A stretch of DNA of 64,000 nucleotides, from positions 62,001 through 126,000 of the forward strand of contig CALZUA010000001.1 of assembly GCA_945829235.1 (NCBI GenBank). The letters are read 5' to 3'. Shown here piece after piece: positions 1-64,000 of this stretch. The notes under the pieces were generated by a model. The model saw only the letters and a list, made by a program, of their open reading frames with translations. It was not told the origin of the DNA and made no database searches. Within the stretch, counting starts at the first letter, position 1. Each line of letters opens with the position of its first letter. This DNA comes from an uncultured Clostridia bacterium (GTDB lineage Bacteria > Bacillota > Clostridia > Oscillospirales > Ruminococcaceae). A program made the position numbers and the translations under genes.

Positions 1-2
1 TC

Positions 3-917
3 CGCGCGGGTGTTGAAAACAAGAGCCTGACGCACATCAGCGGTATTGTTTTTGACCGCGTGAAAGCGCTCAACGAGCTTGTCAAGGCAACAGCGGCAAA
101 TGGCGGACAGCCGGTAATGTCGGGCTTGCCGACAGGCTTTTTGGAGCTTGACCGCAGGATTTTCGGACTGAACCGCTCGGACTTGCTGATACTCGCGGCA
201 CGTCCCGGTATGGGAAAAACCTCGTTTGCGATGAACATTGCGGTGAACGTGGGCAAAAAGTACCGCGACAAGGAAATTTGCGTATTCAGCCTTGAAATGT
301 CGAAGGAGCAGATTGTTGCGCGAATGATAAATTCCGAGGCGCTTTTGCCGTCCGAAGCGATGAAAACGGGAAAGGTTGCCTCGGACAAATGGAAGCAGAT
401 TATGGAGAGCGCGGATATTCTCTCGCAACTGCCGATATACATTGACGACACGCCGGGTTGCAACGTTTCGACGATAAAATCAAAGCTCCGCAGAATGAAA
501 AATCTGGGCGTTGTGATTATCGACTATCTCCAGCTGATGACCGCCGTGAGCAATTTCCACGGAAACCGCGTTGCCGAGATTTCGGAGATAACGCGGCAAC
601 TCAAGGTAATGGCGAAGGAGCTGAACGTGCCGGTAATCGCGTTGTCACAGCTTGCGCGCGGTCCCGAACAGCGCCCCGACAAGCGACCGCTGTTGTCGGA
701 CTTGAGGGACTCGGGTTCAATCGAGCAGGACGCGGATATCGTAATGTTCCTGTACAGAAACGCTTACTACGACAAGACCGACCCGAATCAGAACGTCTGC
801 GAGTGCATTGTCGCGAAAAACCGTCACGGTGAAACGGGAACGGCAATTCTCGGCTGGCAGGGCGAGTACACGCGCTTTACGAATGTCGAGGTAAAGTACG
901 AGAACAACGGAAATTGA
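3..917 (+). CDS. dnaB: Replicative DNA helicase DnaB, C-terminal part (5' truncated by window edge)
   Basis: The reading frame is open from base 3 and continues without a start, so the N-terminal primase-binding domain lies outside the window. The remaining ~304 residues are the RecA-like ATPase core of the hexameric replication-fork helicase. Walker A is seen in ARPGMGKTSF and Walker B in VVIIDYLQLM; the downstream LSQLARGPEQRPDKRP and DLRDSGSIEQDADIVMFLYR stretches are typical of DnaB motifs. It ends one base before tilS (stop 915-917, tilS ATG at 919), so the two are probably cotranscribed. The internal GTG at 60 is a normal valine codon, not a start. Confidence 0.95.
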   Translation, partial: RAGVENKSLTHISGIVFDRVKALNELVKATAANGGQPVMSGLPTGFLELDRRIFGLNRSDLLILAARPGMGKTSFAMNIAVNVGKKYRDKEICVFSLEMSKEQIVARMINSEALLPSEAMKTGKVASDKWKQIMESADILSQLPIYIDDTPGCNVSTIKSKLRRMKNLGVVIIDYLQLMTAVSNFHGNRVAEISEITRQLKVMAKELNVPVIALSQLARGPEQRPDKRPLLSDLRDSGSIEQDADIVMFLYRNAYYDKTDPNQNVCECIVAKNRHGETGTAILGWQGEYTRFTNVEVKYENNGN

Positions 918-918
918 A

Positions 919-1911
919 ATGAGTGAATTTATCGGAAAAGTGCGGGCGGCACTCTCGGAATTTGCGGCGGTGAAAGCCGCGAAAACGGTTGTGTGCGGGC
1001 TTTCGGGCGGCGCGGACAGCACGGCTTTGCTGCTTGCGATGAAGGCGGTTTCGGGGGAATTTGGCTTTACAACAGCCGCTTGTCACCTCAACCACGGGCT
1101 TCGCGGCGAGGACAGCGACAGTGACGAGCGTTTTTGCACGGAGCTTTGCGAAAAGCTCGAAATTCCGCTCTACAAAAGGCGCGAGAACGTCCGCGAGTAC
1201 TCGGAAAAGCACGAAAGTCTTGAGGAAACCGCGCGGAAGGTGCGCTATGATTTTTTCGAGGAAGCGCTCACGCATTTCGGTGAAAACGCGGTTTTGGCGA
1301 CAGCACACAACGCCAACGATAACGCGGAAACGGTGCTCCTGAACCTAATTCGCGGCACGGGACTTCGCGGACTTTGCGGGATACCGCGGGAACGCGGGCA
1401 AATAATCCGACCGTTTTTGGACATCGAGCGCGGTGAAATCGAGGAATTTCTTGCGGAAAACCGGCAGAATTTTGTCACGGATAAAACGAATTTCTCGGTT
1501 GAGTACACGCGAAACAAAATCCGCGCGAAGCTAATTCCCGAGATTATGGAGATAAATCCGTCATTTTTGACGACAATTGGCAGAATGACCAAAAATCTTC
1601 GTATCGATGAGCAATATTTTGAGCAAACAACCGAAAAGGTTCTCGAGGAAAGCAAATGCGGGCGCGGTTATCTCGCAGAGAAAATCGACGAGTGTGCCGA
1701 GCCGATAAAGGTGCGCGCGGTGAAGAAAATCCTCGCAAACGGCGGTGTTGAGCCGTCCGCGCTTCGGATAAGGACGGCGATTTCGCTGTTGAAAAATCGC
1801 TCGGCGAGGTACAATCCCTGCAAAAATCGCTTTTTCACGATACGCAAAAGAATTTGTTTTATGGAAGAAATTGAACAGCATTTCGGCGGTTTTAACGAGA
1901 GAAAAGGCTGA
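919..1911 (+). CDS. tilS: tRNA(Ile)-lysidine synthase
   Basis: TilS ligates lysine to C34 of the CAU-anticodon tRNA-Ile, converting its specificity from AUG to AUA, using ATP. The N-type PP-loop SGGADS is at residues 29-34, followed by the family block CHLNHGLRGEDSDSDERFC and NDNAETVLLNLIRGTGLRG. At 330 residues it is a shorter TilS: the N-terminal catalytic domain is complete but the C-terminal tRNA-recognition region is small. It begins directly after the dnaB stop and precedes hpt and ftsH, the tilS-hpt-ftsH order common in Firmicutes. Confidence 0.93.
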   Translation: MSEFIGKVRAALSEFAAVKAAKTVVCGLSGGADSTALLLAMKAVSGEFGFTTAACHLNHGLRGEDSDSDERFCTELCEKLEIPLYKRRENVREYSEKHESLEETARKVRYDFFEEALTHFGENAVLATAHNANDNAETVLLNLIRGTGLRGLCGIPRERGQIIRPFLDIERGEIEEFLAENRQNFVTDKTNFSVEYTRNKIRAKLIPEIMEINPSFLTTIGRMTKNLRIDEQYFEQTTEKVLEESKCGRGYLAEKIDECAEPIKVRAVKKILANGGVEPSALRIRTAISLLKNRSARYNPCKNRFFTIRKRICFMEEIEQHFGGFNERKG

Positions 1912-1969
1912 TTGTTGAAAACTATTGGCATCGGCTGTTGATTTTTCACTAAATATTCAGAAAATTTGT

Positions 1970-1998
1970 TTGCATTTTGATAAAAAGTATGATATAAT
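1970..1998 (+). promoter_or_regulatory. Predicted sigma-A promoter for hpt-ftsH
   Basis: TTGCAT at 1970-1975 and a perfect TATAAT at 1993-1998 are separated by 17 bp. It lies in the 113-bp gap after tilS, giving a short leader before the strong ribosome binding site (GTAGGAGG) of hpt. Confidence 0.7.
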
Positions 1999-2024
1999 AT
2001 TTTATTGAGTAGGAGGACATCGAA

Positions 2025-2555
2025 ATGTATGTTCCCGAGGAAATTGAAAGAATTCTCTTTACAAAGGAAGAGCTTGCGGCGCGCGTGAAAGCGCTCGGTG
2101 AGGAGCTTACACGGGATTACGCGGGGAAAAATCCGCTGTTTATCTGCGTGCTGAAAGGCGCGAGCGTGTTTTTCTGCGACCTTATCAGGCAAATCGAGTG
2201 CCCGCTGGAAATCGGTTTTATTCGGGTTTCGAGCTATACGGGCACGGTTTCGGGCGAAATTTCGGTTGACGAAAACGGTCTGCCCGAGGTGAGCGGACGG
2301 GACGTTGTTCTTGTCGAGGATATTGTCGATACCGCGAAAACGCTGTCCGCGCTGAAGAAGCTGTTCGGTGAGAGAAATCCGCGCTCGCTTAAAGTGGCGT
2401 CGCTTCTCGATAAACCGTCAAGACGCGTTGTAAAGGGCTTTAAAGCCGATTACACCGGCTTTGAAATCGAGGATTTTTTCGTTATCGGATATGGACTTGA
2501 TTTTTCTCAGAAATACAGAAATCTGCCGTACATCGGCATATACAAATCCGAATAA
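2025..2555 (+). CDS. hpt: Hypoxanthine(-guanine) phosphoribosyltransferase
   Basis: Salvages hypoxanthine (and usually guanine) with PRPP to IMP/GMP in the cytosol. The PRPP-binding signature VVLVEDIVDTAKTL falls at residues 94-107, with the flexible loop SSYTGT near residue 69 and the purine-contacting segment DYTGFEIEDFFVIGYGLD toward the C terminus. The length of 176 residues is normal. The ATG at 2025 sits 8 nt behind GTAGGAGG. It is followed after 16 nt by ftsH, as in many Firmicutes. Confidence 0.95.
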   Translation: MYVPEEIERILFTKEELAARVKALGEELTRDYAGKNPLFICVLKGASVFFCDLIRQIECPLEIGFIRVSSYTGTVSGEISVDENGLPEVSGRDVVLVEDIVDTAKTLSALKKLFGERNPRSLKVASLLDKPSRRVVKGFKADYTGFEIEDFFVIGYGLDFSQKYRNLPYIGIYKSE

Positions 2556-2571
2556 AGGAAAGGTGGTCTAA

Positions 2572-4566
2572 ATGAAGAAAAACAAATTATCCGGAGTTAT
2601 CATCTACTTTTTGATAATTATTCTGCTTATCGTGGGAGTTGTGTCGGTGCTGAACCTTGCGGGAAGCGGCTCTCGCGCCACAACAAAGCGGTACTCTGAG
2701 GTTATCGCGGAGTTCGACAACCTCAACGTTTCGGCGTACGAGCTTGATTTGGGAAGCGGCTCGCTGAGGTACCAGCTCAAAAGTGACGGCGACTCAAACA
2801 AGGTTTATGTGTACAGCGTGCCGAACGTCAACATTTTCATAAATGACATCAACACGGGCTACACGAGCGCGGGCAAAATCGCGAACTATCGTCTGCGCTA
2901 CAACGAGGCAAATCCCGACAAACCGCTTGTCGAGAACTATATTCCGATTTCTGACAACTCGTTTTGGATGAATTTGCTTCCGTACCTGTTCCTGGTACTG
3001 GTGATGGTGATTTTCACCGTTGTGATTTTCCGTCAGTCGGCTGGCGGCGGAAAGATGAACTCGTTCTCCCGCGCAAATGTTCGTCAGATGACGGGTAAAA
3101 AGGTGACGTTTGAGGACGTTGCGGGCGCGGACGAGGAAAAGCAAGAGCTTGTCGAAATTGTCGATTACCTCAAAAACCCGAACAAATACCGCGAAATCGG
3201 CGCGAGAGTACCCAAGGGCGTTCTGCTCGAGGGACCTCCCGGAACCGGTAAAACTCTGCTTGCAAAGGCTGTTGCGGGCGAGGCGGACGCTCCGTTTTTC
3301 TCGATATCCGGCTCGGATTTCGTTGAAATGTACGTCGGCGTTGGTGCTTCGCGCGTTCGTGACCTGTTTGACCAGGCTAAAAAGCACACTCCGTCGATTA
3401 TCTTCATCGATGAAATCGACGCTGTCGGACGTCAGCGCGGCGCAGGCTTGGGCGGCGGTCACGACGAGCGTGAACAGACGCTGAACCAGCTTCTCGTTGA
3501 GATGGACGGCTTCACCGAAAACGAAAACATCATTGTTATGGCGGCAACCAACCGCCGCGATATCCTCGACCCTGCGCTTCTCCGTCCGGGACGCTTTGAC
3601 AGACAGGTTGTCGTGAGCTACCCCGACATCAAGGGACGTGAGGAAATCCTCAAGGTTCACACCAGAAACAAGAATATCGGTCCTGACGTAAACCTCAAGA
3701 CGATTGCCGCGACAACAGCGGGCTTTACGGGCGCGGATTTGGAGAACCTTGTTAACGAAGCGGCACTGCTTGCGGCTCGTAAGAACAAGAAGGCGGTCAC
3801 CAAGGAGGACATCGAGGAGGCGACAATCAAGGTTGTTGCAGGCCCCGAGAAGAAGTCGAAGGTTGTTTCCGAGGACGAGAAGAAGCTCACTGCTTATCAC
3901 GAGGCGGGACACGCGATTACAACTTATTTCTGCCCGTCGCAGGATAAGGTTCATCAGGTGTCGATTATTCCGCGCGGTATGGCGGGCGGCTTCACAATGC
4001 ACCTTCCCGAGAAGGACAGAAGTTTCGTTTCCAAGACCTATATGGAGGAGGAAATCATCGTTCTGCTTGGCGGACGTGCGGCTGAAAAGCTGATACTCGA
4101 CGATATTTCCACCGGCGCTTCAAACGATATCGAAAGAGCAACCGGCGTTGCCAGAGATATGGTGATGCGCTACGGTTTCTCGGAGAAGCTCGGTCCGATT
4201 CTCTACGGCAGTGCAAGCCACGAGGTTTTCCTCGGCAGAGATTACTCGCAGGGCAAGAATTACTCCGAGAATGTTGCGTCCGAGATTGACGCGGAAATCC
4301 GCGAGCTTATCGAAACGGGCTACGAAAAGGCGAAGGATATTCTCACAACTCACGGCGATATGCTTGAAAAGTGCGCGCAGTATTTGATGAAGCACGAGAA
4401 AATCGACGGTCCCGATTTCTACAAGCTGATGGCGGGTGAAATCAACATCGATGGCGATAAAGTTGAGGTTACCGAAACCACTGCTGTTGACCTGAACAAG
4501 GATACCGAAGAACCTGCGGTTGATTTGAACAAGGATACCGAGGACAACTCCGAAAACAACGAATAA
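2572..4566 (+). CDS. ftsH: ATP-dependent zinc metalloprotease FtsH
   Basis: Membrane-bound AAA+ protease that degrades misfolded membrane proteins and selected cytosolic regulators. Two membrane segments (about residues 8-28 and 134-154) flank an extracytoplasmic domain. The AAA module shows Walker A GPPGTGKT (221-228), Walker B IIFIDE (276-281) and an arginine-finger region RPGRFDR; the zinc site HEAGH is at 443-447. The C-terminal tail is acidic and contains a short direct repeat, [11 protein letters not shown] followed by VDLNKDTED, so it probably arose by an internal ~33-bp duplication. RBS AAAGGTGG precedes the ATG. Confidence 0.97.
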
Positions 4567-4572
4567 AATCAA

Positions 4573-4604
4573 TCCGCTCCGCGCAAAAGCGGGGCGGAAT
4601 TTTA
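4573..4604 (+). terminator. Intrinsic terminator after ftsH
   Basis: A 10-bp GC-rich stem (arms 4573-4582 and 4589-4598, one G-U pair) with loop GCAAAA is followed by ATTTTAT. The T tract is short, so some readthrough into the acetyltransferase gene is possible. Confidence 0.7.
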
Positions 4605-4617
4605 TGGAGAGGGAATT

Positions 4618-5040
4618 ATGATAGAATACATAGACGAAGCGCCGAGCCTTGATGAGTACAAGGAAATGCGGCGGGCGGTGAATTTTATGGTGCTGTCGGA
4701 CAGGATTGCGAGCAACGCGCTCAACAACGCGTTTCACATCACCACAGTCCGCGACAACGGCAGAGCAATCGGAATGATACGCGTTTTAAGTGACGGGAGC
4801 TACGCGAATTTCATCACGGACGTGATGGTTATTCCCGAGTATCAGCACCGCGGCATCGGCAAAGAGATGATGCGCAGGACGATTGATTTTATGTACGGCA
4901 CGCTGGAAAAAGGCGAAACAATCGTACTCTATCTGATGTCGGCGAGCGGCAGAGAGCCGTTTTACAAGCAGTTCGGCTTCCGCGAGCGTCCAAACGAGGT
5001 CTGGGGCGCGGGAATGAGCCAGTGGATAACCAAGAGTTGA
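4618..5040 (+). CDS. GNAT-family N-acetyltransferase
   Basis: A 140-residue single-domain GCN5-related acetyltransferase. The acetyl-CoA-binding motif A is visible as VIPEYQHRGIGKEMMRR, and the C terminus has the usual FYKQFGFRERP motif B. The substrate cannot be read from sequence. The ATG at 4618 follows GGAGAGGG by 5 nt. It stands between terminators at 4573 and 5058, and has no clear promoter of its own, so it may rely on readthrough from ftsH. Confidence 0.85.
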   Translation: MIEYIDEAPSLDEYKEMRRAVNFMVLSDRIASNALNNAFHITTVRDNGRAIGMIRVLSDGSYANFITDVMVIPEYQHRGIGKEMMRRTIDFMYGTLEKGETIVLYLMSASGREPFYKQFGFRERPNEVWGAGMSQWITKS

Positions 5041-5057
5041 TTAACAAGAAAAATCGG

Positions 5058-5085
5058 GCGTTTTGAAAAAAACGCTTGTTTTTTT
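5058..5085 (+). terminator. Intrinsic terminator after the acetyltransferase gene
   Basis: GCGTTTT (5058-5064), loop GAAA and AAAACGC (5069-5075) are followed by TTGTTTTTTT. Its T tract overlaps the -35 element of the next promoter. Confidence 0.7.
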
Positions 5086-5104
5086 GGCGAAAATATGTTA
5101 TAAT
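5076..5104 (+). promoter_or_regulatory. Predicted promoter for the corA transcript
   Basis: TTGTTT (5076-5081) and TATAAT (5099-5104) with a 17-bp spacer. Transcription would begin near 5111, before the small ORF at 5147 and corA. Confidence 0.65.
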
Positions 5105-5146
5105 AAAATGTAAAATAATGTTTTAACGAGTTAAAGGGGTGAGATT

Positions 5147-5233
5147 ATGAGCGAGGACGGCGGTGTTTGCCGAAGTAAAAACAGCAGGGGATTTGCCGCG
5201 CTTGTAATCACGGCGGGTTCTTTGCGCGAATAA
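5147..5233 (+). CDS. Small ORF (28 aa), possible leader peptide of corA
   Basis: An ATG preceded at proper distance by AAAGGGGTGAG opens a 28-codon frame that ends with TAA at 5233, 20 nt before the corA start and just ahead of the corA ribosome binding site. The product (begins MSEDGGVCRSKNSRG) matches nothing I recognise. Its position inside the corA leader, with its own good ribosome binding site, suggests either a regulatory leader peptide or translational coupling. It could equally be a chance ORF; no hydrophobic or proline-rich leader of the MgtL kind is seen. Confidence 0.4.
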   Translation: MSEDGGVCRSKNSRGFAALVITAGSLRE

Positions 5234-5253
5234 ATCAGCAAAGGAGTGCCGAA

Positions 5254-6201
5254 ATGGTAAAATATTACAGAAGTATTGAGGGCAGGGTTTGCGAGATTGA
5301 GAACCGCGAGGCGGGCTGTTGGATTTCGGTGATAAACCCGACCGAAACGGAAATCTCCGACCTTGAAGAGGATATGAGCATCGACCGCGATTACATCAGA
5401 GCCGCGCTCGATGAGGAGGAGCCGTCGCGAATTGAAAGCGATGACGGCGTGACGCTGATTGTCGTGGACTATCCTGTCGCCGAGCAGGACAACGACCCCG
5501 ACAAAACCTTGCTCTACTCCACAACGCCTATGTCGATTATAATCACCGATGAGAATGTTGTCACGGTCAGCGCGAAGGAAAACGTGGTTATCGATGAGAT
5601 TGCAAAGGGCGTTGTCAAGGGTATCCACACGAATTTGAGAACGCGGTTTGTTTTCACAATTTTGTTGAGAATTGCCGCGCGCTACTTGCAGTACCTCAAA
5701 CAAATCGACAAAATCTCGAATTACGTTGAGGGCAAAATGTACCTCTCGATGAAAAACAAGGGACTTATTCAGCTTCTCGGGCTGGAGAAGTCACTCGTTT
5801 ATTTCTCCACTTCGCTCAAAGCCAACGAGGGCGTGCTCGAAAAACTGATGCGCGGGCGTTATCTGAAGCTGTACGAGGAGGACCAAGACCTGCTCGATGA
5901 CGTAATAATCGAGGTCAAGCAGGCGATTGAGATGACGGGAATTTACTCGAACATCTTGAACGGCACGATGGATACATTCGCTTCAATCATCTCCAACAAC
6001 CTGAACATCGTGATGAAACGAATGACGACAATCACCATCATCATCGCCGTCCCGACAATCGTTTTCAGCTTTTACGGAATGAACCTAAACCAAAACGCGG
6101 GCGGCTTGCCGATGGCGAATGTTTGGTTCCCGATTGCATTGAGCGCGGTTTTGTCGGTGCTGGTTGGCGTGTTCATCAACTTTATCCAAAAATTCAAATA
6201 A
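5254..6201 (+). CDS. corA: CorA-family magnesium/divalent cation transporter
   Basis: A homopentameric membrane channel for Mg2+ (and possibly Co2+ or Ni2+). The large acidic N-terminal cytoplasmic domain is followed by a long helix and two C-terminal membrane segments (about residues 253-274 and 287-308). The pore signature YGMN is at residues 274-277. At 315 residues the length is typical. RBS CAAAGGAG lies before the ATG. It is followed after 24 nt by the HD-GYP gene on the same strand. Confidence 0.93.
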   Translation: MVKYYRSIEGRVCEIENREAGCWISVINPTETEISDLEEDMSIDRDYIRAALDEEEPSRIESDDGVTLIVVDYPVAEQDNDPDKTLLYSTTPMSIIITDENVVTVSAKENVVIDEIAKGVVKGIHTNLRTRFVFTILLRIAARYLQYLKQIDKISNYVEGKMYLSMKNKGLIQLLGLEKSLVYFSTSLKANEGVLEKLMRGRYLKLYEEDQDLLDDVIIEVKQAIEMTGIYSNILNGTMDTFASIISNNLNIVMKRMTTITIIIAVPTIVFSFYGMNLNQNAGGLPMANVWFPIALSAVLSVLVGVFINFIQKFK

Positions 6202-6225
6202 GCGTTTTGCGGAAAGGAACTCCCG

Positions 6226-8124
6226 ATGAAAACGAATGAAAAACGGTTGTTTTTTACGACAATAGTCGTTATTCTCGCGCTCCTCGCGGGGTTTACTGTG
6301 TACAATTTTATCTCGTTCTACGACAACGCTGTGCGGAATATTCAGTCGGTCGGAGAAAACGCTCTCGCTTACGAAACCGAACAGCTCAACGGTTATCTGA
6401 ACAAGGGAATGGACGTGCTGAAGGTAACATCGATTTCGGTTGAGTATATGATGGCGGAGGGCAAAACCGCGCGGGATATCGAGAAGTTTTTGGTCGAGGA
6501 GTCGCAACGCTATATGAGCGATATCGACAAGAATTTTACGGGCGTTTACGGTTGGGTTCTCGGCGAGTACATTGACGGTATCGGTTGGACGCCGCCGGCG
6601 GATTATGTGGCGAAGGAACGCGACTGGTACGTTGCCGCGGAGAAAGCGCACGGAAACGCGGTTATCGTCTCGCCGTATCTTGACGCGCAGACGCACACCG
6701 TTATGATTTCGGTGAGCCGAATGTTGTCGGACGGCGACTCGGTTATTTCGCTTGACATCGCCCTGAACGAAATTCAAGCTCTCACAAGTCAAATGGGACT
6801 TGATGATATGGGTTACGGGTTTATTGTGGTGCGGGACGGAATGGTTGTCGCGCATCACAATGTTGACGAGCTCGGCAAAAACTACTACGAGGACGGCGAA
6901 ATGGGCGGTCTGCTGAACGCAATTCCCGATGAACGCTCGGTTTTCGATTATGTGATTGACGGGCAACAGTGCAAGATTTTCACCAACACGGTTATGGACG
7001 ATTTGCGGGTTGTGTTGGTTATCGAAAGCTCCAAGTTGTTCCGTGAAATCCGCGGTATTTTTATCAGAAACGGCGTTTTGTGCGTGATAATTTTCGGGGT
7101 AATCGTGATTTTCAGCTCGTTTATGATGAAGCGCCTGCGCGAAACCTCGCAGAACGAGCACAAGGTTCGCGAACAGCTCAAACAGCAGAACTCCGATATC
7201 ATCAAGACGATTGTCCGCATAATCGACGCGATGGACAGGTACACGAACGGACATTCGCAGAGGGTTGCCAACTATTCGCGTGAAATTGCGCGGCGTTTGG
7301 GCAAATCCGAGGAGGAGCAGAAGGACATTTATTACGCGGGACTTTTGCACGATGTGGGAAAAATCCGCGTTCCAAAAGAGGTTATAAACAAGCCCGGAAA
7401 GCTGAATGACGAGGAATTCCGGCAGATTAAAATTCACACAATAACGGGTTTTTACATACTCAAGGAAATCTACAAGGAGGGTGCAATTCTCCACGCGGCA
7501 AAATTCCACCACGAGCGCTTTGACGGGAAAGGTTACCCGATGGGGCTTGCGGGGGAGAACATACCCGAGGTTGCGAGGATTGTCGGTGTTGCGGACTCGT
7601 ATGATGCGATGGCGAGCGACAGAAGCTACCGAAAGGCGCTCCCGCAGGCAATTGTCAGACACGAAATTGAGAGCGGAAAAGGAACGCAGTTTGACGCGAA
7701 AATTGCCGATGTAATGCTCGAGATGATTGACGAGGACACGGGCTATACAATGCGCCAAGCCGAAACCAAAAGCAAGACAATTCTCGTTGCCGATGAACAG
7801 GTGTTCACAATCAGAATGGTCACCGATATCCTGAGCGAGAGCACTGATTACAGCATTATCTGCACGCAGACCGAGGACGAGATGCTGAAACTGCTCGGTG
7901 ATATGAGCGTGGATTTGCTGGTGATCGACGCGCAGATGTTCGCTGACATTAAGACGGCAATCGCCAAAATCAGGCATATTCGCGATTTACCGATTGTGCT
8001 GTTAATCTCGGATAAACACGCGTTATCGCTGACGGAGCTTGCGGATATCGGCGTAACCGACTTTGTGACAAAACCGATTTCATCGTATGTTTTCCAAGAG
8101 ATAATTCATGGCATTTTGGATTGA
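6226..8124 (+). CDS. Membrane HD-GYP phosphodiesterase with Cache-like sensor and C-terminal receiver domain
   Basis: Probable cyclic-di-GMP phosphodiesterase with an extracytoplasmic sensor. A membrane segment (about 10-30) leads into a ~240-residue PDC/dCache-like region (GWTPPADYVAKERDWYV is a typical Cache motif), then a second membrane segment (about 277-297), a helical linker, and the HD-GYP domain. The metal HD pair is at residues 375-376 (LLHDVGKIR) and GYP is at ~435-437 within HHERFDGKGYP. Residues ~520-632 form a receiver-like domain: acidic pair in VADEQ, candidate phospho-acceptor Asp568 (VIDAQ) and the conserved Lys in TKP. HD-GYP proteins usually carry the receiver at the N terminus, so this order is uncommon. 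ATG follows GGAAAGGA. Confidence 0.88.
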   Translation: MKTNEKRLFFTTIVVILALLAGFTVYNFISFYDNAVRNIQSVGENALAYETEQLNGYLNKGMDVLKVTSISVEYMMAEGKTARDIEKFLVEESQRYMSDIDKNFTGVYGWVLGEYIDGIGWTPPADYVAKERDWYVAAEKAHGNAVIVSPYLDAQTHTVMISVSRMLSDGDSVISLDIALNEIQALTSQMGLDDMGYGFIVVRDGMVVAHHNVDELGKNYYEDGEMGGLLNAIPDERSVFDYVIDGQQCKIFTNTVMDDLRVVLVIESSKLFREIRGIFIRNGVLCVIIFGVIVIFSSFMMKRLRETSQNEHKVREQLKQQNSDIIKTIVRIIDAMDRYTNGHSQRVANYSREIARRLGKSEEEQKDIYYAGLLHDVGKIRVPKEVINKPGKLNDEEFRQIKIHTITGFYILKEIYKEGAILHAAKFHHERFDGKGYPMGLAGENIPEVARIVGVADSYDAMASDRSYRKALPQAIVRHEIESGKGTQFDAKIADVMLEMIDEDTGYTMRQAETKSKTILVADEQVFTIRMVTDILSESTDYSIICTQTEDEMLKLLGDMSVDLLVIDAQMFADIKTAIAKIRHIRDLPIVLLISDKHALSLTELADIGVTDFVTKPISSYVFQEIIHGILD

Positions 8125-8132
8125 TAAAAAAC

Positions 8133-8165
8133 GCCCCTGCTTAATAGTAGGGGCAAAATTTTTTT
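8133..8165 (+). terminator. Intrinsic terminator after the HD-GYP gene
   Basis: GCCCCT (8133-8138) pairs with AGGGGC (8149-8154), followed by AAAATTTTTTT. Sequence resembles the terminators in the two tRNA trailers. Confidence 0.8.
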
Positions 8166-8276
8166 GTGTTTAACGGGCAATCAGAGGTGCAATGTCAAAA
8201 ATTGATTGCGGGTGAAAATTCGTTCGTTGAACCGGCAAAGCGCGTGGAAAACCTTTGTGCAAAGTTGCTTTTCGGG

Positions 8277-8309
8277 CACAAAAATCACCCCTAGCAGAAA
8301 CTAGGGGCG
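8277..8309 (-). terminator. Terminator of tRNA-Ser
   Basis: On the minus strand CGCCCCTAG (from 8309), loop TTTCTG and CTAGGGGTG are followed by ATTTTTG. It is the distal half of the trailer module at 8277-8333. Confidence 0.8.
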
Positions 8310-8333
8310 AAACAGGGTCCAGCGTCACGCTGG
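8277..8333 (-). repeat. tRNA 3' trailer module, copy 1 (after tRNA-Ser)
   Basis: Immediately behind the encoded CCA is a perfect 6-bp hairpin (CCAGCG-TGA-CGCTGG), then ACCCTGTTTCGCCCCTAG opening the terminator, then further sequence related to the trailer of tRNA-Leu at 14300-14362. The two copies share ACCCT-TTCGCCCCTAGTTT, the terminator stem and the GCCCGAAAA downstream of the T tract, but have different hairpin-1 stems that each still pair. Confidence 0.6.
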
Positions 8334-8422
8334 TGGCGGAAGCGGTGGGATTCGAACCCACGGTACCGTGAGGTACAACTGATTTCGAGTCAGTCCCGTT
8401 ATGACCACTTCGATACGCTTCC
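8334..8422 (-). tRNA. tRNA-Ser (anticodon CGA)
   Basis: Read on the minus strand, the 7-bp acceptor GGAAGCG/CGCTTCC, discriminator G and an encoded CCA close the molecule. The anticodon stem ACTGA/TCAGT encloses loop CTCGAAA, giving anticodon CGA for UCG codons. A long variable arm, expected for a class II tRNA such as serine, follows; the T arm GTGGGTTCGAATCCCAC is intact. Confidence 0.95.
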
Positions 8423-8441
8423 ATAAAATTGCAACATAAAT

Positions 8442-8470
8442 ATTATACACGAAAAAACCTTGTTTGTCAA
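8442..8470 (-). promoter_or_regulatory. Promoter of tRNA-Ser
   Basis: Minus-strand TTGACA (8465-8470) and TATAAT (8442-8447) with 17-bp spacing, about 20 bp upstream of the tRNA 5' end. It is a perfect consensus. Confidence 0.85.
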
Positions 8471-8518
8471 GGGGGTAAATGAAATTTCATTAAAAAACTG
8501 AAAAACATTACGCGGGTA

Positions 8519-8547
8519 TTGACAATAGAGGAAAAAAGAGTTATAAT
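8519..8547 (+). promoter_or_regulatory. Promoter of the DUF308-like gene cluster
   Basis: TTGACA (8519-8524) and TATAAT (8542-8547), 17-bp spacer; divergent from the tRNA-Ser promoter. Confidence 0.85.
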
Positions 8548-8607
8548 AAATATGTATATAATTCGGACAGCGGGGCTGTTGATAAACATTGAAAGAAGGG
8601 CTAACTT

Positions 8608-9219
8608 ATGGAGCTTAACAAATTGAAGGGCTTGAGGAGAAATCTGGTAATTCTGTCGCTTGTGGAGCTTATCGGCGGACTTTTCCTCATTATTTACAAT
8701 GACAAGGGACTGGAATTTCTTCTGCGAATTCTCGGAATAATCGCGGCGTCTTACGGCTTAATCACGCTGATTTTGTGGCTTTTCAAAAAGGAAAAGAAGG
8801 AAAATATCACAATGCTGATAACCGCGGTGCTTGGAGTTGCGGCGGGTGCTTGCTTTATTTTTCTGTGGCAAAGTATGCAGGGCGTGTTCACGCTGATTGT
8901 CGGCATTTTCGCGGGCGTTTACGGCATTTTGAAGGTGCCGAATATGTTCGAGATGAAAAAGGCGGGTTTTAAGAAATGGTATTTGCTTCTCATTCCGATA
9001 CTGTTGATTGTTGGACTTGGAATTGTAATCGGTCTTAACGCGTTCAACAGCGCCTTTTCTTACAATCTTGCGGCAATTCTGCTCGGTGTTTCGTTCATTC
9101 TGGGTTGCGCGGCTGATATAATCGCGCTTGCCGGTGCAAGCAGAATTGAAGAGGGCGTGGCAATCGGAACCGAGGTTGACGCGGAAACGCCCGCAATTAC
9201 CGAAAACAAGGAAGAATAA
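8608..9219 (+). CDS. HdeD/DUF308-like integral membrane protein
   Basis: A 203-residue protein made almost entirely of about six hydrophobic helices, arranged in pairs separated by short loops (for example LVILSLVELIGGLFLIIY near the N terminus), with a short acidic tail of ~25 residues. The pattern of paired helices with internal glycines matches the HdeD/DUF308 family of small membrane proteins, whose biochemical role is unclear outside acid stress in enterics. It is the first gene after a strong promoter and is followed after 12 nt by a second membrane protein, so it probably belongs to a small envelope operon. Confidence 0.7.
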   Translation: MELNKLKGLRRNLVILSLVELIGGLFLIIYNDKGLEFLLRILGIIAASYGLITLILWLFKKEKKENITMLITAVLGVAAGACFIFLWQSMQGVFTLIVGIFAGVYGILKVPNMFEMKKAGFKKWYLLLIPILLIVGLGIVIGLNAFNSAFSYNLAAILLGVSFILGCAADIIALAGASRIEEGVAIGTEVDAETPAITENKEE

Positions 9220-9231
9220 TCGAGGTTTGCT

Positions 9232-9564
9232 TTGAGTTTTGTGGAGAAGCTGAAGGTTGTCGCTTTATACACGGGATTTTGGCTGGTTTTCGCCGTAGTT
9301 TTTGCGGTGATGTTCGCGATGCTTGCGGTGTGTGTTGTGGGGATACCGTTCGGGCTGATGATGGCGGTGCTGGGGGTTGCGGTGCTGATGTTCAAGGCGG
9401 ATTTCGTCTTAACTCAGCTTGCTCCCGAGCTTATGCTGTTCGGAGGGCTTGCGGGCGCGTTTCTCACGGCATTTTTGGGTGCGCTCGCGGTCAAGCTCGG
9501 GTTTATCGTATCTCGGTTTTTTCTTAGGATAAAACGTCGTTGCGATGCTTTGAGGAACTGGTGA
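9232..9564 (+). CDS. Small integral membrane protein (110 aa)
   Basis: Starts with TTG at 9232 behind a weak purine-rich stretch (CGAGG); no ATG lies near. The protein has three to four hydrophobic segments and a basic C-terminal end (FFLRIKRRCDALRNW). It resembles the small membrane partners often coupled with DUF4097-type extracellular proteins, and its stop overlaps by one base the ATG of just such a gene at 9564. Function unknown. Confidence 0.6.
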   Translation: MSFVEKLKVVALYTGFWLVFAVVFAVMFAMLAVCVVGIPFGLMMAVLGVAVLMFKADFVLTQLAPELMLFGGLAGAFLTAFLGALAVKLGFIVSRFFLRIKRRCDALRNW

Positions 9565-10298
9565 TGGAAAAAATCGTGAACAGGCTGTTGATTATCACGG
9601 CAACATTGGCGGCGGTTTTCGGAGCACTTGCTTTTGTTTTCAGAAACGCTGAGCACGACAACGCGGCTGAAGGCAACGAGAGCTTTTCCGTGTGTGATTA
9701 TATCAAGATAAATCTTGTGAAATTGAACGCCGAGATAATCCCGTACAGTGGTGATGAAATCCGCGTTTGCTACAAAAACAACCTCCCGCTGATAATCGAG
9801 CACGGCGACAACAGCATAACTGTTTCCGAGGACGAAAAGTTTGTGATATCGCTGTTTCCCGGCTCACAGAGCGAGTTCGGCGTGAGCGTTTATCTGCCCG
9901 AGCGGAGTTACCGAGAAATATCGGTTGTCACGGGCGGCGGAAACGTAAAGGTTGGGCGAGTGGACAGCAAATTGCTGAACGTCATCACCGAAAGCGGCGA
10001 TATTTCCTTTAACAATGCGGTTTCGCAGTTCAACATTTCGACAACAAGCGGATTTGTTTCGCTGGACATCGAGGCGGTTATGAGGAACTGCTCGATTTTG
10101 TCGAGAAAAGGAAACGTTGACATATACGTTTCGCAAAAAGCGTCGGTTGCCGTGGATTTTGAAACGCAGACAGGGGCGTGCGTTCCCGAGATAACGGGCG
10201 GACGAGCCTCGGGGAGTGGAGTTTACGGGATAAACGGCGGTGCAAGGTCGATTTACGCGGCTGTTCAAGAGGGAACACTAACGATAAAGAAGCGGTGA
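9564..10298 (+). CDS. DUF4097-like (putative adhesin) surface protein
   Basis: A 244-residue protein with an N-terminal membrane anchor/signal (about residues 7-25) followed by a repetitive beta-rich region: short strands containing GGGNVKVGRVDSKLLNVITE and similar turns, as in the right-handed beta-helix of DUF4097 (bactofilin-like adhesin) proteins. The ATG at 9564 overlaps the preceding stop (TGATG) and follows TTGAGGAACTG; an upstream in-frame TTG at 9540 is less likely. Probable location is the outer face of the membrane. Often found with small membrane proteins and envelope-stress regulators, but no regulator is seen here. Confidence 0.65.
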   Translation: MEKIVNRLLIITATLAAVFGALAFVFRNAEHDNAAEGNESFSVCDYIKINLVKLNAEIIPYSGDEIRVCYKNNLPLIIEHGDNSITVSEDEKFVISLFPGSQSEFGVSVYLPERSYREISVVTGGGNVKVGRVDSKLLNVITESGDISFNNAVSQFNISTTSGFVSLDIEAVMRNCSILSRKGNVDIYVSQKASVAVDFETQTGACVPEITGGRASGSGVYGINGGARSIYAAVQEGTLTIKKR

Positions 10299-10318
10299 AC
10301 TCCGCGAAAGGAGCAGGA

Positions 10319-10726
10319 ATGAAGCATTTCAAACAAATCCTCACCATAACGACAGATGATGTGGAGCAGTTTTTAAATCTCTCGTATGAGGTTGAGGAGT
10401 GTGTTCGCAGGAGTATGGTTAACGAGGGAATTTGCGTTGTTGCGTCACAGCACACAACCTCTGCGGTTTTCCTCGAGAACGACAACGAGTGCCTTTATCA
10501 CGACTGGAAAGTGCTTTTGGACAAGGTTACGAACGTTGAAACCGAGTACGAGGTTGACTACATAAACCGCGGCAAACAGCACCTCAAGCAGATTTTGCTC
10601 GGCTCTTCTGTGACGATACCCATTTCGGACGGGAAGCTGGATTTAGGCCCGCGGCAGTACATAATGTACGGCGATTTTGACGGAATGCGCGAAAAATATG
10701 TTATTGTAAAAATTATCGGTGAGTAA
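10319..10726 (+). CDS. YjbQ/UPF0047 family protein
   Basis: A 136-residue single-domain protein with the family hallmarks SQHTTSAVFLEND and LDLGPRQYIMYGDFDG. Members bind a metal through conserved histidines and some show weak thiamine phosphate synthase activity in vitro; the physiological role is unsettled. The ATG at 10319 lies behind AAAGGAGCAG, which settles the start although the frame is open farther upstream. Its end overlaps the region in front of the YfhO gene. Confidence 0.85.
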   Translation: MKHFKQILTITTDDVEQFLNLSYEVEECVRRSMVNEGICVVASQHTTSAVFLENDNECLYHDWKVLLDKVTNVETEYEVDYINRGKQHLKQILLGSSVTIPISDGKLDLGPRQYIMYGDFDGMREKYVIVKIIGE

Positions 10727-10730
10727 ATTT

Positions 10731-13604
10731 ATGGAAAAGAACTCTTTTGGAAAAATTATCCTTTCAAAAAAAGCCTATTGGCTGAGCTTTATAATCCCCG
10801 CCGCGATACTTTTCGCGGCTTACGCTCTTTTCAGGGTTTTCCCGTTCGGAATAAAGTCGGTGCTGGCGCTTGATTTGAACGCGCAGTACGTTTCGTATTT
10901 CGACTATATGTACGACGTTCTCGGCGGGAGCGAGAGCATTTTTTACACCTGGAGCGGCTCGCTTTCGGGCGAATTTTTCGGCACGTTCGCTTACTACCTC
11001 GCAAGCCCGTTTAACTTCATAATCTGGCTTTTCCCGCGCGAATTTATCACCGAGGGCGTTATGGTGATGCTTTTGGTGAAATCGGGCGCGGTTGGACTTT
11101 CGGCGGCGTTTTACCTCAAAAAGCACCGCGGCTTCTCGGACTACACGACAATTCTGTTCTCGGTAATGTTCGCGCTTTGCGGTTATTTTGTCGCGCACAC
11201 GATAAACCCGATGTGGCTGGACGGGCTGGTTGCCTTGCCGCTCGTGATAATGGGCGTTGAGCGGATTTGCCAAAAGCGCGGATTTTTGCTTTACACTCTG
11301 TCGATTTTGTACATTTTTATCGCGAACTATTACATCGGTTATATGGTGGGAATTTTCTCGGCGCTGTACGCGATTTACTACGTTTCCTCGAGAACAATCG
11401 GCGGCGTGAAGGACTATTTCAGAGCCGTGGGAGTTTACACGGCTTCATCGGTTGCGGCGATTTTGTTGTCCTGCGTTGTGATAATCCCCGCGTTCAAATC
11501 CCTGCAAAACGGCAAGCTCGGTCACTCGCCGGACTTTTCCTTCGTGGAGAACTTCAACATCGCCGACAGCTTTATCAAGCTGTTCCCCGGCACCTACGAC
11601 ACCGAGCGTCCGGACGGACTGCCGATGCTTTACTGCGGCACTCTGGCGCTGATTTTTGTGCTGATTTACTTTATGTGCAAAAAAATCCCCGCACGGCAAA
11701 AAATCGCAGGCGGCTTTTTGCTCGGCGTAATGACGCTTTGTATGTATATAAAGCCTGTCGATATGCTCTGGCACGGCGGACAGGTACCCGTGTGGATGCC
11801 GTTCCGCTACTCGTTTACCATAATTTTCCTGCTGATAATCTTCGGCGCGGAGGCGTTCGAGAAAATCGAAAACGTTCGCCCGAAGCACATCGGAACAGCG
11901 TTTCTGATATTGCTCGGAGTGCTGTTGTTCAGCGATTATTACGAGGGCGGCGAGCATTTCAACACGACCTTGGTTATCGTGATACCGCTGATTGTCCTCG
12001 CGCTTATCGCGGCGTTTGCAGTTAGTTACAGAAAATACCACAAGTCAACCTCGATGAAGGTTGCACTTAGCATAGCGGTTTGCGCGGAGCTTTTGCTCAA
12101 CGCGGGAATGTACATCTACAAAATCCACGGCGATGTGTATTATTCCGACCGCGAAAGCTACGCTCACGAAATCCCGCAGACGCGGAGTATTGTCAATCAG
12201 GTAAAGGCGCAGGACAGCGGCTTTTACCGAATGGAAAAGACCTATCACCGCACGGTGAACGACGCGATGTCGGTTGGACTTTACGGCTTCTCGCACTCCA
12301 CCAGCACCTACAACACCAAAATTATCGACCTGCTCGCGGATTTGGGCTTTGGTGCGCGCGACCATTATTCGCGTTATGACGGCGCGACCTTGCTCACGGA
12401 CGACCTTTTCGGCGTGAAATACGTTATCGCAAAGGACGACAGAACGGTTCAGTATAACGAGGAAATTACTGCGGCAAATCAGCTTGACGCGCGTGTTTAC
12501 AAGAACACCGACGCGTTGCCGATTGCCTATCTTGCCGATGAAAGGATAATCGGAAGCAGTATCGTGAACAGCTCGCCGTTCCTGTTCCAACAACGCTTGG
12601 CGTCCCTGCTTGTCGGGAGAGAATACGGCGATGACGTGGAGCTTTTCACGCCGATTGACGATGTTGTGTTCGACAACAAAAACATCACAATCGGCTCGAC
12701 AACGGACGGTTATTACACCTACAAAAAGCGCATCAGCGGCGAGGAAGCGTTTGTTTCGTTCAGCGTGAAGATGCCAAAAGCAGGCGCGGCTTATGTTTAT
12801 CTGCCAACGAGATACGAGCGCGAGTGCAAAATGTACCTTAACGGGGAATATCTGCGAAATTATTTCAGGAACGAAAATCACTGCATTGTTTACCTCGGCG
12901 ATTACGAGGCGGGCGATGAGTTCAAGATTGACATAAAACCGAATGACAACGAGATGATTTTCAAGGACGCAGAGTTTTACGTTCTTGACAGGGAAGCGCT
13001 TTCGGAGTACACTCAAACGCTGAGCAATCAGACTTGCGAGGTTGTTAAAACAGGTCACTCCGCGTTTGAAATTCGGGTGAACACCGAAGAAAGCCGCGCA
13101 CTTTTCACAACAATTCCCGCCGAAGAGGGCTGGAGCGCTACGCTTGACGGACAGCCGTGTAAGATAGCGTCCGCGGTTAACGGCGCGCTGATGTGCCTGA
13201 ACGTACCTGCCGGTGAACACACGATAACGTTGTCGTTCTTCCCCGCGGGAATGAAAACGGGCTTGATTATGACCGCTTGCGGAGCGGGATTGTTGATGGT
13301 GATGATAGCGCTGAGCTTGACTTTGAAGCAAATAAAGCGCAAAAAGGCACTGGCGGCGCAAGCTTCAACGGAACAGGTTTCGGAAACCGGGAACGTTGTC
13401 GAGAATAATACCGAAGAACCCGATACAATCCCCGAGTTCCCCGATGTACCCGATGTTGAGGACGAGGAAGACGGCTTTGAGGCGATTGACGAGGAAATTT
13501 CGGCTCTTGAGGAGAAAGCCGCGGAGGAAAGATTGAAAGCGGCTCGCGATGTGGGTGAGTTGCCGGTAATTCCCGAGGATACGTTTGACGAGGAGGACAG
13601 CTGA
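10731..13604 (+). CDS. YfhO-family membrane protein (GT-C-like glycosyltransferase)
   Basis: A 957-residue polytopic protein. Roughly the first 460 residues hold a dozen or more membrane helices with the YfhO pattern (ALDLNAQYVSYFDYMYD, NPMWLDGLVALPLV), then a ~380-residue extracytoplasmic beta-rich region, a final membrane helix (~880) and a very acidic cytoplasmic tail (DVPDVEDEEDGFE). In Bacillus, YfhO is needed for glycosylation of lipoteichoic acid, so a role in decorating cell-surface polymers is inferred. I chose ATG 10731, 7 nt behind GGTGAG, over the GTG at 10719 that overlaps the YjbQ stop. Its stop overlaps the next gene by one base. Confidence 0.85.
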   Translation: MEKNSFGKIILSKKAYWLSFIIPAAILFAAYALFRVFPFGIKSVLALDLNAQYVSYFDYMYDVLGGSESIFYTWSGSLSGEFFGTFAYYLASPFNFIIWLFPREFITEGVMVMLLVKSGAVGLSAAFYLKKHRGFSDYTTILFSVMFALCGYFVAHTINPMWLDGLVALPLVIMGVERICQKRGFLLYTLSILYIFIANYYIGYMVGIFSALYAIYYVSSRTIGGVKDYFRAVGVYTASSVAAILLSCVVIIPAFKSLQNGKLGHSPDFSFVENFNIADSFIKLFPGTYDTERPDGLPMLYCGTLALIFVLIYFMCKKIPARQKIAGGFLLGVMTLCMYIKPVDMLWHGGQVPVWMPFRYSFTIIFLLIIFGAEAFEKIENVRPKHIGTAFLILLGVLLFSDYYEGGEHFNTTLVIVIPLIVLALIAAFAVSYRKYHKSTSMKVALSIAVCAELLLNAGMYIYKIHGDVYYSDRESYAHEIPQTRSIVNQVKAQDSGFYRMEKTYHRTVNDAMSVGLYGFSHSTSTYNTKIIDLLADLGFGARDHYSRYDGATLLTDDLFGVKYVIAKDDRTVQYNEEITAANQLDARVYKNTDALPIAYLADERIIGSSIVNSSPFLFQQRLASLLVGREYGDDVELFTPIDDVVFDNKNITIGSTTDGYYTYKKRISGEEAFVSFSVKMPKAGAAYVYLPTRYERECKMYLNGEYLRNYFRNENHCIVYLGDYEAGDEFKIDIKPNDNEMIFKDAEFYVLDREALSEYTQTLSNQTCEVVKTGHSAFEIRVNTEESRALFTTIPAEEGWSATLDGQPCKIASAVNGALMCLNVPAGEHTITLSFFPAGMKTGLIMTACGAGLLMVMIALSLTLKQIKRKKALAAQASTEQVSETGNVVENNTEEPDTIPEFPDVPDVEDEEDGFEAIDEEISALEEKAAEERLKAARDVGELPVIPEDTFDEEDS

Positions 13605-14149
13605 TGAAGCTTATGATAGCGTCCGACATTCACGGTTCGGCGTATTACTGCGAGAAAATGCTTGACGCGTACCGCGCGGAAAAGGCGGAGCGGTTGCTGT
13701 TGCTCGGCGACCTGCTCTATCACGGTCCGCGAAACGACCTGCCGCGCGATTACGCACCGAAGCGGGTTATCGAGCTGTTGAACGCGTGCAAGAACGAGAT
13801 TTTGTGCGTTCGCGGAAACTGCGAGGCGGAGGTTGACCAGATGGTTCTGGAGTTCCCCGTGCTCGCGGAGTACGCGTTTGTGGCACTTGAAAAGGGCGCG
13901 ATTTTTATGGCGCACGGCCACAATTTCAACGAAACCAACCTCCCGCCGCTTCACAAGGGGGATATCCTTCTGAACGGTCACACGCACGTTCCCAAGTGTA
14001 CGGAGCACGAAAATTTCGTCTATATGAACCCCGGCTCAACGTCAATCCCGAAGGAAAACAGCCCGCACGGATATATGACCTACGAGGACGGATTGTTCTT
14101 GTGGAAGGATTTTTCGGGTGAAATTTACAAGGAGTATCGTTATTTTTGA
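13604..14149 (+). CDS. YfcE/MJ0936-type metallophosphoesterase
   Basis: A 181-residue calcineurin-like phosphodiesterase. All five metal-site blocks are seen in order: SDIHGS (residue ~7), GDLLYHGPRN, GNCEAEVD, MAHGHNF and NGHTHVPK. Enzymes of this group hydrolyse phosphodiesters in vitro with Mn2+; the natural substrate is not known. The length and motifs match the YfcE family closely. Its start overlaps the YfhO stop (TGATG), implying translational coupling. Confidence 0.88.
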   Translation: MKLMIASDIHGSAYYCEKMLDAYRAEKAERLLLLGDLLYHGPRNDLPRDYAPKRVIELLNACKNEILCVRGNCEAEVDQMVLEFPVLAEYAFVALEKGAIFMAHGHNFNETNLPPLHKGDILLNGHTHVPKCTEHENFVYMNPGSTSIPKENSPHGYMTYEDGLFLWKDFSGEIYKEYRYF

Positions 14150-14169
14150 GAAAAATTTCGCGAAACCCC

Positions 14170-14198
14170 TTGACAAATCGGCGCAGATGTGGTACAAT
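14170..14198 (+). promoter_or_regulatory. Promoter of tRNA-Leu
   Basis: TTGACA (14170-14175) and TACAAT (14193-14198), 17-bp spacer, 14 bp before the tRNA. Confidence 0.85.
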
Positions 14199-14212
14199 AT
14201 TAGGGTAAAATC

Positions 14213-14299
14213 GCCGGTGTGTTGGAATTGGCAGACGAGACGGACTCAAAATCCGTTGCTGGCAACAGCGTGTGGGTTCGACCCCCACCACCGGCACCA
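14213..14299 (+). tRNA. tRNA-Leu (anticodon CAA)
   Basis: Acceptor GCCGGTG/CACCGGC, discriminator A and encoded CCA (14297-14299). Anticodon stem ACGGA/TCCGT encloses CTCAAAA, giving anticodon CAA for UUG. It has the long class II variable arm and an intact T arm (GTGGGTTCGACCCCCAC). Confidence 0.95.
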
Positions 14300-14362
14300 G
14301 CAGGGCCAGCCCTGCACCCTATTCGCCCCTAGTTTGCGCTGGGGGCGAATTTTTTGCCCGAA
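14300..14362 (+). repeat. tRNA 3' trailer module, copy 2 (after tRNA-Leu)
   Basis: Directly behind CCA: hairpin GCAGGG-CCAG-CCCTGC, then ACCCTATTCGCCCCTAG leading into a terminator and GCCCGAAAA. It matches, element by element, the trailer of tRNA-Ser (8277-8333, minus strand), 6 kb away. Confidence 0.6.
14322..14355 (+). terminator. Terminator of tRNA-Leu
   Basis: TTCGCCCC (14322-14329) pairs with GGGGCGAA (14342-14349), followed by TTTTTT. Confidence 0.85.
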
Positions 14363-14403
14363 AATGACTTTGGTGCGAAATATTTTTTCGGTTTTTCTAT
14401 AAC

Positions 14404-14430
14404 AAAAAAGCTCCCATATCTCAGGGAGCT
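14404..14430 (-). terminator. Terminator behind the truncated barstar fragment
   Basis: AGCTCCC (14409-14415) pairs with GGGAGCT (14424-14430); on the minus strand it is followed by TTTTTTG. The same hairpin sequence occurs after the intact barstar gene at 15531-15552. Confidence 0.75.
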
Positions 14431-14436
14431 TTCATT

Positions 14437-14517
14437 TTAATCCACAAACTCAATGTGAACGTTTTTGAACTTGCTTTGCGCATCTTGTGCCACACCTGAA
14501 ATGGTGTTTATGTCCAT
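14437..14517 (-). pseudogene. Barstar C-terminal fragment (26 codons)
   Basis: The minus strand encodes a 26-residue ORF whose last residues, DAQSKFKNVHIEFVD, match the C terminus of the intact barstar at 15561 (DAQSEFKNVHVEFVD). The DNA similarity continues through the stop codon into the terminator. The rest of the inhibitor, including the acidic barnase-binding helix, is missing. An ATG at 14517 lies 2 nt behind the stop of the lipoprotein gene, so a short peptide could still be made, but I read this as a remnant left by recombination. Confidence 0.8.
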
Positions 14518-14519
14518 AG

Positions 14520-15233
14520 TTATTCGCCCCCGTAATAATCTATAAATGTTTCGCCTTCTCCGCGTACAATTTCACCTTTAGCCAAATAACCTTTGCGAAT
14601 GTTGCAATCATGAGCCTTCTCATAATCACAGTCACTGAACCTTGTATCCTCTATAACTATAACGACTACTGACAGCCTTGAAGCCCCACACGTTGAGGTA
14701 ATAGTTTCCAGTATTTGAGAAAGCTGCTCCTTGCCTTTGTATTCACTCTCTTTTACAACAGCCAGTGCAGTTATATTACCAGCTGGGTCCTTTAGATATT
14801 CGTCAAATGTGGCATCAGCAGGTAAGTCTGCAGATAAAGCAACCCCTATGGCACCACAGTACAGCTTGAACTCGCTAAACTGACTATTGACTATCTCACT
14901 AAAATAATCATATAGTCTATCTTCATATTTTAATGCAAGATAGTTATCCCTAAACTGCCTTTCATCTGTTTTATAGTTATCAATCTGAACAACAATTCTT
15001 TTCTTGCCAAAACTTTCGCAAGTGGCTAAAAAAGTTCTTGTCCCCGTGTAACTTGACCCTGCCGGAGCACAGTACTCAAATTTTTCTCCATATTTTTGCT
15101 CCAGATATTCCAATGCCAATTCATTCACGTCCTGCTTAGGCTGATTATTATTGTTCTTTTCAAACATACTACAACCCGTTCCTCCAATCAAAATTGTGGC
15201 AAAAAGAATTGCCAAAAGTAAAATACGTTTCAC
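14520..15233 (-). CDS. Putative lipoprotein of unknown function
   Basis: A 237-residue protein with a lipoprotein signal: basic VKR start, hydrophobic stretch and IGGTGC, so Cys at about residue 21 would be acylated. I chose the GTG at 15233 because GAAAGGAG lies 7 nt upstream; the longer upstream frame lacks a ribosome binding site. The mature part is mixed alpha/beta and acidic (EYLEQKYGEKFEYC near its start, with two Cys later), and matches no family I know. The gene is visibly more AT-rich than most neighbours, uses AT-rich codons, and has its own promoter and a ~170-nt leader, so it may be acquired DNA. It is sandwiched between barstar and a barstar remnant. Confidence 0.7.
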   Translation of the reverse strand: MKRILLLAILFATILIGGTGCSMFEKNNNNQPKQDVNELALEYLEQKYGEKFEYCAPAGSSYTGTRTFLATCESFGKKRIVVQIDNYKTDERQFRDNYLALKYEDRLYDYFSEIVNSQFSEFKLYCGAIGVALSADLPADATFDEYLKDPAGNITALAVVKESEYKGKEQLSQILETITSTCGASRLSVVVIVIEDTRFSDCDYEKAHDCNIRKGYLAKGEIVRGEGETFIDYYGGE

Positions 15234-15413
15234 TATATAACTCCTTTCACATATTTCCCCCTCGCCACAGAGCATCGCAGCGAGGATTTGATTTGAACTG
15301 TTAAAAAATACCTAAACGCAGCCGTAAGAGTCTTGTGCGAGTATTGCTCTGAAACATTTATGTGCAGAAACTATACATACCGAACAAGAACATCATTGTA
15401 AGCTGATGAGATA

Positions 15414-15442
15414 ATTATACTACAAAAAACCATAAGTGTCAA
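15414..15442 (-). promoter_or_regulatory. Promoter of the orphan lipoprotein gene
   Basis: Minus-strand TTGACA (15437-15442) and TATAAT (15414-15419), spacer 17 bp. It gives a leader of about 170 nt that includes a hairpin (CCTCGC near 15286 pairing with GCGAGG near 15260) just before the ribosome binding site; no known riboswitch was recognised. Confidence 0.8.
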
Positions 15443-15530
15443 TATAAAAAGCAAAGTACAATGCGGCTTAAGATTTTACGACTGCACGCTCACTCCCACG
15501 GCTTATTATATTCCCTATAAGCCTCCAAGC

Positions 15531-15557
15531 AGCTCCCATCAACTCGGGAGCTTTTTC
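15531..15557. terminator. Hairpin downstream of barstar
   Basis: AGCTCCC (15531-15537) and GGGAGCT (15546-15552). It lies just behind the barstar stop, but the T tract (TTTTT) is on the plus-strand side, so termination of barstar mRNA itself may be weak. Duplicate of the hairpin at 14409-14430. Confidence 0.55.
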
Positions 15558-15560
15558 CAT

Positions 15561-15839
15561 TTAATCCACAAACTCAACGTGAACGTTCTTGAACTCGCTT
15601 TGTGCGTCGAGGAGCGCGCCTTTGAAATTCTCCGCGTAATCCTCGCCGAATTTTTCGGCAATTCCACGCGCGTTTATGATGCGGATTTCAGCCTCGCAGC
15701 GAACCTCGCCGAGGCAGTCAAAAAGCGCATCAAGATTTGCGCCGTAGTAGTCGGGAAAATCGAACGCCGCCGCAAATCGCTCGTGAATCTGTTCTTTGCC
15801 GGCGATTGAGTTGCCGTCAATCAAAAGTGTTTTTCTCAT
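15561..15839 (-). CDS. Barstar-like ribonuclease inhibitor
   Basis: A 92-residue cytoplasmic protein that would bind and block the barnase-like RNase encoded just upstream. The barnase-binding helix is conserved: DYYGANLDALFDCL aligns with barstar EYYGENLDALWDCL, keeping the two key aspartates (Asp35 and Asp39 in Bacillus barstar). Length is nearly the same as barstar (about 90). Start ATG at 15839 is 3 nt after the RNase stop, with its ribosome binding site (GGAGAGGAG) inside the end of the RNase gene, so the two are translationally coupled and form a toxin-immunity pair. Confidence 0.92.
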   Translation of the reverse strand: MRKTLLIDGNSIAGKEQIHERFAAAFDFPDYYGANLDALFDCLGEVRCEAEIRIINARGIAEKFGEDYAENFKGALLDAQSEFKNVHVEFVD

Positions 15840-15842
15840 AAA

Positions 15843-16502
15843 TTACTCCTCTCCGTAAAGCAACGTAAAGCTTGCGTAGTGGTCGTCGGTGTAGTAAATC
15901 AGCCCGTCGTTCGAGAACACAATCCGCTTTGCGCCGCGGCTTTTTTTGCCGAGCGTGTCGATATCGCACTCGGTGTAACCCCGCCCCGTCTTTTTCGGGA
16001 GCAACCCCTCGTAGTTCCCGAAACGGTCGCCGCCGATGCACTTTCCGGGCGCATACGGCTCAAGCGAACCGCCGCTCCAACCGAGCTTTTCCGCCTCTTT
16101 TTTGGTGATGAAATTGCTCGGCAAATGCCCGTAAACGTGGATATAAAGCGCCACATCGTCCTTGCTCGTGTAGCTCCCGTTCTCGTCAATAACCGCGCTT
16201 TCGGTTGAACTCGTTGCCGAGGAACTCTCGGTTGAACTCGTTGCCGAAGAACTCTCGGTTGAACTCGTTGCCGAAGAACTCTCGGTTGAACTCGTTGCCG
16301 AGGAACTCTCGGTTGAACTCGTTGCCGAGGAACTCTCGGTTGAACTCGTTGCCGAGGAACTCTCGGTTGAACTCGTTTCCGAAGAACTCTCAACCGAACT
16401 TGTTGTCGAAGAACCGACATTTTGCGTCTGAGATTTGTTTTTACAGCCGACAATGCCGAATAATAACAGCAAGGTCAGCAAAATTGATAAAAATTTTCTC
16501 AT
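15843..16502 (-). CDS. Lipid-anchored barnase-like RNase (N1/T1 family) with Ser/Thr/Glu repeat tether
   Basis: A 219-residue exported ribonuclease. The N terminus has a lipoprotein signal (hydrophobic LLTLLLLFGIVGC; Cys near residue 20). Then comes a ~75-residue low-complexity linker built from the nonapeptide SSTESSSAT. The C-terminal ~110 residues align along their whole length with barnase: ITKKEAEKLGW, APGKCIGGDRFGN, RIVFSNDGLIYYTDDHY. Using barnase numbering, Lys27, Glu60, Glu73, Arg83, Arg87 and His102 are kept, so catalysis is expected; Arg59 is replaced by Tyr and His18 by Gly. ATG 16502 is preferred over a GTG nine bases upstream. Cotranscribed with barstar. A tethered, surface RNase suggests contact-type antagonism or defence of the cell envelope, which is inference. 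Confidence 0.9.
   Translation of the reverse strand: MRKFLSILLTLLLLFGIVGCKNKSQTQNVGSSTTSSVESSSETSSTESSSATSSTESSSATSSTESSSATSSTESSSATSSTESSSATSSTESSSATSSTESAVIDENGSYTSKDDVALYIHVYGHLPSNFITKKEAEKLGWSGGSLEPYAPGKCIGGDRFGNYEGLLPKKTGRGYTECDIDTLGKKSRGAKRIVFSNDGLIYYTDDHYASFTLLYGEE
16200..16400 (-). repeat. 27-bp tandem repeat in the barnase linker
   Basis: About seven head-to-tail copies of a 27-bp unit encode SSTESSSAT six times plus a diverged first copy ending SET. Units differ mainly at one synonymous position (GAGGAA versus GAAGAA), so the array is recent and probably unstable in copy number. Confidence 0.95.
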
Positions 16503-16536
16503 TTTTTGCACCTGTCCTTAATAAAATGTACAATAT

Positions 16537-16565
16537 ATTTTAACATATTTTTCAGCTTTTGTAAA
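16537..16565 (-). promoter_or_regulatory. Promoter of the barnase-barstar operon
   Basis: Minus-strand TTTACA (16560-16565) and TAAAAT (16537-16542), spacer 17 bp; divergent from the zinc-ribbon gene promoter at 16587. Confidence 0.65.
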
Positions 16566-16586
16566 GTACCCGAGCCAAAATAAGAC

Positions 16587-16615
16587 TTGACAACAACGGA
16601 AAAATATGTTATTAT
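16587..16615 (+). promoter_or_regulatory. Promoter of the zinc-ribbon membrane protein gene
   Basis: TTGACA (16587-16592) and TATTAT (16610-16615), spacer 17 bp. Confidence 0.75.
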
Positions 16616-16652
16616 TGTGTTAGTAAGCAATTTTTTGAAAAGAGGTATAAAT

Positions 16653-17213
16653 ATGGAAAGAGTTTGTCCGAAATGCGGAACTTTGGTAGCTAACGACGGT
16701 GCGTTTTGCCCCGAGTGCGGAACGAAGCTTGAGAGCGCGGTTGACTTGACGAAGCCGCAGTCTGAGCCTGTTCAGCCGGTTTCTGCGCCTGTTCAGCCTA
16801 CACCTGCGCCCATTTCTCAGGCTTCGGTGCCTATGCAGAATAATTATCAGCAACCGATGGGTTATCCGAACCCCGCGCCGCAGTATCAGCAGAATTTCAA
16901 CAACGCGCCCGCTCCCGAGCCTTACGAGCACATGAGCGTTGGCAGTTGGGTTGGAACCGTTATACTTACGAGTTGGTTTGGATTTATCAGCCTGATTTTG
17001 TTGTTCGTTTGGGGCTTTGGCAACGGCACTCCTCAGCCCAAAAAGAATTATTGCCGAGCGATGCTAATCTTTGAACTGATTGCGTTCATCTTGGTGATAA
17101 TCGCATTTGTGGTATTTATGTGCTTTATCGGCTGGAACTTTGAGGCTATTGCTGACTTCTTTGAAAGACTTGGAGAGGGATTTGAGAGAGCATTCAGATA
17201 TGCCAGATTTTAA
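16653..17213 (+). CDS. Zinc-ribbon membrane protein
   Basis: A 186-residue protein. The N terminus is a double-CxxC zinc ribbon (CPKCGTLVANDGAFCPECG). A ~65-residue Pro/Gln-rich linker follows, with near-repeats of PVQPVSAPVQP, then two membrane helices (about residues 98-122 and 140-165) and a short C-terminal tail. Such zinc-ribbon/linker/membrane proteins are frequent in Clostridia and have no assigned function. The ATG at 16653 is placed by AAAAGAGG; the open frame upstream overlaps the promoter. Confidence 0.75.
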   Translation: MERVCPKCGTLVANDGAFCPECGTKLESAVDLTKPQSEPVQPVSAPVQPTPAPISQASVPMQNNYQQPMGYPNPAPQYQQNFNNAPAPEPYEHMSVGSWVGTVILTSWFGFISLILLFVWGFGNGTPQPKKNYCRAMLIFELIAFILVIIAFVVFMCFIGWNFEAIADFFERLGEGFERAFRYARF

Positions 17214-17251
17214 TGGGTAACGCTTTCGGCGCTTTCGGCATAAAATGCGGC

Positions 17252-17306
17252 AGGGTAAAAAATACAGCCGCGCCGAAGGTGGCGAGGAGCGGTCGCTCTT
17301 TACCCT
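17252..17306 (+). other. Possible structured RNA in the 3' untranslated region
   Basis: AGGGTAAA (17252-17259) pairs with TTTACCCT (17299-17306) and encloses two smaller hairpins (CGCC...GGCG and GAGC-GGTC-GCTC), a three-way-junction shape. It lies between the zinc-ribbon gene and its terminator in a GC-rich 150-bp stretch with no convincing ORF. The pairing is seen; any function is a guess. Confidence 0.3.
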
Positions 17307-17363
17307 CAGAATAGCCGAAGGCGGCGGATTTATGTTCGCGGCGGCTGTTTCAGATACCCAAAG

Positions 17364-17397
17364 CGCGGGCAGTTTTTCGACTGTCCGCGTGTTTTTT
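17364..17397 (+). terminator. Terminator of the zinc-ribbon gene transcript
   Basis: CGCGGGCAG (17364-17372) pairs with CTGTCCGCG (17381-17389, one G-U), followed by TGTTTTTT. Confidence 0.75.
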
Positions 17398-17404
17398 GGT
17401 GAAC

Positions 17405-17437
17405 AAAAAGCGGAGCTTAGAACTCCGCTTTATTTTT
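17405..17437. terminator. Bidirectional terminator between convergent genes
   Basis: AAAGCGGAG (17407-17415) pairs with CTCCGCTTT (17423-17431), with TATTTTTG on the plus side and TTTTG on the minus side. It serves the ydbC transcript from the minus strand. Confidence 0.8.
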
Positions 17438-17451
17438 GAAAAAAGTGAGAA

Positions 17452-17688
17452 TTACTCAAACGAATCCTCTTCATCGCGCGTGTTGAACAGCTCAACAAGC
17501 TTTTCCATTTCCTCCTCGGTGAGCGAAATCCCCTTGCTCATACGGGTGTGGTCGGGGCTCCAGTCGCGGATATCGAACTTCGGCTCGCGCTCGTTCCAGC
17601 TCACCATATTCAGCTCGCGCGTCCAGCCCTTTGCCGTTTCGGAGATAACCCCGAGCGACTTTGTGATTTCAAAAGTAATTTCAGCCAT
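17452..17688 (-). CDS. YdbC-like PC4 family ssDNA-binding protein
   Basis: A 78-residue protein with the bacterial PC4 (p15) pattern: beta-rich core with SETAKGWTRELNMVSWNE and EPKFDIRDWSPDH, then a C-terminal helix. Members bind single-stranded DNA as dimers; the cellular role is not well defined. Its start overlaps the end of the phosphoesterase gene by 8 nt, so the two are coupled. Confidence 0.82.
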   Translation of the reverse strand: MAEITFEITKSLGVISETAKGWTRELNMVSWNEREPKFDIRDWSPDHTRMSKGISLTEEEMEKLVELFNTRDEEDSFE

Positions 17689-18397
17689 TTTCTTTACTAC
17701 CTTTCTTATCTTTTTTCTTCTTTTTTATTTTCGTGTTATCGGCGGGGACAATCCCGTCGTAAACCGCGTGATATTTGGTCGGAATGAACTTGTTTATGTG
17801 GAGTTTTCCGAAAAACCAGCCGTTGAAATCGATTTTCTCAAAAATCTCGTTGAGATAAGTGTTGATGCGGTTTCGCTCGGTGCTTGCGGTGAGGAACTCG
17901 CGCATTTTGGCGGGCGGCTCGTAGGTTACCACGAAATCAACCTTGTTTCCGGCTTTGGCAAGATTTTCCATACCGTCCGCAAGCTCTTCATCGCTCGGAA
18001 CTTCACGTTGCCACCAGTTTGAGCCTTCCGTAAGCTCATACACATCGTCCGTTTGACCGCCGCCGAACGCGAAAACCGTCTTCTCGGCAATCTCGAACAC
18101 CTGCCCGCGCATAAGCTGGCGCAGTCTGCCGCTAATCAGCCGCGTTTTCCCGCCGCACCACTCGGTGATTTCGTACTGCTCGAGCAAATCGTAGTTCTCG
18201 TGAGAGCCTTCAACGAACAGCACGTTGTAGGGGAGCTTTCCGATTTTCTTGAGCAACTTTTTCTCTTTCGGGCTTCCGTCCCAGATAAACCCAAAATCCC
18301 CGCAGATAATGAGAGCATCGTTTTTCCTGAGTTTTCTCAGCATCGGGTTCCTAAACCGCGAAAAATCCGCGTGAGTATCGCCCGTTATGTAAATCAT
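17681..18397 (-). CDS. Metallophosphoesterase-like protein with altered metal-site motifs
   Basis: A 238-residue calcineurin-like fold: GDTHAD near residue 6, GDFGF near 34 and GSHENYD near 64 are the usual first three blocks. The last two differ: VVTYEPP (about residue 157) has Tyr where a His is normal, and FGKLH (about 198) replaces the expected GHxH. Two metal ligands are thus missing or replaced, so activity may be changed or lost. The C terminus is a lysine-rich tail (IKKKKKDKKGSKENG). RBS AAGAGGTGG precedes the ATG. Upstream of ydbC in one transcript. Confidence 0.75.
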   Translation of the reverse strand: MIYITGDTHADFSRFRNPMLRKLRKNDALIICGDFGFIWDGSPKEKKLLKKIGKLPYNVLFVEGSHENYDLLEQYEITEWCGGKTRLISGRLRQLMRGQVFEIAEKTVFAFGGGQTDDVYELTEGSNWWQREVPSDEELADGMENLAKAGNKVDFVVTYEPPAKMREFLTASTERNRINTYLNEIFEKIDFNGWFFGKLHINKFIPTKYHAVYDGIVPADNTKIKKKKKDKKGSKENG

Positions 18398-18471
18398 CTG
18401 ACCACCTCTTTTTATTTTTGGGAGCGGCTCGTGAAAAATATTACAAATTTCTTACAATATCAAAAAAGCCC

Positions 18472-18501
18472 TTTACAATTGCATTGAAAATCTGTTATAA
18501 T
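18472..18501 (+). promoter_or_regulatory. Promoter of dacA
   Basis: TTTACA (18472-18477) and TATAAT (18496-18501), spacer 18 bp. Confidence 0.65.
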
Positions 18502-18563
18502 AAATAGTGATAAGAAAAAATCTCCCTTATTATATTTTAACCTAAAAAAGGTGGTTTGTCTAT

Positions 18564-20009
18564 ATGCGAAAGCTAAAAAAATTCACAATAATTTTTACAA
18601 TATTTTTACAAATTTCATTATTAAGCACAAGTTTCACTTCTTTTGCGGCTTTTTCGCCCTCTTTCGAGCTTCACAGCGAGGGTGTTTATATGGTAAATCT
18701 TGACACGGGAATTGAAATTGTTGCGAAAAATATCGACAAAAAACTTGTTCCCGCTTCCACGGCGAAGATAATGACGGCGCTTGTTACGTTAGAACGGGTG
18801 AAAAATCTCGAGAACACGGTCGAGTGCCCGTACGTCTGCTTTGACGAGTTCTGGGAGGGAAACCCGAATTTCTACGGCGCGTCCGAAGCCGCTATCGAGC
18901 CGCTTCAGGAAAATCTTACTTACAAGGACTGCCTGTACGCGCTTATGCTTGCGTCCGCGTGTGAGGGCGCGAATATTCTCGCCTATAACGTAGGTCAGGG
19001 AAGTATCCCGAATTTCGTCACGATGATGAACCAAACCGCAGAGAAAATCGGCTGCAAGAACACGCATTTTACAAATCCCCACGGTCTTTATGATGAAAAC
19101 CAGTACACCACGGCTTATGACCTGTACTTAATCACCAAGTACGCGATGGATAATTACCCTGCGTTTATGAAAATCTGCTCGACATACGAGTACGAAATGC
19201 CCGCAAATGAAAACAACCCCGACGGCTACACCAAAACCCAAACAAACCAGCTTATGAAAACAACCAGCGACTTTTACTGCGAGGGTGTAAAGGGCGTTAA
19301 AACGGGAAGTATCGACTATTATTACCACAAGAAAAACGGCGAATGGGATACCGACAACGGCGAAAAGGGTTCGCGCGCGCTTGTCACAACGGCGGAGCGA
19401 AACGGCTACAACTATCTGCTTGTTACCCTCGGCGCACCTTATTTTGACGAAAACGGCGAGGAAACCGACTGGAATTTTGCCGACCACTACAACCTGTATG
19501 AATGGGCGTTCAGCGAGTTTGAGTACACGCAGGTTATCGGCAAAAACGAGCAGATAATGCAAGTTGAGGTGCTGAAAGGGCAGGACGCGGACGCGGTTGG
19601 CGTTGTCACAACGAAGGATTATTTCACGCTGATGCCGAAATCCCTCGACAAGTCCTCAATCCAACAGATTAAGCCAACTCTTGAACCAATGACCGCGCCT
19701 ATTTCCAAGGGAACGGTTGTTGGGAGCCTTGAACTGCGGCTCAACGGTGAATTGCTCACGGAAATCCCGCTTGCCGTTGAAACCGACATTGAGCTTGACT
19801 TTGGCGCGGAGCTGAAAGAAAAGCTGATGAAAATCGTGACCTCGCCGTGGTTTATCGCGGGAGTGAGCGTGTTTGTCGCGCTGTTGATTGCGCTGATTGT
19901 GATGATAAACATTGAAAAGAAGAAGAGAAAGCGCGCCCGCGAGCTTAACCGCCGCCGCAAAATCCAAATGGCACCGCGCTATAACGACAAAAACAACCGC
20001 AGAAGATGA
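18564..20009 (+). CDS. D-alanyl-D-alanine carboxypeptidase (DacA/PBP5 type, S11 family)
   Basis: Trims the terminal D-Ala of peptidoglycan stem peptides outside the membrane. A signal peptide (about 1-28) precedes the S11 penicillin-binding domain. Catalytic SxxK is Ser65-Thr-Ala-Lys68 and KTG is 246-248. The second motif, normally SxN, reads Ser131-Ala-Cys133 (SACEGAN), an unusual Asn-to-Cys change. A beta-rich C-terminal domain is followed by a membrane anchor (about 434-456) and an arginine-rich cytoplasmic tail, a different anchoring from the amphipathic helix of PBP5. RBS AAAAAGGTGG. Its stop overlaps rlmH. Confidence 0.9.
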   Translation: MRKLKKFTIIFTIFLQISLLSTSFTSFAAFSPSFELHSEGVYMVNLDTGIEIVAKNIDKKLVPASTAKIMTALVTLERVKNLENTVECPYVCFDEFWEGNPNFYGASEAAIEPLQENLTYKDCLYALMLASACEGANILAYNVGQGSIPNFVTMMNQTAEKIGCKNTHFTNPHGLYDENQYTTAYDLYLITKYAMDNYPAFMKICSTYEYEMPANENNPDGYTKTQTNQLMKTTSDFYCEGVKGVKTGSIDYYYHKKNGEWDTDNGEKGSRALVTTAERNGYNYLLVTLGAPYFDENGEETDWNFADHYNLYEWAFSEFEYTQVIGKNEQIMQVEVLKGQDADAVGVVTTKDYFTLMPKSLDKSSIQQIKPTLEPMTAPISKGTVVGSLELRLNGELLTEIPLAVETDIELDFGAELKEKLMKIVTSPWFIAGVSVFVALLIALIVMINIEKKKRKRARELNRRRKIQMAPRYNDKNNRRR

Positions 20010-20485
20010 TGAACGTAAATTTTATCGCGTTCGGCAAGCTGAAGGAGCGCTTTTTCCGTGACGCGTGCGACGAGTATCAAAAGCGCTTGTCTGCGTTTGC
20101 AAAGGTAACCGTCAAGGAGCTTGAACCCGCGTTTTTGCCGCAAAATCCGTCCAAATTGCAGATTGACGCGGCTCTTGAAGCGGAAGCGAACAAGCTTCGC
20201 GGGATTTGCAAAAGCGGCTATAAAATCGCGCTTTGCATTGAGGGCAGGGAGCTTTCGAGCGAGGAGCTTGCCAAAAAGCTAGAAAAACTCGGCGGCGAGG
20301 GCTCGTCCACGGTGAATTTTGTTGTGGGGAGCTCGTTCGGGTTGTCGGAGAATTTCAAGCAAGAGTGTGATTTTCGGCTGTCGATGTCGCCGATGACGTT
20401 CCCGCACGAATTGGCGAGAGTAATGCTTTTTGAGCAGGTTTACCGCGCGTTTTCGATTAACGCAAACTCAAAGTACCATAAATAA
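20009..20485 (+). CDS. rlmH: 23S rRNA (pseudouridine-1915-N3)-methyltransferase RlmH
   Basis: SPOUT-class methyltransferase acting on the assembled 70S ribosome at position 1915 in helix 69. The family start MNVNFIAFGKLKE, the SAM-binding knot VVGSSFGLSE, and the C-terminal RVMLFEQVYRA...YHK are clear. Length 158 is usual. ATG 20009 overlaps the dacA stop by one base and fits the family start; an ATG three bases earlier is also possible. Confidence 0.95.
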   Translation: MNVNFIAFGKLKERFFRDACDEYQKRLSAFAKVTVKELEPAFLPQNPSKLQIDAALEAEANKLRGICKSGYKIALCIEGRELSSEELAKKLEKLGGEGSSTVNFVVGSSFGLSENFKQECDFRLSMSPMTFPHELARVMLFEQVYRAFSINANSKYHK

Positions 20486-20487
20486 GA

Positions 20488-20520
20488 CAAACCGCGAAGT
20501 TTTGACGCTTCGCGGTTTTT
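20488..20520 (+). terminator. Terminator of dacA-rlmH
   Basis: AACCGCGAAG (20490-20499) pairs with CTTCGCGGTT (20508-20517), followed by TTT. It sits between convergent genes and probably also stops the minus-strand protease transcript. Confidence 0.85.
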
Positions 20521-20522
20521 GG

Positions 20523-22844
20523 TTACTTTTCAATTGCCGGAGTCCAGTATTCCTGATTGTAGATATCCGTGAAACAGTAGGTTATGCGAACCTTTCCGCT
20601 CCCGACATCAACGTTGCTCACTTTCATATTTTCGCTCACTGTCATCTGCTCGCCGAGGTAATAGGAGTCCTGATAAACTTGGTCGTAGCTGTAAAAATCG
20701 CAGATAAAGTCGAGCCTGTCGCCGATTTGAAGCTCGGTCAGGCTCTTGGCAACGGTTTGGGTTTCGCCGTTTTTGTAATCGGTGGTTGCGCCCGCGATTG
20801 TGCCGTTTTTGCCCTCGAACACGAGAATGAGATTAACCCGCTCACCGTTCAGCATTGCCGGAACGTATCCCATATCGGTGTAGCTTCCGTCCGCGTTTTT
20901 GATGGAATCGGTGTGGTAGTAGGCAACGGGCTGTCCGTTTATCGCAACCCAGTTTCGTTCATCATCAGCGACAAGATTTCCGTCATCATCATAGCTGAAC
21001 GTGTTGTCCATACCGAGGTCAACCCAACCCTCGCCGTCATCGTAGAACATATTTCGGTCAAGCCCGTGAACCAGCTCCCACTGCGTTTCGGGGAGCGTCA
21101 TCACATACTTGCCGTTTTTCTGTTCCCAGAAAAGATTTGACACGTCAAAATAGTTGCTTGCGAGGTATTCGGAGGCGCTGTCGGTATCGATGTCCTGCAT
21201 AAAGCCCGTGTTGTTCTCGTCAAGACCGTCAATCACCGAGCGCCCGCCGCCCAAAAATCCGCCGATAAGCTGACCGATAATGCTTGAGTTGCCCGATGAA
21301 CCCGAGGAGCCGCCGAAGCCGAAAATCGAGCTTATCGGTGACGAGGAGCCGCCCGCGGCAATTTGACCGCTTGTTTCAAGGCTCGCGAATTTGCGGATAC
21401 ACTCGGCGTACTCGGAGTTCATACCGATATCCTCGTAGGTGTCGCACGCCTTGTCAACATACGATGTGCGCTTGTACGGGAAATAAATCGACACGCCGTA
21501 AGCGTTGGTCATATTTGTAGATGTTCTGTTGTATTTAACCGCGTTTTTGAGGGCATTGCTCAGCGATTTTCCCTCGGCGGTGTTCATATTATCGGCAAGA
21601 TTTACGAGGTCAACCTGGTCGATTTTGGAGCTTACCGCAAATTCTCTCGTATTATAACGCGCGTCGGAAACCTGTTTGTAGTCGTTTTGAGAAATCATCG
21701 CTGTGACGGATTTTGAGAACTCCGCGAGATTTTCGGGAACGGTGTGCGAGAACTCCGCGAGGTCGATTATCGAGAGCGTGGTTTTCTGCCCGCTACACTT
21801 TCTCCCGCATTCATAAACGAAATCATCGATGATATTTTTGCCGACATCAAGCGTGTTCATCGAGGTGTTCTTGGCAAATTTTGACAACCATTTGGTGTAA
21901 TACCAACCGATACCCGGCTCGGTTTCCTCGGACGCGATGAGGTAATCCGCGTAATCGTTGAGCATAAGCGCGTTCTCGGCGGTTGCCATAAGGCACGCGT
22001 CAAAGCCGATGAAATCGAAGGTTGTGCCGCTGTTCTTGAGTGCCTTGTCGATACCCGCAAGCGTCATCGAGCCGGTTGTCGAGAACTTCTCGTCATATCC
22101 GAAACCGCTCACCGAGCCGCCGCCGTGGTCCCACAAAATAAGCTCTCTGCGGTTAGCGGGGAAGTTGCTCGTGCAGTATTTGATGAACGAGGTGAGCGTT
22201 TCGGGCTTGGTCATCGCCTTTGCGCCGTCGTCCGAAACCAGCTTCTTGATTTTGCCGTCCTTTATCTGATAAATCTGATTAACCGATGAACTAACGCTGT
22301 TTTTCCACTTAGTACAGCCGCCGGTGTAGACGATAAGGTTAAAATTATCGCCGAAGCTTGAGCTTGCCGCGCGCATTTCCTCCATATCCGCGGAAGCCAT
22401 TCCGTGCTTTGACTCAAGGTCGGTTCCGCACATATACACCATAATCGTGACTTCATCTTTTTTCGCGCCCATAATCGCGGTTCGTTTGTCGCGCGAACCG
22501 TCGGCAACGTTGTAGTTCACGCTTCCGCCGCCGCCAACATACTCGTTCTCGTAAGAGTTTGAGATGCTCGTGTTGCCGCCGAAATTGCCGCTGTAGCCGC
22601 TGTAGCCGCTGTTGTCGCCGCTACACCTTGTGATGAAATAAATCACCAGCAAAACGATGATAGCAAGCCCACTGCTTCCGCCGATAGCGGCACGTTTTGA
22701 GGTACTGCCGTGGCTTGCGCTCTGAGAGGAGTAGTCGTGCGAGCCGACTCTTCCCGTGCCAAGCCCCGAGCCTCTACGATGAATGCCGTTGCTTGAACCC
22801 GACACGTCCTTTTCACGCGAGTGAGGTCTGTTGTTCCTGTCCAT
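20523..22844 (-). CDS. Membrane-anchored clostripain-like (C11) cysteine protease
   Basis: A 773-residue protein with a Gly/Ser/His-rich cytoplasmic N terminus (~60 residues), one membrane helix (about 62-78), and a large extracytoplasmic portion. The C11 peptidase domain shows VMVYMCGTDLE-like start (IMVYMCGTDLES), the histidine motif LILWDHGGGSVSGFGYDE and the catalytic cysteine in GFDACLMATAEN, so His and Cys of the dyad are present. A Gly/Ser-rich linker (~500-540) leads to a C-terminal beta-rich domain of ~250 residues that I do not recognise. Clostripain-type enzymes cleave after Arg; substrate here unknown. RBS GGAGGTAAAAT. Confidence 0.85.
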   Translation of the reverse strand: MDRNNRPHSREKDVSGSSNGIHRRGSGLGTGRVGSHDYSSQSASHGSTSKRAAIGGSSGLAIIVLLVIYFITRCSGDNSGYSGYSGNFGGNTSISNSYENEYVGGGGSVNYNVADGSRDKRTAIMGAKKDEVTIMVYMCGTDLESKHGMASADMEEMRAASSSFGDNFNLIVYTGGCTKWKNSVSSSVNQIYQIKDGKIKKLVSDDGAKAMTKPETLTSFIKYCTSNFPANRRELILWDHGGGSVSGFGYDEKFSTTGSMTLAGIDKALKNSGTTFDFIGFDACLMATAENALMLNDYADYLIASEETEPGIGWYYTKWLSKFAKNTSMNTLDVGKNIIDDFVYECGRKCSGQKTTLSIIDLAEFSHTVPENLAEFSKSVTAMISQNDYKQVSDARYNTREFAVSSKIDQVDLVNLADNMNTAEGKSLSNALKNAVKYNRTSTNMTNAYGVSIYFPYKRTSYVDKACDTYEDIGMNSEYAECIRKFASLETSGQIAAGGSSSPISSIFGFGGSSGSSGNSSIIGQLIGGFLGGGRSVIDGLDENNTGFMQDIDTDSASEYLASNYFDVSNLFWEQKNGKYVMTLPETQWELVHGLDRNMFYDDGEGWVDLGMDNTFSYDDDGNLVADDERNWVAINGQPVAYYHTDSIKNADGSYTDMGYVPAMLNGERVNLILVFEGKNGTIAGATTDYKNGETQTVAKSLTELQIGDRLDFICDFYSYDQVYQDSYYLGEQMTVSENMKVSNVDVGSGKVRITYCFTDIYNQEYWTPAIEK

Positions 22845-22874
22845 ATTTTACCTCCAAAATTAAATTCCGCATAC

Positions 22875-22903
22875 ATTATACACTTTTTTTGCACATTTGT
22901 CAA
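22875..22903 (-). promoter_or_regulatory. Promoter of the clostripain-like gene
   Basis: Minus-strand TTGACA (22898-22903) and TATAAT (22875-22880), spacer 17 bp. Confidence 0.85.
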
Positions 22904-22969
22904 GAATTACCGATTGCAAACATTTTACATTCGTTTTTCAACATTTGTGTAAAATTAACGCAGTTTCCC

Positions 22970-22998
22970 TTGACAATGGCGAAAAACTGTGCTATATT
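22970..22998 (+). promoter_or_regulatory. Promoter of the LysR-type regulator gene
   Basis: TTGACA (22970-22975) and TATATT (22993-22998), spacer 17 bp; divergent from the protease promoter 67 bp away, so the regulator could act on both. Confidence 0.8.
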
Positions 22999-23032
22999 AT
23001 TTATGAGAATAAATTAAAAAGGACAACACGGA

Positions 23033-23959
23033 ATGAACATACTTCATTTAAAATACGCGGCGGAAATCGCAAAAACCGGTTCTTTGAACAAAGCGGCGGA
23101 GAACCTCTATATGGGACAGCCGAATTTGAGCCGCGCTATCAAGGAGCTTGAGGCAAATCTCGGGATAACGATTTTCGAGCGTTCTGCGCGCGGAATGACG
23201 GTTACTCCCGAGGGTGAGAAATTCATCGGCTACGCGAACAAGATTTTGACGCAGATTGACGAGGTTGAGGCGATTTACAAGAACGGCTCGTCGATAACGC
23301 AGAATTTCTCGATATCTGTACCGAGAGCAAGCTACATCTCGGAAGCTTTTGTCAATTTCTCCAAAAAAATCAACCAGAACGCGCCTTTTGACCTTGTTTA
23401 CAAGGAAACAAACGCGATGCGCGCGATAAAAAACATACTTGAAGCGGACTATAATCTCGGAATTATACGTTACGCGGAGAACTACGACTCGCATTTCAGA
23501 CAGCTTCTCGCGCAGAAAGGGCTTGTGGGTGAGCTTGTCGCGGAGTTTTTCTATGTGCTGATTATGAGCAAAGAGCACCCGCTTGCCGACAAAGATGATA
23601 TACGCTACGAGGACCTGAAAGCGTACACCGAGATTGCCCACGCTGACCCGTATGTACCGTCATTGCCGCTGGCAACGGTTCGCAAGGAAGAACTGCCCGA
23701 TGATATCGACAAGCGAATTTTTGTTTTTGAGCGAAGCAGTCAGTTTGAGCTGTTAAGCGAGAACACGAACACGTTTATGTGGGTTTCCGCGGCACCGCAG
23801 AAAATTCTCGACAGGTACGGGCTGATACAGAAAAGCTGTCCCGACAACACGCGCCTGTACAAGGACGTTCTCGTTCACCGCAAGGATTACAAGCTAACCG
23901 AGCTGGACAACCTGTTCATCACCGAGTTGACAGCTTCTAAACGAAAAAATATCAAATAA
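23033..23959 (+). CDS. LysR-family transcriptional regulator
   Basis: A 308-residue regulator. The N-terminal winged helix is typical (AAEIAKTGSLNKAAENLYMG then QPNLSRAIKELEANLGITIF), followed by a linker helix and a periplasmic-binding-protein-like effector domain (about 90-295). The inducer cannot be read. LysR proteins often control a divergent neighbour, here the clostripain-like protease. RBS AAAAGGAC. Confidence 0.9.
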   Translation: MNILHLKYAAEIAKTGSLNKAAENLYMGQPNLSRAIKELEANLGITIFERSARGMTVTPEGEKFIGYANKILTQIDEVEAIYKNGSSITQNFSISVPRASYISEAFVNFSKKINQNAPFDLVYKETNAMRAIKNILEADYNLGIIRYAENYDSHFRQLLAQKGLVGELVAEFFYVLIMSKEHPLADKDDIRYEDLKAYTEIAHADPYVPSLPLATVRKEELPDDIDKRIFVFERSSQFELLSENTNTFMWVSAAPQKILDRYGLIQKSCPDNTRLYKDVLVHRKDYKLTELDNLFITELTASKRKNIK

Positions 23960-23998
23960 AAACAGCGCCGCTCTCTCGGGAACGGCGCTTGATTTTTT
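23960..23998. terminator. Bidirectional terminator between lysR and the phosphatase gene
   Basis: AGCGCCG (23964-23970) pairs with CGGCGCT (23983-23989), with TGATTTTTT on the plus side and TGTTTTTA on the minus side. Confidence 0.85.
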
Positions 23999-25169
23999 AG
24001 AAATAGCTTACTTTAATTCGTTTGCCCATCAGCTTCAAACATTTTGACAATTCTTCAACAAGGTTCATCTTGATGTTGAAATTTATCGGCAAATCGGGGT
24101 TCTGGTGAGCGGGATTGACGGCTCTTCCAACGTAGAAGTTGATGTCGGTTGCCTCCTCGAAAAGAAGCTGGCAGATAAGCGCCGCGCCGTCCTTTTTTGT
24201 ACTCCACTTGTCGTAGAGCGCGTTGTCCGCGAGGTAATCCTTCGCGTAGGTCAGCACCTTGTTCACCGTGATAACTCCCTCGGTAACCAAATCCACGCCC
24301 TCAATCTCGGCAATCGGCGGCACATCGGAGCTTTCAAAGTTCAGACTTGCCTTAATGGGCTTGTTGAGATATTTCGCGGCAATGGACGACGTTGTACCGC
24401 CGCAGATAATGTGCTTTCCCTCCTTCGAGAAGAAGAGCGACATCATTCGGTCGCAGTCGTCGCGGTTTGACGGAGGACCGAACAGAATGTTCATCGGTTC
24501 ACGGCGGCGTATTTTAACAACGCAGGCTGTCGCGTCGTCACCGGGCTTGTTCCCGTAAAGCCGCGCGCACTCGTCCACGAGAATTGTGGAGATTGTCTTC
24601 GCCGTGTACCCCGCAAGCGAAATCGGCTCCATAAACGCGGTTATGTCCTTCATCTCCCAGCCAAAGTTGTAGCCCGTGCCGATTCCCGCGTGAGGGCAGC
24701 CATCGCTTACCGCGATAAAATGGTCATTTTCGCGCAGTTTTATCGTTGAACGGAAAATCTTTTTCCCGCCGATGTGCATTTCGGTTGTCGGGTAATCGTA
24801 GTTTTCACCGTCGCGGATAAGGATAACACGCGGGTTGTCGTATTGAATAAGCTCGGCGGTTTCGTTGTTGATGAGGTGAATTATGGTGAACGTGGAATAA
24901 GCAACGCCGCGCTGGCTGTCGATAGGCAGAGTTGCCGCGATTGTTTCAACGCAGTCCTCAATAGTAAGCCCCTCCGCCATCATTGTCGAGATAATTTTCG
25001 AGGTGAGCGTTGAGAGGATACTCGCCTTAACGCCGCTCCCGAGACCGTCCGCAAGCACGATTACCGAAGAGTCCTCGCCCTGCTCGACAACATCAACGTG
25101 GTCGCCGCAGAGCTGTTCTCCGTAATGATTTATGCTCTTGTAACCAATGTCCACGCAAAGATTATTCAT
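23997..25169 (-). CDS. SpoIIE/PP2C-type serine phosphatase partner of the sensory hydrogenase
   Basis: A 390-residue cytosolic protein. Residues ~1-210 form a PP2C/SpoIIE phosphatase domain, with metal-binding blocks VIVLADGLGSGVKAS, AVSDGCPHAGIG and KPGDDATACVVKI. The C-terminal ~180 residues (starting NILFGPPSNRDDCDRM) are a separate domain I cannot name. Start ATG at 25169 has GGAGAG upstream and overlaps the hydrogenase-like gene by 8 nt. PP2C phosphatases beside sensory [FeFe] hydrogenases are a known arrangement in Clostridia, so it probably transmits a hydrogen/redox signal by dephosphorylating a partner; that partner is not in the window. Confidence 0.85.
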   Translation of the reverse strand: MNNLCVDIGYKSINHYGEQLCGDHVDVVEQGEDSSVIVLADGLGSGVKASILSTLTSKIISTMMAEGLTIEDCVETIAATLPIDSQRGVAYSTFTIIHLINNETAELIQYDNPRVILIRDGENYDYPTTEMHIGGKKIFRSTIKLRENDHFIAVSDGCPHAGIGTGYNFGWEMKDITAFMEPISLAGYTAKTISTILVDECARLYGNKPGDDATACVVKIRRREPMNILFGPPSNRDDCDRMMSLFFSKEGKHIICGGTTSSIAAKYLNKPIKASLNFESSDVPPIAEIEGVDLVTEGVITVNKVLTYAKDYLADNALYDKWSTKKDGAALICQLLFEEATDINFYVGRAVNPAHQNPDLPINFNIKMNLVEELSKCLKLMGKRIKVSYF

Positions 25170-26838
25170 CGGAAATACTCTCCTTCAGCTTGGAAAGCGC
25201 AATTTTCGTTTCCGCCGCGGTTTCGCCGAGCAGTGACGCGATTTCCTGAACAATTCTCATCTGCTTCTCGACAACCTTGTCCGCGATTTCCACGGTCTGG
25301 CGGCTGAAATCGTCCTTTTGACGGCGCGCGGTCTGCTCTTCGGTTTCATCGCGCATAATGCAGATTAACAGGTGATAATCCTTGTCGTGAATTATCGTGT
25401 ACTTAACATACTTATTGTATTCGGCAAGATAGGTGCGGAAATCGCGCAAATCCTTGCCGGTGTTGAGAACGTCCATAAACGGCTTCGGGTCCATAATTCT
25501 GATAACCTGTTCGCCGAGAACATCGCTTTCCGAGCGGATATTCATAATTTTTCTCGCGGACGCGTTTATCTGCTGAACCTCGAGATTTTCGTTGAGGACA
25601 AACAGACCGTTCGGGGTGTTGTTTACGATATTGTCGGAGAAGCTCTCCGCCTTGTCCTTGAGGAACGGCAGGCACATCGAAATCTCAGCTTTTCCCTGAT
25701 AAATCGCGATAGCCTTTTCACGGCAGGTATCGTAGCCGCAAGAGCCGCAGTTCAGCTCGTCCGCTTCCTTGAATTTGCCCATCTGCCGCAAAATCGAGCT
25801 GATTTCGGTTTCGGTGGGCGTGGGAAGCTTCTTCTCGATAATGCCAAATTGTTTCCTGATTTCAACCGAGTCGGGCATATCGACATCAAAGTCCTTTTTG
25901 CCCGCGTAGCTTGCGATTGCCGCGTAATCCTTGATAGGCGAGCGGTGATTTTTCTCCATAACAGGCCCGCCGACACAGCTTCCGACACAAGCGGACATCT
26001 CAATAAACGCGTGCTTGATGCCGCCGTTTTCAATTTCGCGGAGCGCCGCTATGCAGTTTTCAACACCGTCAATTGCAAGATATGTATAATCTGCGGCATC
26101 GCATTCCATTGTTTTCAGAATACCGCCGGTTGTCGGGAAAAAGCGCGCGCGGCTCTTTTCCTCGGTATCGCGCTCGGCTTTAAGCTCGATGTGCTCGGCG
26201 TTAAGCCAATTCGTGAGCTCCTCAAACGTGAGCACCGCGTCGGTAATTCCCGCGTAATAATCCGCCTCGTCCTTTTTGGAAACGCAAGGTCCGATAAATA
26301 CGGTTTTCGCGAGGGGATTGCGTTTCTTGATATCCTTGCAGTGCGCCTGCATCGGTGAAAGCACGTCCGCGAGGTAGGGGAGAACGGTCGGGAAATACTT
26401 CTGGATAAGCAGGTTTATCGAGTGACAGCAGGACGAAATCACGATATCGCGCTGTTCATCTTTCAACAGCTTTTCGTATTCCTTTTTAACAATAGTCGCG
26501 CCGATTGCCGTTTCCTCAACGTCAAAAAATCCGAGCTTTTTGAGGGCTTCGCGCATTGACTCAATTCCAACGCCCTTGTAATTCGCGGCAAAGGACGGAG
26601 CAAGGCTTACATAAACGGGCGCGCCGCTTTGCAGAAGAACCTTGACCTTTTCGGTATCGTCCTTGATTTGCTTGGCGTTTTGCGGACAGACAACAAAGCA
26701 TTGTCCGCAAAGAATACACTCGTTTCCGATAATGTGCGCCTGATTGCCCGAGAAGCGGATTGACTTGACGGGGCAGTGACGAATACATTTATAGCAGTTT
26801 TTGCAGTTGGATTTTCTCAGAGTAAGATAATCCGCCAT
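25162..26838 (-). CDS. Sensory (group C-like) [FeFe] hydrogenase with PAS domain
   Basis: A 558-residue modular protein. Two ferredoxin-type [4Fe-4S] motifs open it (CKNCYKCIRHCP, CILCGQCFVVCP). The H-cluster domain follows with non-standard signatures: SSCCHS in place of TSCCPxW, IGPCVSKKDEA for motif 2, and EMSACVGSCVGG for motif 3. All cluster cysteines expected for an H cluster are kept. Next is a four-Cys Fe-S motif (NCGSCGYDTC...C, about 365-395), then a PAS domain (about 400-500) and a coiled tail. This architecture corresponds to the putative H2-sensing hydrogenases rather than catalytic ones. Translationally coupled to the PP2C phosphatase; preceded by a [2Fe-2S] protein. Confidence 0.9.
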   Translation of the reverse strand: MADYLTLRKSNCKNCYKCIRHCPVKSIRFSGNQAHIIGNECILCGQCFVVCPQNAKQIKDDTEKVKVLLQSGAPVYVSLAPSFAANYKGVGIESMREALKKLGFFDVEETAIGATIVKKEYEKLLKDEQRDIVISSCCHSINLLIQKYFPTVLPYLADVLSPMQAHCKDIKKRNPLAKTVFIGPCVSKKDEADYYAGITDAVLTFEELTNWLNAEHIELKAERDTEEKSRARFFPTTGGILKTMECDAADYTYLAIDGVENCIAALREIENGGIKHAFIEMSACVGSCVGGPVMEKNHRSPIKDYAAIASYAGKKDFDVDMPDSVEIRKQFGIIEKKLPTPTETEISSILRQMGKFKEADELNCGSCGYDTCREKAIAIYQGKAEISMCLPFLKDKAESFSDNIVNNTPNGLFVLNENLEVQQINASARKIMNIRSESDVLGEQVIRIMDPKPFMDVLNTGKDLRDFRTYLAEYNKYVKYTIIHDKDYHLLICIMRDETEEQTARRQKDDFSRQTVEIADKVVEKQMRIVQEIASLLGETAAETKIALSKLKESISDE

Positions 26839-26867
26839 AAATCAGTTTCCTCCCTTGATAAATGCGG

Positions 26868-27113
26868 TTACTTGTTGACTTTTGCGAGAATGTTCTCTTT
26901 GAAGAATGTGTCAACGGTTTCGGGAGAAACGGAATAAAATTCGTCATCAACCGTAACGCATACGCCCTGCTGGCACTTGCCCATACAGAAAGTGCCGCCA
27001 AGCTCAACGTAATCGGTGAGACCGTTTTCGTTTACGAGCGACTGAAGTCTTTCAACAACCTGTCTTGAACCCTTTAAGTGGCAGGAACTGCCGATGCAGA
27101 TAGTAACTTTCAT
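26868..27113 (-). CDS. Thioredoxin-like [2Fe-2S] ferredoxin (NuoE-like)
   Basis: An 81-residue protein with the CIGSSCHLKGS and CMGKCQQGV motifs: four cysteines arranged as C-x4-C and C-x3-C, typical of thioredoxin-fold [2Fe-2S] proteins (NuoE/HydC family). ATG 27113 is placed by AAAAAGGAG 7-8 nt upstream; an upstream ATG at 27140 has no ribosome binding site. It stands 29 nt before the sensory hydrogenase and probably passes electrons to it. Confidence 0.85.
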   Translation of the reverse strand: MKVTICIGSSCHLKGSRQVVERLQSLVNENGLTDYVELGGTFCMGKCQQGVCVTVDDEFYSVSPETVDTFFKENILAKVNK

Positions 27114-27143
27114 TTCATAATCTCCTTTTTTAAATAGCATAAA

Positions 27144-27182
27144 TTCGCCGCGCCGCCATTTCTGAGAAAACGGCGCGGCGAA
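27144..27182 (-). terminator. Strong hairpin between the kinase gene and the [2Fe-2S] gene
   Basis: A perfect 12-bp stem (27144-27155 with 27171-27182, nearly all G-C) in the 80-bp gap; on the minus strand it is followed only by TTTATG. No promoter fits between it and the [2Fe-2S] gene, so it may act as a partial terminator that lowers transcription of the hydrogenase genes relative to rex-adhE. Confidence 0.6.
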
Positions 27183-27193
27183 AAGCCTTATTC

Positions 27194-27943
27194 TTATTCG
27201 TAATCTACTACGTCAACCCACGAGAGCAGGAATTCGCGCTCTTTTGCGTTGCCCTTAACGGACTGAGAAGCCGCGACAATCGGCATCCATTTCTGAACGT
27301 ACTGTCTTGCGGTATCGCTCTTCTTGCAGAACAAATCGAGATACTTCTTTGCGCCGTCGATATCGCCGTTGAGCCAGAACAACAGGTAGGTTCTCGCGGC
27401 GTCCGCGGAAGCGTTGCCCTGAGTTGCGTGCGACCAGTCGAGAATGTAGGGCGTGTTGTCCTCGGCGATGATGATGTTGGAAACCCAGAAATCGCCGTGG
27501 CAGAGCTTGTTGTGCTTGGGCATACCCTCAAGACGCGTGTGCAGGTCATAGCGTGTTGTCGCGTCAATTTCAGCCTGTGCGATTTTGCGGTTCATCTTGT
27601 CCTTGAGCTTGTTGAGCATCGGGCAGGTCTTGGACTGAACCAAAAGCTGTAAATCCACGAACATATCGAGATATCTATCCTTCTCGGCGGGGTTTTCCTT
27701 CATCAACTGCGAGAGCGTTTTGCCCTTGATGAACTCGGAAACGATTGCCCATTTACCGTCAACCGTGGTAACCTCAATGATTTTGGGGATATTCAGACCG
27801 GTTTCCTCAACTCTTGCCTGATTGAGAGCCTCGTTGAGGACGTCAGCCTTTGAGTAATCCTCGTTGAACAGCTTTATGCACTTGTCGCCGTCGCGATAAA
27901 TTGTTTTGGTGTTGCGAACCGCAATAACTTTATCAAGATTCAT
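27194..27943 (-). CDS. Aminoglycoside-phosphotransferase/choline-kinase-fold kinase
   Basis: A 249-residue APH-fold kinase. The catalytic loop LCHGDFWVSNII (H-G-D...N) and metal-binding ILDWSHA are intact, as is a Lys in the N lobe (WAIVSEFIKGKTL region). Such proteins phosphorylate small alcohols or sugars; the substrate is unknown and resistance should not be inferred. It follows adhE by 12 nt and so belongs to the rex-adhE transcript, which is an unusual partner. Confidence 0.8.
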   Translation of the reverse strand: MNLDKVIAVRNTKTIYRDGDKCIKLFNEDYSKADVLNEALNQARVEETGLNIPKIIEVTTVDGKWAIVSEFIKGKTLSQLMKENPAEKDRYLDMFVDLQLLVQSKTCPMLNKLKDKMNRKIAQAEIDATTRYDLHTRLEGMPKHNKLCHGDFWVSNIIIAEDNTPYILDWSHATQGNASADAARTYLLFWLNGDIDGAKKYLDLFCKKSDTARQYVQKWMPIVAASQSVKGNAKEREFLLSWVDVVDYE

Positions 27944-27955
27944 ATAACTTCCTCC

Positions 27956-30625
27956 TTACTTGCTCTTCTTGCCGCGAGCTTTTGCAGTTGTCGCGGGAGT
28001 TTCGATTTCGGTGAAATGCTTGCCGCCGTAGTAAGCGTTGAGATACATCTGCTTGATTTCGCTCATCAGCGGGTAGCGCGGGTTAGCGCCGGTGCACTGG
28101 TCGTCGAACGCCTGCTCGGTCATATCGTCGAGTCTGTCGAGGAAGTCCTTCTCATCGATACCGTATTCCTTGATGGAAGTCTTGATGCCAATCTTAGCCT
28201 TGAGGTCGTTGATTGCCTTGATAAGACCTTCGAGCTTTTCTTCATCGTTCTTGCCCTGAATTCCGAGATAATCGGCAACCTCAGCGTAACGAGCAAGAGT
28301 GTGCGGGTGGTCGTACTGCGAGAACGAACCCATCTTTGTGGGAACTTCGCACGCGTTGAAACGGAGAACCTCTTCAATCATCAGCGCGTTTGCAACACCG
28401 TGGGGGAGGTGGTGGAACGCACCGAGCTTGTGTGCCATCGAGTGGCAGACACCGAGGAATGCGTTTGCGAACGCCATACCTGCCATAGTTGCCGCGTTTG
28501 CCATCTTCTCGCGTGCCTCAACATCGGTCTGACCGTTTTCGTAAGCGCGGGGGAGATATTCGAAGATAACCTTGAGTGCGCGGAGTGCAAGACCGTCGGT
28601 ATAATCGGTAGCCATAATGGAAGCGTAAGCCTCGAGCGCGTGAGTTACAGCGTCGATACCGGAAGCAGCGGTAAGTCCCTTGGGTGCGCTCATGTGGAAA
28701 TCGGTGTCGATAATCGCCATATTCGGGAGCAACTCGTAGTCTGCGAGAGGATACTTGATGCCGCTCTTTTCATCGGTGATAACGGCAAACGGAGTAACCT
28801 CGGAGCCTGTACCCGCGGAAGTCGGGATAGCGATGAAGTATGCCTTTTCGCCCATCTTCGGGAAGGTGTAGATACGCTTTCTGATATCCATAAAGCGCAT
28901 TGCCATATCCATAAAGTCAGCCTCGGGGTGCTCGTAGAGAACCCACATAATCTTTGCTGCGTCCATAGCCGAGCCGCCGCCGAGCGCGATGATGCAGTCG
29001 GGAGCAAAAGCGGTCATCTGCTCTGCGCCCTTGATAGCGCAAGCGAGAGTGGGGTCGGGCTCAACGTCGAAGAACGCTGCGTGCTCAATTCCGAGCTCGT
29101 TCAATTTATCGATAATCGGCTGAGCGTAGCCGTTTTTGTACAAGAAGCTGTCGGTAACGATGAAAGCTTTCTTCTTGCCCATAACATTCTTCAGCTCTTC
29201 AAGAGCAACGGGCAGACAGCCTTTCTTTATGTAAACCTTCTGAGGCGTTCTGAACCACAACATATTCTCTCTCCTTTCGGCAACCGTTTTGATGTTCAGC
29301 AGGTGCTTTACTCCGACGTTTTCCGAAACGGAGTTTCCGCCCCAAGAGCCGCAACCCAGCGTGAGCGAGGGCTTGAGCTTGAAGTTGTACAAATCGCCGA
29401 TACCGCCGTGCGAGGAGGGAGTGTTTACGAGAATACGGCAGGTCTTCATTCTCTCGGCAAACTCGTGAATTTTCTCGTCACCGGTTGCCACATCGAGGTA
29501 AATGGAGGAGGTGTGACCGTAGCCGCCGTCTGCGATAAGCTGTTCAGCCTTTGCGAAAGCGTCCTGCAAATCCTTTGCCTTGTACATTGCGAGAACGGGG
29601 GAGAGCTTTTCGTGAGCGAATTCCTCGGACAGCTCAACGCTCTCAACCTCGCCGATGATGATTTTTGTTCCCTCGGGAACGTCAACGCCTGCGAGTTTAG
29701 CGATTGTGTGAGCCTTCTGACCGACAATTTTCGCGTTAAGCGCACCGTTTATGATGATAGTCTTGCGAACCTTTTCGGTTTCCTCGGGATTGAGGAAGTA
29801 GCAACCGCGCGCGATGAACTCTTTCTTAACCTTGTCATAAACGTTCTTGTGAACGATAACCGACTGTTCGGACGCGCAAATCATACCGTTATCAAAGGTC
29901 TTGGAGTGGATAATCGAGCTAACCGCGAGGAGAATATCGGCGGTTTCGTCGATGATAGCGGGGGTGTTGCCTGCGCCTACGCCGAGAGCGGGCTTGCCGC
30001 TGGAGTAAGCCGCCTTAACCATTCCGGGACCGCCTGTTGCGAGGATAATGTCCGCTTCTTTCATAACGAGATTGGTCATCTCAAGCGAAGGCACGTCAAT
30101 CCACGCGATAATTCCCTCGGGAGCGCCCGCCGCAACAGCCGCTTCAAGAACAACCTTTGCCGCTTCGATTGTGGATTTTTTCGCGCGGGGGTGAGGGCTT
30201 ATGATGATACCGTTGCGGGTTTTGAGGCAGATAAGGGTTTTGAAGATAGCGGTAGAGGTGGGGTTTGTGGTCGGGATAACCGCCGCCACAACGCCGATTG
30301 ACTCGGCAACCTTCTTGATACCGTAAGCCTTGTCCTCCTCGATAACGCCGCAGGTCTTTGTATCCTTGTAAGCGTTATAGATGTACTCGGAAGCGTAGTG
30401 GTTCTTGATAACCTTGTCCTCGACCACGCCCATACCGGTTTCCTCGACAGCCATTTTAGCGAGCGGAATTCTCATTTTATCCGCGGCAACGGCTGCTGCC
30501 AGAAAGATTTTGTCAACCTGCTCCTGAGTGTACTCGGCAAACTTCTTCTGCGCTTCTCTTACGCGCGCGAATGCTTGCTCGAGCTTTTCCACGCTGTCAA
30601 CGATGTCATAAGTTTTGTTCTTCAC
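27956..30625 (-). CDS. adhE: Bifunctional acetaldehyde-CoA/alcohol dehydrogenase AdhE
   Basis: Reduces acetyl-CoA to ethanol in two NADH-dependent steps and assembles into spirosomes. 889 residues is typical. The N-terminal aldehyde dehydrogenase half contains the catalytic cysteine in NGMICASEQSV, and the C-terminal iron-dependent alcohol dehydrogenase half shows ALGGGSAMDAAK and the iron-binding GVCHSMAHKLGAFHHLPHG. Translation starts at a GTG (30625) behind ACGGAGG. It follows rex by 17 nt, so it is likely controlled by Rex according to NADH/NAD+ ratio. Confidence 0.96.
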   Translation of the reverse strand: MKNKTYDIVDSVEKLEQAFARVREAQKKFAEYTQEQVDKIFLAAAVAADKMRIPLAKMAVEETGMGVVEDKVIKNHYASEYIYNAYKDTKTCGVIEEDKAYGIKKVAESIGVVAAVIPTTNPTSTAIFKTLICLKTRNGIIISPHPRAKKSTIEAAKVVLEAAVAAGAPEGIIAWIDVPSLEMTNLVMKEADIILATGGPGMVKAAYSSGKPALGVGAGNTPAIIDETADILLAVSSIIHSKTFDNGMICASEQSVIVHKNVYDKVKKEFIARGCYFLNPEETEKVRKTIIINGALNAKIVGQKAHTIAKLAGVDVPEGTKIIIGEVESVELSEEFAHEKLSPVLAMYKAKDLQDAFAKAEQLIADGGYGHTSSIYLDVATGDEKIHEFAERMKTCRILVNTPSSHGGIGDLYNFKLKPSLTLGCGSWGGNSVSENVGVKHLLNIKTVAERRENMLWFRTPQKVYIKKGCLPVALEELKNVMGKKKAFIVTDSFLYKNGYAQPIIDKLNELGIEHAAFFDVEPDPTLACAIKGAEQMTAFAPDCIIALGGGSAMDAAKIMWVLYEHPEADFMDMAMRFMDIRKRIYTFPKMGEKAYFIAIPTSAGTGSEVTPFAVITDEKSGIKYPLADYELLPNMAIIDTDFHMSAPKGLTAASGIDAVTHALEAYASIMATDYTDGLALRALKVIFEYLPRAYENGQTDVEAREKMANAATMAGMAFANAFLGVCHSMAHKLGAFHHLPHGVANALMIEEVLRFNACEVPTKMGSFSQYDHPHTLARYAEVADYLGIQGKNDEEKLEGLIKAINDLKAKIGIKTSIKEYGIDEKDFLDRLDDMTEQAFDDQCTGANPRYPLMSEIKQMYLNAYYGGKHFTEIETPATTAKARGKKSK

Positions 30626-30642
30626 GTTACTTTACCTCCGTT

Positions 30643-31242
30643 TTATATTTGTTGATTTAGATGAGCCAATGATAATGCCAGATTTTCCTGCCTTAACGCC
30701 ACGCCCTTCGGCACTTTCAGGTTAATCGGTGCGAAGCTCCAAACGGCTGTGATACCGTTTTTCACCATCAAATCGCAAACCTCCTGCGCCGCCTCTTTTG
30801 GAACGGTGATGATACCGATTTTGATGCCGTTATCACGGCAAAAGTCCTGCATCTTTTCGAGCGGATAAATCGGTTTTCCCGCCTCCGAGGTTCCCGCAGC
30901 GTCATCGCAGTCGAAAGCGGCGGCGATTTCCAGACCGTAGTCCGAAAAGCCCTCGTAGTCGAGCAGAGCCCGTCCGAGTTTTCCTGCGCCCGCGAGAATT
31001 GCTTGGCAGTGGTTTTTCTGCCCAAGACAGACCTCAAGCCGTTCGATAAGCGCTTTGGTTTCGTAGCCGATTTTAGGGCGGCCTTTTCCGCTTGCGGCAG
31101 CCAAGTCCTTTCGCACCTGAACCTCGCCCAAACCAAGCTCCTCGGCAATTTTTGTCGCAGAGATTGTTTCGGTTTGAACGTCATTCAGATATCGCAGATA
31201 CATCGGCAGTCTGCCGAGAGCGGCTCTTGATACCTCGTTCAT
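30643..31242 (-). CDS. rex: Redox-sensing transcriptional repressor Rex
   Basis: A 199-residue repressor that senses NADH/NAD+. The N-terminal winged helix (SATKIAEELGLGEVQVRKDL, then KGRPKIGY) is followed by the Rossmann nucleotide-binding domain with GAGKLGRALLDY and the C-terminal domain-swapped helix. ATG 31242 is placed by AGGAGGCG. Being first in the operon, it probably regulates itself, adhE and downstream genes. I could not find a clean Rex operator (TTGTGA/TTAACAA palindrome) in front of it. Confidence 0.95.
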   Translation of the reverse strand: MNEVSRAALGRLPMYLRYLNDVQTETISATKIAEELGLGEVQVRKDLAAASGKGRPKIGYETKALIERLEVCLGQKNHCQAILAGAGKLGRALLDYEGFSDYGLEIAAAFDCDDAAGTSEAGKPIYPLEKMQDFCRDNGIKIGIITVPKEAAQEVCDLMVKNGITAVWSFAPINLKVPKGVALRQENLALSLAHLNQQI

Positions 31243-31266
31243 TTCGCCTCCTCCTTCTTTAATTCG

Positions 31267-31295
31267 ATTATATCACAATTTTAACTTTATTGCAA
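31267..31295 (-). promoter_or_regulatory. Promoter of rex-adhE
   Basis: Minus-strand TTGCAA (31290-31295) and TATAAT (31267-31272), spacer 17 bp; the leader is short. Confidence 0.65.
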
Positions 31296-31305
31296 TTGCT
31301 TTTTT

Positions 31306-31408
31306 GATATATCGGTATTATTTATATCGATATACCTCATATTTATCTAAAAACAGATTTCGATAAATATTCGAGTTCACTTAAATGTGGAATAAGAACG
31401 AAATGTTC
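31306..31408. promoter_or_regulatory. Inverted-repeat-rich region between rex and the polymerase gene
   Basis: An AT-rich stretch with several dyads: near-repeats ATATCGGTAT and ATATCGATAT (about 31308-31336), ATTTATC-N14-GATAAAT (31341-31347 and 31362-31368), and GAAC-N5-GTTC (31396-31408). The last resembles the Gram-positive LexA box (GAAC-N4-GTTC) but with one extra central base. These may bind regulators of either divergent transcript. Confidence 0.35.
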
Positions 31409-31433
31409 ACATAAATTTCGTGAAAATTGCCTA

Positions 31434-31462
31434 GTGATTTTTTCGGTGAAATGGGTTATAAT
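31434..31462 (+). promoter_or_regulatory. Possible promoter of the Y-family polymerase gene
   Basis: A good TATAAT (31457-31462) with only a poor -35 (GTGATT at 31434-31439). Confidence 0.45.
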
Positions 31463-31505
31463 ATATTCACAAGAGAAAGTCGTATGAACAAAGTGGGTGA
31501 AAAAT

Positions 31506-32972
31506 ATGAGCGTGTATATATGTATAGATTTGAAGTCGTTTTATGCATCGGTTGAGTGCGTGGAGCGCGGGCTTGACCCGCTTAAAACGAACCTTGTTGT
31601 TGCCGATGAAAGCCGCACGGAAAAGACGATTTGCCTTGCGGTATCGCCGACGCTGAAGGCGTATGGGATTGCGGGAAGAGCGCGGCTTTTCGAGGTCGTG
31701 CAGAAGGTGCGCGAGGTGAACCAAACCCGCCGCCGCTACACGCCGGGGAAGATGTTTTCGGGGAAATCCGTCTTTGACGAGGAGCTGAAGCAAAACCCAA
31801 ATCTCGCGGTTGATTATGTCGTAGCACCGCCGCGAATGGCTTATTATATAGAGTACAGCGCGAGAATTTACGAGATTTATCTGAAATACATCTCGGCTGA
31901 GGATATCCACGTTTATTCGATTGACGAGGTTTTCATAGACGCGACAAATTACCTCAAAACGTATAATAAAAATGCTCGGGAACTCGCTTTGATGATAATC
32001 CGCGACGTGCTGAAAACAACGGGAATTACGGCAACGGCGGGAGTTGGCGAGAATATGTATCTTGCTAAAGTTGCGATGGATATTGTCGCGAAGAAAATGC
32101 CCGCGGATAAAGACGGCGCGCGGATTGCCGAGCTTGACGAGATGAGCTATCGAAAACTGCTCTGGGAGCACGAACCGATTACGGATTTTTGGAGAATAGG
32201 CGGCGGCTACGCGAAAAAACTTGCCGAGAACGGAATGTTCACGATGGGCGATGTGGCACGGTGTTCTTTGAGCAACCAAGCGTTGTTGTACAAGCTGTTC
32301 GGGGTGAACGCGGAGCTGTTGATTGACCACGCGTGGGGTTATGAGCCGTGCAAAATCGAGGATATCAAGCGTTACCGACCGAGCGCAAACAGCATAAGCA
32401 GTGGACAGGTTCTCACTGAGCCTTACCCGTATGAAAAAGCGCGGCTGATTGTCAAGGAAATGTCGGACGCGCTCGCGCTGGATTTGCTCGGGAAAGGGCT
32501 TGTCACAAGGCAACTCACGCTCACTGTCGGCTATGACAAGGAAAACTGCGGCGGGGATTATGCGGGGGAATTTTCGGTTGACCGCTACGGGAGAGCGGTT
32601 CCCGCGCACTCTCACGGAACGGCGAATTTAGAGCGCGAAACCTCCTCTTCAAGGCTGATAAGCAGTGCGGTTGTCGGACTTTTCGACAGGATTTGTGACC
32701 GAAAAATGTCGGTGCGGCGGGTAACTATTTGCGCTTGCGGGGTTGTTGCCGAGAGGAAAAATCTCGATGATTTCGAGCAAATCAGCCTGTTTACCGATTA
32801 CGAGAAAATTGAGCGTGAAAATGCGGCGCTTGAACGCGAAAAAAGCGTGCAGAAAGCGGTAATTGCGGTCAAGGAGCGGTTCGGGAAGAACGCGATTTTT
32901 CGCGGAATGAGCTTGGAGGAGGGCGCGACCGCGCGGAGCAGAAACGCGCAGATAGGCGGTCACAAGGCGTAA
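31506..32972 (+). CDS. Y-family (translesion) DNA polymerase, UmuC/DinB type
   Basis: A 488-residue error-prone polymerase that bypasses DNA lesions. Catalytic blocks are ICIDLKSFYASVE (first Asp) and YSIDEVFIDATNYL (Asp-Glu), followed by the helix-hairpin-helix thumb (DFWRIGGGYAKKLAENG) and little-finger domain. The length and C-terminal extension resemble the UvrX/UmuC-like proteins of Firmicutes more than classical Pol IV (~350-400 aa). ATG 31506 follows GTGGGTGA; a GTG nine bases upstream is an alternative. It is followed after one base by a YolD-like gene, its usual partner. Confidence 0.9.
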   Translation: MSVYICIDLKSFYASVECVERGLDPLKTNLVVADESRTEKTICLAVSPTLKAYGIAGRARLFEVVQKVREVNQTRRRYTPGKMFSGKSVFDEELKQNPNLAVDYVVAPPRMAYYIEYSARIYEIYLKYISAEDIHVYSIDEVFIDATNYLKTYNKNARELALMIIRDVLKTTGITATAGVGENMYLAKVAMDIVAKKMPADKDGARIAELDEMSYRKLLWEHEPITDFWRIGGGYAKKLAENGMFTMGDVARCSLSNQALLYKLFGVNAELLIDHAWGYEPCKIEDIKRYRPSANSISSGQVLTEPYPYEKARLIVKEMSDALALDLLGKGLVTRQLTLTVGYDKENCGGDYAGEFSVDRYGRAVPAHSHGTANLERETSSSRLISSAVVGLFDRICDRKMSVRRVTICACGVVAERKNLDDFEQISLFTDYEKIERENAALEREKSVQKAVIAVKERFGKNAIFRGMSLEEGATARSRNAQIGGHKA

Positions 32973-32973
32973 A

Positions 32974-33396
32974 ATGGGAAAGTACGATGATATGATAAAT
33001 CTGCCGCGCCCCGAGCTTGTTCGCGCGCGAATGGGCGGGCTTGCGCGGGCGGCGCAGTTTGCTCCGTTTGCGGCGCTCACGGGTTACGATGAAGCCGTTG
33101 GTGAAACCGCGCGGCTTGTCGATGAAAAAATCGAGCTGTCCGAAGATGAACGGGAGTATCTTGACGAGCAGACGAAAAAAATCCGCGAAATCCCCGAGCG
33201 GGAAATCGCGGTGACATTTTTCTTAGCCGATAAGCGCAAAAGCGGTGGCGCGTATCTTACGGAGCGCGGCTTTGTGAAGAAAATCGATGAAATCGAGCGG
33301 GTGCTTGTATTGACGAGCGGCGAGAGAATACCGCTTGACGATATTTTTGACATCGGTTTTTCAGACGAACAGCAGGCAGATACTCCTCACAATTAA
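32974..33396 (+). CDS. YolD-like protein
   Basis: A 140-residue protein with the YolD N-terminal signature ARAAQFAPFAALTGYDEAV, commonly encoded next to UmuC-like polymerases and thought to act with them in the SOS response. A helical charged middle is followed by a small beta-rich end (VLVLTSGERIPLDDIFDI). It starts 1 nt after the polymerase stop. Its last 36 bp overlap the 3' end of the convergent feoAB gene. Confidence 0.82.
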   Translation: MGKYDDMINLPRPELVRARMGGLARAAQFAPFAALTGYDEAVGETARLVDEKIELSEDEREYLDEQTKKIREIPEREIAVTFFLADKRKSGGAYLTERGFVKKIDEIERVLVLTSGERIPLDDIFDIGFSDEQQADTPHN

Positions 33397-35709
33397 CGCG
33401 GCAAGCCACGCAATCAGGCACTGCTCGACAACAATTCCGATTGCCCATTTCCCGCCGAGCTCGCGTTTAACCGAGGAAATTGCCGCAACGCACGGCGTGT
33501 ACAGCAGGCAAAACGTGAGCAGAGCCGCCGCGTCGGGAACGGTGAGGAGCGCTTGCAACTCGGCGGTGCTTCCGAACAGCACGGAAAGCGATGAAACCAC
33601 GCTTTCTTTCGCCATAAATCCCGCGATAAGCGAGGTGCAAATTCGCCAGTCCGCGAAGCCGAGCGGTATAAAAATCGGCGCGATAAAGCCCGCGATTGCC
33701 GCAAGAATGCTGTCCTGCGAGTTGTCGGTGAGCTGAAAACCGAAGGTGAAATTCTGTAAAAACCATATAATAATGGACGCGATGAAAATAACGGTAAACG
33801 CTCTCTGCAAGAAGTCCTTAGCCTTGTCCCAGAGCAACATCGCGACATTTTTCGCGCCGGGCAGACGGTAGTTCGGCAACTCCATAACAAACGGCACGGC
33901 TTCGCCCTTGAACAACGTTCCGCGCGAGAACAACGCCACGATAATTCCCATCAAAATGCCGCCGAAATACAGCGCGACCATCACAAGTCCCGCGATATCG
34001 GGGAAGAAAAGCGATGTGAAAAAGCCGTAAATCGGGAGCTTAGCCGAACAACTCATAAACGGCGTGAGCAAAATCGTCATTTTGCGGTCGCGCTCGGAGG
34101 GGAGCGTGCGCGAAGCCATAATTCCCGGCACCGTGCAACCGAATCCAATCAGCATCGGCACAATGCTTCGTCCCGAAAGACCGATTTTTCGGAGCAACTT
34201 GTCCATAACAAAGGCAACTCTCGCCATATAGCCGCTGTCCTCGAGCAACGACAGGAAAAAGAACAGCGTGACGATAACGGGCAAAAAGCTGAGAACACTG
34301 CCAATTCCCGTCAAAACGCCGTCTATCAGAAGCGAATGCAACACCTCGTTTACATTCAGCGCGGCAAGCCCCTTGTCCGCCGCTTCGGTAAGCCAATCGA
34401 TGCCGCTTTCAAGCAGGTTTTGGAAGAATTTTCCGATAACGTTAAACGTGAGGAAAAAAACCGCCGCCATTATCAGCACGAACATCGGAATTGCCGTGAA
34501 TTTACCCGTGAGGATTTTGTCGATTTTCTTGCTTCGCTCGTGTTCACGGCTCTCGCGCGGCTTAACAACGGTTTCGCGGACGAGCTTGTTGATGAACCGA
34601 AACCGCATATCGGCGATTGCCGCGCTTCGGTCAAGCCCGCGCTCATCTTCCATTTGGCAGACGATGTGCTCGAGCATTTCTTTCTCGTTTTGAGTAAGAT
34701 TTAGCGCTTCTTCAATCAGCTTGTCGCCCTCAACCAGCTTGCTTGCGGCAAAACGAAGCGGGATTTCGGCAGATTTTGCGTGGTCCTCGATAAGCTCCAT
34801 AATTCCGTGCAAACAGCGGTGAACAGCGCCGCCGCAGTCGCTTTTGTCGCAGAAATCAATTCTCCCGGGGCGTTCCTGATAATAGGCAACGTGAATTGCG
34901 TGGTCAACAAGTTCATCGATACCCTCGTTTTTCGCCGCAGAAATAGGTACAACGGGAATTCCGAGCATATCCTCAAGCTCGTTTATATGTACGGAGCCGC
35001 CGTTTTCGCGCATTTCGTCCATCATATTCAGCGCAAGCACTATCGGCACATCAAGCTCCATAAGTTGCATTGTTAGATAAAGATTTCGCTCAATGTTGGT
35101 CGCGTCAACGATATTGATGATACCCTTTGGCTTTTGGTTGATGATGAACTCGCGCGTGACGATTTCCTCGCTTGTGTAGGGCGACATCGAGTAAATTCCG
35201 GGCAAATCGGTGACGAGCGTTTCGGGGTGATTTTTAATCGAGCCGTCCTTTCGGTCAACGGTAACGCCGGGGAAATTGCCGACGTGTTGGTTGGAGCCGG
35301 TGAGCTGGTTGAACAGCGTTGTTTTGCCGCAATTCTGGTTGCCCGCGAGCGCGAAGGTGAGCTGAGTGCCCTTGGGAAGCGGGTGTTCATCGGCTTTGAC
35401 GTGGAATTTACCGCCCTCGCCAAGACCGGGGTGTTCTTTTTTGCGCTTGGCTTCCTTTGCGGGAATGGGAGCTTTTTCCTTTTGCGCGGCGGGTTCAACG
35501 AGAATTTTTTCCGCGTCTGCAAGCCGCAAAGTAAGCTCATAACCTTGCACGCAAAGCTCCATCGGGTCACCCATCGGCGCGTATTTAACAACGGTGATTT
35601 CAGCGCCGGGGATAACGCCCATATCGAGAAAATGCTGTCGCAAAGAGCCTTCTCCGCCGGTTTTCGTGATAACGGCAGTTTTGCCGATTTCAAGTTCTCT
35701 TAATGTCAT
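33361..35709 (-). CDS. feoB: FeoA-FeoB fusion ferrous iron transporter
   Basis: Single 782-residue protein for Fe(II) uptake across the membrane. Residues 1-75 are a FeoA SH3-like domain; after a charged linker comes the FeoB G domain with GNQNCGKTTLFNQLTG (P loop), G2 VGNFPGVTVD, DLPGIYS (G3) and NMMDE (G4, about residue 228), a helical GDI-like domain, and two Gate-type membrane regions with GRSIVPMLIGFGCTVPG and a later Gate core (about 390-780). Fusion of FeoA and FeoB is known in some Clostridia. Its transcript starts at a strong promoter overlapping a probable iron-regulator operator. The 3' end overlaps the convergent yolD by 36 bp. Confidence 0.95.
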   Translation of the reverse strand: MTLRELEIGKTAVITKTGGEGSLRQHFLDMGVIPGAEITVVKYAPMGDPMELCVQGYELTLRLADAEKILVEPAAQKEKAPIPAKEAKRKKEHPGLGEGGKFHVKADEHPLPKGTQLTFALAGNQNCGKTTLFNQLTGSNQHVGNFPGVTVDRKDGSIKNHPETLVTDLPGIYSMSPYTSEEIVTREFIINQKPKGIINIVDATNIERNLYLTMQLMELDVPIVLALNMMDEMRENGGSVHINELEDMLGIPVVPISAAKNEGIDELVDHAIHVAYYQERPGRIDFCDKSDCGGAVHRCLHGIMELIEDHAKSAEIPLRFAASKLVEGDKLIEEALNLTQNEKEMLEHIVCQMEDERGLDRSAAIADMRFRFINKLVRETVVKPRESREHERSKKIDKILTGKFTAIPMFVLIMAAVFFLTFNVIGKFFQNLLESGIDWLTEAADKGLAALNVNEVLHSLLIDGVLTGIGSVLSFLPVIVTLFFFLSLLEDSGYMARVAFVMDKLLRKIGLSGRSIVPMLIGFGCTVPGIMASRTLPSERDRKMTILLTPFMSCSAKLPIYGFFTSLFFPDIAGLVMVALYFGGILMGIIVALFSRGTLFKGEAVPFVMELPNYRLPGAKNVAMLLWDKAKDFLQRAFTVIFIASIIIWFLQNFTFGFQLTDNSQDSILAAIAGFIAPIFIPLGFADWRICTSLIAGFMAKESVVSSLSVLFGSTAELQALLTVPDAAALLTFCLLYTPCVAAISSVKRELGGKWAIGIVVEQCLIAWLAALIVRSICLLFV

Positions 35710-35740
35710 TTTTGTATCTCCAAATTTCTACACACAAATA

Positions 35741-35758
35741 AGTTTGTTTTAACTAACT
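35741..35758 (-). promoter_or_regulatory. Candidate iron-dependent repressor operator
   Basis: The 18-bp imperfect palindrome AGTTtGTTttAACtAACT (14 of 18 positions symmetrical) lies just downstream of the feoAB -10 box, and a second half-like element ACTAACTC occurs at 35791-35798 upstream of the -35. The arrangement flanking the promoter and the GTT/AAC core recall DtxR/IdeR-type boxes. Confidence 0.5.
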
Positions 35759-35760
35759 CA

Positions 35761-35789
35761 ATTATACACCATTCAATACAATTTGTCAA
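35761..35789 (-). promoter_or_regulatory. Promoter of feoAB
   Basis: Minus-strand TTGACA (35784-35789) and TATAAT (35761-35766), spacer 17 bp. Confidence 0.85.
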
Positions 35790-35829
35790 GACTAACTCGG
35801 CGATAAAATTTTGCAATTTTTAACAAAAA

Positions 35830-36150
35830 TTATTGCAAATTCAGCTCATTATTTATGTAAATGCAAGCATTTTTCAGCGTTTCGTAAGCGAACCCGCGTT
35901 CGATTTCGCGCTTAACGTAGGTCATAATGGTAAAACCGCCGTTCCAGCAGAACACCGCGCAAAAATCCTTGTTTGAGATTTCGTATTCAAAGAAGGCATC
36001 GACTATCCGCAGTTTGGCGTTTGAAAACTCCGCGGCGGCTTGAGCAAAGGGAAAAACGGGGTCAAAGCTTTCGCGAGGGCAAACCCAGTTGTCGAAAGTG
36101 ACGTTAAAAACGCCCGAATTATCGTTGCCGATATTGTACAAATCGCTCAC
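35830..36150 (-). CDS. Hypothetical protein (106 aa)
   Basis: A small acidic protein with no family I recognise; it contains aromatic-rich segments (FDNWVCPRESFDPVFPF, FFEYEISNKDFCAVFCW) and no membrane segment or signal. The start is taken as GTG 36150, since an in-frame stop lies two codons upstream and no nearer ATG exists; a ribosome binding site is not evident. A consensus promoter at 36185-36213 supports that it is transcribed on its own. Confidence 0.6.
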   Translation of the reverse strand: MSDLYNIGNDNSGVFNVTFDNWVCPRESFDPVFPFAQAAAEFSNAKLRIVDAFFEYEISNKDFCAVFCWNGGFTIMTYVKREIERGFAYETLKNACIYINNELNLQ

Positions 36151-36184
36151 CTCGGATTATAAAATGCATAACAGTTATATTTTA

Positions 36185-36213
36185 ATTGTATAACGATTGT
36201 CGGAATTTGTCAA
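36185..36213 (-). promoter_or_regulatory. Promoter of the 106-aa hypothetical gene
   Basis: Minus-strand TTGACA (36208-36213) and TACAAT (36185-36190), spacer 17 bp. Confidence 0.8.
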
Positions 36214-36283
36214 GCGATTTTTTCGCATAAAACTGCGATTTATTGCTGAAATGTTAATTTTTTTGCAATTTCCCGAAATTCAC

Positions 36284-36312
36284 TTGACATTGCCGAGAAA
36301 AAATTATATAAT
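36284..36312 (+). promoter_or_regulatory. Promoter of the group B hydrogenase gene
   Basis: TTGACA (36284-36289) and TATAAT (36307-36312), spacer 17 bp. Confidence 0.85.
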
Positions 36313-36378
36313 ATAAGATGATTGAGATTATGCGGAGAAAACCGCTGTAAAATAAATACATATATAGGAAGGATTGCT

Positions 36379-37803
36379 ATGAGAAAATTTGACACGAAAA
36401 TTCAATATCTGAAATATAAGGTTCTGCGCGAGGTTGCGCGGCAGGCTTGGGCGGACACGCTTTTCAACAATTTGTTGAATATTCCGGCGATGATTGTTCC
36501 CGGAAATGTTCCGACAATGCGTTGTTGCGTTTACAAGGAGCGTGCGATTTTAGCGGAGCGCGTGAAGCTGGCAATCGGCGGAAACCCGTTGAACCCGAAC
36601 GTAATCGAGGTAATCGAGGTTGCCTGCGACGAGTGCCCCGTAGGCGGATTTGAGGTAACGAACGCTTGCCGCGGCTGTTTGGCGCACCGCTGCGAGGACG
36701 TGTGCAAATTCGGCGCGATTTCCTTCGACCACAACCACGTCGCTCACATCGACAAAACCAAGTGCAAGGAGTGCGGCTCGTGCGCGAAGGTTTGCCCGTA
36801 CACCGCGATAGTTAGCCGCACGCGTCCCTGTCAGAACGCCTGCAAGGTCAAGGCGATTTCGATGAACGAGAACAAGGCGGCGGTTATCGACAACTCAAAG
36901 TGCATTTCGTGCGGCGCGTGCGTTTACCAGTGCCCGTTCGGCGCGATTATGGAGAAGTCGTTTATGCTCAACGTAATCGACCTTATCAGAAAGAGCCAGC
37001 AGGGCAGAAGCTACAAGCTGTACGCGGTTGTTGCGCCGTCCATTTCGAGCCAGTTCAACTACGCAAAGCTCGGACAGGTTATCACGGGCATCAAGCAACT
37101 CGGCTTCCACACCGTAGTTGAAGCGGCTCTGGGAGCGGATATGGTTGCACTCGCCGAGGGCAAGGAGCTTGCTGAAAAGGGCTCCTTGACCAGCTCTTGC
37201 TGTCCCGCATTCGTTGATTTTGTACACAAGAATTTCCCCGATATGTCGGAGAATGTTTCCCATAATTTGTCACCTATGGCGGCAATTGCCAAGTACATAA
37301 AGTCAACCGACAAGGACGCGAAAATCGTGTTCATCGGGCCTTGCACAGCGAAAAAAGCTGAGGTTCAGAAGGAAGAGGTCAAGCCGTACATCGACTCGGT
37401 TTTGACGTTCGAGGAGCTTCAGGCGCTGTTTGACAGCCGCGATATCGACATCACAACGCTTGAAGAGGGCGTTTTGGACAACGCTTCGTACTACGGAAGA
37501 ATTTTTGCGCGCTGCGGAGGACTTTCGGACGCTGTTGCCGAGAGCCTGAAGGAGCAGGGACTCACCGATTTCGAGCTGAAAGCGGTTTCGTGCGACGGCA
37601 TCGAGGAGTGCAGAATTGCGCTTCTGAAGAAGAGCAAGGGCGTTCTGGACGCGAATTTCATCGAGGGAATGGCTTGTATCGGCGGCTGTATCGGCGGCGC
37701 GGGCTGTCTGACGCACGGCGCAAAGGACAAGTCCGAGGTTGACAAGTACGGCAAGGAAGCGATGGAAAAGACGATTACGGACGCGGTTTCGGTGCTGAAA
37801 TGA
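36379..37803 (+). CDS. Monomeric group B-like [FeFe] hydrogenase
   Basis: A 474-residue H-cluster protein expected to produce or oxidise H2, with ferredoxin as likely partner. The N terminus has a Cys-rich segment (CDECPVGGFEVTNACRGC) and several ferredoxin-type clusters (CKECGSCAKVCP, CISCGACVYQCP). H-cluster motifs are TSSCCPAF, IGPCTAKKAE and EGMACIGGCIGG, the pattern of group B enzymes of Clostridia. ATG 36379 follows AGGAAGGA. Overlaps the next gene by 4 nt (ATGA). Confidence 0.9.
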   Translation: MRKFDTKIQYLKYKVLREVARQAWADTLFNNLLNIPAMIVPGNVPTMRCCVYKERAILAERVKLAIGGNPLNPNVIEVIEVACDECPVGGFEVTNACRGCLAHRCEDVCKFGAISFDHNHVAHIDKTKCKECGSCAKVCPYTAIVSRTRPCQNACKVKAISMNENKAAVIDNSKCISCGACVYQCPFGAIMEKSFMLNVIDLIRKSQQGRSYKLYAVVAPSISSQFNYAKLGQVITGIKQLGFHTVVEAALGADMVALAEGKELAEKGSLTSSCCPAFVDFVHKNFPDMSENVSHNLSPMAAIAKYIKSTDKDAKIVFIGPCTAKKAEVQKEEVKPYIDSVLTFEELQALFDSRDIDITTLEEGVLDNASYYGRIFARCGGLSDAVAESLKEQGLTDFELKAVSCDGIEECRIALLKKSKGVLDANFIEGMACIGGCIGGAGCLTHGAKDKSEVDKYGKEAMEKTITDAVSVLK

Positions 37804-38306
37804 CGGACAAAATTGCCGCTTTGACGGCGGAAATGATAAGCTATTTTTCGGGCGATGCGAAACGTATTCAGCATTTTCTCAAGGTTCACGCATTTTCCGC
37901 GCTAATCGGCAGAGCGGAGCGGCTTGACGAGCACACGCTTTTTGTGTTGGAAGCGGCGGCACTGGTTCACGATATCGGGATAAAACCGGCGGAGCGGCTC
38001 TACGGGAACTGCGGCGGCAAGTTGCAAGAACAGCTTGGTCCGAGCGAAGCGCGCCCGATTCTCGAAAAGCTGGGTTTTTCCGAGGAAGATACCGCGAGAA
38101 TTTGCTTTCTGATTTCGCGTCACCACACCTACACGGACATTGATGGAATTGACCTGCAAATTCTGATTGAAGCGGATTTCCTCGTCAATCTTTACGAGGA
38201 CAATTCCACGAAAGACGCGGTTTTGTCGGCTTATCAAAAGGTTTTCTCGACAAAAACCGGAAAAGAGCTTTGCCGTAAAATTTACGGAGAACAAATTTTT
38301 GAATAA
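37800..38306 (+). CDS. HD-domain protein (putative phosphohydrolase)
   Basis: A 168-residue single HD-domain protein: His in FLKVHAFSALIG, the HD pair in LVHDIGI (about residue 59), His-His in ISRHHTYTDIDG and Asp in EADFLVNLYED. Such proteins cleave nucleotide or other phosphates; substrate unknown. Translationally coupled to the hydrogenase gene, a pairing seen in Clostridia. Confidence 0.82.
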   Translation: MTDKIAALTAEMISYFSGDAKRIQHFLKVHAFSALIGRAERLDEHTLFVLEAAALVHDIGIKPAERLYGNCGGKLQEQLGPSEARPILEKLGFSEEDTARICFLISRHHTYTDIDGIDLQILIEADFLVNLYEDNSTKDAVLSAYQKVFSTKTGKELCRKIYGEQIFE

Positions 38307-38312
38307 TAACAA

Positions 38313-38342
38313 AAAGCGGTCTTGCCAAAAGACCGTTTTTGT
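38313..38342 (+). terminator. Terminator after the hydrogenase-HD operon
   Basis: CGGTCT (38317-38322) pairs with AGACCG (38330-38335), flanked by AAAA and TTTTT. Confidence 0.85.
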
Positions 38343-38353
38343 TTGCATTGCAC

Positions 38354-38382
38354 TTGACTTATTTTGCAAAATGTGGTAAAAT
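38354..38382 (+). promoter_or_regulatory. Promoter of the MaoC-ior-paaK operon
   Basis: TTGACT (38354-38359) and TAAAAT (38377-38382), spacer 17 bp. Confidence 0.7.
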
Positions 38383-38405
38383 TATGTGGGAAAAGAGGGA
38401 AAAGT

Positions 38406-38831
38406 ATGTTTCTTGATGAAATCAAAATCGGCGGGAAAATCGAGATTTCGCCCGCTGTAATCGAGGAAGAGGAAATGCTTGCGTTTTCGCGGCGGTTCAA
38501 CAACATTCCCGTTCACACCGACGCGGCTTACGCGAAAACAACAAAATTTGGCAAGCCGATTGCCTCGGGGGTTATGTCGTTTTTGGTTGTTTGGGCAAAT
38601 TACGTTCAACTTGATTTTGCCGGTGAACAGCTTATTGCGGGAAAATCCTCGAAAATCGATTGGTTCAAGCCGGTGTTCGCGGGCGATGTTTTGACGGGAA
38701 CAGCCGAGGTTACCGCGATAACTCCGCGAAACGAGTTCAACGGAATTTTAGAGGTGACGATTGAGGTGTTCAATCAGAGCGGAGAGCTTGTGCTGAAAAA
38801 CGTGACCGAAAGCATTGTGAAGCGGAAATAA
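38406..38831 (+). CDS. MaoC-like (R)-specific enoyl-CoA hydratase-family protein
   Basis: A 141-residue hotdog-fold protein. The hydratase motif region is visible as FSRRFNNIPVHTDAAYAK (Asn, His and Asp region) and FGKPIASGVMSF, giving a likely acyl-CoA hydratase or thioesterase-like role. ATG 38406 follows AAAAGAGGGAA. It is 20 nt before iorA, so it may act on acyl-CoA products of the same pathway. Confidence 0.78.
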   Translation: MFLDEIKIGGKIEISPAVIEEEEMLAFSRRFNNIPVHTDAAYAKTTKFGKPIASGVMSFLVVWANYVQLDFAGEQLIAGKSSKIDWFKPVFAGDVLTGTAEVTAITPRNEFNGILEVTIEVFNQSGELVLKNVTESIVKRK

Positions 38832-38851
38832 TTGCGAAAGGAATTACATAG

Positions 38852-40651
38852 ATGAACAAGGAATATCTGATGGGAAACGGCGCGATTGCGCTGGGCGCGC
38901 TCAAGGCGGGCGTTAAGGTCTGCGCGGGCTACCCCGGAACGCCGTCGTCCGAAATTATCGAAAATATTGTGAAGTACAAGTCGCCGGAGGTTTACGCGGA
39001 GTGGTCGGTGAACGAAAAGGCGGCTCTGGAAGTGGCGGCAGCGGCGGCTTATTCGGGAGCAAGAACGCTTGTCACAATGAAACAAGTCGGGCTGAATGTG
39101 GCTTCCGACCCGCTGATGTCGCTGGCTTACGTCGGCGTGAAAGGCGGAATGGTTGTGGTTGTCGCGGACGACCCGGGACCGATTTCCTCGCAGACCGAGC
39201 AGGACACGCGCGTTTTCGCGGAGTACGCGCGAATTCCCGTGTTTGACCCGTCAAGCCCCGAGGAAGCGTTCGAGATGATACAGCAAGCGTTCGACTGCTC
39301 GGAAAAATACCACACACCTGTGATTTTCCGTCCGACAACGCGCGTCTGCCACGCGTATGCTTCGGTTGAATTTGACGGTGCTGAGCCGCGTCCTTACGAG
39401 GGATTTGTCAAGGACTCGAAAAAGTGGGTTATTTTCCCGAGGCTTTCGTTTATGAACCACGAGATGATTGAAAAGCGAAATCCCGAAATTGCCGAGGATT
39501 TTTCGGACAGCGCGCTGAATTTCGCGCGGGGTTCGGGAAAAAAGGCGGTTTTCGCGTCGGGAGTGAGCTACGCTTACGCAAAGGAATTTCTGAAAAACCG
39601 AGAGGACGTTGTGTTGGCGAAGATTTCCACGCCGCACCCGTTCCCCGAGAAATTCGCGCTGTCGGTTCTCGAAAATGTCGAAGAAGCGCTTTGTTTCGAG
39701 GAACTCAGCCCGTACATTGAACAAAATCTTCTGAAAATCGCGGGAAAACATCACTTGCCCGTCAAAATTTTCGGCAAAACAACCGGCAACGGCAAGCTGT
39801 CGGGCGAAAATTCCGCGGATATTGCCGAGGAAATAATCGGCGAATTTTTGGGTGAAAAGCGCGCGGAAAAGCGTGATTTTTCGGATATGCCGAAGTTGCC
39901 CGTAAGACCGCCGGTTTTGTGCGCGGGTTGCCCGCACCGAGCGTCATTTTACGCGGTGAAAACGGCTATGAGCGGGAAAAAGGCGATTTTCTGCGGGGAT
40001 ATCGGCTGCTACACGCTCGGAAACGCGATGCCGCTCGATATGACCGACACCTGCTTGTGTATGGGCGCGGGAATAACGATGGCGCAGGGCTTCGCGCGCG
40101 TTGAGAAGGACACGACTTGCTTTGCGTTTGTCGGCGACTCAACGTTTTTCGCATCGGGAATGACGGGTGTTGTGAATGCCGTGTACAACCGCGCAAATAT
40201 GATTTTGTGCGTTCTCGACAACTCCACGACAGCGATGACGGGACATCAGCCGCACCCCGGTACCGGCAAAAATCTGATGGACGATATCACCTCGCGCGTT
40301 GATTTAACAAAGGTTCTCGAGGGCATCGGGGTTGCGAAAATCGTGACTGTTAACCCGCTGAATTTGGACGAAGCGGTGAAAGCGGTCAAGGAGTGCGCGG
40401 CGCTTGACGGGGTGAAGGCGATTATCTTCAAGTCGCCGTGTATCGCGGTTGAAAAATCGGCGAAAAAAATGCGCGTGGACGAGAGTTGCGTGATGTGCGA
40501 AACGTGCATAAACGAAATCGGCTGTCCGGCGCTTTCTGCTGGCAACGCAGGGATTTCGATTGACGCGACGCTTTGCACGGGCTGCGGACTTTGCGCGCAG
40601 ATTTGCCCCGTGAACGCGATAAAACCGGTCGGAGGTGACACGAATGGATAA
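38852..40651 (+). CDS. iorA: Indolepyruvate:ferredoxin oxidoreductase, alpha subunit
   Basis: With IorB it oxidatively decarboxylates aryl pyruvates (from Trp, Phe, Tyr transamination) to aryl-acetyl-CoA, reducing ferredoxin. 599 residues: N-terminal pyrimidine-binding domain (VCAGYPGTPSSEIIEN), central linker, thiamine diphosphate domain (GDIGCYTLG, FVGDSTFFASGM, NSTTAMTG) and a C-terminal pair of [4Fe-4S] motifs (CVMCETC..., CTGCGLCAQICP). Overlaps iorB by 8 nt. Confidence 0.95.
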   Translation: MNKEYLMGNGAIALGALKAGVKVCAGYPGTPSSEIIENIVKYKSPEVYAEWSVNEKAALEVAAAAAYSGARTLVTMKQVGLNVASDPLMSLAYVGVKGGMVVVVADDPGPISSQTEQDTRVFAEYARIPVFDPSSPEEAFEMIQQAFDCSEKYHTPVIFRPTTRVCHAYASVEFDGAEPRPYEGFVKDSKKWVIFPRLSFMNHEMIEKRNPEIAEDFSDSALNFARGSGKKAVFASGVSYAYAKEFLKNREDVVLAKISTPHPFPEKFALSVLENVEEALCFEELSPYIEQNLLKIAGKHHLPVKIFGKTTGNGKLSGENSADIAEEIIGEFLGEKRAEKRDFSDMPKLPVRPPVLCAGCPHRASFYAVKTAMSGKKAIFCGDIGCYTLGNAMPLDMTDTCLCMGAGITMAQGFARVEKDTTCFAFVGDSTFFASGMTGVVNAVYNRANMILCVLDNSTTAMTGHQPHPGTGKNLMDDITSRVDLTKVLEGIGVAKIVTVNPLNLDEAVKAVKECAALDGVKAIIFKSPCIAVEKSAKKMRVDESCVMCETCINEIGCPALSAGNAGISIDATLCTGCGLCAQICPVNAIKPVGGDTNG

Positions 40652-41231
40652 AAGCATACTTTTGTGCGGCGTCGGCGGACAGGGCACTGTTCTCGCGTCA
40701 AAGCTGATTGCGGCGGCGTTTATGCAGGCGGGTGAGGTTGTCCACTCCGCCGAAACTATCGGAATGGCTCAGCGCGGCGGCTCGGTCACAAGCCACGTTC
40801 GTATCGGCGAGAACGCGTTTTCGCCGCTTATCCCGAGCAAAACCGCTGACTTAATTCTCGCGTTTGAACCCGCCGAGGCTGTCAGAAATCTGCCGTTGCT
40901 CAAGGAAAACGGCGCGGTTATCGCAAACAGCGTTCCCGTGAAGCCCGTCAACGATATGAGCTACAACGGCGCGGAGGCTGTCGATTACCTCAAAAGACGC
41001 GTGAAAAACGCGATTATCGTGGACGCAGAGGAGCTTTGCAGGGAGTTTGGTTCATCGAAATTTTTCAATATTGCAATTCTCGGCGTTGCGTGCGGAGCGA
41101 AAAAGCTCGGTCTTTCACGGGAACAAATTCTCGGTGAAATCGAAAAGCGCGTGCCGAAGAAATATCTTGAACAAAATATTGCGGCTTTCCAAAAGGGAGA
41201 GCAGATAGGAGAAAGCTATGCAGCTGAATGA
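40644..41231 (+). CDS. iorB: Indolepyruvate:ferredoxin oxidoreductase, beta subunit
   Basis: The 195-residue gamma/beta-type subunit: ILLCGVGGQGTVLASKLI nucleotide-like loop, GMAQRGGSVTSHVRIG, and ADLILAFEPAEA are family hallmarks. ATG 40644, 7 nt behind GGAGGTGA, is preferred to the GTG at 40635. Overlaps iorA upstream and paaK downstream, so the three are tightly coupled. Confidence 0.94.
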   Translation: MDKSILLCGVGGQGTVLASKLIAAAFMQAGEVVHSAETIGMAQRGGSVTSHVRIGENAFSPLIPSKTADLILAFEPAEAVRNLPLLKENGAVIANSVPVKPVNDMSYNGAEAVDYLKRRVKNAIIVDAEELCREFGSSKFFNIAILGVACGAKKLGLSREQILGEIEKRVPKKYLEQNIAAFQKGEQIGESYAAE

Positions 41232-42459
41232 AACGCAGATTGAACAGGTTGACAGGCAGATAAAGCGGCTGATTAAGTCGGGGAGCTATTACGGCGAGAA
41301 GTACAAGTCGCTCGGCATAGACGGAATAAAGTCGCAGGAGGATTTTCTGAAACTGCCGTTCTCGGAGAAAAACGACCTCAGAAACGCCTACCCGCTCGGG
41401 ATAATGGCTTGCGATGAGAGCGAAATCGTGCGCATACACTCATCCTCGGGAACAACGGGACAGCCTGTTATTATTCCGTACACCGCGAAGGACGTTGACG
41501 ATTGGGCGATAATGTTCGCGCGCTGCTACGAAATGGCGGGGATAACCAAAAACGACAGGATTCAGATAACCCCCGGCTACGGCTTGTGGACAGCGGGAAT
41601 CGGCTTTCAGGCGGGTTGCGAGCGGCTTGGCGCAATGGCAATCCCGATGGGTCCCGGCAACACCGAAAAGCAACTCAAGATGATGATTGACCTCAAGTCA
41701 ACCGTTATCGCGGCGACTTCATCTTACGCGCTTATGTTGGGTGAAGAGGTTACGAAGCGCGGTCTGTTAGACAAAATTTGTCTGAAAAAGGGAATTATCG
41801 GCTCGGAGCGCTGGAGTGACGCGATGAGAGCGCGTATTCACGAGGAGCTGGGAATTGAGCTGTACGACATCTACGGCTTGACCGAAATCTACGGTCCAGG
41901 AATCGGCATAAATTGCCAAAGTGACACGGGAATTCATTATTGGGACGACTACATTTACATCGAAATCATCGACCCCGTGACCGGCGAGCCTGTGCCCGAC
42001 GGCGAGAACGGCGAAATTGTTATCACAACGCTGGTTAAAGAAGGCGCGCCGCTCATTCGTTTCAGAACGCACGATTTGTCAAGGATTATCCCCGAAAAAT
42101 GCCCGTGCGGGAGCAAGTTCCCGAGAATTGACATCATCAAGGGCAGAAGCGATGATATGTTCAAGGTACGCGGCGTGAATATGTTCCCCGCGCAGGTTGA
42201 GGAGATTTTGAGCAAGGTTGAGGGCGCGTCGAGCGAGTACAGCGTGACGATTGCGCGCGACGATGACAACAACCGCGATGTAATGCTCTTGACGGTCGAG
42301 GGTGACGGAAATTACAGCTTTGATGAAATCACGAAGAAAATTCTTGATTTGTTCAAGTCGATGATAGGAATGACGCCGAAGGTTATCGTAGTGCCGATTG
42401 GCACGCTTCCGAGAAGCGAGAAAAAGACCAAGCGCGTCACGGATTTGAGAAACAACTGA
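41218..42459 (+). CDS. paaK: Phenylacetate-CoA ligase family enzyme
   Basis: A 413-residue adenylate-forming enzyme: P loop HSSSGTTGQPVI (about 81), YDIYGLTEIYGPG (about 221) and the C-terminal catalytic region KGRSDDMFKVRG. Working in reverse or forward it interconverts aryl-acetate and aryl-acetyl-CoA; next to IOR it probably conserves energy by releasing aryl acetates with ATP formation. Starts 14 nt inside iorB. Confidence 0.9.
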   Translation: MQLNETQIEQVDRQIKRLIKSGSYYGEKYKSLGIDGIKSQEDFLKLPFSEKNDLRNAYPLGIMACDESEIVRIHSSSGTTGQPVIIPYTAKDVDDWAIMFARCYEMAGITKNDRIQITPGYGLWTAGIGFQAGCERLGAMAIPMGPGNTEKQLKMMIDLKSTVIAATSSYALMLGEEVTKRGLLDKICLKKGIIGSERWSDAMRARIHEELGIELYDIYGLTEIYGPGIGINCQSDTGIHYWDDYIYIEIIDPVTGEPVPDGENGEIVITTLVKEGAPLIRFRTHDLSRIIPEKCPCGSKFPRIDIIKGRSDDMFKVRGVNMFPAQVEEILSKVEGASSEYSVTIARDDDNNRDVMLLTVEGDGNYSFDEITKKILDLFKSMIGMTPKVIVVPIGTLPRSEKKTKRVTDLRNN

Positions 42460-42460
42460 T

Positions 42461-42949
42461 ATGAAAATAACCGTTAGAAAATACGAATCAACCGACATCA
42501 AGCCTGCGGTTTCGATTTGGAACGAGATTGTGAACGAGGGAAACGCTTTTCCGCAGATTGACTTGCTCGATGAAAAAACGGGCGAGGAGTTCTTCCAAAG
42601 TCAGTCCTACACGGGAGTTGCGGTCGATGAAAACGGCGCGGTTGTCGGGCTGTACATACTTCACCCAAACAACATCGGTCGTTGTGGGCATTTGTGCAAC
42701 GCGAGTTACGCGGTAAAGAAGGATTTGCGCGGAATGCACATCGGCGAAATTCTCGTCCGCGACTGTATGAAAACCGCGAAAACGCTCGGCTTCGGGATTT
42801 TGCAGTTCAACGCGGTCGTTCGCACCAACAAGCCCGCGCTTGCTCTTTACAAGAAGCTGGGATTTGTTCAGCTCGGCGTTATCCCGAACGGATTTTTGAT
42901 GAAGGACGGGAGCTACGAGGACATAATCCCACATTATATCACGCTATAA
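42461..42949 (+). CDS. GNAT-family N-acetyltransferase
   Basis: A 162-residue acetyltransferase: acetyl-CoA loop DLRGMHIGEILVRDCMK and QFNAVVRTNKPALALYKKLGF at the C terminus. Substrate unknown. ATG 42461 is one base after the paaK stop, so it is the last gene of the ior operon and could act on an intermediate of that pathway, but this is not shown. Confidence 0.85.
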   Translation: MKITVRKYESTDIKPAVSIWNEIVNEGNAFPQIDLLDEKTGEEFFQSQSYTGVAVDENGAVVGLYILHPNNIGRCGHLCNASYAVKKDLRGMHIGEILVRDCMKTAKTLGFGILQFNAVVRTNKPALALYKKLGFVQLGVIPNGFLMKDGSYEDIIPHYITL

Positions 42950-42953
42950 AACA

Positions 42954-42985
42954 ACCCGCCGAGCAAGACGCTTGGCGGGAAATTT
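42954..42985. terminator. Bidirectional terminator between the ior operon and fbp
   Basis: A 10-bp stem (42954-42963 with 42969-42978, one G-U) with loop AAGAC is followed by AAATTTT. It overlaps the fbp stop by one base. Confidence 0.75.
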
Positions 42986-44910
42986 TATGCTCTTTCCTTA
43001 ATTGTGCCGTTTTTGTACGCTTCGAGAAGCTCGCGAAGGTCGTTTATCTGCGAAAGTAGCTCGATACCCTTGTCGGTGTCGGCAATGTTGACGCGCTCTT
43101 TCATATTCTCGACAACGCGCACCGTGGGAGAGCTGTTGTACTGTCCCGTGACAAACGGCTTGTGCTCGGCGAGGCTGAGGCTGTGCGAGTCGTAAATGAG
43201 TGTGTAGCCCGCAATTCCCGTTGTCGGCTGATACGCTTTTGAAATTCCACCATCGATAACAAACAGCTTTCCGCCCGCCTTGACGGGGCTTTCGCCGTCC
43301 TTGATTTTCACGGGAACGTGCCCGTTTATGATGTGACCGTGCTCACTCAAACCGAAATGCCGCAGAATAATCTCGCAGATTTTGATGTTCTCGCTCAAGC
43401 GGTAATACGGGTTGTGCGTTTCCTTGTGCAGCTCCTTGTCGTCAAGAAATGTTCTCTCGAAAAACGCCATTCTGTCCTTGCCGTAAAGCGGGGAATTTTC
43501 ACCGCACCAGAGATACCAGATAAAATCCTTGTCAAAATCGAGGGTTTTCTTGTCGTACTCGTAGTAAGCGTTGTTGACGATTTTGTCGATGATATCGAAA
43601 AGCGCCTGCCCGCCGTACTTTCTCCCGAGAATATTCATCTCGGCGAACTCGCCGTTTTCTTTCATCGGGATACAGCCGTGGAACATCAGATTTCCGTTAA
43701 AAATCTTGTACATCGAGCCGTGCGAGAGCAGGAAACGAATGTGCCTGTTGAGCTTTTCGCTGTGCTTGAATGAGTTTGTGAGTACGTTCATCAGCTCCTT
43801 TTCACCGTCTGACAGCTCAAGCGGGTTGTTTTTGTCAACGGTCGGGAAATTTCTGTCCTTCAGCGGGTACACCTTGCCGTTTTCCTCGATGGTGAAGTTG
43901 TCGAAATCAACCTTCTTGAACAGGTTTCGCTCGGACATATTCCACTCGGGGTGCGCGTCAATCAGCTTGCCTTCGAGCTTGAGCTGAATAACAGTAATCG
44001 CTTTGTGCATTTTTGCGGCAAGTCTGTTGTCAACCGCGTCATAGATGTTGTCGTCAAGCGTGTTCGGATAAAACAGCGCGCAGTCGTCGTTTTTGTACAC
44101 CTCGGAGGCGAAAACCGCAAGCGCTCTCAAATTCAGCCCGTAGCCGTCCTCCAGCAAATCGAAGCTGTTGTAGCGCATAGCAATTCGGATAACGTTTGCG
44201 ACAAGCGCGGGGTTGCCCGAAGCCGCGCCAATCCACGAAATATCGTGGTTTCCCCACTGAATGTCAACATCGTGGAGCGCCTCAAGCTCGTCAAAAATTA
44301 TATCGGCGCGCGGACCGCGGTCGAAGATATCGCCGATGATGTGGAGAGTATCAAGCGCGAGCGACTGGATAGTTTTGCAGATTGAAATAATGAACCGCTC
44401 GGCGATGCCCGTACCGAGGATTGTGTTTATGATTTCATCATAGTAAAGCTCTTTGTTGATGTCATCGGTGACGTTCAAAAGCTCGTCGAGAATGTACACC
44501 ATATCCTTGGGAGCGCGTTTTCTCACACGCGAGCGGGTGTATTTTGAGGAAACGCGTTCGCAGACGAGCACAAGGCGGTAGATTGTGGTTTTAAGCCACT
44601 TCTCGTCGATAACATTCTCGGATTTAAGACGCTTCATCTCGCTTTCGGGGTAATAGATGAGCGCGGAGAGCTTCTCGCGTTCCTCCTCGGAAACCGTTGA
44701 AGAAAGCCTGTCGTCAAGCTTTTTCCTGATAACGCCGGACGCGCTTCGGAGCATATGGATAAAAGCCTCGTGTTCACCGTGGATATCGCTGAAAAAATAC
44801 TCCGTGCTTTTTGGCAGGCTTCGGATAGCGGAGAGATTTATGATTTCGCTTGCCGCGCTGTTTATAGTCGGAAATTCGCGCGCGAGTAACTGCAAATATC
44901 TGTTGTCCAT
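42985..44910 (-). CDS. fbp: Fructose-1,6-bisphosphatase, class III
   Basis: A 641-residue calcineurin-like gluconeogenic enzyme of the Firmicutes type. Metal blocks are FFSDIHGEHEAF, IIGDIFDRGPR, QWGNHDISWIGAA and NGHVPVK, and the length fits (640-670). ATG 44910 is chosen for the family start MDNRYLQLL; the frame is open 33 codons upstream but the leader lacks a better start. RBS GAGGTAAAAT. The leader contains a cre-like palindrome, suggesting carbon regulation. Confidence 0.95.
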   Translation of the reverse strand: MDNRYLQLLAREFPTINSAASEIINLSAIRSLPKSTEYFFSDIHGEHEAFIHMLRSASGVIRKKLDDRLSSTVSEEEREKLSALIYYPESEMKRLKSENVIDEKWLKTTIYRLVLVCERVSSKYTRSRVRKRAPKDMVYILDELLNVTDDINKELYYDEIINTILGTGIAERFIISICKTIQSLALDTLHIIGDIFDRGPRADIIFDELEALHDVDIQWGNHDISWIGAASGNPALVANVIRIAMRYNSFDLLEDGYGLNLRALAVFASEVYKNDDCALFYPNTLDDNIYDAVDNRLAAKMHKAITVIQLKLEGKLIDAHPEWNMSERNLFKKVDFDNFTIEENGKVYPLKDRNFPTVDKNNPLELSDGEKELMNVLTNSFKHSEKLNRHIRFLLSHGSMYKIFNGNLMFHGCIPMKENGEFAEMNILGRKYGGQALFDIIDKIVNNAYYEYDKKTLDFDKDFIWYLWCGENSPLYGKDRMAFFERTFLDDKELHKETHNPYYRLSENIKICEIILRHFGLSEHGHIINGHVPVKIKDGESPVKAGGKLFVIDGGISKAYQPTTGIAGYTLIYDSHSLSLAEHKPFVTGQYNSSPTVRVVENMKERVNIADTDKGIELLSQINDLRELLEAYKNGTIKERA

Positions 44911-44932
44911 AATTTTACCTCGTTTATATAAA

Positions 44933-44946
44933 TGTAATCGATTACT
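44933..44946 (-). promoter_or_regulatory. Cre-like palindrome in the fbp leader
   Basis: The 12-bp perfect palindrome GTAATCGATTAC (44934-44945), extended to TGTAATCGATTACT, matches the CcpA cre consensus TGWAANCGNTNWCA at all but the last position. It is downstream of the promoter, a position where a bound LacI-family regulator would block elongation. Confidence 0.55.
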
Positions 44947-44988
44947 TTTTAAGCCGAGAGTTGCCCTAAAACAAATTTCTCTATTATA

Positions 44989-45017
44989 AATATACCACAA
45001 TTTGCACAAAAAATCAA
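44989..45017 (-). promoter_or_regulatory. Promoter of fbp
   Basis: Minus-strand TTGATT (45012-45017) and TATATT (44989-44994), spacer 17 bp; a TATAAT also lies just downstream (44983-44988). Confidence 0.65.
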
Positions 45018-45023
45018 GTGCTA

Positions 45024-45052
45024 TTGCAAAGAACAGGTAAATTCGCTATAAT
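45024..45052 (+). promoter_or_regulatory. Orphan plus-strand promoter
   Basis: TTGCAA (45024-45029) and TATAAT (45047-45052), spacer 17 bp, divergent from fbp. No gene follows on the plus strand before the hairpin at 45120. Confidence 0.5.
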
Positions 45053-45058
45053 AAAATT

Positions 45059-45150
45059 GTGAAATTTAATGCAAAATCTCGCAGATGTCGCACGTTATCA
45101 AAAAATCATAAAAGAAAAAGTCGGATACCCGAAAAGTATCCGACCTTTGT
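45059..45150 (+). ncRNA. Candidate small RNA
   Basis: From the orphan promoter at 45024-45052 a transcript would run ~65 nt and meet the 9-bp hairpin 45120-45144, giving an RNA of ~90 nt. The T tract on this strand is weak (CTTTGTTAT). Only promoter and hairpin are seen; existence of the RNA is a guess. Confidence 0.25.
45111..45144 (-). terminator. Terminator of the epimerase-like gene
   Basis: GTCGGATAC (45120-45128) pairs with GTATCCGAC (45136-45144); on the minus strand TTTTTCTTTT follows. Confidence 0.85.
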
Positions 45151-45166
45151 TATCTCACCAAACTGT

Positions 45167-46024
45167 TTAAACAGCCGAAATTGTGTAAACGTAGGATTTT
45201 TCCTCGCCGGCACCGAGAATTTCGATACCCTGTTTCTCGGCGAAAACACCCGAGCAGTCCTCGAAATCCTGCGAACCGCACCACGGCTCGATGCAAAGGA
45301 ACGGCGCGTCCTTGAATTGCCAAATACCGAGTCCCGTGAAGTCGGGGAAATCCACGCGAACGCCCTTGTTCTGCTTGTCGAGAAGCGAAACCGAGCGCGA
45401 AGCGGGGTGCTCCATATACAGAACATCGTTATAGAACATCTCGTGATTGAGCGGCATAACCTTGGAGTTTTCGATGATAACGCGGCGGTTGTTCGGCTCG
45501 TAAACGCCGGTAACCTTGTTGTAATTCGGGATATTCGCGGTTTCGGTTTCGGGGAACTCAAGCCGGTAATCGGTAAACTCACCGGGCGCCGCAAACGCCG
45601 GATGACAGCCGATACAGTAAGGCATTTCCTCGGAGCTGTTGTTCTTGACGGTCTGCGTGATTTTGATGCCGTTTTCGGTAAGCTCGTACTTTATCGTGAA
45701 CTTGAAATCGAACGGGAACATCGCTTTCGTGGTTTCGTTCTGCGAGAGCGAGAAAACCGCGGTATCATCGGTAATTTGCTCGGCGGTGTGCTCAAAATCG
45801 CGGACGAAGCCGTGCTTGGAGATTGCGTACTCCTTGCCGTTGATAAGCGTTTTTCCGTCCTTGAGCGTTCCAATCATCGGGAACAGCAGGGGAGAGGTGT
45901 TCGCCCAAAATGCGGGGTCAGCGCTCCACATAAGCTCGCGTCCGTTCACGCAAAGCGACTTCAGCTCCGCACCTTTTGAGAAAATTTTCGCAGAGCAGGT
46001 TTGGTTTTTAAGAATAGTTTCCAT
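45167..46024 (-). CDS. Aldose 1-epimerase-like (GalM/LacX) protein
   Basis: A 285-residue galactose-mutarotase-fold protein. The catalytic His is likely in GCHPAFAAPGE (about residue 146) and an acidic residue in CIEPWCG (about 240); DYRLEFPE and PLLFPMIGTLKDG are typical of the LacX branch, which acts on aldohexoses of uncertain identity. RBS TAGGAGGAA. Independent promoter at 46063-46091. Confidence 0.85.
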   Translation of the reverse strand: METILKNQTCSAKIFSKGAELKSLCVNGRELMWSADPAFWANTSPLLFPMIGTLKDGKTLINGKEYAISKHGFVRDFEHTAEQITDDTAVFSLSQNETTKAMFPFDFKFTIKYELTENGIKITQTVKNNSSEEMPYCIGCHPAFAAPGEFTDYRLEFPETETANIPNYNKVTGVYEPNNRRVIIENSKVMPLNHEMFYNDVLYMEHPASRSVSLLDKQNKGVRVDFPDFTGLGIWQFKDAPFLCIEPWCGSQDFEDCSGVFAEKQGIEILGAGEEKSYVYTISAV

Positions 46025-46062
46025 AAAATTCCTCCTAAAATTTTGTAATTTTCAATGCCTTA

Positions 46063-46091
46063 ATTATACAACTTTTTCGCGAAAAAATCAA
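46063..46091 (-). promoter_or_regulatory. Promoter of the epimerase-like gene
   Basis: Minus-strand TTGATT (46086-46091) and TATAAT (46063-46068), spacer 17 bp. Confidence 0.75.
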
Positions 46092-46100
46092 CCGTTTTTA

Positions 46101-47351
46101 TCATATTTTCGGCTTATTCGCGGAATGTTTTTTCACCCACGCCCTGATGATGAGGACGAGGAAAACGATGATTGCGATGGTGATGAGAATTTTGAGGACG
46201 ATTGCGAGGTAGTCGGTTTCGGGTGTGGTAATCGCCCAGATTTGCCCGCGATTGTCGCGGAAAAACATAATTCCGCTGTCGGAAACGGTGATTTTGCCGT
46301 TCGTGAAATCGATGATTTTGACGATTTCGCTGACACTCTGCTCGGTGTCGCTGTCGAGGATTCCGTAGAGATACCACTTGCCGCCGTCGCTTTCAACGGG
46401 CGCGACTGTATAAATCCTAAGCCCGCTGCCGAGGGTAATCACGGGCGCGCAGGCGTTTTTCATCTGCGGGAACTTTTTGGCGATTTCCATATTAAGTCCG
46501 TCGAGCACAAAAAATCCCTCTGTTGAACCAACGTAGAGCCTGTTATCAGCCTCAGCGGGAGCCGTGAGCACGCCGCCGACCTCGCATTTCAACAGCGAGT
46601 CCTCCTCAACCTTTCCGTTGTCGAGCAACCGAAGTTTGTACATAAACCCATCATCGCCGCTCATAAAAATCGCGTATTGTCCCGCGAAAACGAAGTTGGT
46701 TTTCGCACCGATTTGGTTTTCGATGAAATTTTTGTCGGTTGTCGAGAAGCAAACCAGCTTTTCTCCGCTTGAGAACACAACAAAATTGTTGAAAAGTGCA
46801 GGCGAGGACGGCGAATTCTCGGCTTTGTACTCGGCGATTATATCGAGATTTTTGCTCCAATCAACGCAGTAAAACGCATAGCTTTCAGCTGTTTTCACGC
46901 CGAAAAATGCAAGGTTATCGAGCATCGCGACATCGGTTACGATTTCACCGAATTTCTTGAATTGAAGCACACTCATCTCCTCGGTATCGACAACGCAAAT
47001 ACCCGTGCGAGTCGGCTGTACAAGCGTGTTCCCGAGGATTGCGCCCTTGAAATTCTCGGACACCTTTTCCTCAAACTCAACCGATGAAACGAGCTTACCG
47101 TCCTTTTCGGAAAGCTTGTTCAGTTTGTTGCCAACGGGTACAAACAAAAACTCGCCCTCGCTCAGCGGAACTCCCGCCGTTGAAGCTTCGGCGGTGTTCC
47201 ACAAGATTTTAACGTATTTCTTGTCGTAGGGCGTTTTCGCGGGGCTTACAAGCTCGCTTTCAACCGCAAAGCCTGCGCTTTCCGCGAACGCGGTTGCCGA
47301 TAAGACAAGAGCTGTTAATAACGAAATAATCAATGCAAATAATTTTTTCAT
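46101..47351 (-). CDS. Secreted, membrane-anchored beta-propeller (PQQ-like) protein
   Basis: A 416-residue protein with a signal peptide (ends near TAFAES, residue ~24), then a series of ~40-residue repeats of four strands (for example FLFVPVGNKLNKLSEKDGKL and RLYVGSTEGFFVLDGL) as in PQQ-type seven- or eight-blade propellers, then a C-terminal membrane helix (about 383-405) and a short basic tail. The bulk lies outside the cell. It overlaps the end of addA by 3 nt, making it the last gene of the hisS-addBA transcript; the functional link is not obvious. Confidence 0.7.
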   Translation of the reverse strand: MKKLFALIISLLTALVLSATAFAESAGFAVESELVSPAKTPYDKKYVKILWNTAEASTAGVPLSEGEFLFVPVGNKLNKLSEKDGKLVSSVEFEEKVSENFKGAILGNTLVQPTRTGICVVDTEEMSVLQFKKFGEIVTDVAMLDNLAFFGVKTAESYAFYCVDWSKNLDIIAEYKAENSPSSPALFNNFVVFSSGEKLVCFSTTDKNFIENQIGAKTNFVFAGQYAIFMSGDDGFMYKLRLLDNGKVEEDSLLKCEVGGVLTAPAEADNRLYVGSTEGFFVLDGLNMEIAKKFPQMKNACAPVITLGSGLRIYTVAPVESDGGKWYLYGILDSDTEQSVSEIVKIIDFTNGKITVSDSGIMFFRDNRGQIWAITTPETDYLAIVLKILITIAIIVFLVLIIRAWVKKHSANKPKI

Positions 47352-50300
47352 AGTGAGATTTCTTTTCCCTCAGAAAATGAATACAAACAGGTCTGCGAAA
47401 CGCTTTTCCCGAGCAACATCGGCAGAACTCCCGCATAAATTTTAACCTGCATTTCATAAGCGTCCAATTCGGCTTTTATGTCGTAATCCGTCTTGTAGTC
47501 GATGACCACAATCTCATCGTTTTCGATAAAGAACGCGTCAATTCTGCCTTGCACGCCAATCTTGCCGCTGAGCTTTTCGTCAATTTGACTGCCTTCAATC
47601 TCGGCATAAAACGGAAATTCGCGCATAATATTTTCGCTGTTGAGCATACGTTTACCGAGGTTGCTCGTGAAAAATCCGGCAATTCTTTCCGCTTTTATGC
47701 AGTTAAACTCGTCCTCGGTAATTTTCCCCTCATCGCAAAGCCTGCAAAGCTCGTTGCTGATATTATCGATAAGCTCGTTTTCGGGGGAGTTTCTCACAAC
47801 ATCGAACGAAATATGCTCCATACAGTGATGATAAGCGTTTCCGAGGTCAGCGCCAATCATTTTACCCGAAACCGCAAACGCGGGTTTCGTGAGAGTAAAC
47901 GGGATTTGCTTGTTTTTATGAGCAAGCTCGGTAACCGAGAATTTGGCTTGACGATGGGTTTCGTCGAGGTTGTGGTAGGGCTTTGAAATCAATTCTGCAA
48001 GCTCTCTTGCGTTCTCGCTAAAGAGTTCTTCCTCATCTTCATCAACAAGCTCTTTGTCTTCATCAACAAGCTCCTCGTCTTCAACAACAAGCTCCTCGTC
48101 CTCGACAACATTTTCCTCGTCATTTTGGTTGTCATTTATCTCAACACAAGGTTCGGTTGTAACGCCGTTGACGAAATTGTTCAACATTTCATCGGTAACT
48201 TTGTTGAAATTCAAAGGCAAATCACCGAACGAATAGGATTTAATGGTTTTTCTACCTTCTTTTCGTTCATCAACCGAAATCCATCTCATAAGTGCGCTTG
48301 AAACCCAGCGGAAAGGTTTTGTTCCTTCAAAAATCTCGTCCGGATCGAAGTCCTTTGTGGTAATTTCCGAGATATTTTTCTCGGTGTTTGGCTCAATCAT
48401 AATCAGCTTTTCCTGAGCGCGCGTCATAGCAACGTAAAGAAGCCGCAGTTCCTCGCCGATAGGATTTTTCTTGTTGACATTTCTAAGCGCAATTCCGCTG
48501 AAGGTTTTGAAGCGAAAACGATTTTTTCGGTCAACATAATCTATCGAAAAACCATAATCGTGGTTTTTCAAAAACGGACCTTTAGCGTCACTGCCGTTAA
48601 GCTTTTCATCAAGCTCCGCGAGAATACAAATCGGAGCTTCAAGACCTTTGCTTGCGTGGAACGTCATAATTCTCACGGAATTTTCCGCGTTCTCGGGGGT
48701 ATTTGCTTCTTCGATATCGGAGGTATCCTGAATTGACTTGTCGATAAATCTGAGAAAATCGCTGAGCATTCCGTATTCTCTGGCAACAAAATCCGTGGCA
48801 ATTGTTTCAAATCTGCGAAGATTTGAGATACGCTGGCGGCTGTCGTCATAAGCGCTTACAACGGCGAAAACATCGGTATCCTCGTAAATTTTACCGATAA
48901 GATTATCGGTGGAATTGTTGCTCATAAAGTAACGAAAGCTCTCCAAATCACGCAAGTATGCCTCAGCCTTTTGGCTGATAACGCGAGAAATGCCGCGTTT
49001 GGAAAGGTCTTCTTCAGCTTGCTCGGCATTTTTAAGCGAGTCGTTTTCGACCGGAGAAAATCTCTCGCCGGTCTGTTGTGTACAGAATTTCAGGCACTTG
49101 TAAAGGGAGCCTTTTTTTGTGTGTTGTGAGATTTTGTTAATATCGTCATCGCTTAATTCATCAACATTATAACCAAGCACACCAAGCTTTAGCTCGGCAA
49201 TTTCCTCGGCAGAAAAGTCGTAAAGCGGCGACATCAGCACGTTTATGGTATCCTCATCGCGCAACGGGTTGTCGATAACCTTCAGCAAGCTGATAATCAA
49301 ACTGATTTCCTCTGACGCCAAAAAGTTTCTGGATTTAGAGGAAATAGCGGGAATATCAAGCTCGGCGAGGGCGTTGCGGTAATGCTTGATGTTTTTATTT
49401 TTGCGCATTAGGATAATAAAATCCGAGTATGTCGGGCGAACCCTTATCTCATTGTCGTCCTTATCTTTTTTGGTTATGAAGAAGTTCTCATCATCGACAA
49501 TTTTTTTGATAAGACGAGCAGTAAACCGCGCGCTCTTTATTGCTTTTTCCTCGTCCGAGCCTTTAATGACAAGCTCATACAATTCCGCGTTATATTTTGC
49601 TTCTTCAGCGTTGGAGAGCGGCTGGAATTTCGCTCCGTATTCGAGCTGATTTCCGTGCTCGTAATCAACACCGCCGTATTCCTCGGTCATCAGCCCGCAA
49701 AACGCGGCATTTACGACATTGATAATCTGCTTTCTGCTACGGAAATTCATATTCAACGGGAGCGGAGAAAAACCATCTGCGCCGTTGCAAAGCTTTGCCA
49801 TAATCATCGGGTTACCGCCGCGGAACGCATAAATTGCCTGTTTGACATCGCCGACATAGAACAGATTTCCGTTGCCGAGAAGCCTGAAAATTTCAGCCTG
49901 AACATCGTTTGAATCCTGAAATTCATCAACGATAATGCAGGAAAATCTCTGCGAAAGCTGTTTGCGGAAATCATCATCTTTTTGCAATTTTTCAAGCAAA
50001 ATCAGTTCGCAGTCCGAAAAATCGATACACCCTTGCGAACGTTTGATTTCGGAGTAATAGGAGATGTATTTTTTTACAAGCTCTGCAAAAGCTTGTGCGG
50101 CGATGGATTGTTCGGATAACGAAAGCTCCTCCTCGGACTTAGAAAAAGTCAAGTCGATAATTTTTGAATAGGCGTTGCTGAAAATTTTAGTGGCTTTGTT
50201 GAAATCCTTTCTTGGTTGGAGTTGCCTGTCTTTCTGGCTTAATTTCTGTGGATTTTCGGGATATTTTGCGGCATTGTCGATAAGTGTTTCGAGGGTGCTC

Positions 50301-51214
50301 ATTGACGGATTTGCCTTGAAATTCGCATAATCCTTTTCAAGAATCGAGAAACGCATTTGGTCGAAATCTCTTGAATTTGAAATCTCATCAAAAACCTCTT
50401 TAAAGTTTTTGGACTTCTTTTTGGCTTCTTTGGAAGCGTCCAAGAGTTGATATTCACTGACGCTGTTGGTTATAGTATCGATACTTGACTGTATCTTGGA
50501 AAACTGCCTGTCAATCAGCTCGATATAAACGTCCAAATACTCTTTTTCGAGAGCGTCAATCGAGGAGTGCGCGTCAACGGATTTGTCAAGCCACTCGTCA
50601 GCATTACCGTATGAGGAAAGCATATCTGCGGTTTTAGCGACGCTTTCAAACAGCTTTTGGTCGTCCTCAAAGTTGAACATATAAAACAGCGTATCGCGTT
50701 TTTCGGCAGAAAAACCGTTTTCGGAGTTTTCGTCGTAGAAATCCTGTTTTATAAGCTGTTCTGCGTCTAATTGCATTGAGGTCCTTTTGGTATCATCGGC
50801 GATTGTAAAATTTATCGGCAGGTCAAATTGCTGAAAATTCTCGCGAATAATACCGAGGCAAAACGCATTTATGGTAGAAATAGACGCGCTTCTGAGGTTG
50901 ATAATCTGCTCGGAAAGGTAGTTTCTTTCAGCGACAGATTTGGGAGAATTGTTTTCCGAAAGCTCATCAATTTTTTCTTGCAAAGCTTTATTGAGTTTTT
51001 CGCGAAGACTTTGAGTTGCGTTTACGGTAAAGGTCATAATTGCGAGGGAAGACGCGTCGAGGGGATTGTCTACATCGGAAATCAAGCGTATAATTCTCTC
51101 GACAAGAAGCGTTGTTTTACCGCTTCCCGCGGCGGCTGTAACAACGGCGGGTTTATTTATCGAAAAATCAATTGCGTCTATTTGTTCATCGGTAAAGTCT
51201 ACTTTTTTACTCAT
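47348..51214 (-). CDS. addA: ATP-dependent helicase/nuclease AddA
   Basis: The UvrD-like motor and nuclease subunit of AddAB, which processes double-strand breaks for recombination. 1288 residues. Walker A GSGKTT is at 30-35, the DExx box in IIVDEFQDSND, helicase motif MTFHASKGLE and LLYVAMTRAQEKL, and the C-terminal RecB-like nuclease motif VVIDYKTDYD near residue 1235. An acidic insertion of 7-residue repeats (LVVEDEE, LVDEDKE, LVDEDEE) sits near 1035-1065 between helicase and nuclease. ATG 51214 overlaps the addB stop (TGATG). Confidence 0.94.
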   Translation of the reverse strand: MSKKVDFTDEQIDAIDFSINKPAVVTAAAGSGKTTLLVERIIRLISDVDNPLDASSLAIMTFTVNATQSLREKLNKALQEKIDELSENNSPKSVAERNYLSEQIINLRSASISTINAFCLGIIRENFQQFDLPINFTIADDTKRTSMQLDAEQLIKQDFYDENSENGFSAEKRDTLFYMFNFEDDQKLFESVAKTADMLSSYGNADEWLDKSVDAHSSIDALEKEYLDVYIELIDRQFSKIQSSIDTITNSVSEYQLLDASKEAKKKSKNFKEVFDEISNSRDFDQMRFSILEKDYANFKANPSMSTLETLIDNAAKYPENPQKLSQKDRQLQPRKDFNKATKIFSNAYSKIIDLTFSKSEEELSLSEQSIAAQAFAELVKKYISYYSEIKRSQGCIDFSDCELILLEKLQKDDDFRKQLSQRFSCIIVDEFQDSNDVQAEIFRLLGNGNLFYVGDVKQAIYAFRGGNPMIMAKLCNGADGFSPLPLNMNFRSRKQIINVVNAAFCGLMTEEYGGVDYEHGNQLEYGAKFQPLSNAEEAKYNAELYELVIKGSDEEKAIKSARFTARLIKKIVDDENFFITKKDKDDNEIRVRPTYSDFIILMRKNKNIKHYRNALAELDIPAISSKSRNFLASEEISLIISLLKVIDNPLRDEDTINVLMSPLYDFSAEEIAELKLGVLGYNVDELSDDDINKISQHTKKGSLYKCLKFCTQQTGERFSPVENDSLKNAEQAEEDLSKRGISRVISQKAEAYLRDLESFRYFMSNNSTDNLIGKIYEDTDVFAVVSAYDDSRQRISNLRRFETIATDFVAREYGMLSDFLRFIDKSIQDTSDIEEANTPENAENSVRIMTFHASKGLEAPICILAELDEKLNGSDAKGPFLKNHDYGFSIDYVDRKNRFRFKTFSGIALRNVNKKNPIGEELRLLYVAMTRAQEKLIMIEPNTEKNISEITTKDFDPDEIFEGTKPFRWVSSALMRWISVDERKEGRKTIKSYSFGDLPLNFNKVTDEMLNNFVNGVTTEPCVEINDNQNDEENVVEDEELVVEDEELVDEDKELVDEDEEELFSENARELAELISKPYHNLDETHRQAKFSVTELAHKNKQIPFTLTKPAFAVSGKMIGADLGNAYHHCMEHISFDVVRNSPENELIDNISNELCRLCDEGKITEDEFNCIKAERIAGFFTSNLGKRMLNSENIMREFPFYAEIEGSQIDEKLSGKIGVQGRIDAFFIENDEIVVIDYKTDYDIKAELDAYEMQVKIYAGVLPMLLGKSVSQTCLYSFSEGKEISL
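48036..48122 (-). repeat. 21-bp tandem repeat in addA
   Basis: Three to four diverged copies of a 21-bp unit encode the acidic heptads LVVEDEE/LVDEDKE/LVDEDEE. Such an array could vary in copy number between strains. Confidence 0.85.
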
Positions 51215-54200
51215 CAATTTTTTCCTTTCTCGGCTTCAAGAATATCGATAATATTCTCATTGTTGTTACCGCAAATCAACTTGAACCGACAGTAATCGCA
51301 AGGCATTTTGGCAACGGGACTGCCTTCTTTTCCGTTGATATCGATTGGTCTTTCCTTGTGTCTTAACGGCAAGGCGTCGATATTACCGCTGAAAAGCTGT
51401 TCAAAATTCTGCTTCAAAAGCGAGATACACTCGTTACGCAATTCGTTGTATTGAGCGGAGTCGGGTGAGTTTCCATTTGGCGGCATAAACACCTTTTCGA
51501 TAGCCTTTTTCGTTTCCTCGTCAAGCGTATTATTGTTTAAAGCCTCATCGCTGAAGATTTTATTGGTAAGGAATTCACGATATTTTTTTGTTTCTTCATC
51601 GGTGAAATCATCTTTAACATACAAGCCGCTTTGATGATGATTCATAGCAAGGATACGGAAAGCGGACATTTTGTCCTTGACAGCACCCGAGTTTGCCGAA
51701 GGAATATAACAAATTCCGCCGGGATTGACCTTCGGAGTATTGCTTTGATTTGCTTCGCAAAGTGCGAAGAGGTAGAGGAGCATCTGAATATTGACACCTT
51801 TTTTTGCCAATTCCGGCTCGAAATTTTTGGCGCTGGATTTGTAGTCAACAATCCTCACATAGGATTCATTATTCTGCGTAAAGAACATATCAACTCTGTC
51901 CACGCGTCCCACAATGTTGACGACAGAACCATCGTCAAGCGTGATTTTAAGCGGCTGTACATTGATGGTTTGGCTTGTGGGAGCGGAAGAGCTTGTGGAA
52001 ATTTGCGGGCACTCCTGCTCATAATTCTCCGAATAAAGCTCCGTTTCCGGCAACACAATTGTTGAACCGTCGTTGCTGTCGATGATGTTCATTTGTGCGG
52101 GTGTGGTTATATCCAACTCAAAGAATTTCGGACGATAATCACGCGCGGCAAACTCTGCCTGAAGCGTTATCAGAACGTCAACCGCGGAGATTGCGAGATT
52201 TTTAAAAAGGAATTTTGTGCGGAAATCCTCTTCAAAGTCATCTGTGGTTTCTTCTTTGAGGTATTCATCGAGATAATGCCGAGCCAAAGCGGTGAAATCA
52301 TTTCTGGTGAGCGCGAAAAACTCTTTCATATTATCGCAGTATGCCTCGAGAGTTTTTTGAAGAACGAAATGAATAGCGTTTCCGCGATTGATTCTGTTGA
52401 AAACACGCTGTGTTCTGTCGCGGATATTCAAGCCGTTTTCGCAAAAAAACTTAAACTTGCACAGGTTCAGCTTTTCGACTGAGGTTGCTCCAACGTTCAC
52501 GTCAAAAAGTTGTTTTGCGGTGATACCTTTCAGCTCGTGATGACCTATTTTCGTTTTCTCTTCATCTGAGAGCTTTTTCCGCGATTTCTTGTGTTGAATT
52601 TTATCGAGTTTCCCGATAAAATCCTCGCATTCCAGAATAGTCAAAGCGTCCTTGAGAGAATCGTTATCCTGCGAATTTTTTGCGAATTTGCTTGCATAAC
52701 GTTGTTTTGCCGCTTTGATTGAACGGCAGAAAAACTTATCGTCAAGCTCTGAGGCTTCGATAATGGTGGTGTTCGGGAAGATGTTCAGGATTTCGTTTAC
52801 CACGAGTGATTTCTGGACGTTTGCGCCTTTCACATCATAGTCGTGAGAAATGATTGTGAGCTTTTCGGTTGCGAGGGAAATGGCTTTGTAGGCGCGGTAA
52901 AGCGACAGGCAGTATTGTTCCTTAGTTGATTTGAGGGCAAAATTGCTTGGATTTGCGATACCAAATTCGGAGATATTTTCTCTGAGAAATTCGGTTTCTT
53001 TTTCGGAAAAAACACCTGCGCCTTCGTTAACAGTGGGGAATTTCTCGTACGATGCACCGAGAATAAACGTTGACTTAATGCCGTTTGCGCGTGTTCTGTC
53101 GATATCGCCGACAATAACGCTGTCCTGAAACTGCGGCGGCTTTGCGAGAGATGTACCCGAGCAGATGTCGGAGAAAATCCGGAAATACTCGTCAAGCGTG
53201 ATGTTAACATTTTTCAGCTCTCTCTCGAGTGTTTCGAGAATAACCGCGAGGGTGTTCCAGAGCTGTTGGTTTAAGCGAAGCAATTCGGTATCGGTTTCCG
53301 ATGAATTTGGCTTTAAACAACGACCGCGAATAGCTCTTTCGATGTCAACCTCTTTGACTGCAAAATTGTAAATCAAGCGGGTAATATCCGAACCGTCCTT
53401 GCCTTTCAGCTCGTTTTTCAGCTTCAAAACAGGCTCGACAACGGCAAGCCGAACCTCTTCGGCATTTTTCTGGGTAAAGGACGTATCATCGTCGTAAGCA
53501 AACGGCTTTTTGAGTTGCTTTGCCTGCAAATTCCATTCAAAAATATACGACTCAAAATCATCGATATCTTTATTGGAAAGCGGGACACGTTTGGATTTAA
53601 TCTCCGATTTGTTCTCGCTGTCAATTATTTGAGATTTGCTCATAAAATTCGTCTTAATCAAACTCAAAACGCTGTCAACCGAGAAATCGCGCAAAACGTT
53701 CAGCAACGCCAAGAAAAAGTTTACGAGCGGCTGATATAAAATAGGCTCGGGAATATCGATAAAATAGGGGATTTCGTACTTGTCGAAGGCGCGTTTTATG
53801 AGCTTTGAATAGGAAGAATCGGCGCATAAAACAGCGATATCGCGGTACTTATAGCCCTTGTCCAGACACAACTGCTTGATTTTTGCGGCAGTGTAATCAA
53901 TCTCATCGTAAACGTCTGCTGAGTGAACGAGTTCACACGCTTCGCCGAGTGAAACGGTACTTTTTTCATTGCTGAAAATTTTCTCGGAAAGCTCGGAAAG
54001 CGGTGAATTTTCGAGAATCCTGCGGGGAATATTGTTTTCCTCGATAACAATTTTTGCTCCGTTATCGCGCGCGTAACCGACAATTTTGTCAATCTGATTT
54101 CTCAATCCCGAGAACAAATTTTCGCGAGAATTTGAGCTGAATTCAACCGTGAAACCAAACGTAACATTCTTTGCTTTTTCGGTAAGTTTCATCAAAAAAT

Positions 54201-54873
54201 TCAGCTGATTACCGGTGAAATCGTTAAAGCAATCCACGAAAACATCGGCGTCTACAAACAGCGAATTTTTTTCGGACGCAATAAAATCGGCCGCCTCGCC
54301 AATCGCGTCAACCCTGTCTATATAGCCGCTCATCAAGCTTTCATAGCTTGCTTGAATTTTTGAAACATCGCATAATTTTTCCACAAACGGAAGGTGATTT
54401 TTCAAAGACTCATTTGTGTTGAGATTTTTCCGAATATTGCCCTCATCGAGCTTTGACGCAGACAAACCCGCGGCGTTGAGCATAGAAACAGTCGTGAGCA
54501 TTTTCTGGCAGAAGCCCGATTTTTCAGCTTGACTTGAGAGTGAAGTGAGCGCGTTTTTTTGCTCGCGAACAGCCTTGTGCATCAAGATATTTTTTATCGT
54601 ATCATCTGCGGGAATACGCTTCTCGCCTTTGTTGGCGAGGATTTTCTCGGAGAGTGAGGAGAAGGTTTCGATGTAAATTTCGTTGTGACGCGTCAACAAT
54701 TTTCGTTCAAGCAGGTCGTTATAGACAGCCTTTTCGGTTTCAAATTCAAATTGGTCGGGCACGATAAAAACGATATTTTTCTTATTTTCATCGCTTGTCA
54801 AAAGCTCGCAAATTTCCTGACGAACAACTCTTGAAACGTCAAATTCCGCCCCGTTAGCAATAATTTTAACCAC
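51214..54873 (-). CDS. addB: ATP-dependent helicase/nuclease AddB
   Basis: Partner of AddA, 1219 residues. The N-terminal inactivated helicase region begins VFIVPDQFEFETEKAVY; the C-terminal nuclease shows VDYKSSAKNFEP, and the Fe-S staple cysteines are LCKFKFF (first Cys) and CDYCRFKLIC near the end, the standard C and CxxCx5C set. Starts with GTG at 54873 behind GAAAGGATG, 4 nt after the HAD-fusion gene. Confidence 0.93.
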   Translation of the reverse strand: MVKIIANGAEFDVSRVVRQEICELLTSDENKKNIVFIVPDQFEFETEKAVYNDLLERKLLTRHNEIYIETFSSLSEKILANKGEKRIPADDTIKNILMHKAVREQKNALTSLSSQAEKSGFCQKMLTTVSMLNAAGLSASKLDEGNIRKNLNTNESLKNHLPFVEKLCDVSKIQASYESLMSGYIDRVDAIGEAADFIASEKNSLFVDADVFVDCFNDFTGNQLNFLMKLTEKAKNVTFGFTVEFSSNSRENLFSGLRNQIDKIVGYARDNGAKIVIEENNIPRRILENSPLSELSEKIFSNEKSTVSLGEACELVHSADVYDEIDYTAAKIKQLCLDKGYKYRDIAVLCADSSYSKLIKRAFDKYEIPYFIDIPEPILYQPLVNFFLALLNVLRDFSVDSVLSLIKTNFMSKSQIIDSENKSEIKSKRVPLSNKDIDDFESYIFEWNLQAKQLKKPFAYDDDTSFTQKNAEEVRLAVVEPVLKLKNELKGKDGSDITRLIYNFAVKEVDIERAIRGRCLKPNSSETDTELLRLNQQLWNTLAVILETLERELKNVNITLDEYFRIFSDICSGTSLAKPPQFQDSVIVGDIDRTRANGIKSTFILGASYEKFPTVNEGAGVFSEKETEFLRENISEFGIANPSNFALKSTKEQYCLSLYRAYKAISLATEKLTIISHDYDVKGANVQKSLVVNEILNIFPNTTIIEASELDDKFFCRSIKAAKQRYASKFAKNSQDNDSLKDALTILECEDFIGKLDKIQHKKSRKKLSDEEKTKIGHHELKGITAKQLFDVNVGATSVEKLNLCKFKFFCENGLNIRDRTQRVFNRINRGNAIHFVLQKTLEAYCDNMKEFFALTRNDFTALARHYLDEYLKEETTDDFEEDFRTKFLFKNLAISAVDVLITLQAEFAARDYRPKFFELDITTPAQMNIIDSNDGSTIVLPETELYSENYEQECPQISTSSSAPTSQTINVQPLKITLDDGSVVNIVGRVDRVDMFFTQNNESYVRIVDYKSSAKNFEPELAKKGVNIQMLLYLFALCEANQSNTPKVNPGGICYIPSANSGAVKDKMSAFRILAMNHHQSGLYVKDDFTDEETKKYREFLTNKIFSDEALNNNTLDEETKKAIEKVFMPPNGNSPDSAQYNELRNECISLLKQNFEQLFSGNIDALPLRHKERPIDINGKEGSPVAKMPCDYCRFKLICGNNNENIIDILEAEKGKN

Positions 54874-54877
54874 AAAA

Positions 54878-56428
54878 TCATCCTTTCAAAACTGTATAAA
54901 CATACGCGTTTTTGCGTTTCCCAATCATTTTTACAATTCCGATTTCCCTCAAAATTTCAAGCCTCAACGAAGAATTTGCCTCGCCTGCAATCTTGCAGAA
55001 CTCTTTTTTCGTGAAATTTTCCGGCAGATTTTTCGGAAGCAGACGGCGATAATCCGTTGAGTTTTCAAAGCAAATCTCCTCGACAATTTCCGTCGGAATT
55101 TTCTCAATCAGGCACTTTTTTCGTGCAGTTCTGCTCCGCAAATCGGGGATTTTTTCGCCGTCAAAATACACGATTTTCTCAACCCTCAGCTTTACGATAA
55201 CGATTTTCAGATTGTCATTCCGCAAAAAATTTCTTATCGAATAAAGCTCGTCAAAAATTTTAAGCCAAGACGAGGTTTTTCTGGGATTGTCGGTTTTGAC
55301 AACTTCGCCCGACTCGTTGTTGACGAACAGTGTTTTACTCTCGCAGATAAACGGGTGAACGAGATTTACGCGCGCGTTTCCGAGGAACACCGAGAGCTTC
55401 TCGCGTAGCTTGTAGAGCTGTTTTGTCTGGATTTCAAAAATGCCGTTCTCGCTCACAGCGTCAGCGTAAAAGTTGCCGATTTTGACTTCCTGTTCATCTG
55501 AAAATGGTGCATAATAATTTTTCAACGCCGCGTGAATTAACTTTTCGTTCTGCGTTCCAACGGTACTTTTAATGCGGTTTTGCGCCAATTCCACAGCTTT
55601 TTTGAAGCGGTCGGTTGTGGTATTTTCGCGTCTTTCGATAAATTTTGCAACCGCGTCAAGTTCGTTTTCCTCGATAATAATGTCGGCAATCTCCTTCAGT
55701 TCATCGAAAGCATTTCGCACAGCAACGCCTAAATCTGCCGCTTTCAGCATATCAATATCGTTTTTATTGTCGCCGAAGCAAACCATTTTATCGGCGTTCA
55801 AAAGCGCCTTAACCTGCCGAACCGCAACCGCTTTTCCCGCTTTTTTATCATAGATTTCGTACCAAGTTGTGTCATCATAGGTGTCAGCCTGAAAGTTATG
55901 CGCGAAGCCGTTTTCCGATGTAAAAAAGCTGTCGAGCAACTCGGTGTTTTCCGCATTCAAAACGGTGAGATAAAACACGTTTCCCTCAAACAGCTCGTCG
56001 TAATTTTTTGCTGTACGAAGCCGTTTGTCGCCCTTTCTCGCGTTAATGTAGCTCCTCACCTGCTCAATTTTTTCGCCGAGAAACGAAACGCGTTCCTCGC
56101 CGTTAATGTACGAATAAACAAGCGGCGCGAGGTTGTTTTCGCGAAAAAATTTCTCGGCAATTTTCAGCGATTTTTTTGTAAAAACGTTCTCGATGAGATG
56201 CTCGCCGGTTCTCGGGTCAATCACGAAAACCCCGTTGAAAGTAACAGCGGGGAGGTCGAGATTCAACTTTTTAACAAGCGGCGCGGCGCTCGAAAAGGAA
56301 CGCGCAGTCGCGTAGGTGAAAAGGACGCCGTTTTCGATGAGCGAGTTAAGCGTGTTTACGGAAAAATCGGAAATCGACGCGTCGTTTTTGAGGAGCGTTC
56401 CATCGAGGTCGGTTACATAAAGCGTCAT
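54878..56428 (-). CDS. HAD (Cof-type) phosphatase fused to a nuclease-like and winged-helix region
   Basis: A 516-residue protein. Residues 1-270 are a complete Cof-type HAD hydrolase: DLDGTLL (nucleophile Asp near residue 7), a Thr/Ser motif, Lys, and CFGDNKNDIDMLKAA; members dephosphorylate sugar phosphates or FMN-like compounds. From ~280 a second region begins (QNEKLIHAALKNYYAP, FYADAVSENGIFEIQT) which looks like a PD-(D/E)xK-type fold, with D and E-x-Q in place of E-x-K, and ends in a winged helix (LPENFTKKEFCKIAGEA). I know this C-terminal part as an independent unnamed Firmicute protein but not fused to HAD. ATG 56428 fits the HAD start. Confidence 0.75.
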   Translation of the reverse strand: MTLYVTDLDGTLLKNDASISDFSVNTLNSLIENGVLFTYATARSFSSAAPLVKKLNLDLPAVTFNGVFVIDPRTGEHLIENVFTKKSLKIAEKFFRENNLAPLVYSYINGEERVSFLGEKIEQVRSYINARKGDKRLRTAKNYDELFEGNVFYLTVLNAENTELLDSFFTSENGFAHNFQADTYDDTTWYEIYDKKAGKAVAVRQVKALLNADKMVCFGDNKNDIDMLKAADLGVAVRNAFDELKEIADIIIEENELDAVAKFIERRENTTTDRFKKAVELAQNRIKSTVGTQNEKLIHAALKNYYAPFSDEQEVKIGNFYADAVSENGIFEIQTKQLYKLREKLSVFLGNARVNLVHPFICESKTLFVNNESGEVVKTDNPRKTSSWLKIFDELYSIRNFLRNDNLKIVIVKLRVEKIVYFDGEKIPDLRSRTARKKCLIEKIPTEIVEEICFENSTDYRRLLPKNLPENFTKKEFCKIAGEANSSLRLEILREIGIVKMIGKRKNAYVYTVLKG

Positions 56429-56429
56429 A

Positions 56430-57227
56430 TCAATAGTCCTTGCAACCTTCAACGACAAAGCGGTGCGTGAGCATATACTCGCGCAGTTCCTGCATTGCGG
56501 GGAAGCGGAAGCCCTCGCTCTGAATTGCACAACAACCGCACGCGTTTGCGCGAACAACCGCTTCACTTAGCGGAATTTTCTCGATTATACCGCTGATAAG
56601 TCCCGCGGCAAAAGCGTCGCCGGCACCCGTCACATCGACAACCTTGTCCGCTCTGAAAGTTGGCGCATCGCCGCTTTCAACGTGGCTTTTGAAGAATGCA
56701 CCTTGCTTTCCGAGGGTTATCACAATTTTGTTGCCGCCGAGCGAGATGTAATAATCTGCGATTTCCCGCGGCTCAGACAGCCCGCAGAGCAACTTCGCGT
56801 CCTCAACGGACGGCACGAAAACCTCAGCTTTTACAGCGATATCGTTGATGATTTCAGCGTTATCTTTTCCGCAATCTCCCGGGTCAAACACAACAGGAAT
56901 TTCAAGCCGTTTGCATTTCTCGCACAGGCTTCTTGCGAATTTATATGATTCCTCGCTGTCAACAACAAGCTCTCCCGTAATAAAAACTGCGTCAAAATCC
57001 TCGGGAAATGCATCGAAATGCTTGTCGTCAAACGAGGTTATAAGGCTGTCGTCAACACCGCTTTTCTGAAAAAGAATGCGGATAATCTCCTCATATTTTT
57101 CTTCGGTTTTTGCGACAAGAGAAGCCGAAACACCGAGCTTTGCAAGCGCAATAGCCGTATCAATTCCCGCTCCTTTGACATCTTTTCCGTCATAGCTTGC
57201 CTTGCACAGAATTAAAGCTTTTTGCAT
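56430..57227 (-). CDS. PfkB/ribokinase-family carbohydrate kinase
   Basis: A 265-residue sugar or nucleoside kinase. The second PfkB signature is VVDVTGAGDAFAAGLISG (about residue 205), with GAGD holding the anion hole and catalytic Asp; the N-terminal GAGIDTAIALAKLG is the first signature. Substrate unknown. ATG 57227 is placed by CGGAGGAAATT. Thirteen bases after hisS, one base before the HAD gene. Confidence 0.87.
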   Translation of the reverse strand: MQKALILCKASYDGKDVKGAGIDTAIALAKLGVSASLVAKTEEKYEEIIRILFQKSGVDDSLITSFDDKHFDAFPEDFDAVFITGELVVDSEESYKFARSLCEKCKRLEIPVVFDPGDCGKDNAEIINDIAVKAEVFVPSVEDAKLLCGLSEPREIADYYISLGGNKIVITLGKQGAFFKSHVESGDAPTFRADKVVDVTGAGDAFAAGLISGIIEKIPLSEAVVRANACGCCAIQSEGFRFPAMQELREYMLTHRFVVEGCKDY

Positions 57228-57240
57228 AATTTCCTCCGAA

Positions 57241-58455
57241 TCAGAAAGTCCTGATATTTCCGTCCTCGTAGGCAAAACCCGTGTAGCCGCCCGCCTGAAG
57301 CCTGTCCAAAAAGCTCTTCATTTTCTTGGGCTTTTTGAAGAGCGCAACATCATAATTTTCGCGAAGCTCCTCGGCTTTTTTGTAAGCGCCGAGGAAATTC
57401 TCCTCGTAAAGCACCGCAATTTTTTCCTTTGCAGAGGACTTGCGCTTCATATCCGAGAGAATGCTGAAAATCCTCTCAAAGCCGATTGAGAAGCCACACG
57501 CGGGGATATCCTCACCGATGAATTTGCCGATTAACTTGTCGTATCTTCCGCCGCCGGCAACCGAGCTTCCGAAATTCTCGCTACGCACCTCGAAAACGGT
57601 GCCCGTGTAATAGCCCTGTCCGCGAACCAGCGAAATATCAAACTCCACGCCGTATTTACCATCGGCAATTTCCTTGCTTGTTGAAATAATCCCCGAAAGC
57701 CGCGCGGTTGCGTCCTCGCCGACAATCTCGCGAACCTTGTCGATATCGAGCGGGAGCTGTTTCAAGACATCGGCAAACTTATCGACAGCCGCCTTCTCAA
57801 AGCCCTTTTCAAGCAACTCCGCGACAACTCCCTCAGCACCGATTTTGTCGAGTTTATCGAAGCTCACGCAAACGGACGCGAGCTGTTCATCGGAAAAACC
57901 ACAGCTCGAGAGCAGAGCATTGAGGACGGTTCTGTCGTTAACGCGAACGGTGAAATCGCCTATTTGAAGCGCCGTGAGAGCCTTTGCGGTGACGGCAATC
58001 AGCTCGATTTCGCACTCCGCCGAAGCGTCGCCGATAACGTCGATATCGCACTGCATAAACTCGCGCAGGCGACCTTTTTGCGGGTTCTCGGCGCGGTACA
58101 CCTTGTCCATCTGAATTGCCTTAAACGGCATCGTGAGGTTCTGGCGATTTGCCGCAAAATAGCGCGTGAGCGGGAGCGTGAGGTCGTACCTCAAGCCCAT
58201 ATCGCATAGCTCACCGCCGTTTGCAAGCGCGCTTTGGAGCTTGTCGCCGCGCTTTAAAATCTTGAAGATGAGGTTGAGGTTGTCGCCGCCGTCGCTCTTG
58301 TCGAGGTTTTCGATGTCCTCAACGGCGGGTGTCATAATGCGGGAAAAGCCGTTTTTTCTGTAAATCTCGAAGATTGTATTCTGAATGTTTTCACGAAGCT
58401 CCGCCTCTTCGGGGAGGTAGTCGCGAGTTCCCTTTACGCATTTAATTTTCATCAT
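57241..58455 (-). CDS. hisS: Histidyl-tRNA synthetase (short form)
   Basis: A 404-residue class II synthetase. Motif 1 begins KGTRDYLPEEAELR, the histidine-specific RYDLTLPLTRY and RGQGYYTGTVFEV are clear, and motif 3 is GFSIGFERIFSIL; the C-terminal anticodon domain is short. First gene of the operon; the promoter lies 36 bp upstream. No T-box leader was found, and the leader is too short for one. Confidence 0.92.
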   Translation of the reverse strand: MMKIKCVKGTRDYLPEEAELRENIQNTIFEIYRKNGFSRIMTPAVEDIENLDKSDGGDNLNLIFKILKRGDKLQSALANGGELCDMGLRYDLTLPLTRYFAANRQNLTMPFKAIQMDKVYRAENPQKGRLREFMQCDIDVIGDASAECEIELIAVTAKALTALQIGDFTVRVNDRTVLNALLSSCGFSDEQLASVCVSFDKLDKIGAEGVVAELLEKGFEKAAVDKFADVLKQLPLDIDKVREIVGEDATARLSGIISTSKEIADGKYGVEFDISLVRGQGYYTGTVFEVRSENFGSSVAGGGRYDKLIGKFIGEDIPACGFSIGFERIFSILSDMKRKSSAKEKIAVLYEENFLGAYKKAEELRENYDVALFKKPKKMKSFLDRLQAGGYTGFAYEDGNIRTF

Positions 58456-58490
58456 AAATTCCTTTCGTTAAACCAAATCATATATACCTA

Positions 58491-58519
58491 ATTATAACAT
58501 TTTTCGTACATTTTGTCAA
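58491..58519 (-). promoter_or_regulatory. Promoter of the hisS-addBA operon
   Basis: Minus-strand TTGACA (58514-58519) and TATAAT (58491-58496), spacer 17 bp. Confidence 0.85.
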
Positions 58520-58558
58520 GAATATTTACGTCACAACCGAGCATTTTTGTGAAAGATT

Positions 58559-59038
58559 TCAAAAGTTTTTTTCAACCGAGAGTATAGGATAACCGCTAAT
58601 ATACGGCTTGACCATATCGGGGTGAAGCTTGGCGGCGGCGAAGAGCATCTCGGCGAAATTGTCCTTTTTGAGAAAGTCGCCCAGCGTTTTCAGCGGGAGC
58701 TTTGATACGCTTTCGCAGACGGGCGACACGGTTATCACGCGGAAATCGCCGAGCTTATTCACGCGAAACGGCCATATCGCGCAGTCAAGCGGCTTGAGTT
58801 CACCGAGAGTACAACCGTTTTCGGAAACCGCGGGGCAGTACACAACATTTTCCCCGTCAAACTTCATCGGCAAAACGTACTCCTCGCCGCGTTTTTCGAG
58901 CGCAACACCGAGCTTTTCCTCAACCTTATCCTTAATTTCGTGGAAAATCAGCGGTATTTCCCACTTGTCACTTTCGACAAAGCCACAACAAATTCGGCAT
59001 TTTGCACAATCATTTTTTGACAAAATTTCACCCAACAT
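58559..59038 (-). CDS. YkgJ-type cysteine-cluster protein (putative Zn/Fe-binding)
   Basis: A 159-residue protein of the YkgJ family: CAKCRICCGF near the N terminus and CPAVSENGCTLGELKPLDC in the middle supply conserved cysteines thought to bind zinc or iron-sulfur. The role of the family is unknown. Its leader is ~115 nt and contains no recognised element. Confidence 0.85.
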   Translation of the reverse strand: MLGEILSKNDCAKCRICCGFVESDKWEIPLIFHEIKDKVEEKLGVALEKRGEEYVLPMKFDGENVVYCPAVSENGCTLGELKPLDCAIWPFRVNKLGDFRVITVSPVCESVSKLPLKTLGDFLKKDNFAEMLFAAAKLHPDMVKPYISGYPILSVEKNF

Positions 59039-59157
59039 CTAAAAATCTTCCTTTCTTTGCGGATTATTCGTCATAACCACTATCGATAATAAAGAACGAT
59101 TAAAATTCAAAACTGTCTAACCCTGCAAAACAGTGTTTTTTATCAACCATCAGCTAT

Positions 59158-59186
59158 ATTGTAAACGATTTTCCGATGTTTGTCAA
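59158..59186 (-). promoter_or_regulatory. Promoter of the YkgJ gene
   Basis: Minus-strand TTGACA (59181-59186) and TACAAT (59158-59163), spacer 17 bp. Confidence 0.8.
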
Positions 59187-59281
59187 GCAAGAATATCGGC
59201 TTGGTAAATTGTTAGCATATAAAATTATTGATGATAATAAACAAAAATGTTCATTCGTTGGCTTTTTTAAACGAAATTTAC

Positions 59282-59309
59282 TTGACAAGCCTGTAAAAAG
59301 AGTTATAAT
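59282..59309 (+). promoter_or_regulatory. Promoter of marR
   Basis: TTGACA (59282-59287) and TATAAT (59304-59309), spacer 16 bp. Confidence 0.75.
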
Positions 59310-59370
59310 AAAATAAGGTAATATTCTATAATCAGCGAAAATCTGAAATTTATCTGAAAGGATTGTTTTA

Positions 59371-59829
59371 ATGAAGGCTGCAAACAATAACTTTATTGTT
59401 CACGAAGGCAACCGAACGCTTCAAATGTTTAACGAGGCTAGCTTCCTGTACGGAGAGTATCTCAGCGCGGAGATGGAACGTATCGGAATGAGATATTCGT
59501 ACAGATATGTGTTAAATCCGTTGATGGAAAATGAGAGCCTGACACAGCTTGAGCTGGTGAGGATTACGGGGCAGAAGCCGCCGACAATCAGCATCACGCT
59601 TCGGAATATGGAGCACGATGGGATTGTGGAGCGCGCGAAAAACGGCGGTGACCGGCGCGAAACTCACGTTTCGATTACGGAAAAAGGGAAGAAGATGTAC
59701 GCGAAGGTGCTCGCATCGCTTGAAAAGGCGGAAAAGGTGGTTCTAAAGGGCATAAGCGAGAAGGAACTGAAAGCGATGAGCTCCACGATTGAGAAGATGA
59801 TGAAAAACGTTCAGACCGCGCTGAAATAA
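59371..59829 (+). CDS. MarR-family transcriptional regulator
   Basis: A 152-residue winged-helix regulator: recognition region TGQKPPTISITLRNMEHDGI and wing RAKNGGDRRETHVSITEKGK. No ligand can be read. It is monocistronic, with its own promoter and terminator, and stands divergent from the YkgJ gene 200 bp away, so it may regulate that gene or itself. Confidence 0.9.
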   Translation: MKAANNNFIVHEGNRTLQMFNEASFLYGEYLSAEMERIGMRYSYRYVLNPLMENESLTQLELVRITGQKPPTISITLRNMEHDGIVERAKNGGDRRETHVSITEKGKKMYAKVLASLEKAEKVVLKGISEKELKAMSSTIEKMMKNVQTALK

Positions 59830-59844
59830 TACATACAAAGATTT

Positions 59845-59873
59845 AAGCCTGTACTTTTGTACAGGCTTTTCGT
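59845..59873. terminator. Bidirectional terminator between marR and ilvN
   Basis: AAGCCTGTAC (59845-59854), loop TTTT and GTACAGGCTT (59859-59868), followed by TTCGTTT. Confidence 0.9.
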
Positions 59874-60347
59874 TTAATCTCTTTCAAGCGCGGTAATTCC
59901 CGAGCGTACCATTTTGATAATTCCAAACGGCTTCAGCAGGTCAAGGAAGCTGTCTATTTTCGCGGGTTCACCGGTAAGCTCGAGCATTATCGACTCCTTG
60001 CCGACATCGACGGGCTTTGCGCGGTAAAGGTTGGCGATTTCGATAATTTTGTGCCTGTCCTCCTCGGAGCGCCCCGCTCTAATCAAAATATGCTCGCGGG
60101 TAACGGCGTCCTCGAGAATTCTCACCTCGTGCACGTCGTAGAGCTTCAGAAGCTGGTTTTTAATCTGCGTGAGCACCTTCAAATCGCCCTCAACCACAAT
60201 CGTAAGACGCGAAACATTCGGCTCCTCGGTTTCGGCGGCGTTGAGCGATTTTATGTTGAAGCAACGTCTGCTGAAAAGTCCCGAAACGCGCAGAAGAACG
60301 CCGTTGTTGTTGTTTACTTTAACCGAAAGTACATATTCCTGTTCCAT
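59874..60347 (-). CDS. ilvN: Acetolactate synthase, small (regulatory) subunit
   Basis: A 157-residue regulatory subunit of acetohydroxyacid synthase. The N-terminal ACT domain (NNNGVLLRVSGLFSRRCFNI) binds valine for feedback control; the C-terminal domain carries ELTGEPAKIDSFLDLLKPFG. ATG 60347, 7 nt behind GGAGG, is preferred to the GTG at 60353. It starts 2 nt after the ilvB stop. Confidence 0.94.
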   Translation of the reverse strand: MEQEYVLSVKVNNNNGVLLRVSGLFSRRCFNIKSLNAAETEEPNVSRLTIVVEGDLKVLTQIKNQLLKLYDVHEVRILEDAVTREHILIRAGRSEEDRHKIIEIANLYRAKPVDVGKESIMLELTGEPAKIDSFLDLLKPFGIIKMVRSGITALERD

Positions 60348-60349
60348 TT

Positions 60350-62035
60350 TCACGCCTCCAAGTCAATTTCGGTAATGGGATTTACCACGGGTTTTCCTGC
60401 GGGAATCATCGGCAAAACGTTGATATCGCGGTCGATTTTCACTTCAATCATACAAGGCTTGTTTTTGGAAATCTCGAGCGCTTTCTTAAGCACCGGCTCG
60501 ATGTCCTCGTTCTTTTCGATAACGAACGTTTCGATACCGAACGCCTCGCCGAGTTTAACGTAATCGATGTGACGGTTATCGAGAGTTGTCTGCGAGAAAT
60601 GCTTGTTGTAGAACAATCTCTGCCACTGACGAACCATTCCGAGAACGTTGTTGTTGATGACGAGCTGGATTATCGGGATATTGTGCGCGTAAGCCGTGAT
60701 AAGCTCGTTCAGATTCATCGCGAAGCTACCGTCACCCGCGATGTTGACCACGGTTTTATCGGGGCAACCAACCTTTGCGCCGAGTGACGCGCCCAGACCA
60801 AAGCCCATTGTGCCAAGACCGCCCGAGGAAATGAAGCTACGCGGGTTCTTGTAGCGGTAATATTGCGCCGCCCACATCTGATTTTGACCAACCTCGGTCG
60901 TGATAACCGCGTTTCCGTCCGTCAATTCGTCCAGCTTCTCGATAACCGCCTCGGGTGTTACGGGGAGCTGTTCCGTGCCTTTCTGAACGGGTTCGCCGTA
61001 ATCGGTTGTGATAATCTCGTCCGTCCACGCGTTTTTCTTCTGCGAAACTCTCTTGCAAAGCTCCGCTAGAGCGATTTTCACATCACCGGCAACCGTTGTG
61101 TAAACCTCAACGTTTTTGTTGAACTCAGCGGGATCGATGTCGATGTGAATAATCTTCGCGTTCTTGCCGAAAACGGACGCATCGCCGATAACTCTGTCGG
61201 AGAAACGCGTGCCGATACCGATAAACAGGTCGCAGGAGTTGAGCGCGGCGGCAGATTTAACCGTGCCGTGCATACCGAGCATACCGATATAGCGTCTGTC
61301 ACGCTGGTTGAACGCGCCTTGTCCCATAAGCGAGCAGGAAACGGGCGCATCGCACAATTCAGCGAGCTTGGCAAGCTCCTCCTCCGCATTTGCCGAGATA
61401 ACGCCGCCGCCCGCGTATATATAGGGGCGCTCGCACTCGTTGATAAGGCGCGCCGCCTCGTTCAAATCAGCCTCGCTAACCTCGGCGGGCTTGTCGGGAA
61501 CGGACTTTCCGAGCGGCTTGTAGTCGATTTTCGCCGCGGTTATATCCTTGGGAATATCAACGAGCACGGGACCTTTTCGACCGCTTCCCGCGATTTTGAA
61601 CGCGAGGTGAAGCGTGGGCGCAAGCTCGTTTATGTCCTTGACGATGAAATTATGCTTGGTTATGGGCATAGTAACGCCCGTTATGTCAACCTCTTGGAAG
61701 CTGTCCAAACCGAGCAAGTTGCACGCAACGTTTCCCGTTATCGCAACAAGCGGGATTGAGTCCATATAAGCGGTTGCGAGACCCGTGGTAAGGTTGGTTG
61801 CGCCGGGACCGGATGTTGCGATAACAACGCCGGTTTTGCCGGTTGCTCTCGCGAAACCGTCTGCCGCGTGGCAAGCTCCCTGCTCGTGCGAGGTGATGAT
61901 GTGGCGAATTTTGTCGCTGTACTTGTAAAGGCTGTCGTAGATGTTCAGGACAGCGCCGCCCGGATAACCGAAAACGGTATCCGCGCCCTCCTCCAAAAGG
62001 CACTCGACAATTATATCCGAACCGGATAAAATCAT
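60350..62035 (-). CDS. ilvB: Acetolactate synthase, large (catalytic) subunit
   Basis: A 561-residue thiamine-diphosphate enzyme making acetolactate from pyruvate, the first common step to valine, leucine and isoleucine. The activating Glu lies in TSHEQGACHAADG; NIAGDGSFAMNLNELITA to NN is the diphosphate/Mg motif; FAD-binding middle domain is present. The leader is short, with no T-box or attenuator seen. Operon with ilvN. Confidence 0.95.
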   Translation of the reverse strand: MILSGSDIIVECLLEEGADTVFGYPGGAVLNIYDSLYKYSDKIRHIITSHEQGACHAADGFARATGKTGVVIATSGPGATNLTTGLATAYMDSIPLVAITGNVACNLLGLDSFQEVDITGVTMPITKHNFIVKDINELAPTLHLAFKIAGSGRKGPVLVDIPKDITAAKIDYKPLGKSVPDKPAEVSEADLNEAARLINECERPYIYAGGGVISANAEEELAKLAELCDAPVSCSLMGQGAFNQRDRRYIGMLGMHGTVKSAAALNSCDLFIGIGTRFSDRVIGDASVFGKNAKIIHIDIDPAEFNKNVEVYTTVAGDVKIALAELCKRVSQKKNAWTDEIITTDYGEPVQKGTEQLPVTPEAVIEKLDELTDGNAVITTEVGQNQMWAAQYYRYKNPRSFISSGGLGTMGFGLGASLGAKVGCPDKTVVNIAGDGSFAMNLNELITAYAHNIPIIQLVINNNVLGMVRQWQRLFYNKHFSQTTLDNRHIDYVKLGEAFGIETFVIEKNEDIEPVLKKALEISKNKPCMIEVKIDRDINVLPMIPAGKPVVNPITEIDLEA

Positions 62036-62072
62036 TATAAAAACCCTCTCTCTTTAAATAATATACATTGTA

Positions 62073-62101
62073 ATTATACCATAAAATGCCGTTTCTGTCA
62101 A
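62073..62101 (-). promoter_or_regulatory. Promoter of ilvBN
   Basis: Minus-strand TTGACA (62096-62101) and TATAAT (62073-62078), spacer 17 bp. Confidence 0.85.
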
Positions 62102-62170
62102 CGACATAAAGCATATTTTTTCTTGAATTTCCGTCACATATTTGAACAAAATAGCCAAAGAGGTGATTTT

Positions 62171-62512
62171 ATGAGAAAATTTTTTGAAGGCACGCTTTGC
62201 GGTTTTTTGAATGGATTTTTCGGGAGCGGCGGGGGAGTGCTTGCCGTGCCGATTTTGGAGAAAGAGGGCTGTGACACGAACGAGGCGCACGCGACTTCCG
62301 TAGCATTGATTTTCGCGTTGAGCGTAGTAACAGCGCTGTTTTACGGCTTTTCGGGTAATCTTGATTTCGCGGGCGCGTGGAAATATATTCCATACGGCGT
62401 TGCGGGAGCGCTTTGCGGTGCGTTTTTTCTGAAGAAAATCAAGTCAATCTGGCTAAAACGGATTTTTGGCGGCGTGATAACCGCGGCGGCTGTGAGGATG
62501 TTGCTGGTATGA
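62171..62512 (+). CDS. TauE/SafE-family half-transporter, first gene
   Basis: A 113-residue hydrophobic protein with about four helices and the TauE/SafE repeat motif GFLNGFFGSGGGVLAVP, corresponding to one half of the usual ~250-residue sulfite/anion exporter. ATG 62171 is placed by AAAGAGGTG. Its stop overlaps the start of the second half-gene (ATGATGG), so the two are translated together and probably form a heterodimer. Confidence 0.8.
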   Translation: MRKFFEGTLCGFLNGFFGSGGGVLAVPILEKEGCDTNEAHATSVALIFALSVVTALFYGFSGNLDFAGAWKYIPYGVAGALCGAFFLKKIKSIWLKRIFGGVITAAAVRMLLV

Positions 62513-62910
62513 TGGAAGCGATAATTGGCTTTGCAACGGGGATTTTAGCGTCAATGGGACTTGGCGGCGGGTTTATTCTGGTGGTGTGGCTGACGCTTTT
62601 CGCGGGTGTCGGGCAAAAGGCGGCGCAGGGGATAAACGTGCTGTTTTTCCTCCCGATAGCGTTTATCGCGCTTATTTTGCACCTCAAAAATCACCTCGTC
62701 AACAAACCGCTCGTCAAAAAAATGATTTTCGGCGGGATAATCGGCGCGGTTATCGGAACGCTTGGTTCAAACGTTATCGCGAACGATTTGCTGAGGAAAC
62801 TGTTCGCGCTTTTTCTGATTGCGTTTGGCTTGCGGGAACTTTTTTCACCGAACAAGTCTGCCGATAATCAGCAATCAGATGACCATAATCAGCGTTCCCG
62901 CACCGATTAA
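62509..62910 (+). CDS. TauE/SafE-family half-transporter, second gene
   Basis: A 133-residue hydrophobic protein with the second TauE/SafE motif IIGFATGILASMGLGGGFIL and GTLGSNVIANDLLRKLFALFLIAFG, the other half of the transporter; a short polar tail follows. The ATG at 62509 overlaps the first half-gene stop; an in-frame ATG at 62512 is equally possible. The last 36 bp overlap the convergent EamA gene. Confidence 0.8.
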   Translation: MMEAIIGFATGILASMGLGGGFILVVWLTLFAGVGQKAAQGINVLFFLPIAFIALILHLKNHLVNKPLVKKMIFGGIIGAVIGTLGSNVIANDLLRKLFALFLIAFGLRELFSPNKSADNQQSDDHNQRSRTD

Positions 62911-63288
62911 AATGCACCCGATAAGCGATTTCGCGGTGAATTCCTCGTGCAGGAAAATGAACGCCAAAATCAGCGTTATCACCACGCTCAGCTTGTCGAT
63001 GGGAACAACCTTTGACGCTTCGCCGAGCTGGAGCGCCCGATAATAGCAAAGCCACGAAACGCCTGTCGCAATTCCCGAGAGAATAAGAAAAATCCAGCTT
63101 TTCTTGCTGATTTCGGGCAGTCCGCTTTGCGCGTGAGTGAGGAAAACCATACCCCAAGCCATTATAAGAACAACCGCAGTTCTGATTGCGGTTGCGAGGT
63201 TTGAGTTTACGTTCTCTATGCCAACCTTTGCCAAAATTGATGTAAGCGCGGCAAAAACAGCCGAAAGCGCCGCGTATAAAAGCCACAT
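62875..63288 (-). CDS. Half-size EamA/DMT-family transporter
   Basis: A 137-residue protein with about five helices and a single EamA repeat (ALTSILAKVGIENVNSNLAT, SWLCYYRALQLGEASKVVPI), that is, half of a standard ten-helix DMT transporter; such proteins work as dimers. Substrate unknown. ATG 63288 is preferred, behind AAGAGG. Confidence 0.82.
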   Translation of the reverse strand: MWLLYAALSAVFAALTSILAKVGIENVNSNLATAIRTAVVLIMAWGMVFLTHAQSGLPEISKKSWIFLILSGIATGVSWLCYYRALQLGEASKVVPIDKLSVVITLILAFIFLHEEFTAKSLIGCILIGAGTLIMVI

Positions 63289-63322
63289 TTTTGTCACCTC
63301 TTGAAATGCAAATTCTACAATA

Positions 63323-63350
63323 ATTATAGCACCAAATTCTGAAAAGTCAA
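63323..63350 (-). promoter_or_regulatory. Promoter of the EamA gene
   Basis: Minus-strand TTGACT (63345-63350) and TATAAT (63323-63328), spacer 16 bp. Confidence 0.7.
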
Positions 63351-63361
63351 GTTAAATTTAC

Positions 63362-63394
63362 AAAAAATCCGCCTTCTTGCCGAAAGCGGATTTC
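63362..63394 (-). terminator. Terminator of the L7/L12-like lipoprotein gene
   Basis: AATCCGC (63366-63372) pairs with GCGGATT (63386-63392); on the minus strand TTTTTTG follows directly. Confidence 0.85.
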
Positions 63395-63397
63395 AAA

Positions 63398-63724
63398 TTA
63401 TTTGGACGGTGTAAGTTCAATCACAGCGCCGACGTTTTCAAATTTTACCTTGATTTCCTGAGCATCGTCGGTGGATTTTCCCGTTGCGATAACAACCGGA
63501 ACAGACTCGGAAAGATCCTTTGCCTCTTTGAGTCCGAGCTCGGTCAGTTCTCTGATTTCCTTGATAACTTTGATTTTTGAATTGCTGTCAAAGGAAACGA
63601 GCGTAACGTCCCAGCTTTGGATTTCCTGAACCGAGGAACTGCTGTCATCGGGCTTGTTTCCGCAACCCGTGAACGAGATAAGCGCGCCTAAAACTCCGAG
63701 AAAAGCCACTATTTTTTTCAACAT
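63398..63724 (-). CDS. Lipoprotein with a ribosomal L7/L12 C-terminal domain
   Basis: A 108-residue putative lipoprotein. The N terminus LKKIVAFLGVLGALISFTGC is a lipoprotein signal with Cys near residue 21, followed by a Ser/Asp linker (GNKPDDSSSSVQE). The remaining ~70 residues are a clear L7/L12 C-terminal domain: WDVTLVSF, KIKVIKEIRELTELGLKEAK, DDAQEIKVKFENVGAVIEL, aligning without gaps beyond one or two positions to the true RplL end in the same window ([14 protein letters not shown]). The N-terminal dimerisation domain and hinge of L7/L12 are absent. It lies directly behind rplL, so it probably arose by duplication of the rplL 3' end and fusion to a signal sequence. ATG 63724 (GGAG six bases upstream) is chosen; ATG 63736 with GGAGG is the alternative. 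Predicted location: outer face of the membrane. Confidence 0.85.
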   Translation of the reverse strand: MLKKIVAFLGVLGALISFTGCGNKPDDSSSSVQEIQSWDVTLVSFDSNSKIKVIKEIRELTELGLKEAKDLSESVPVVIATGKSTDDAQEIKVKFENVGAVIELTPSK

Positions 63725-63741
63725 ATTTTTCTCCATAACAC

Positions 63742-63770
63742 AAAATCCTCCGCAGAAAAACCGCGGAGGA
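63742..63770 (-). terminator. Terminator of rplL overlapping a ribosome binding site
   Basis: TCCTCCGC (63746-63753) pairs with GCGGAGGA (63763-63770) on the plus strand; on the minus strand the descending arm GCGGAGGA is followed by TTTTGTG. That arm contains GGAGG, a ribosome binding site for the ATG at 63736, so the hairpin both ends rplL transcription and would hide the site in readthrough transcripts. Confidence 0.75.
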
Positions 63771-63790
63771 CTTGTTTTAGTTGAACGAAA

Positions 63791-64000
63791 TTACTTGAGT
63801 TCGATCTTAGCGCCTGCTTCTTCGAGCTTAGCCTTGAGTTCCTCAGCCTCAGCCTTAGCAACGCCTTCCTTGATAGCCTTAGGAGCAGCCTCAACGAGCT
63901 CCTTAGCCTCCTTAAGACCAAGACCGCAGATATCCTTAACAGCCTTGATAACAGCCATCTTAGCGTCACCGAAGGAAGCGAGAACAACGTCAAACTCGGT
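63791..64000 (-). CDS. rplL: Ribosomal protein L7/L12, C-terminal part (5' truncated by window edge)
   Basis: The minus strand is open from the window edge to a TAA at 63791-63793, giving the last 69 residues of L7/L12: [39 protein letters not shown]. This is the stalk domain that recruits translation factors. Codon choice (many GCT, AAG, GTT) is that of a highly expressed gene and differs from neighbours. The N-terminal dimerisation domain lies beyond the window. Confidence 0.95.

Follow-up and report, generated by a model that had tools for sequence, protein, structure and literature searches.

How does the tip domain of the ribosomal stalk come to form the body of a small protein with a lipoprotein signal, encoded directly behind the gene of the stalk protein itself, and what could such a protein do? 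The question arises in a window of 64,000 nucleotides, the whole stretch of DNA analysed here, from the genome of an uncultured Clostridia bacterium. The 108-residue frame (Table 1) is uninterrupted and reads MLKKIVAFLGVLGALISFTGC, GNKPDDSSSSVQEIQ and SWDV...LTPSK in order; its product consists of a lipoprotein signal, Cys21, a Ser/Asp-rich linker and the PF00542 domain. The preliminary description had recognized an L7/L12 C-terminal domain (CTD) by eye and proposed a profile search, which matches residues 39-104 with an E-value of 1.1e-22 and 80.5 bits (cut-off 25.9), far above chance, and the LGLKEAK motif singled out at the time lies at residues 63-69. Against the profile of the full-length bL12 equivalog (TIGR00855) the protein scores 65.3 bits for a cut-off of 84.4, and only profile positions 50-124 are covered. 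The L10-binding and dimerisation N-terminal domain and the hinge are absent in all three orthologues, where the signal, the Cys and a short linker stand instead. A Pfam scan up to an E-value of 10 retrieved PF00542 and a sub-threshold match to PF14793, and nothing else. The structure model has low confidence ahead of the domain (block means of 42-48 for residues 1-30), and the linker is variable, being 10 residues shorter in both orthologues, so that there is no sign of a domain reaching beyond the cell wall.

Table 1. Coordinates, in the window, of the lipoprotein gene and of the features around it
Feature	Position	Strand	Remarks
rplL (bL12), part inside the window	63791..64000	-	whole gene is L004:7792-8172
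Terminator-like hairpin in the rplL/lipoprotein gap	63743..63773	-	L004:7774-7744; terminator scan
Lipoprotein with L7/L12 C-terminal domain, 108 aa	63398..63724	-	stop codon within the coordinates
Signal peptide and lipobox, residues 1-21, Cys21 predicted to be lipidated	63662..63724	-	lipobox pattern in 3/3 orthologues
PF00542 domain, residues 39-104	63413..63610	-	
Second terminator-like hairpin, AAATCCGC...GCGGATTT followed by a T run, 3' of the lipoprotein gene	63362..63393	-	by eye; conserved in the three-way alignment
EamA-like transporter half, 140 aa	62875..63297	-	own promoter-like site

The N terminus shows a charged n-region, a hydrophobic core and a lipobox with its Cys, and satisfies in all three orthologues a PROSITE-type lipoprotein pattern; together with the purifying selection on this segment reported below, the pattern supports the lipoprotein signal predicted at the outset. 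An alternative start codon exists at 63736, and the ATG at 63724 is preferred since the orthologue in genome G018 does not have the former and carries AAGGAG right before the equivalent of the latter. As for the export machinery, LspA is present in the three carriers; an LGT search found two copies of Lgt in the window's genome (G000) and the enzyme in G031, and was negative in G018, a genome 73% complete, the same search being positive in only 9 of 14 control genomes. Compared with the rest of its own genome, the signal comes closest to that of another, apparently unrelated lipoprotein, with 19 identical bp at the lipobox, a stretch too short for the donor of the signal to be named.

The neighbouring rplL gene extends past the window edge (63791-64171) and lies upstream of the lipoprotein gene on the same strand, as had been described; the distance from its stop codon to the lipoprotein ATG is 66 bp and not 60. 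The terminator-like hairpin in this gap was obtained in a scan that listed six such sites in the region for 3.5 expected from shuffles, the 94-nt stretch containing it folds with a z-score of -4.26, and it is kept in all three carriers. A hairpin with a T-rich tail fits within 140 bp 3' of rplL in 35 of 36 genomes (32 of the genus and four others, the exception being G005, with no shuffled baseline for this count), and the hairpin of the carriers is therefore probably the old rplL terminator. The second hairpin, 3' of the lipoprotein gene, was not listed by the terminator scan. A promoter scan returned seven promoter-like sites in the region for 1.7 in shuffles, none of them in the gap behind rplL; on the same strand such sites precede rplJ (one with 12/12 matches) and occur 3' of the lipoprotein gene, including one with 11/12 matches right ahead of the EamA-like gene. 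As the gap holds no promoter-like site, read-through would be the likeliest source of transcript. In all three carriers, rplL is separated from a TauE/SafE-like pair by the lipoprotein gene and the EamA-like gene, the names EamA and TauE/SafE being given from the appearance of the sequences.

Among 43 genomes of the genus, the gene is restricted to the window's genome, to G018 (76% identical) and to G031 (70%). The search for relatives beside rplL suggested earlier thus yielded two orthologues, both in the same position behind rplL. Three of the 43 genomes have no PF00542 match at all, and absence is uncertain in a few drafts with a partial rplL or none. The other 40 genomes contain no second PF00542 match on the same contig within 50 kb of rplL. 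When the 900 bases 3' of rplL were inspected in 26 non-carriers (three longest frames each) and in G032, the TauE/SafE-like pair was found directly after rplL in 7 of the 26, an arrangement without the inserted segment. In a tree from the DNA of rplJ and rplL (36 rows, six of them less than half filled) the carriers form one clade (support 96/96), whose sister G001 (88/91) is without the gene.

Wider searches did not enlarge this distribution. A three-row profile run on 247 family genomes, a sample that did not include G018, produced full-length matches only in G000 and G031 (184 and 192 bits), the next score being 62.5. No lipoprotein occurs among the second PF00542 matches of 394 order genomes (18 multi-match genomes outside the genus checked), of 199 phylum genomes (seven checked besides the window's own) or of 11 further two-match family genomes, a genome with a single match being counted as having rplL only. 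The second matches included a zinc-ribbon protein (G281), N-anchored membrane proteins (G301, G370), a TPR protein (G315), EF-Ts (twice in G029), a UBA-like protein (G732) and rplL pieces (G309, G267, G091), along with EF-Ts and a dehydrogenase-like protein in G019 and G111, named by eye. A candidate relative in G046 (E 4.6e-7 with the whole protein as query) was discarded: the match consists of the signal and a Ser-rich stretch, and the sole PF00542 match of that genome is rplL. The single protein found nothing in genome contigs, and the profile gave 79 loci with the lipoprotein gene only at L109, from an uncultured Clostridia MAG, and at L110, from Oscillospiraceae bacterium RGIG8728 of water deer colon; these are not additional cases, since their proteins are identical to those of G018 and G031. 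The remaining 77 loci were sorted as rplL, 76 of them by a loose N-terminal pattern (the two oddest, L186 and L187, being confirmed on full reading) and L173 being cut at a contig end. A phage or plasmid origin was also considered and rejected: the viral contigs scanned hold no relative, and none of the 61 matching plasmid records aligns with 80% of the query in any one place. Among the best 25 of these 61, the match falls in annotated rplL in 16 and in unannotated sequence in nine, of which one (H10) reads as rplL. Three PHROGs of unknown function match the lipoprotein weakly.

The gene is under purifying selection. The omega values (NG86) of the three orthologue pairs are 0.16, 0.16 and 0.26 for the whole gene, with none of 1000 codon bootstraps reaching 1. 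They are 0.13, 0.13 and 0.17 for the first 24 alignment columns (3, 4 and 1 of 1000 bootstraps at 1 or above) and 0.18, 0.17 and 0.34 for the domain (0, 0 and 3 of 1000). Low omega in both segments indicates that the export signal and the domain have both been kept. Stops and frameshifts are absent at a dS of 0.57-1.16 between orthologues, and the lipoprotein evolves far faster than rplL, which is 96-98% identical in amino acids in the same species. A decayed, frameshifted copy of rplL, one of the outcomes that would have undone the original proposal, is ruled out by the intact frames in three species and by omega below 1.

Where the domain came from is a harder matter. Tandem duplication, on the spot, of the 3' part of the host's own rplL and its fusion to a lipoprotein signal, the origin initially proposed, with fast divergence thereafter, is given here somewhat less than an even chance. 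The two genes adjoin in all three carriers, which is improbable by chance, and a tree forced to unite the lipoproteins with rplL of the genus is not rejected (AU p 0.313, non-ribosomal rows removed), though it is 16.3 log units worse; adding rplL of the family to this clade reduces the deficit to 4.1 log units (p 0.458). These constrained trees were computed with 69 rows, near-duplicate sequences and roughly half the distant ones having been removed, and their bootstrap had not settled. Broken partial duplications of rplL do apparently occur in the order, because three genomes from two other families contain short frames with rplL-3'-like ends some 0.2-2 kb behind rplL (L199 in G072, L200 in G091 and L198 in G336). 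Against the proposal, the domain is only 48% identical in amino acids and 60% in nucleotides to that of the neighbouring rplL in the window's genome (48-57% in amino acids across the carriers), with synonymous sites near saturation, and in a single alignment it is closer to the rplL CTDs of three other Firmicutes (47-53%) than to its own (44%). Moreover, an EamA-like gene arrived in the same segment. Relatives of the latter at an E-value of 1e-15 or better occur in 21 of the 43 genus genomes, and in the 18 non-carriers among these they lie on a contig other than that of rplL (16 genomes) or in a genome without an rplL match (two). As this gene sits on other contigs in other species, the locus was rearranged in a manner that goes beyond mere tandem copying. 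Some of these relatives are tandem halves within one frame of 288-315 aa.

The unconstrained CTD tree, which likewise counts against duplication in place, leads to another origin, rather unlikely in our estimate: the domain would derive from the L12 CTD of a non-ribosomal protein in the genus, MORN-L12 or similar, and would have come to lie behind rplL by rearrangement, the adjacency being secondary. This tree has 110 rows and 70 columns; a third of the distant rows was retained, and the 12 non-ribosomal rows were chosen by reading. It joins the lipoproteins to four MORN-L12 CTDs from the genus (89/77), a grouping in which the program itself flags the meeting of long branches. Compared with the rplL rows shown, the loop has one additional residue in 3/3 lipoproteins and 4/4 MORN-L12 proteins, and 3/3 and 3/4 of them, respectively, have a Glu following VIK or MIK. 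The loop is weak evidence, because rplL genes from other families of the order (L024, L082, L083) are longer-looped too. The rearranged segment fits such a move, but a chance landing beside rplL is improbable and the three PF00542 matches of the window's genome, namely rplL, the lipoprotein and, on another contig, a zinc-ribbon protein, include no MORN-L12 protein.

The L12 CTD has in fact been found in varied company. The zinc-ribbon protein just mentioned has 243 aa (L003:1381-2109, contig C3) and similar genes exist in G016 (L193) and G003 (L194); the MORN-repeat proteins, in four species of the genus, carry the CTD at their end (L089:985-1701, L085:1498-2232, L192:961-1713 and L195:1730-2473). 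In G090, a prolipoprotein diacylglyceryl transferase (L090:367-1722; PF01790, E 3.4e-69) bears a C-terminal L12 CTD, so that a lipoprotein-making enzyme itself contains this domain. In G243, of the same family, it occurs with a cohesin and a type I dockerin (L191:1768-3366 and L204:3765-6557, both on the minus strand); a signal-like start and repeats lie just upstream in another frame, and one exported protein split over two frames, or two genes, may be represented. Ends resembling the L12 CTD, complete or in part, also occur in membrane-spanning proteins (L226, L227, L228, L231, L232, L234, L248, L249) of G546, G613, G837, G709, G657, G825, G301 and G370; the one in G825 is an N-anchored protein of 123 aa with a weak match (21.5 bits). 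A further rplL-3'-like frame lies at a contig end in G091 (L256). The association of the L12 CTD with MORN repeats, zinc ribbon, Lgt, cohesin-dockerin and membrane proteins suggests that it is a general interaction module, and the matches listed in the open-licence PMC literature had little on the roles of these combinations.

A ribosome stalk-tip domain thus appears to have been reused as a small lipid-anchored protein on the outward side of the cell membrane in a few closely related gut bacteria. With slightly better than even confidence, we regard the gene as encoding a real, selected lipoprotein, an exported and lipid-anchored L12-type binding module gained once in the genus and expressed at a low level by read-through. 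The analysis shows the domain with its predicted fold, the lipobox pattern, the selection, the carrier clade, the gene order and the hairpin; export, lipidation, read-through and binding are what we infer, and a non-ribosomal job is a reasonable reading of the sequence. The protein would be exported by Sec, lipidated at Cys21 by Lgt and cleaved by LspA, leaving on the outward side of the membrane a mature form of 88 residues (78 in the orthologues), scarcely more than one L12-type CTD. Having no N-terminal domain for L10 binding and dimerisation, it would be expected to exist as a monomer and not to sit on the ribosome. Its most likely job would be that of a tethered protein-protein interaction module, binding another exported or membrane protein by the helix-hairpin face of the L12/ClpS type; the predicted extracytoplasmic location, the missing N-terminal domain and the selection on the signal make this the best reading. 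In the simplest history, the ancestor of three species of the genus would have acquired once a segment, comprising the lipoprotein and the EamA-like gene, between rplL and the TauE/SafE-like pair. Expression would probably be low, by read-through of the rplL terminator, and the dose of the lipoprotein thereby tied to the ribosomal operon. Against all this, relatives manage without the gene (40 of the 43 genomes), the terminator ahead of it could mean very little product, and the tree also allows an older gain followed by losses.

Two readings in which the domain keeps its ribosomal partners deserve mention. EF-Tu is a moonlighting surface protein. All three orthologues retain the residues that correspond to K65, K70 and K84 of E. 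coli, and two retain those corresponding to R73, G79 and K81, for which G031 has M, E and A; R73 and G79 belong to the factor-binding residues of the E. coli protein. K65, K70, K81 and K84 of E. coli L12 are named as factor-binding residues, and K65 and K70 as important for the binding of EF-Tu (PMC10602876). A lipoprotein with an intact GTPase-factor face, acting as a cytosolic membrane tether should export fail or as a surface partner of moonlighting EF-Tu, would agree with the three invariant lysines; from residue comparison it seems improbable, given the three altered positions in G031 and the selection on the signal, which makes a cytosolic protein less likely. A bolder version, in which the lipid-anchored protein keeps this face outside, holds EF-Tu or a similar GTPase at the envelope and has its dose tied to the ribosomal operon, is more improbable still; if it were true, part of the ribosomal stalk would have become a receptor for translation factors at the cell surface. 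Least probable of all is a non-functional chance fusion, carried along unexpressed, which the terminator-like hairpin, the lack of a promoter-like site in the scan and the restriction to three species would accommodate but which fits poorly with omega well below 1 in all three pairs and with frames free of stops and frameshifts at such dS.

Under the favoured reading of a tethered binding module, a core ribosomal domain has been drawn into the extracytoplasmic lipoprotein pool and kept there by selection, beside a gene of its parent type, in a recruitment that looks like one datable step. It is a small and cleanly bounded case in which to ask what the L12 fold binds without the ribosome and how a ribosomal fold gains a second life.

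Compared with bL12, the lipoprotein is devoid of the N-terminal L10-binding domain and of the Ala-rich hinge, falls below NCBI's L12 cut-off, and possesses a lipoprotein signal, a C-terminal tail PSK and one extra loop residue relative to the neighbouring rplL. It shares with the MORN-L12 and zinc-ribbon-L12 proteins of its genus a non-ribosomal PF00542 CTD, but those are multi-domain proteins in which no lipoprotein signal was seen, and none is encoded on the rplL contig within 50 kb of that gene. The likeness to the N-degron adaptor ClpS would be one of fold only, as judged from the model (9-16% identity); there is no match to the ClpS family (Pfam up to an E-value of 10), and the lipoprotein is predicted to be exported. 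Reuse of the L12/ClpS domain off the ribosome is already in print, as an insertion in vWA components of conflict systems (PMC7159879) and as an 85-aa PF00542 protein on an Acinetobacter plasmid (PMC7885321). The CTD likewise serves away from the ribosome there; the proteins are not described as lipoproteins, whereas here the domain makes up almost the whole of the predicted exported protein. A lipoprotein with an L12 CTD is not named among the matches listed in the open-licence PMC literature, searched partly with narrow terms.
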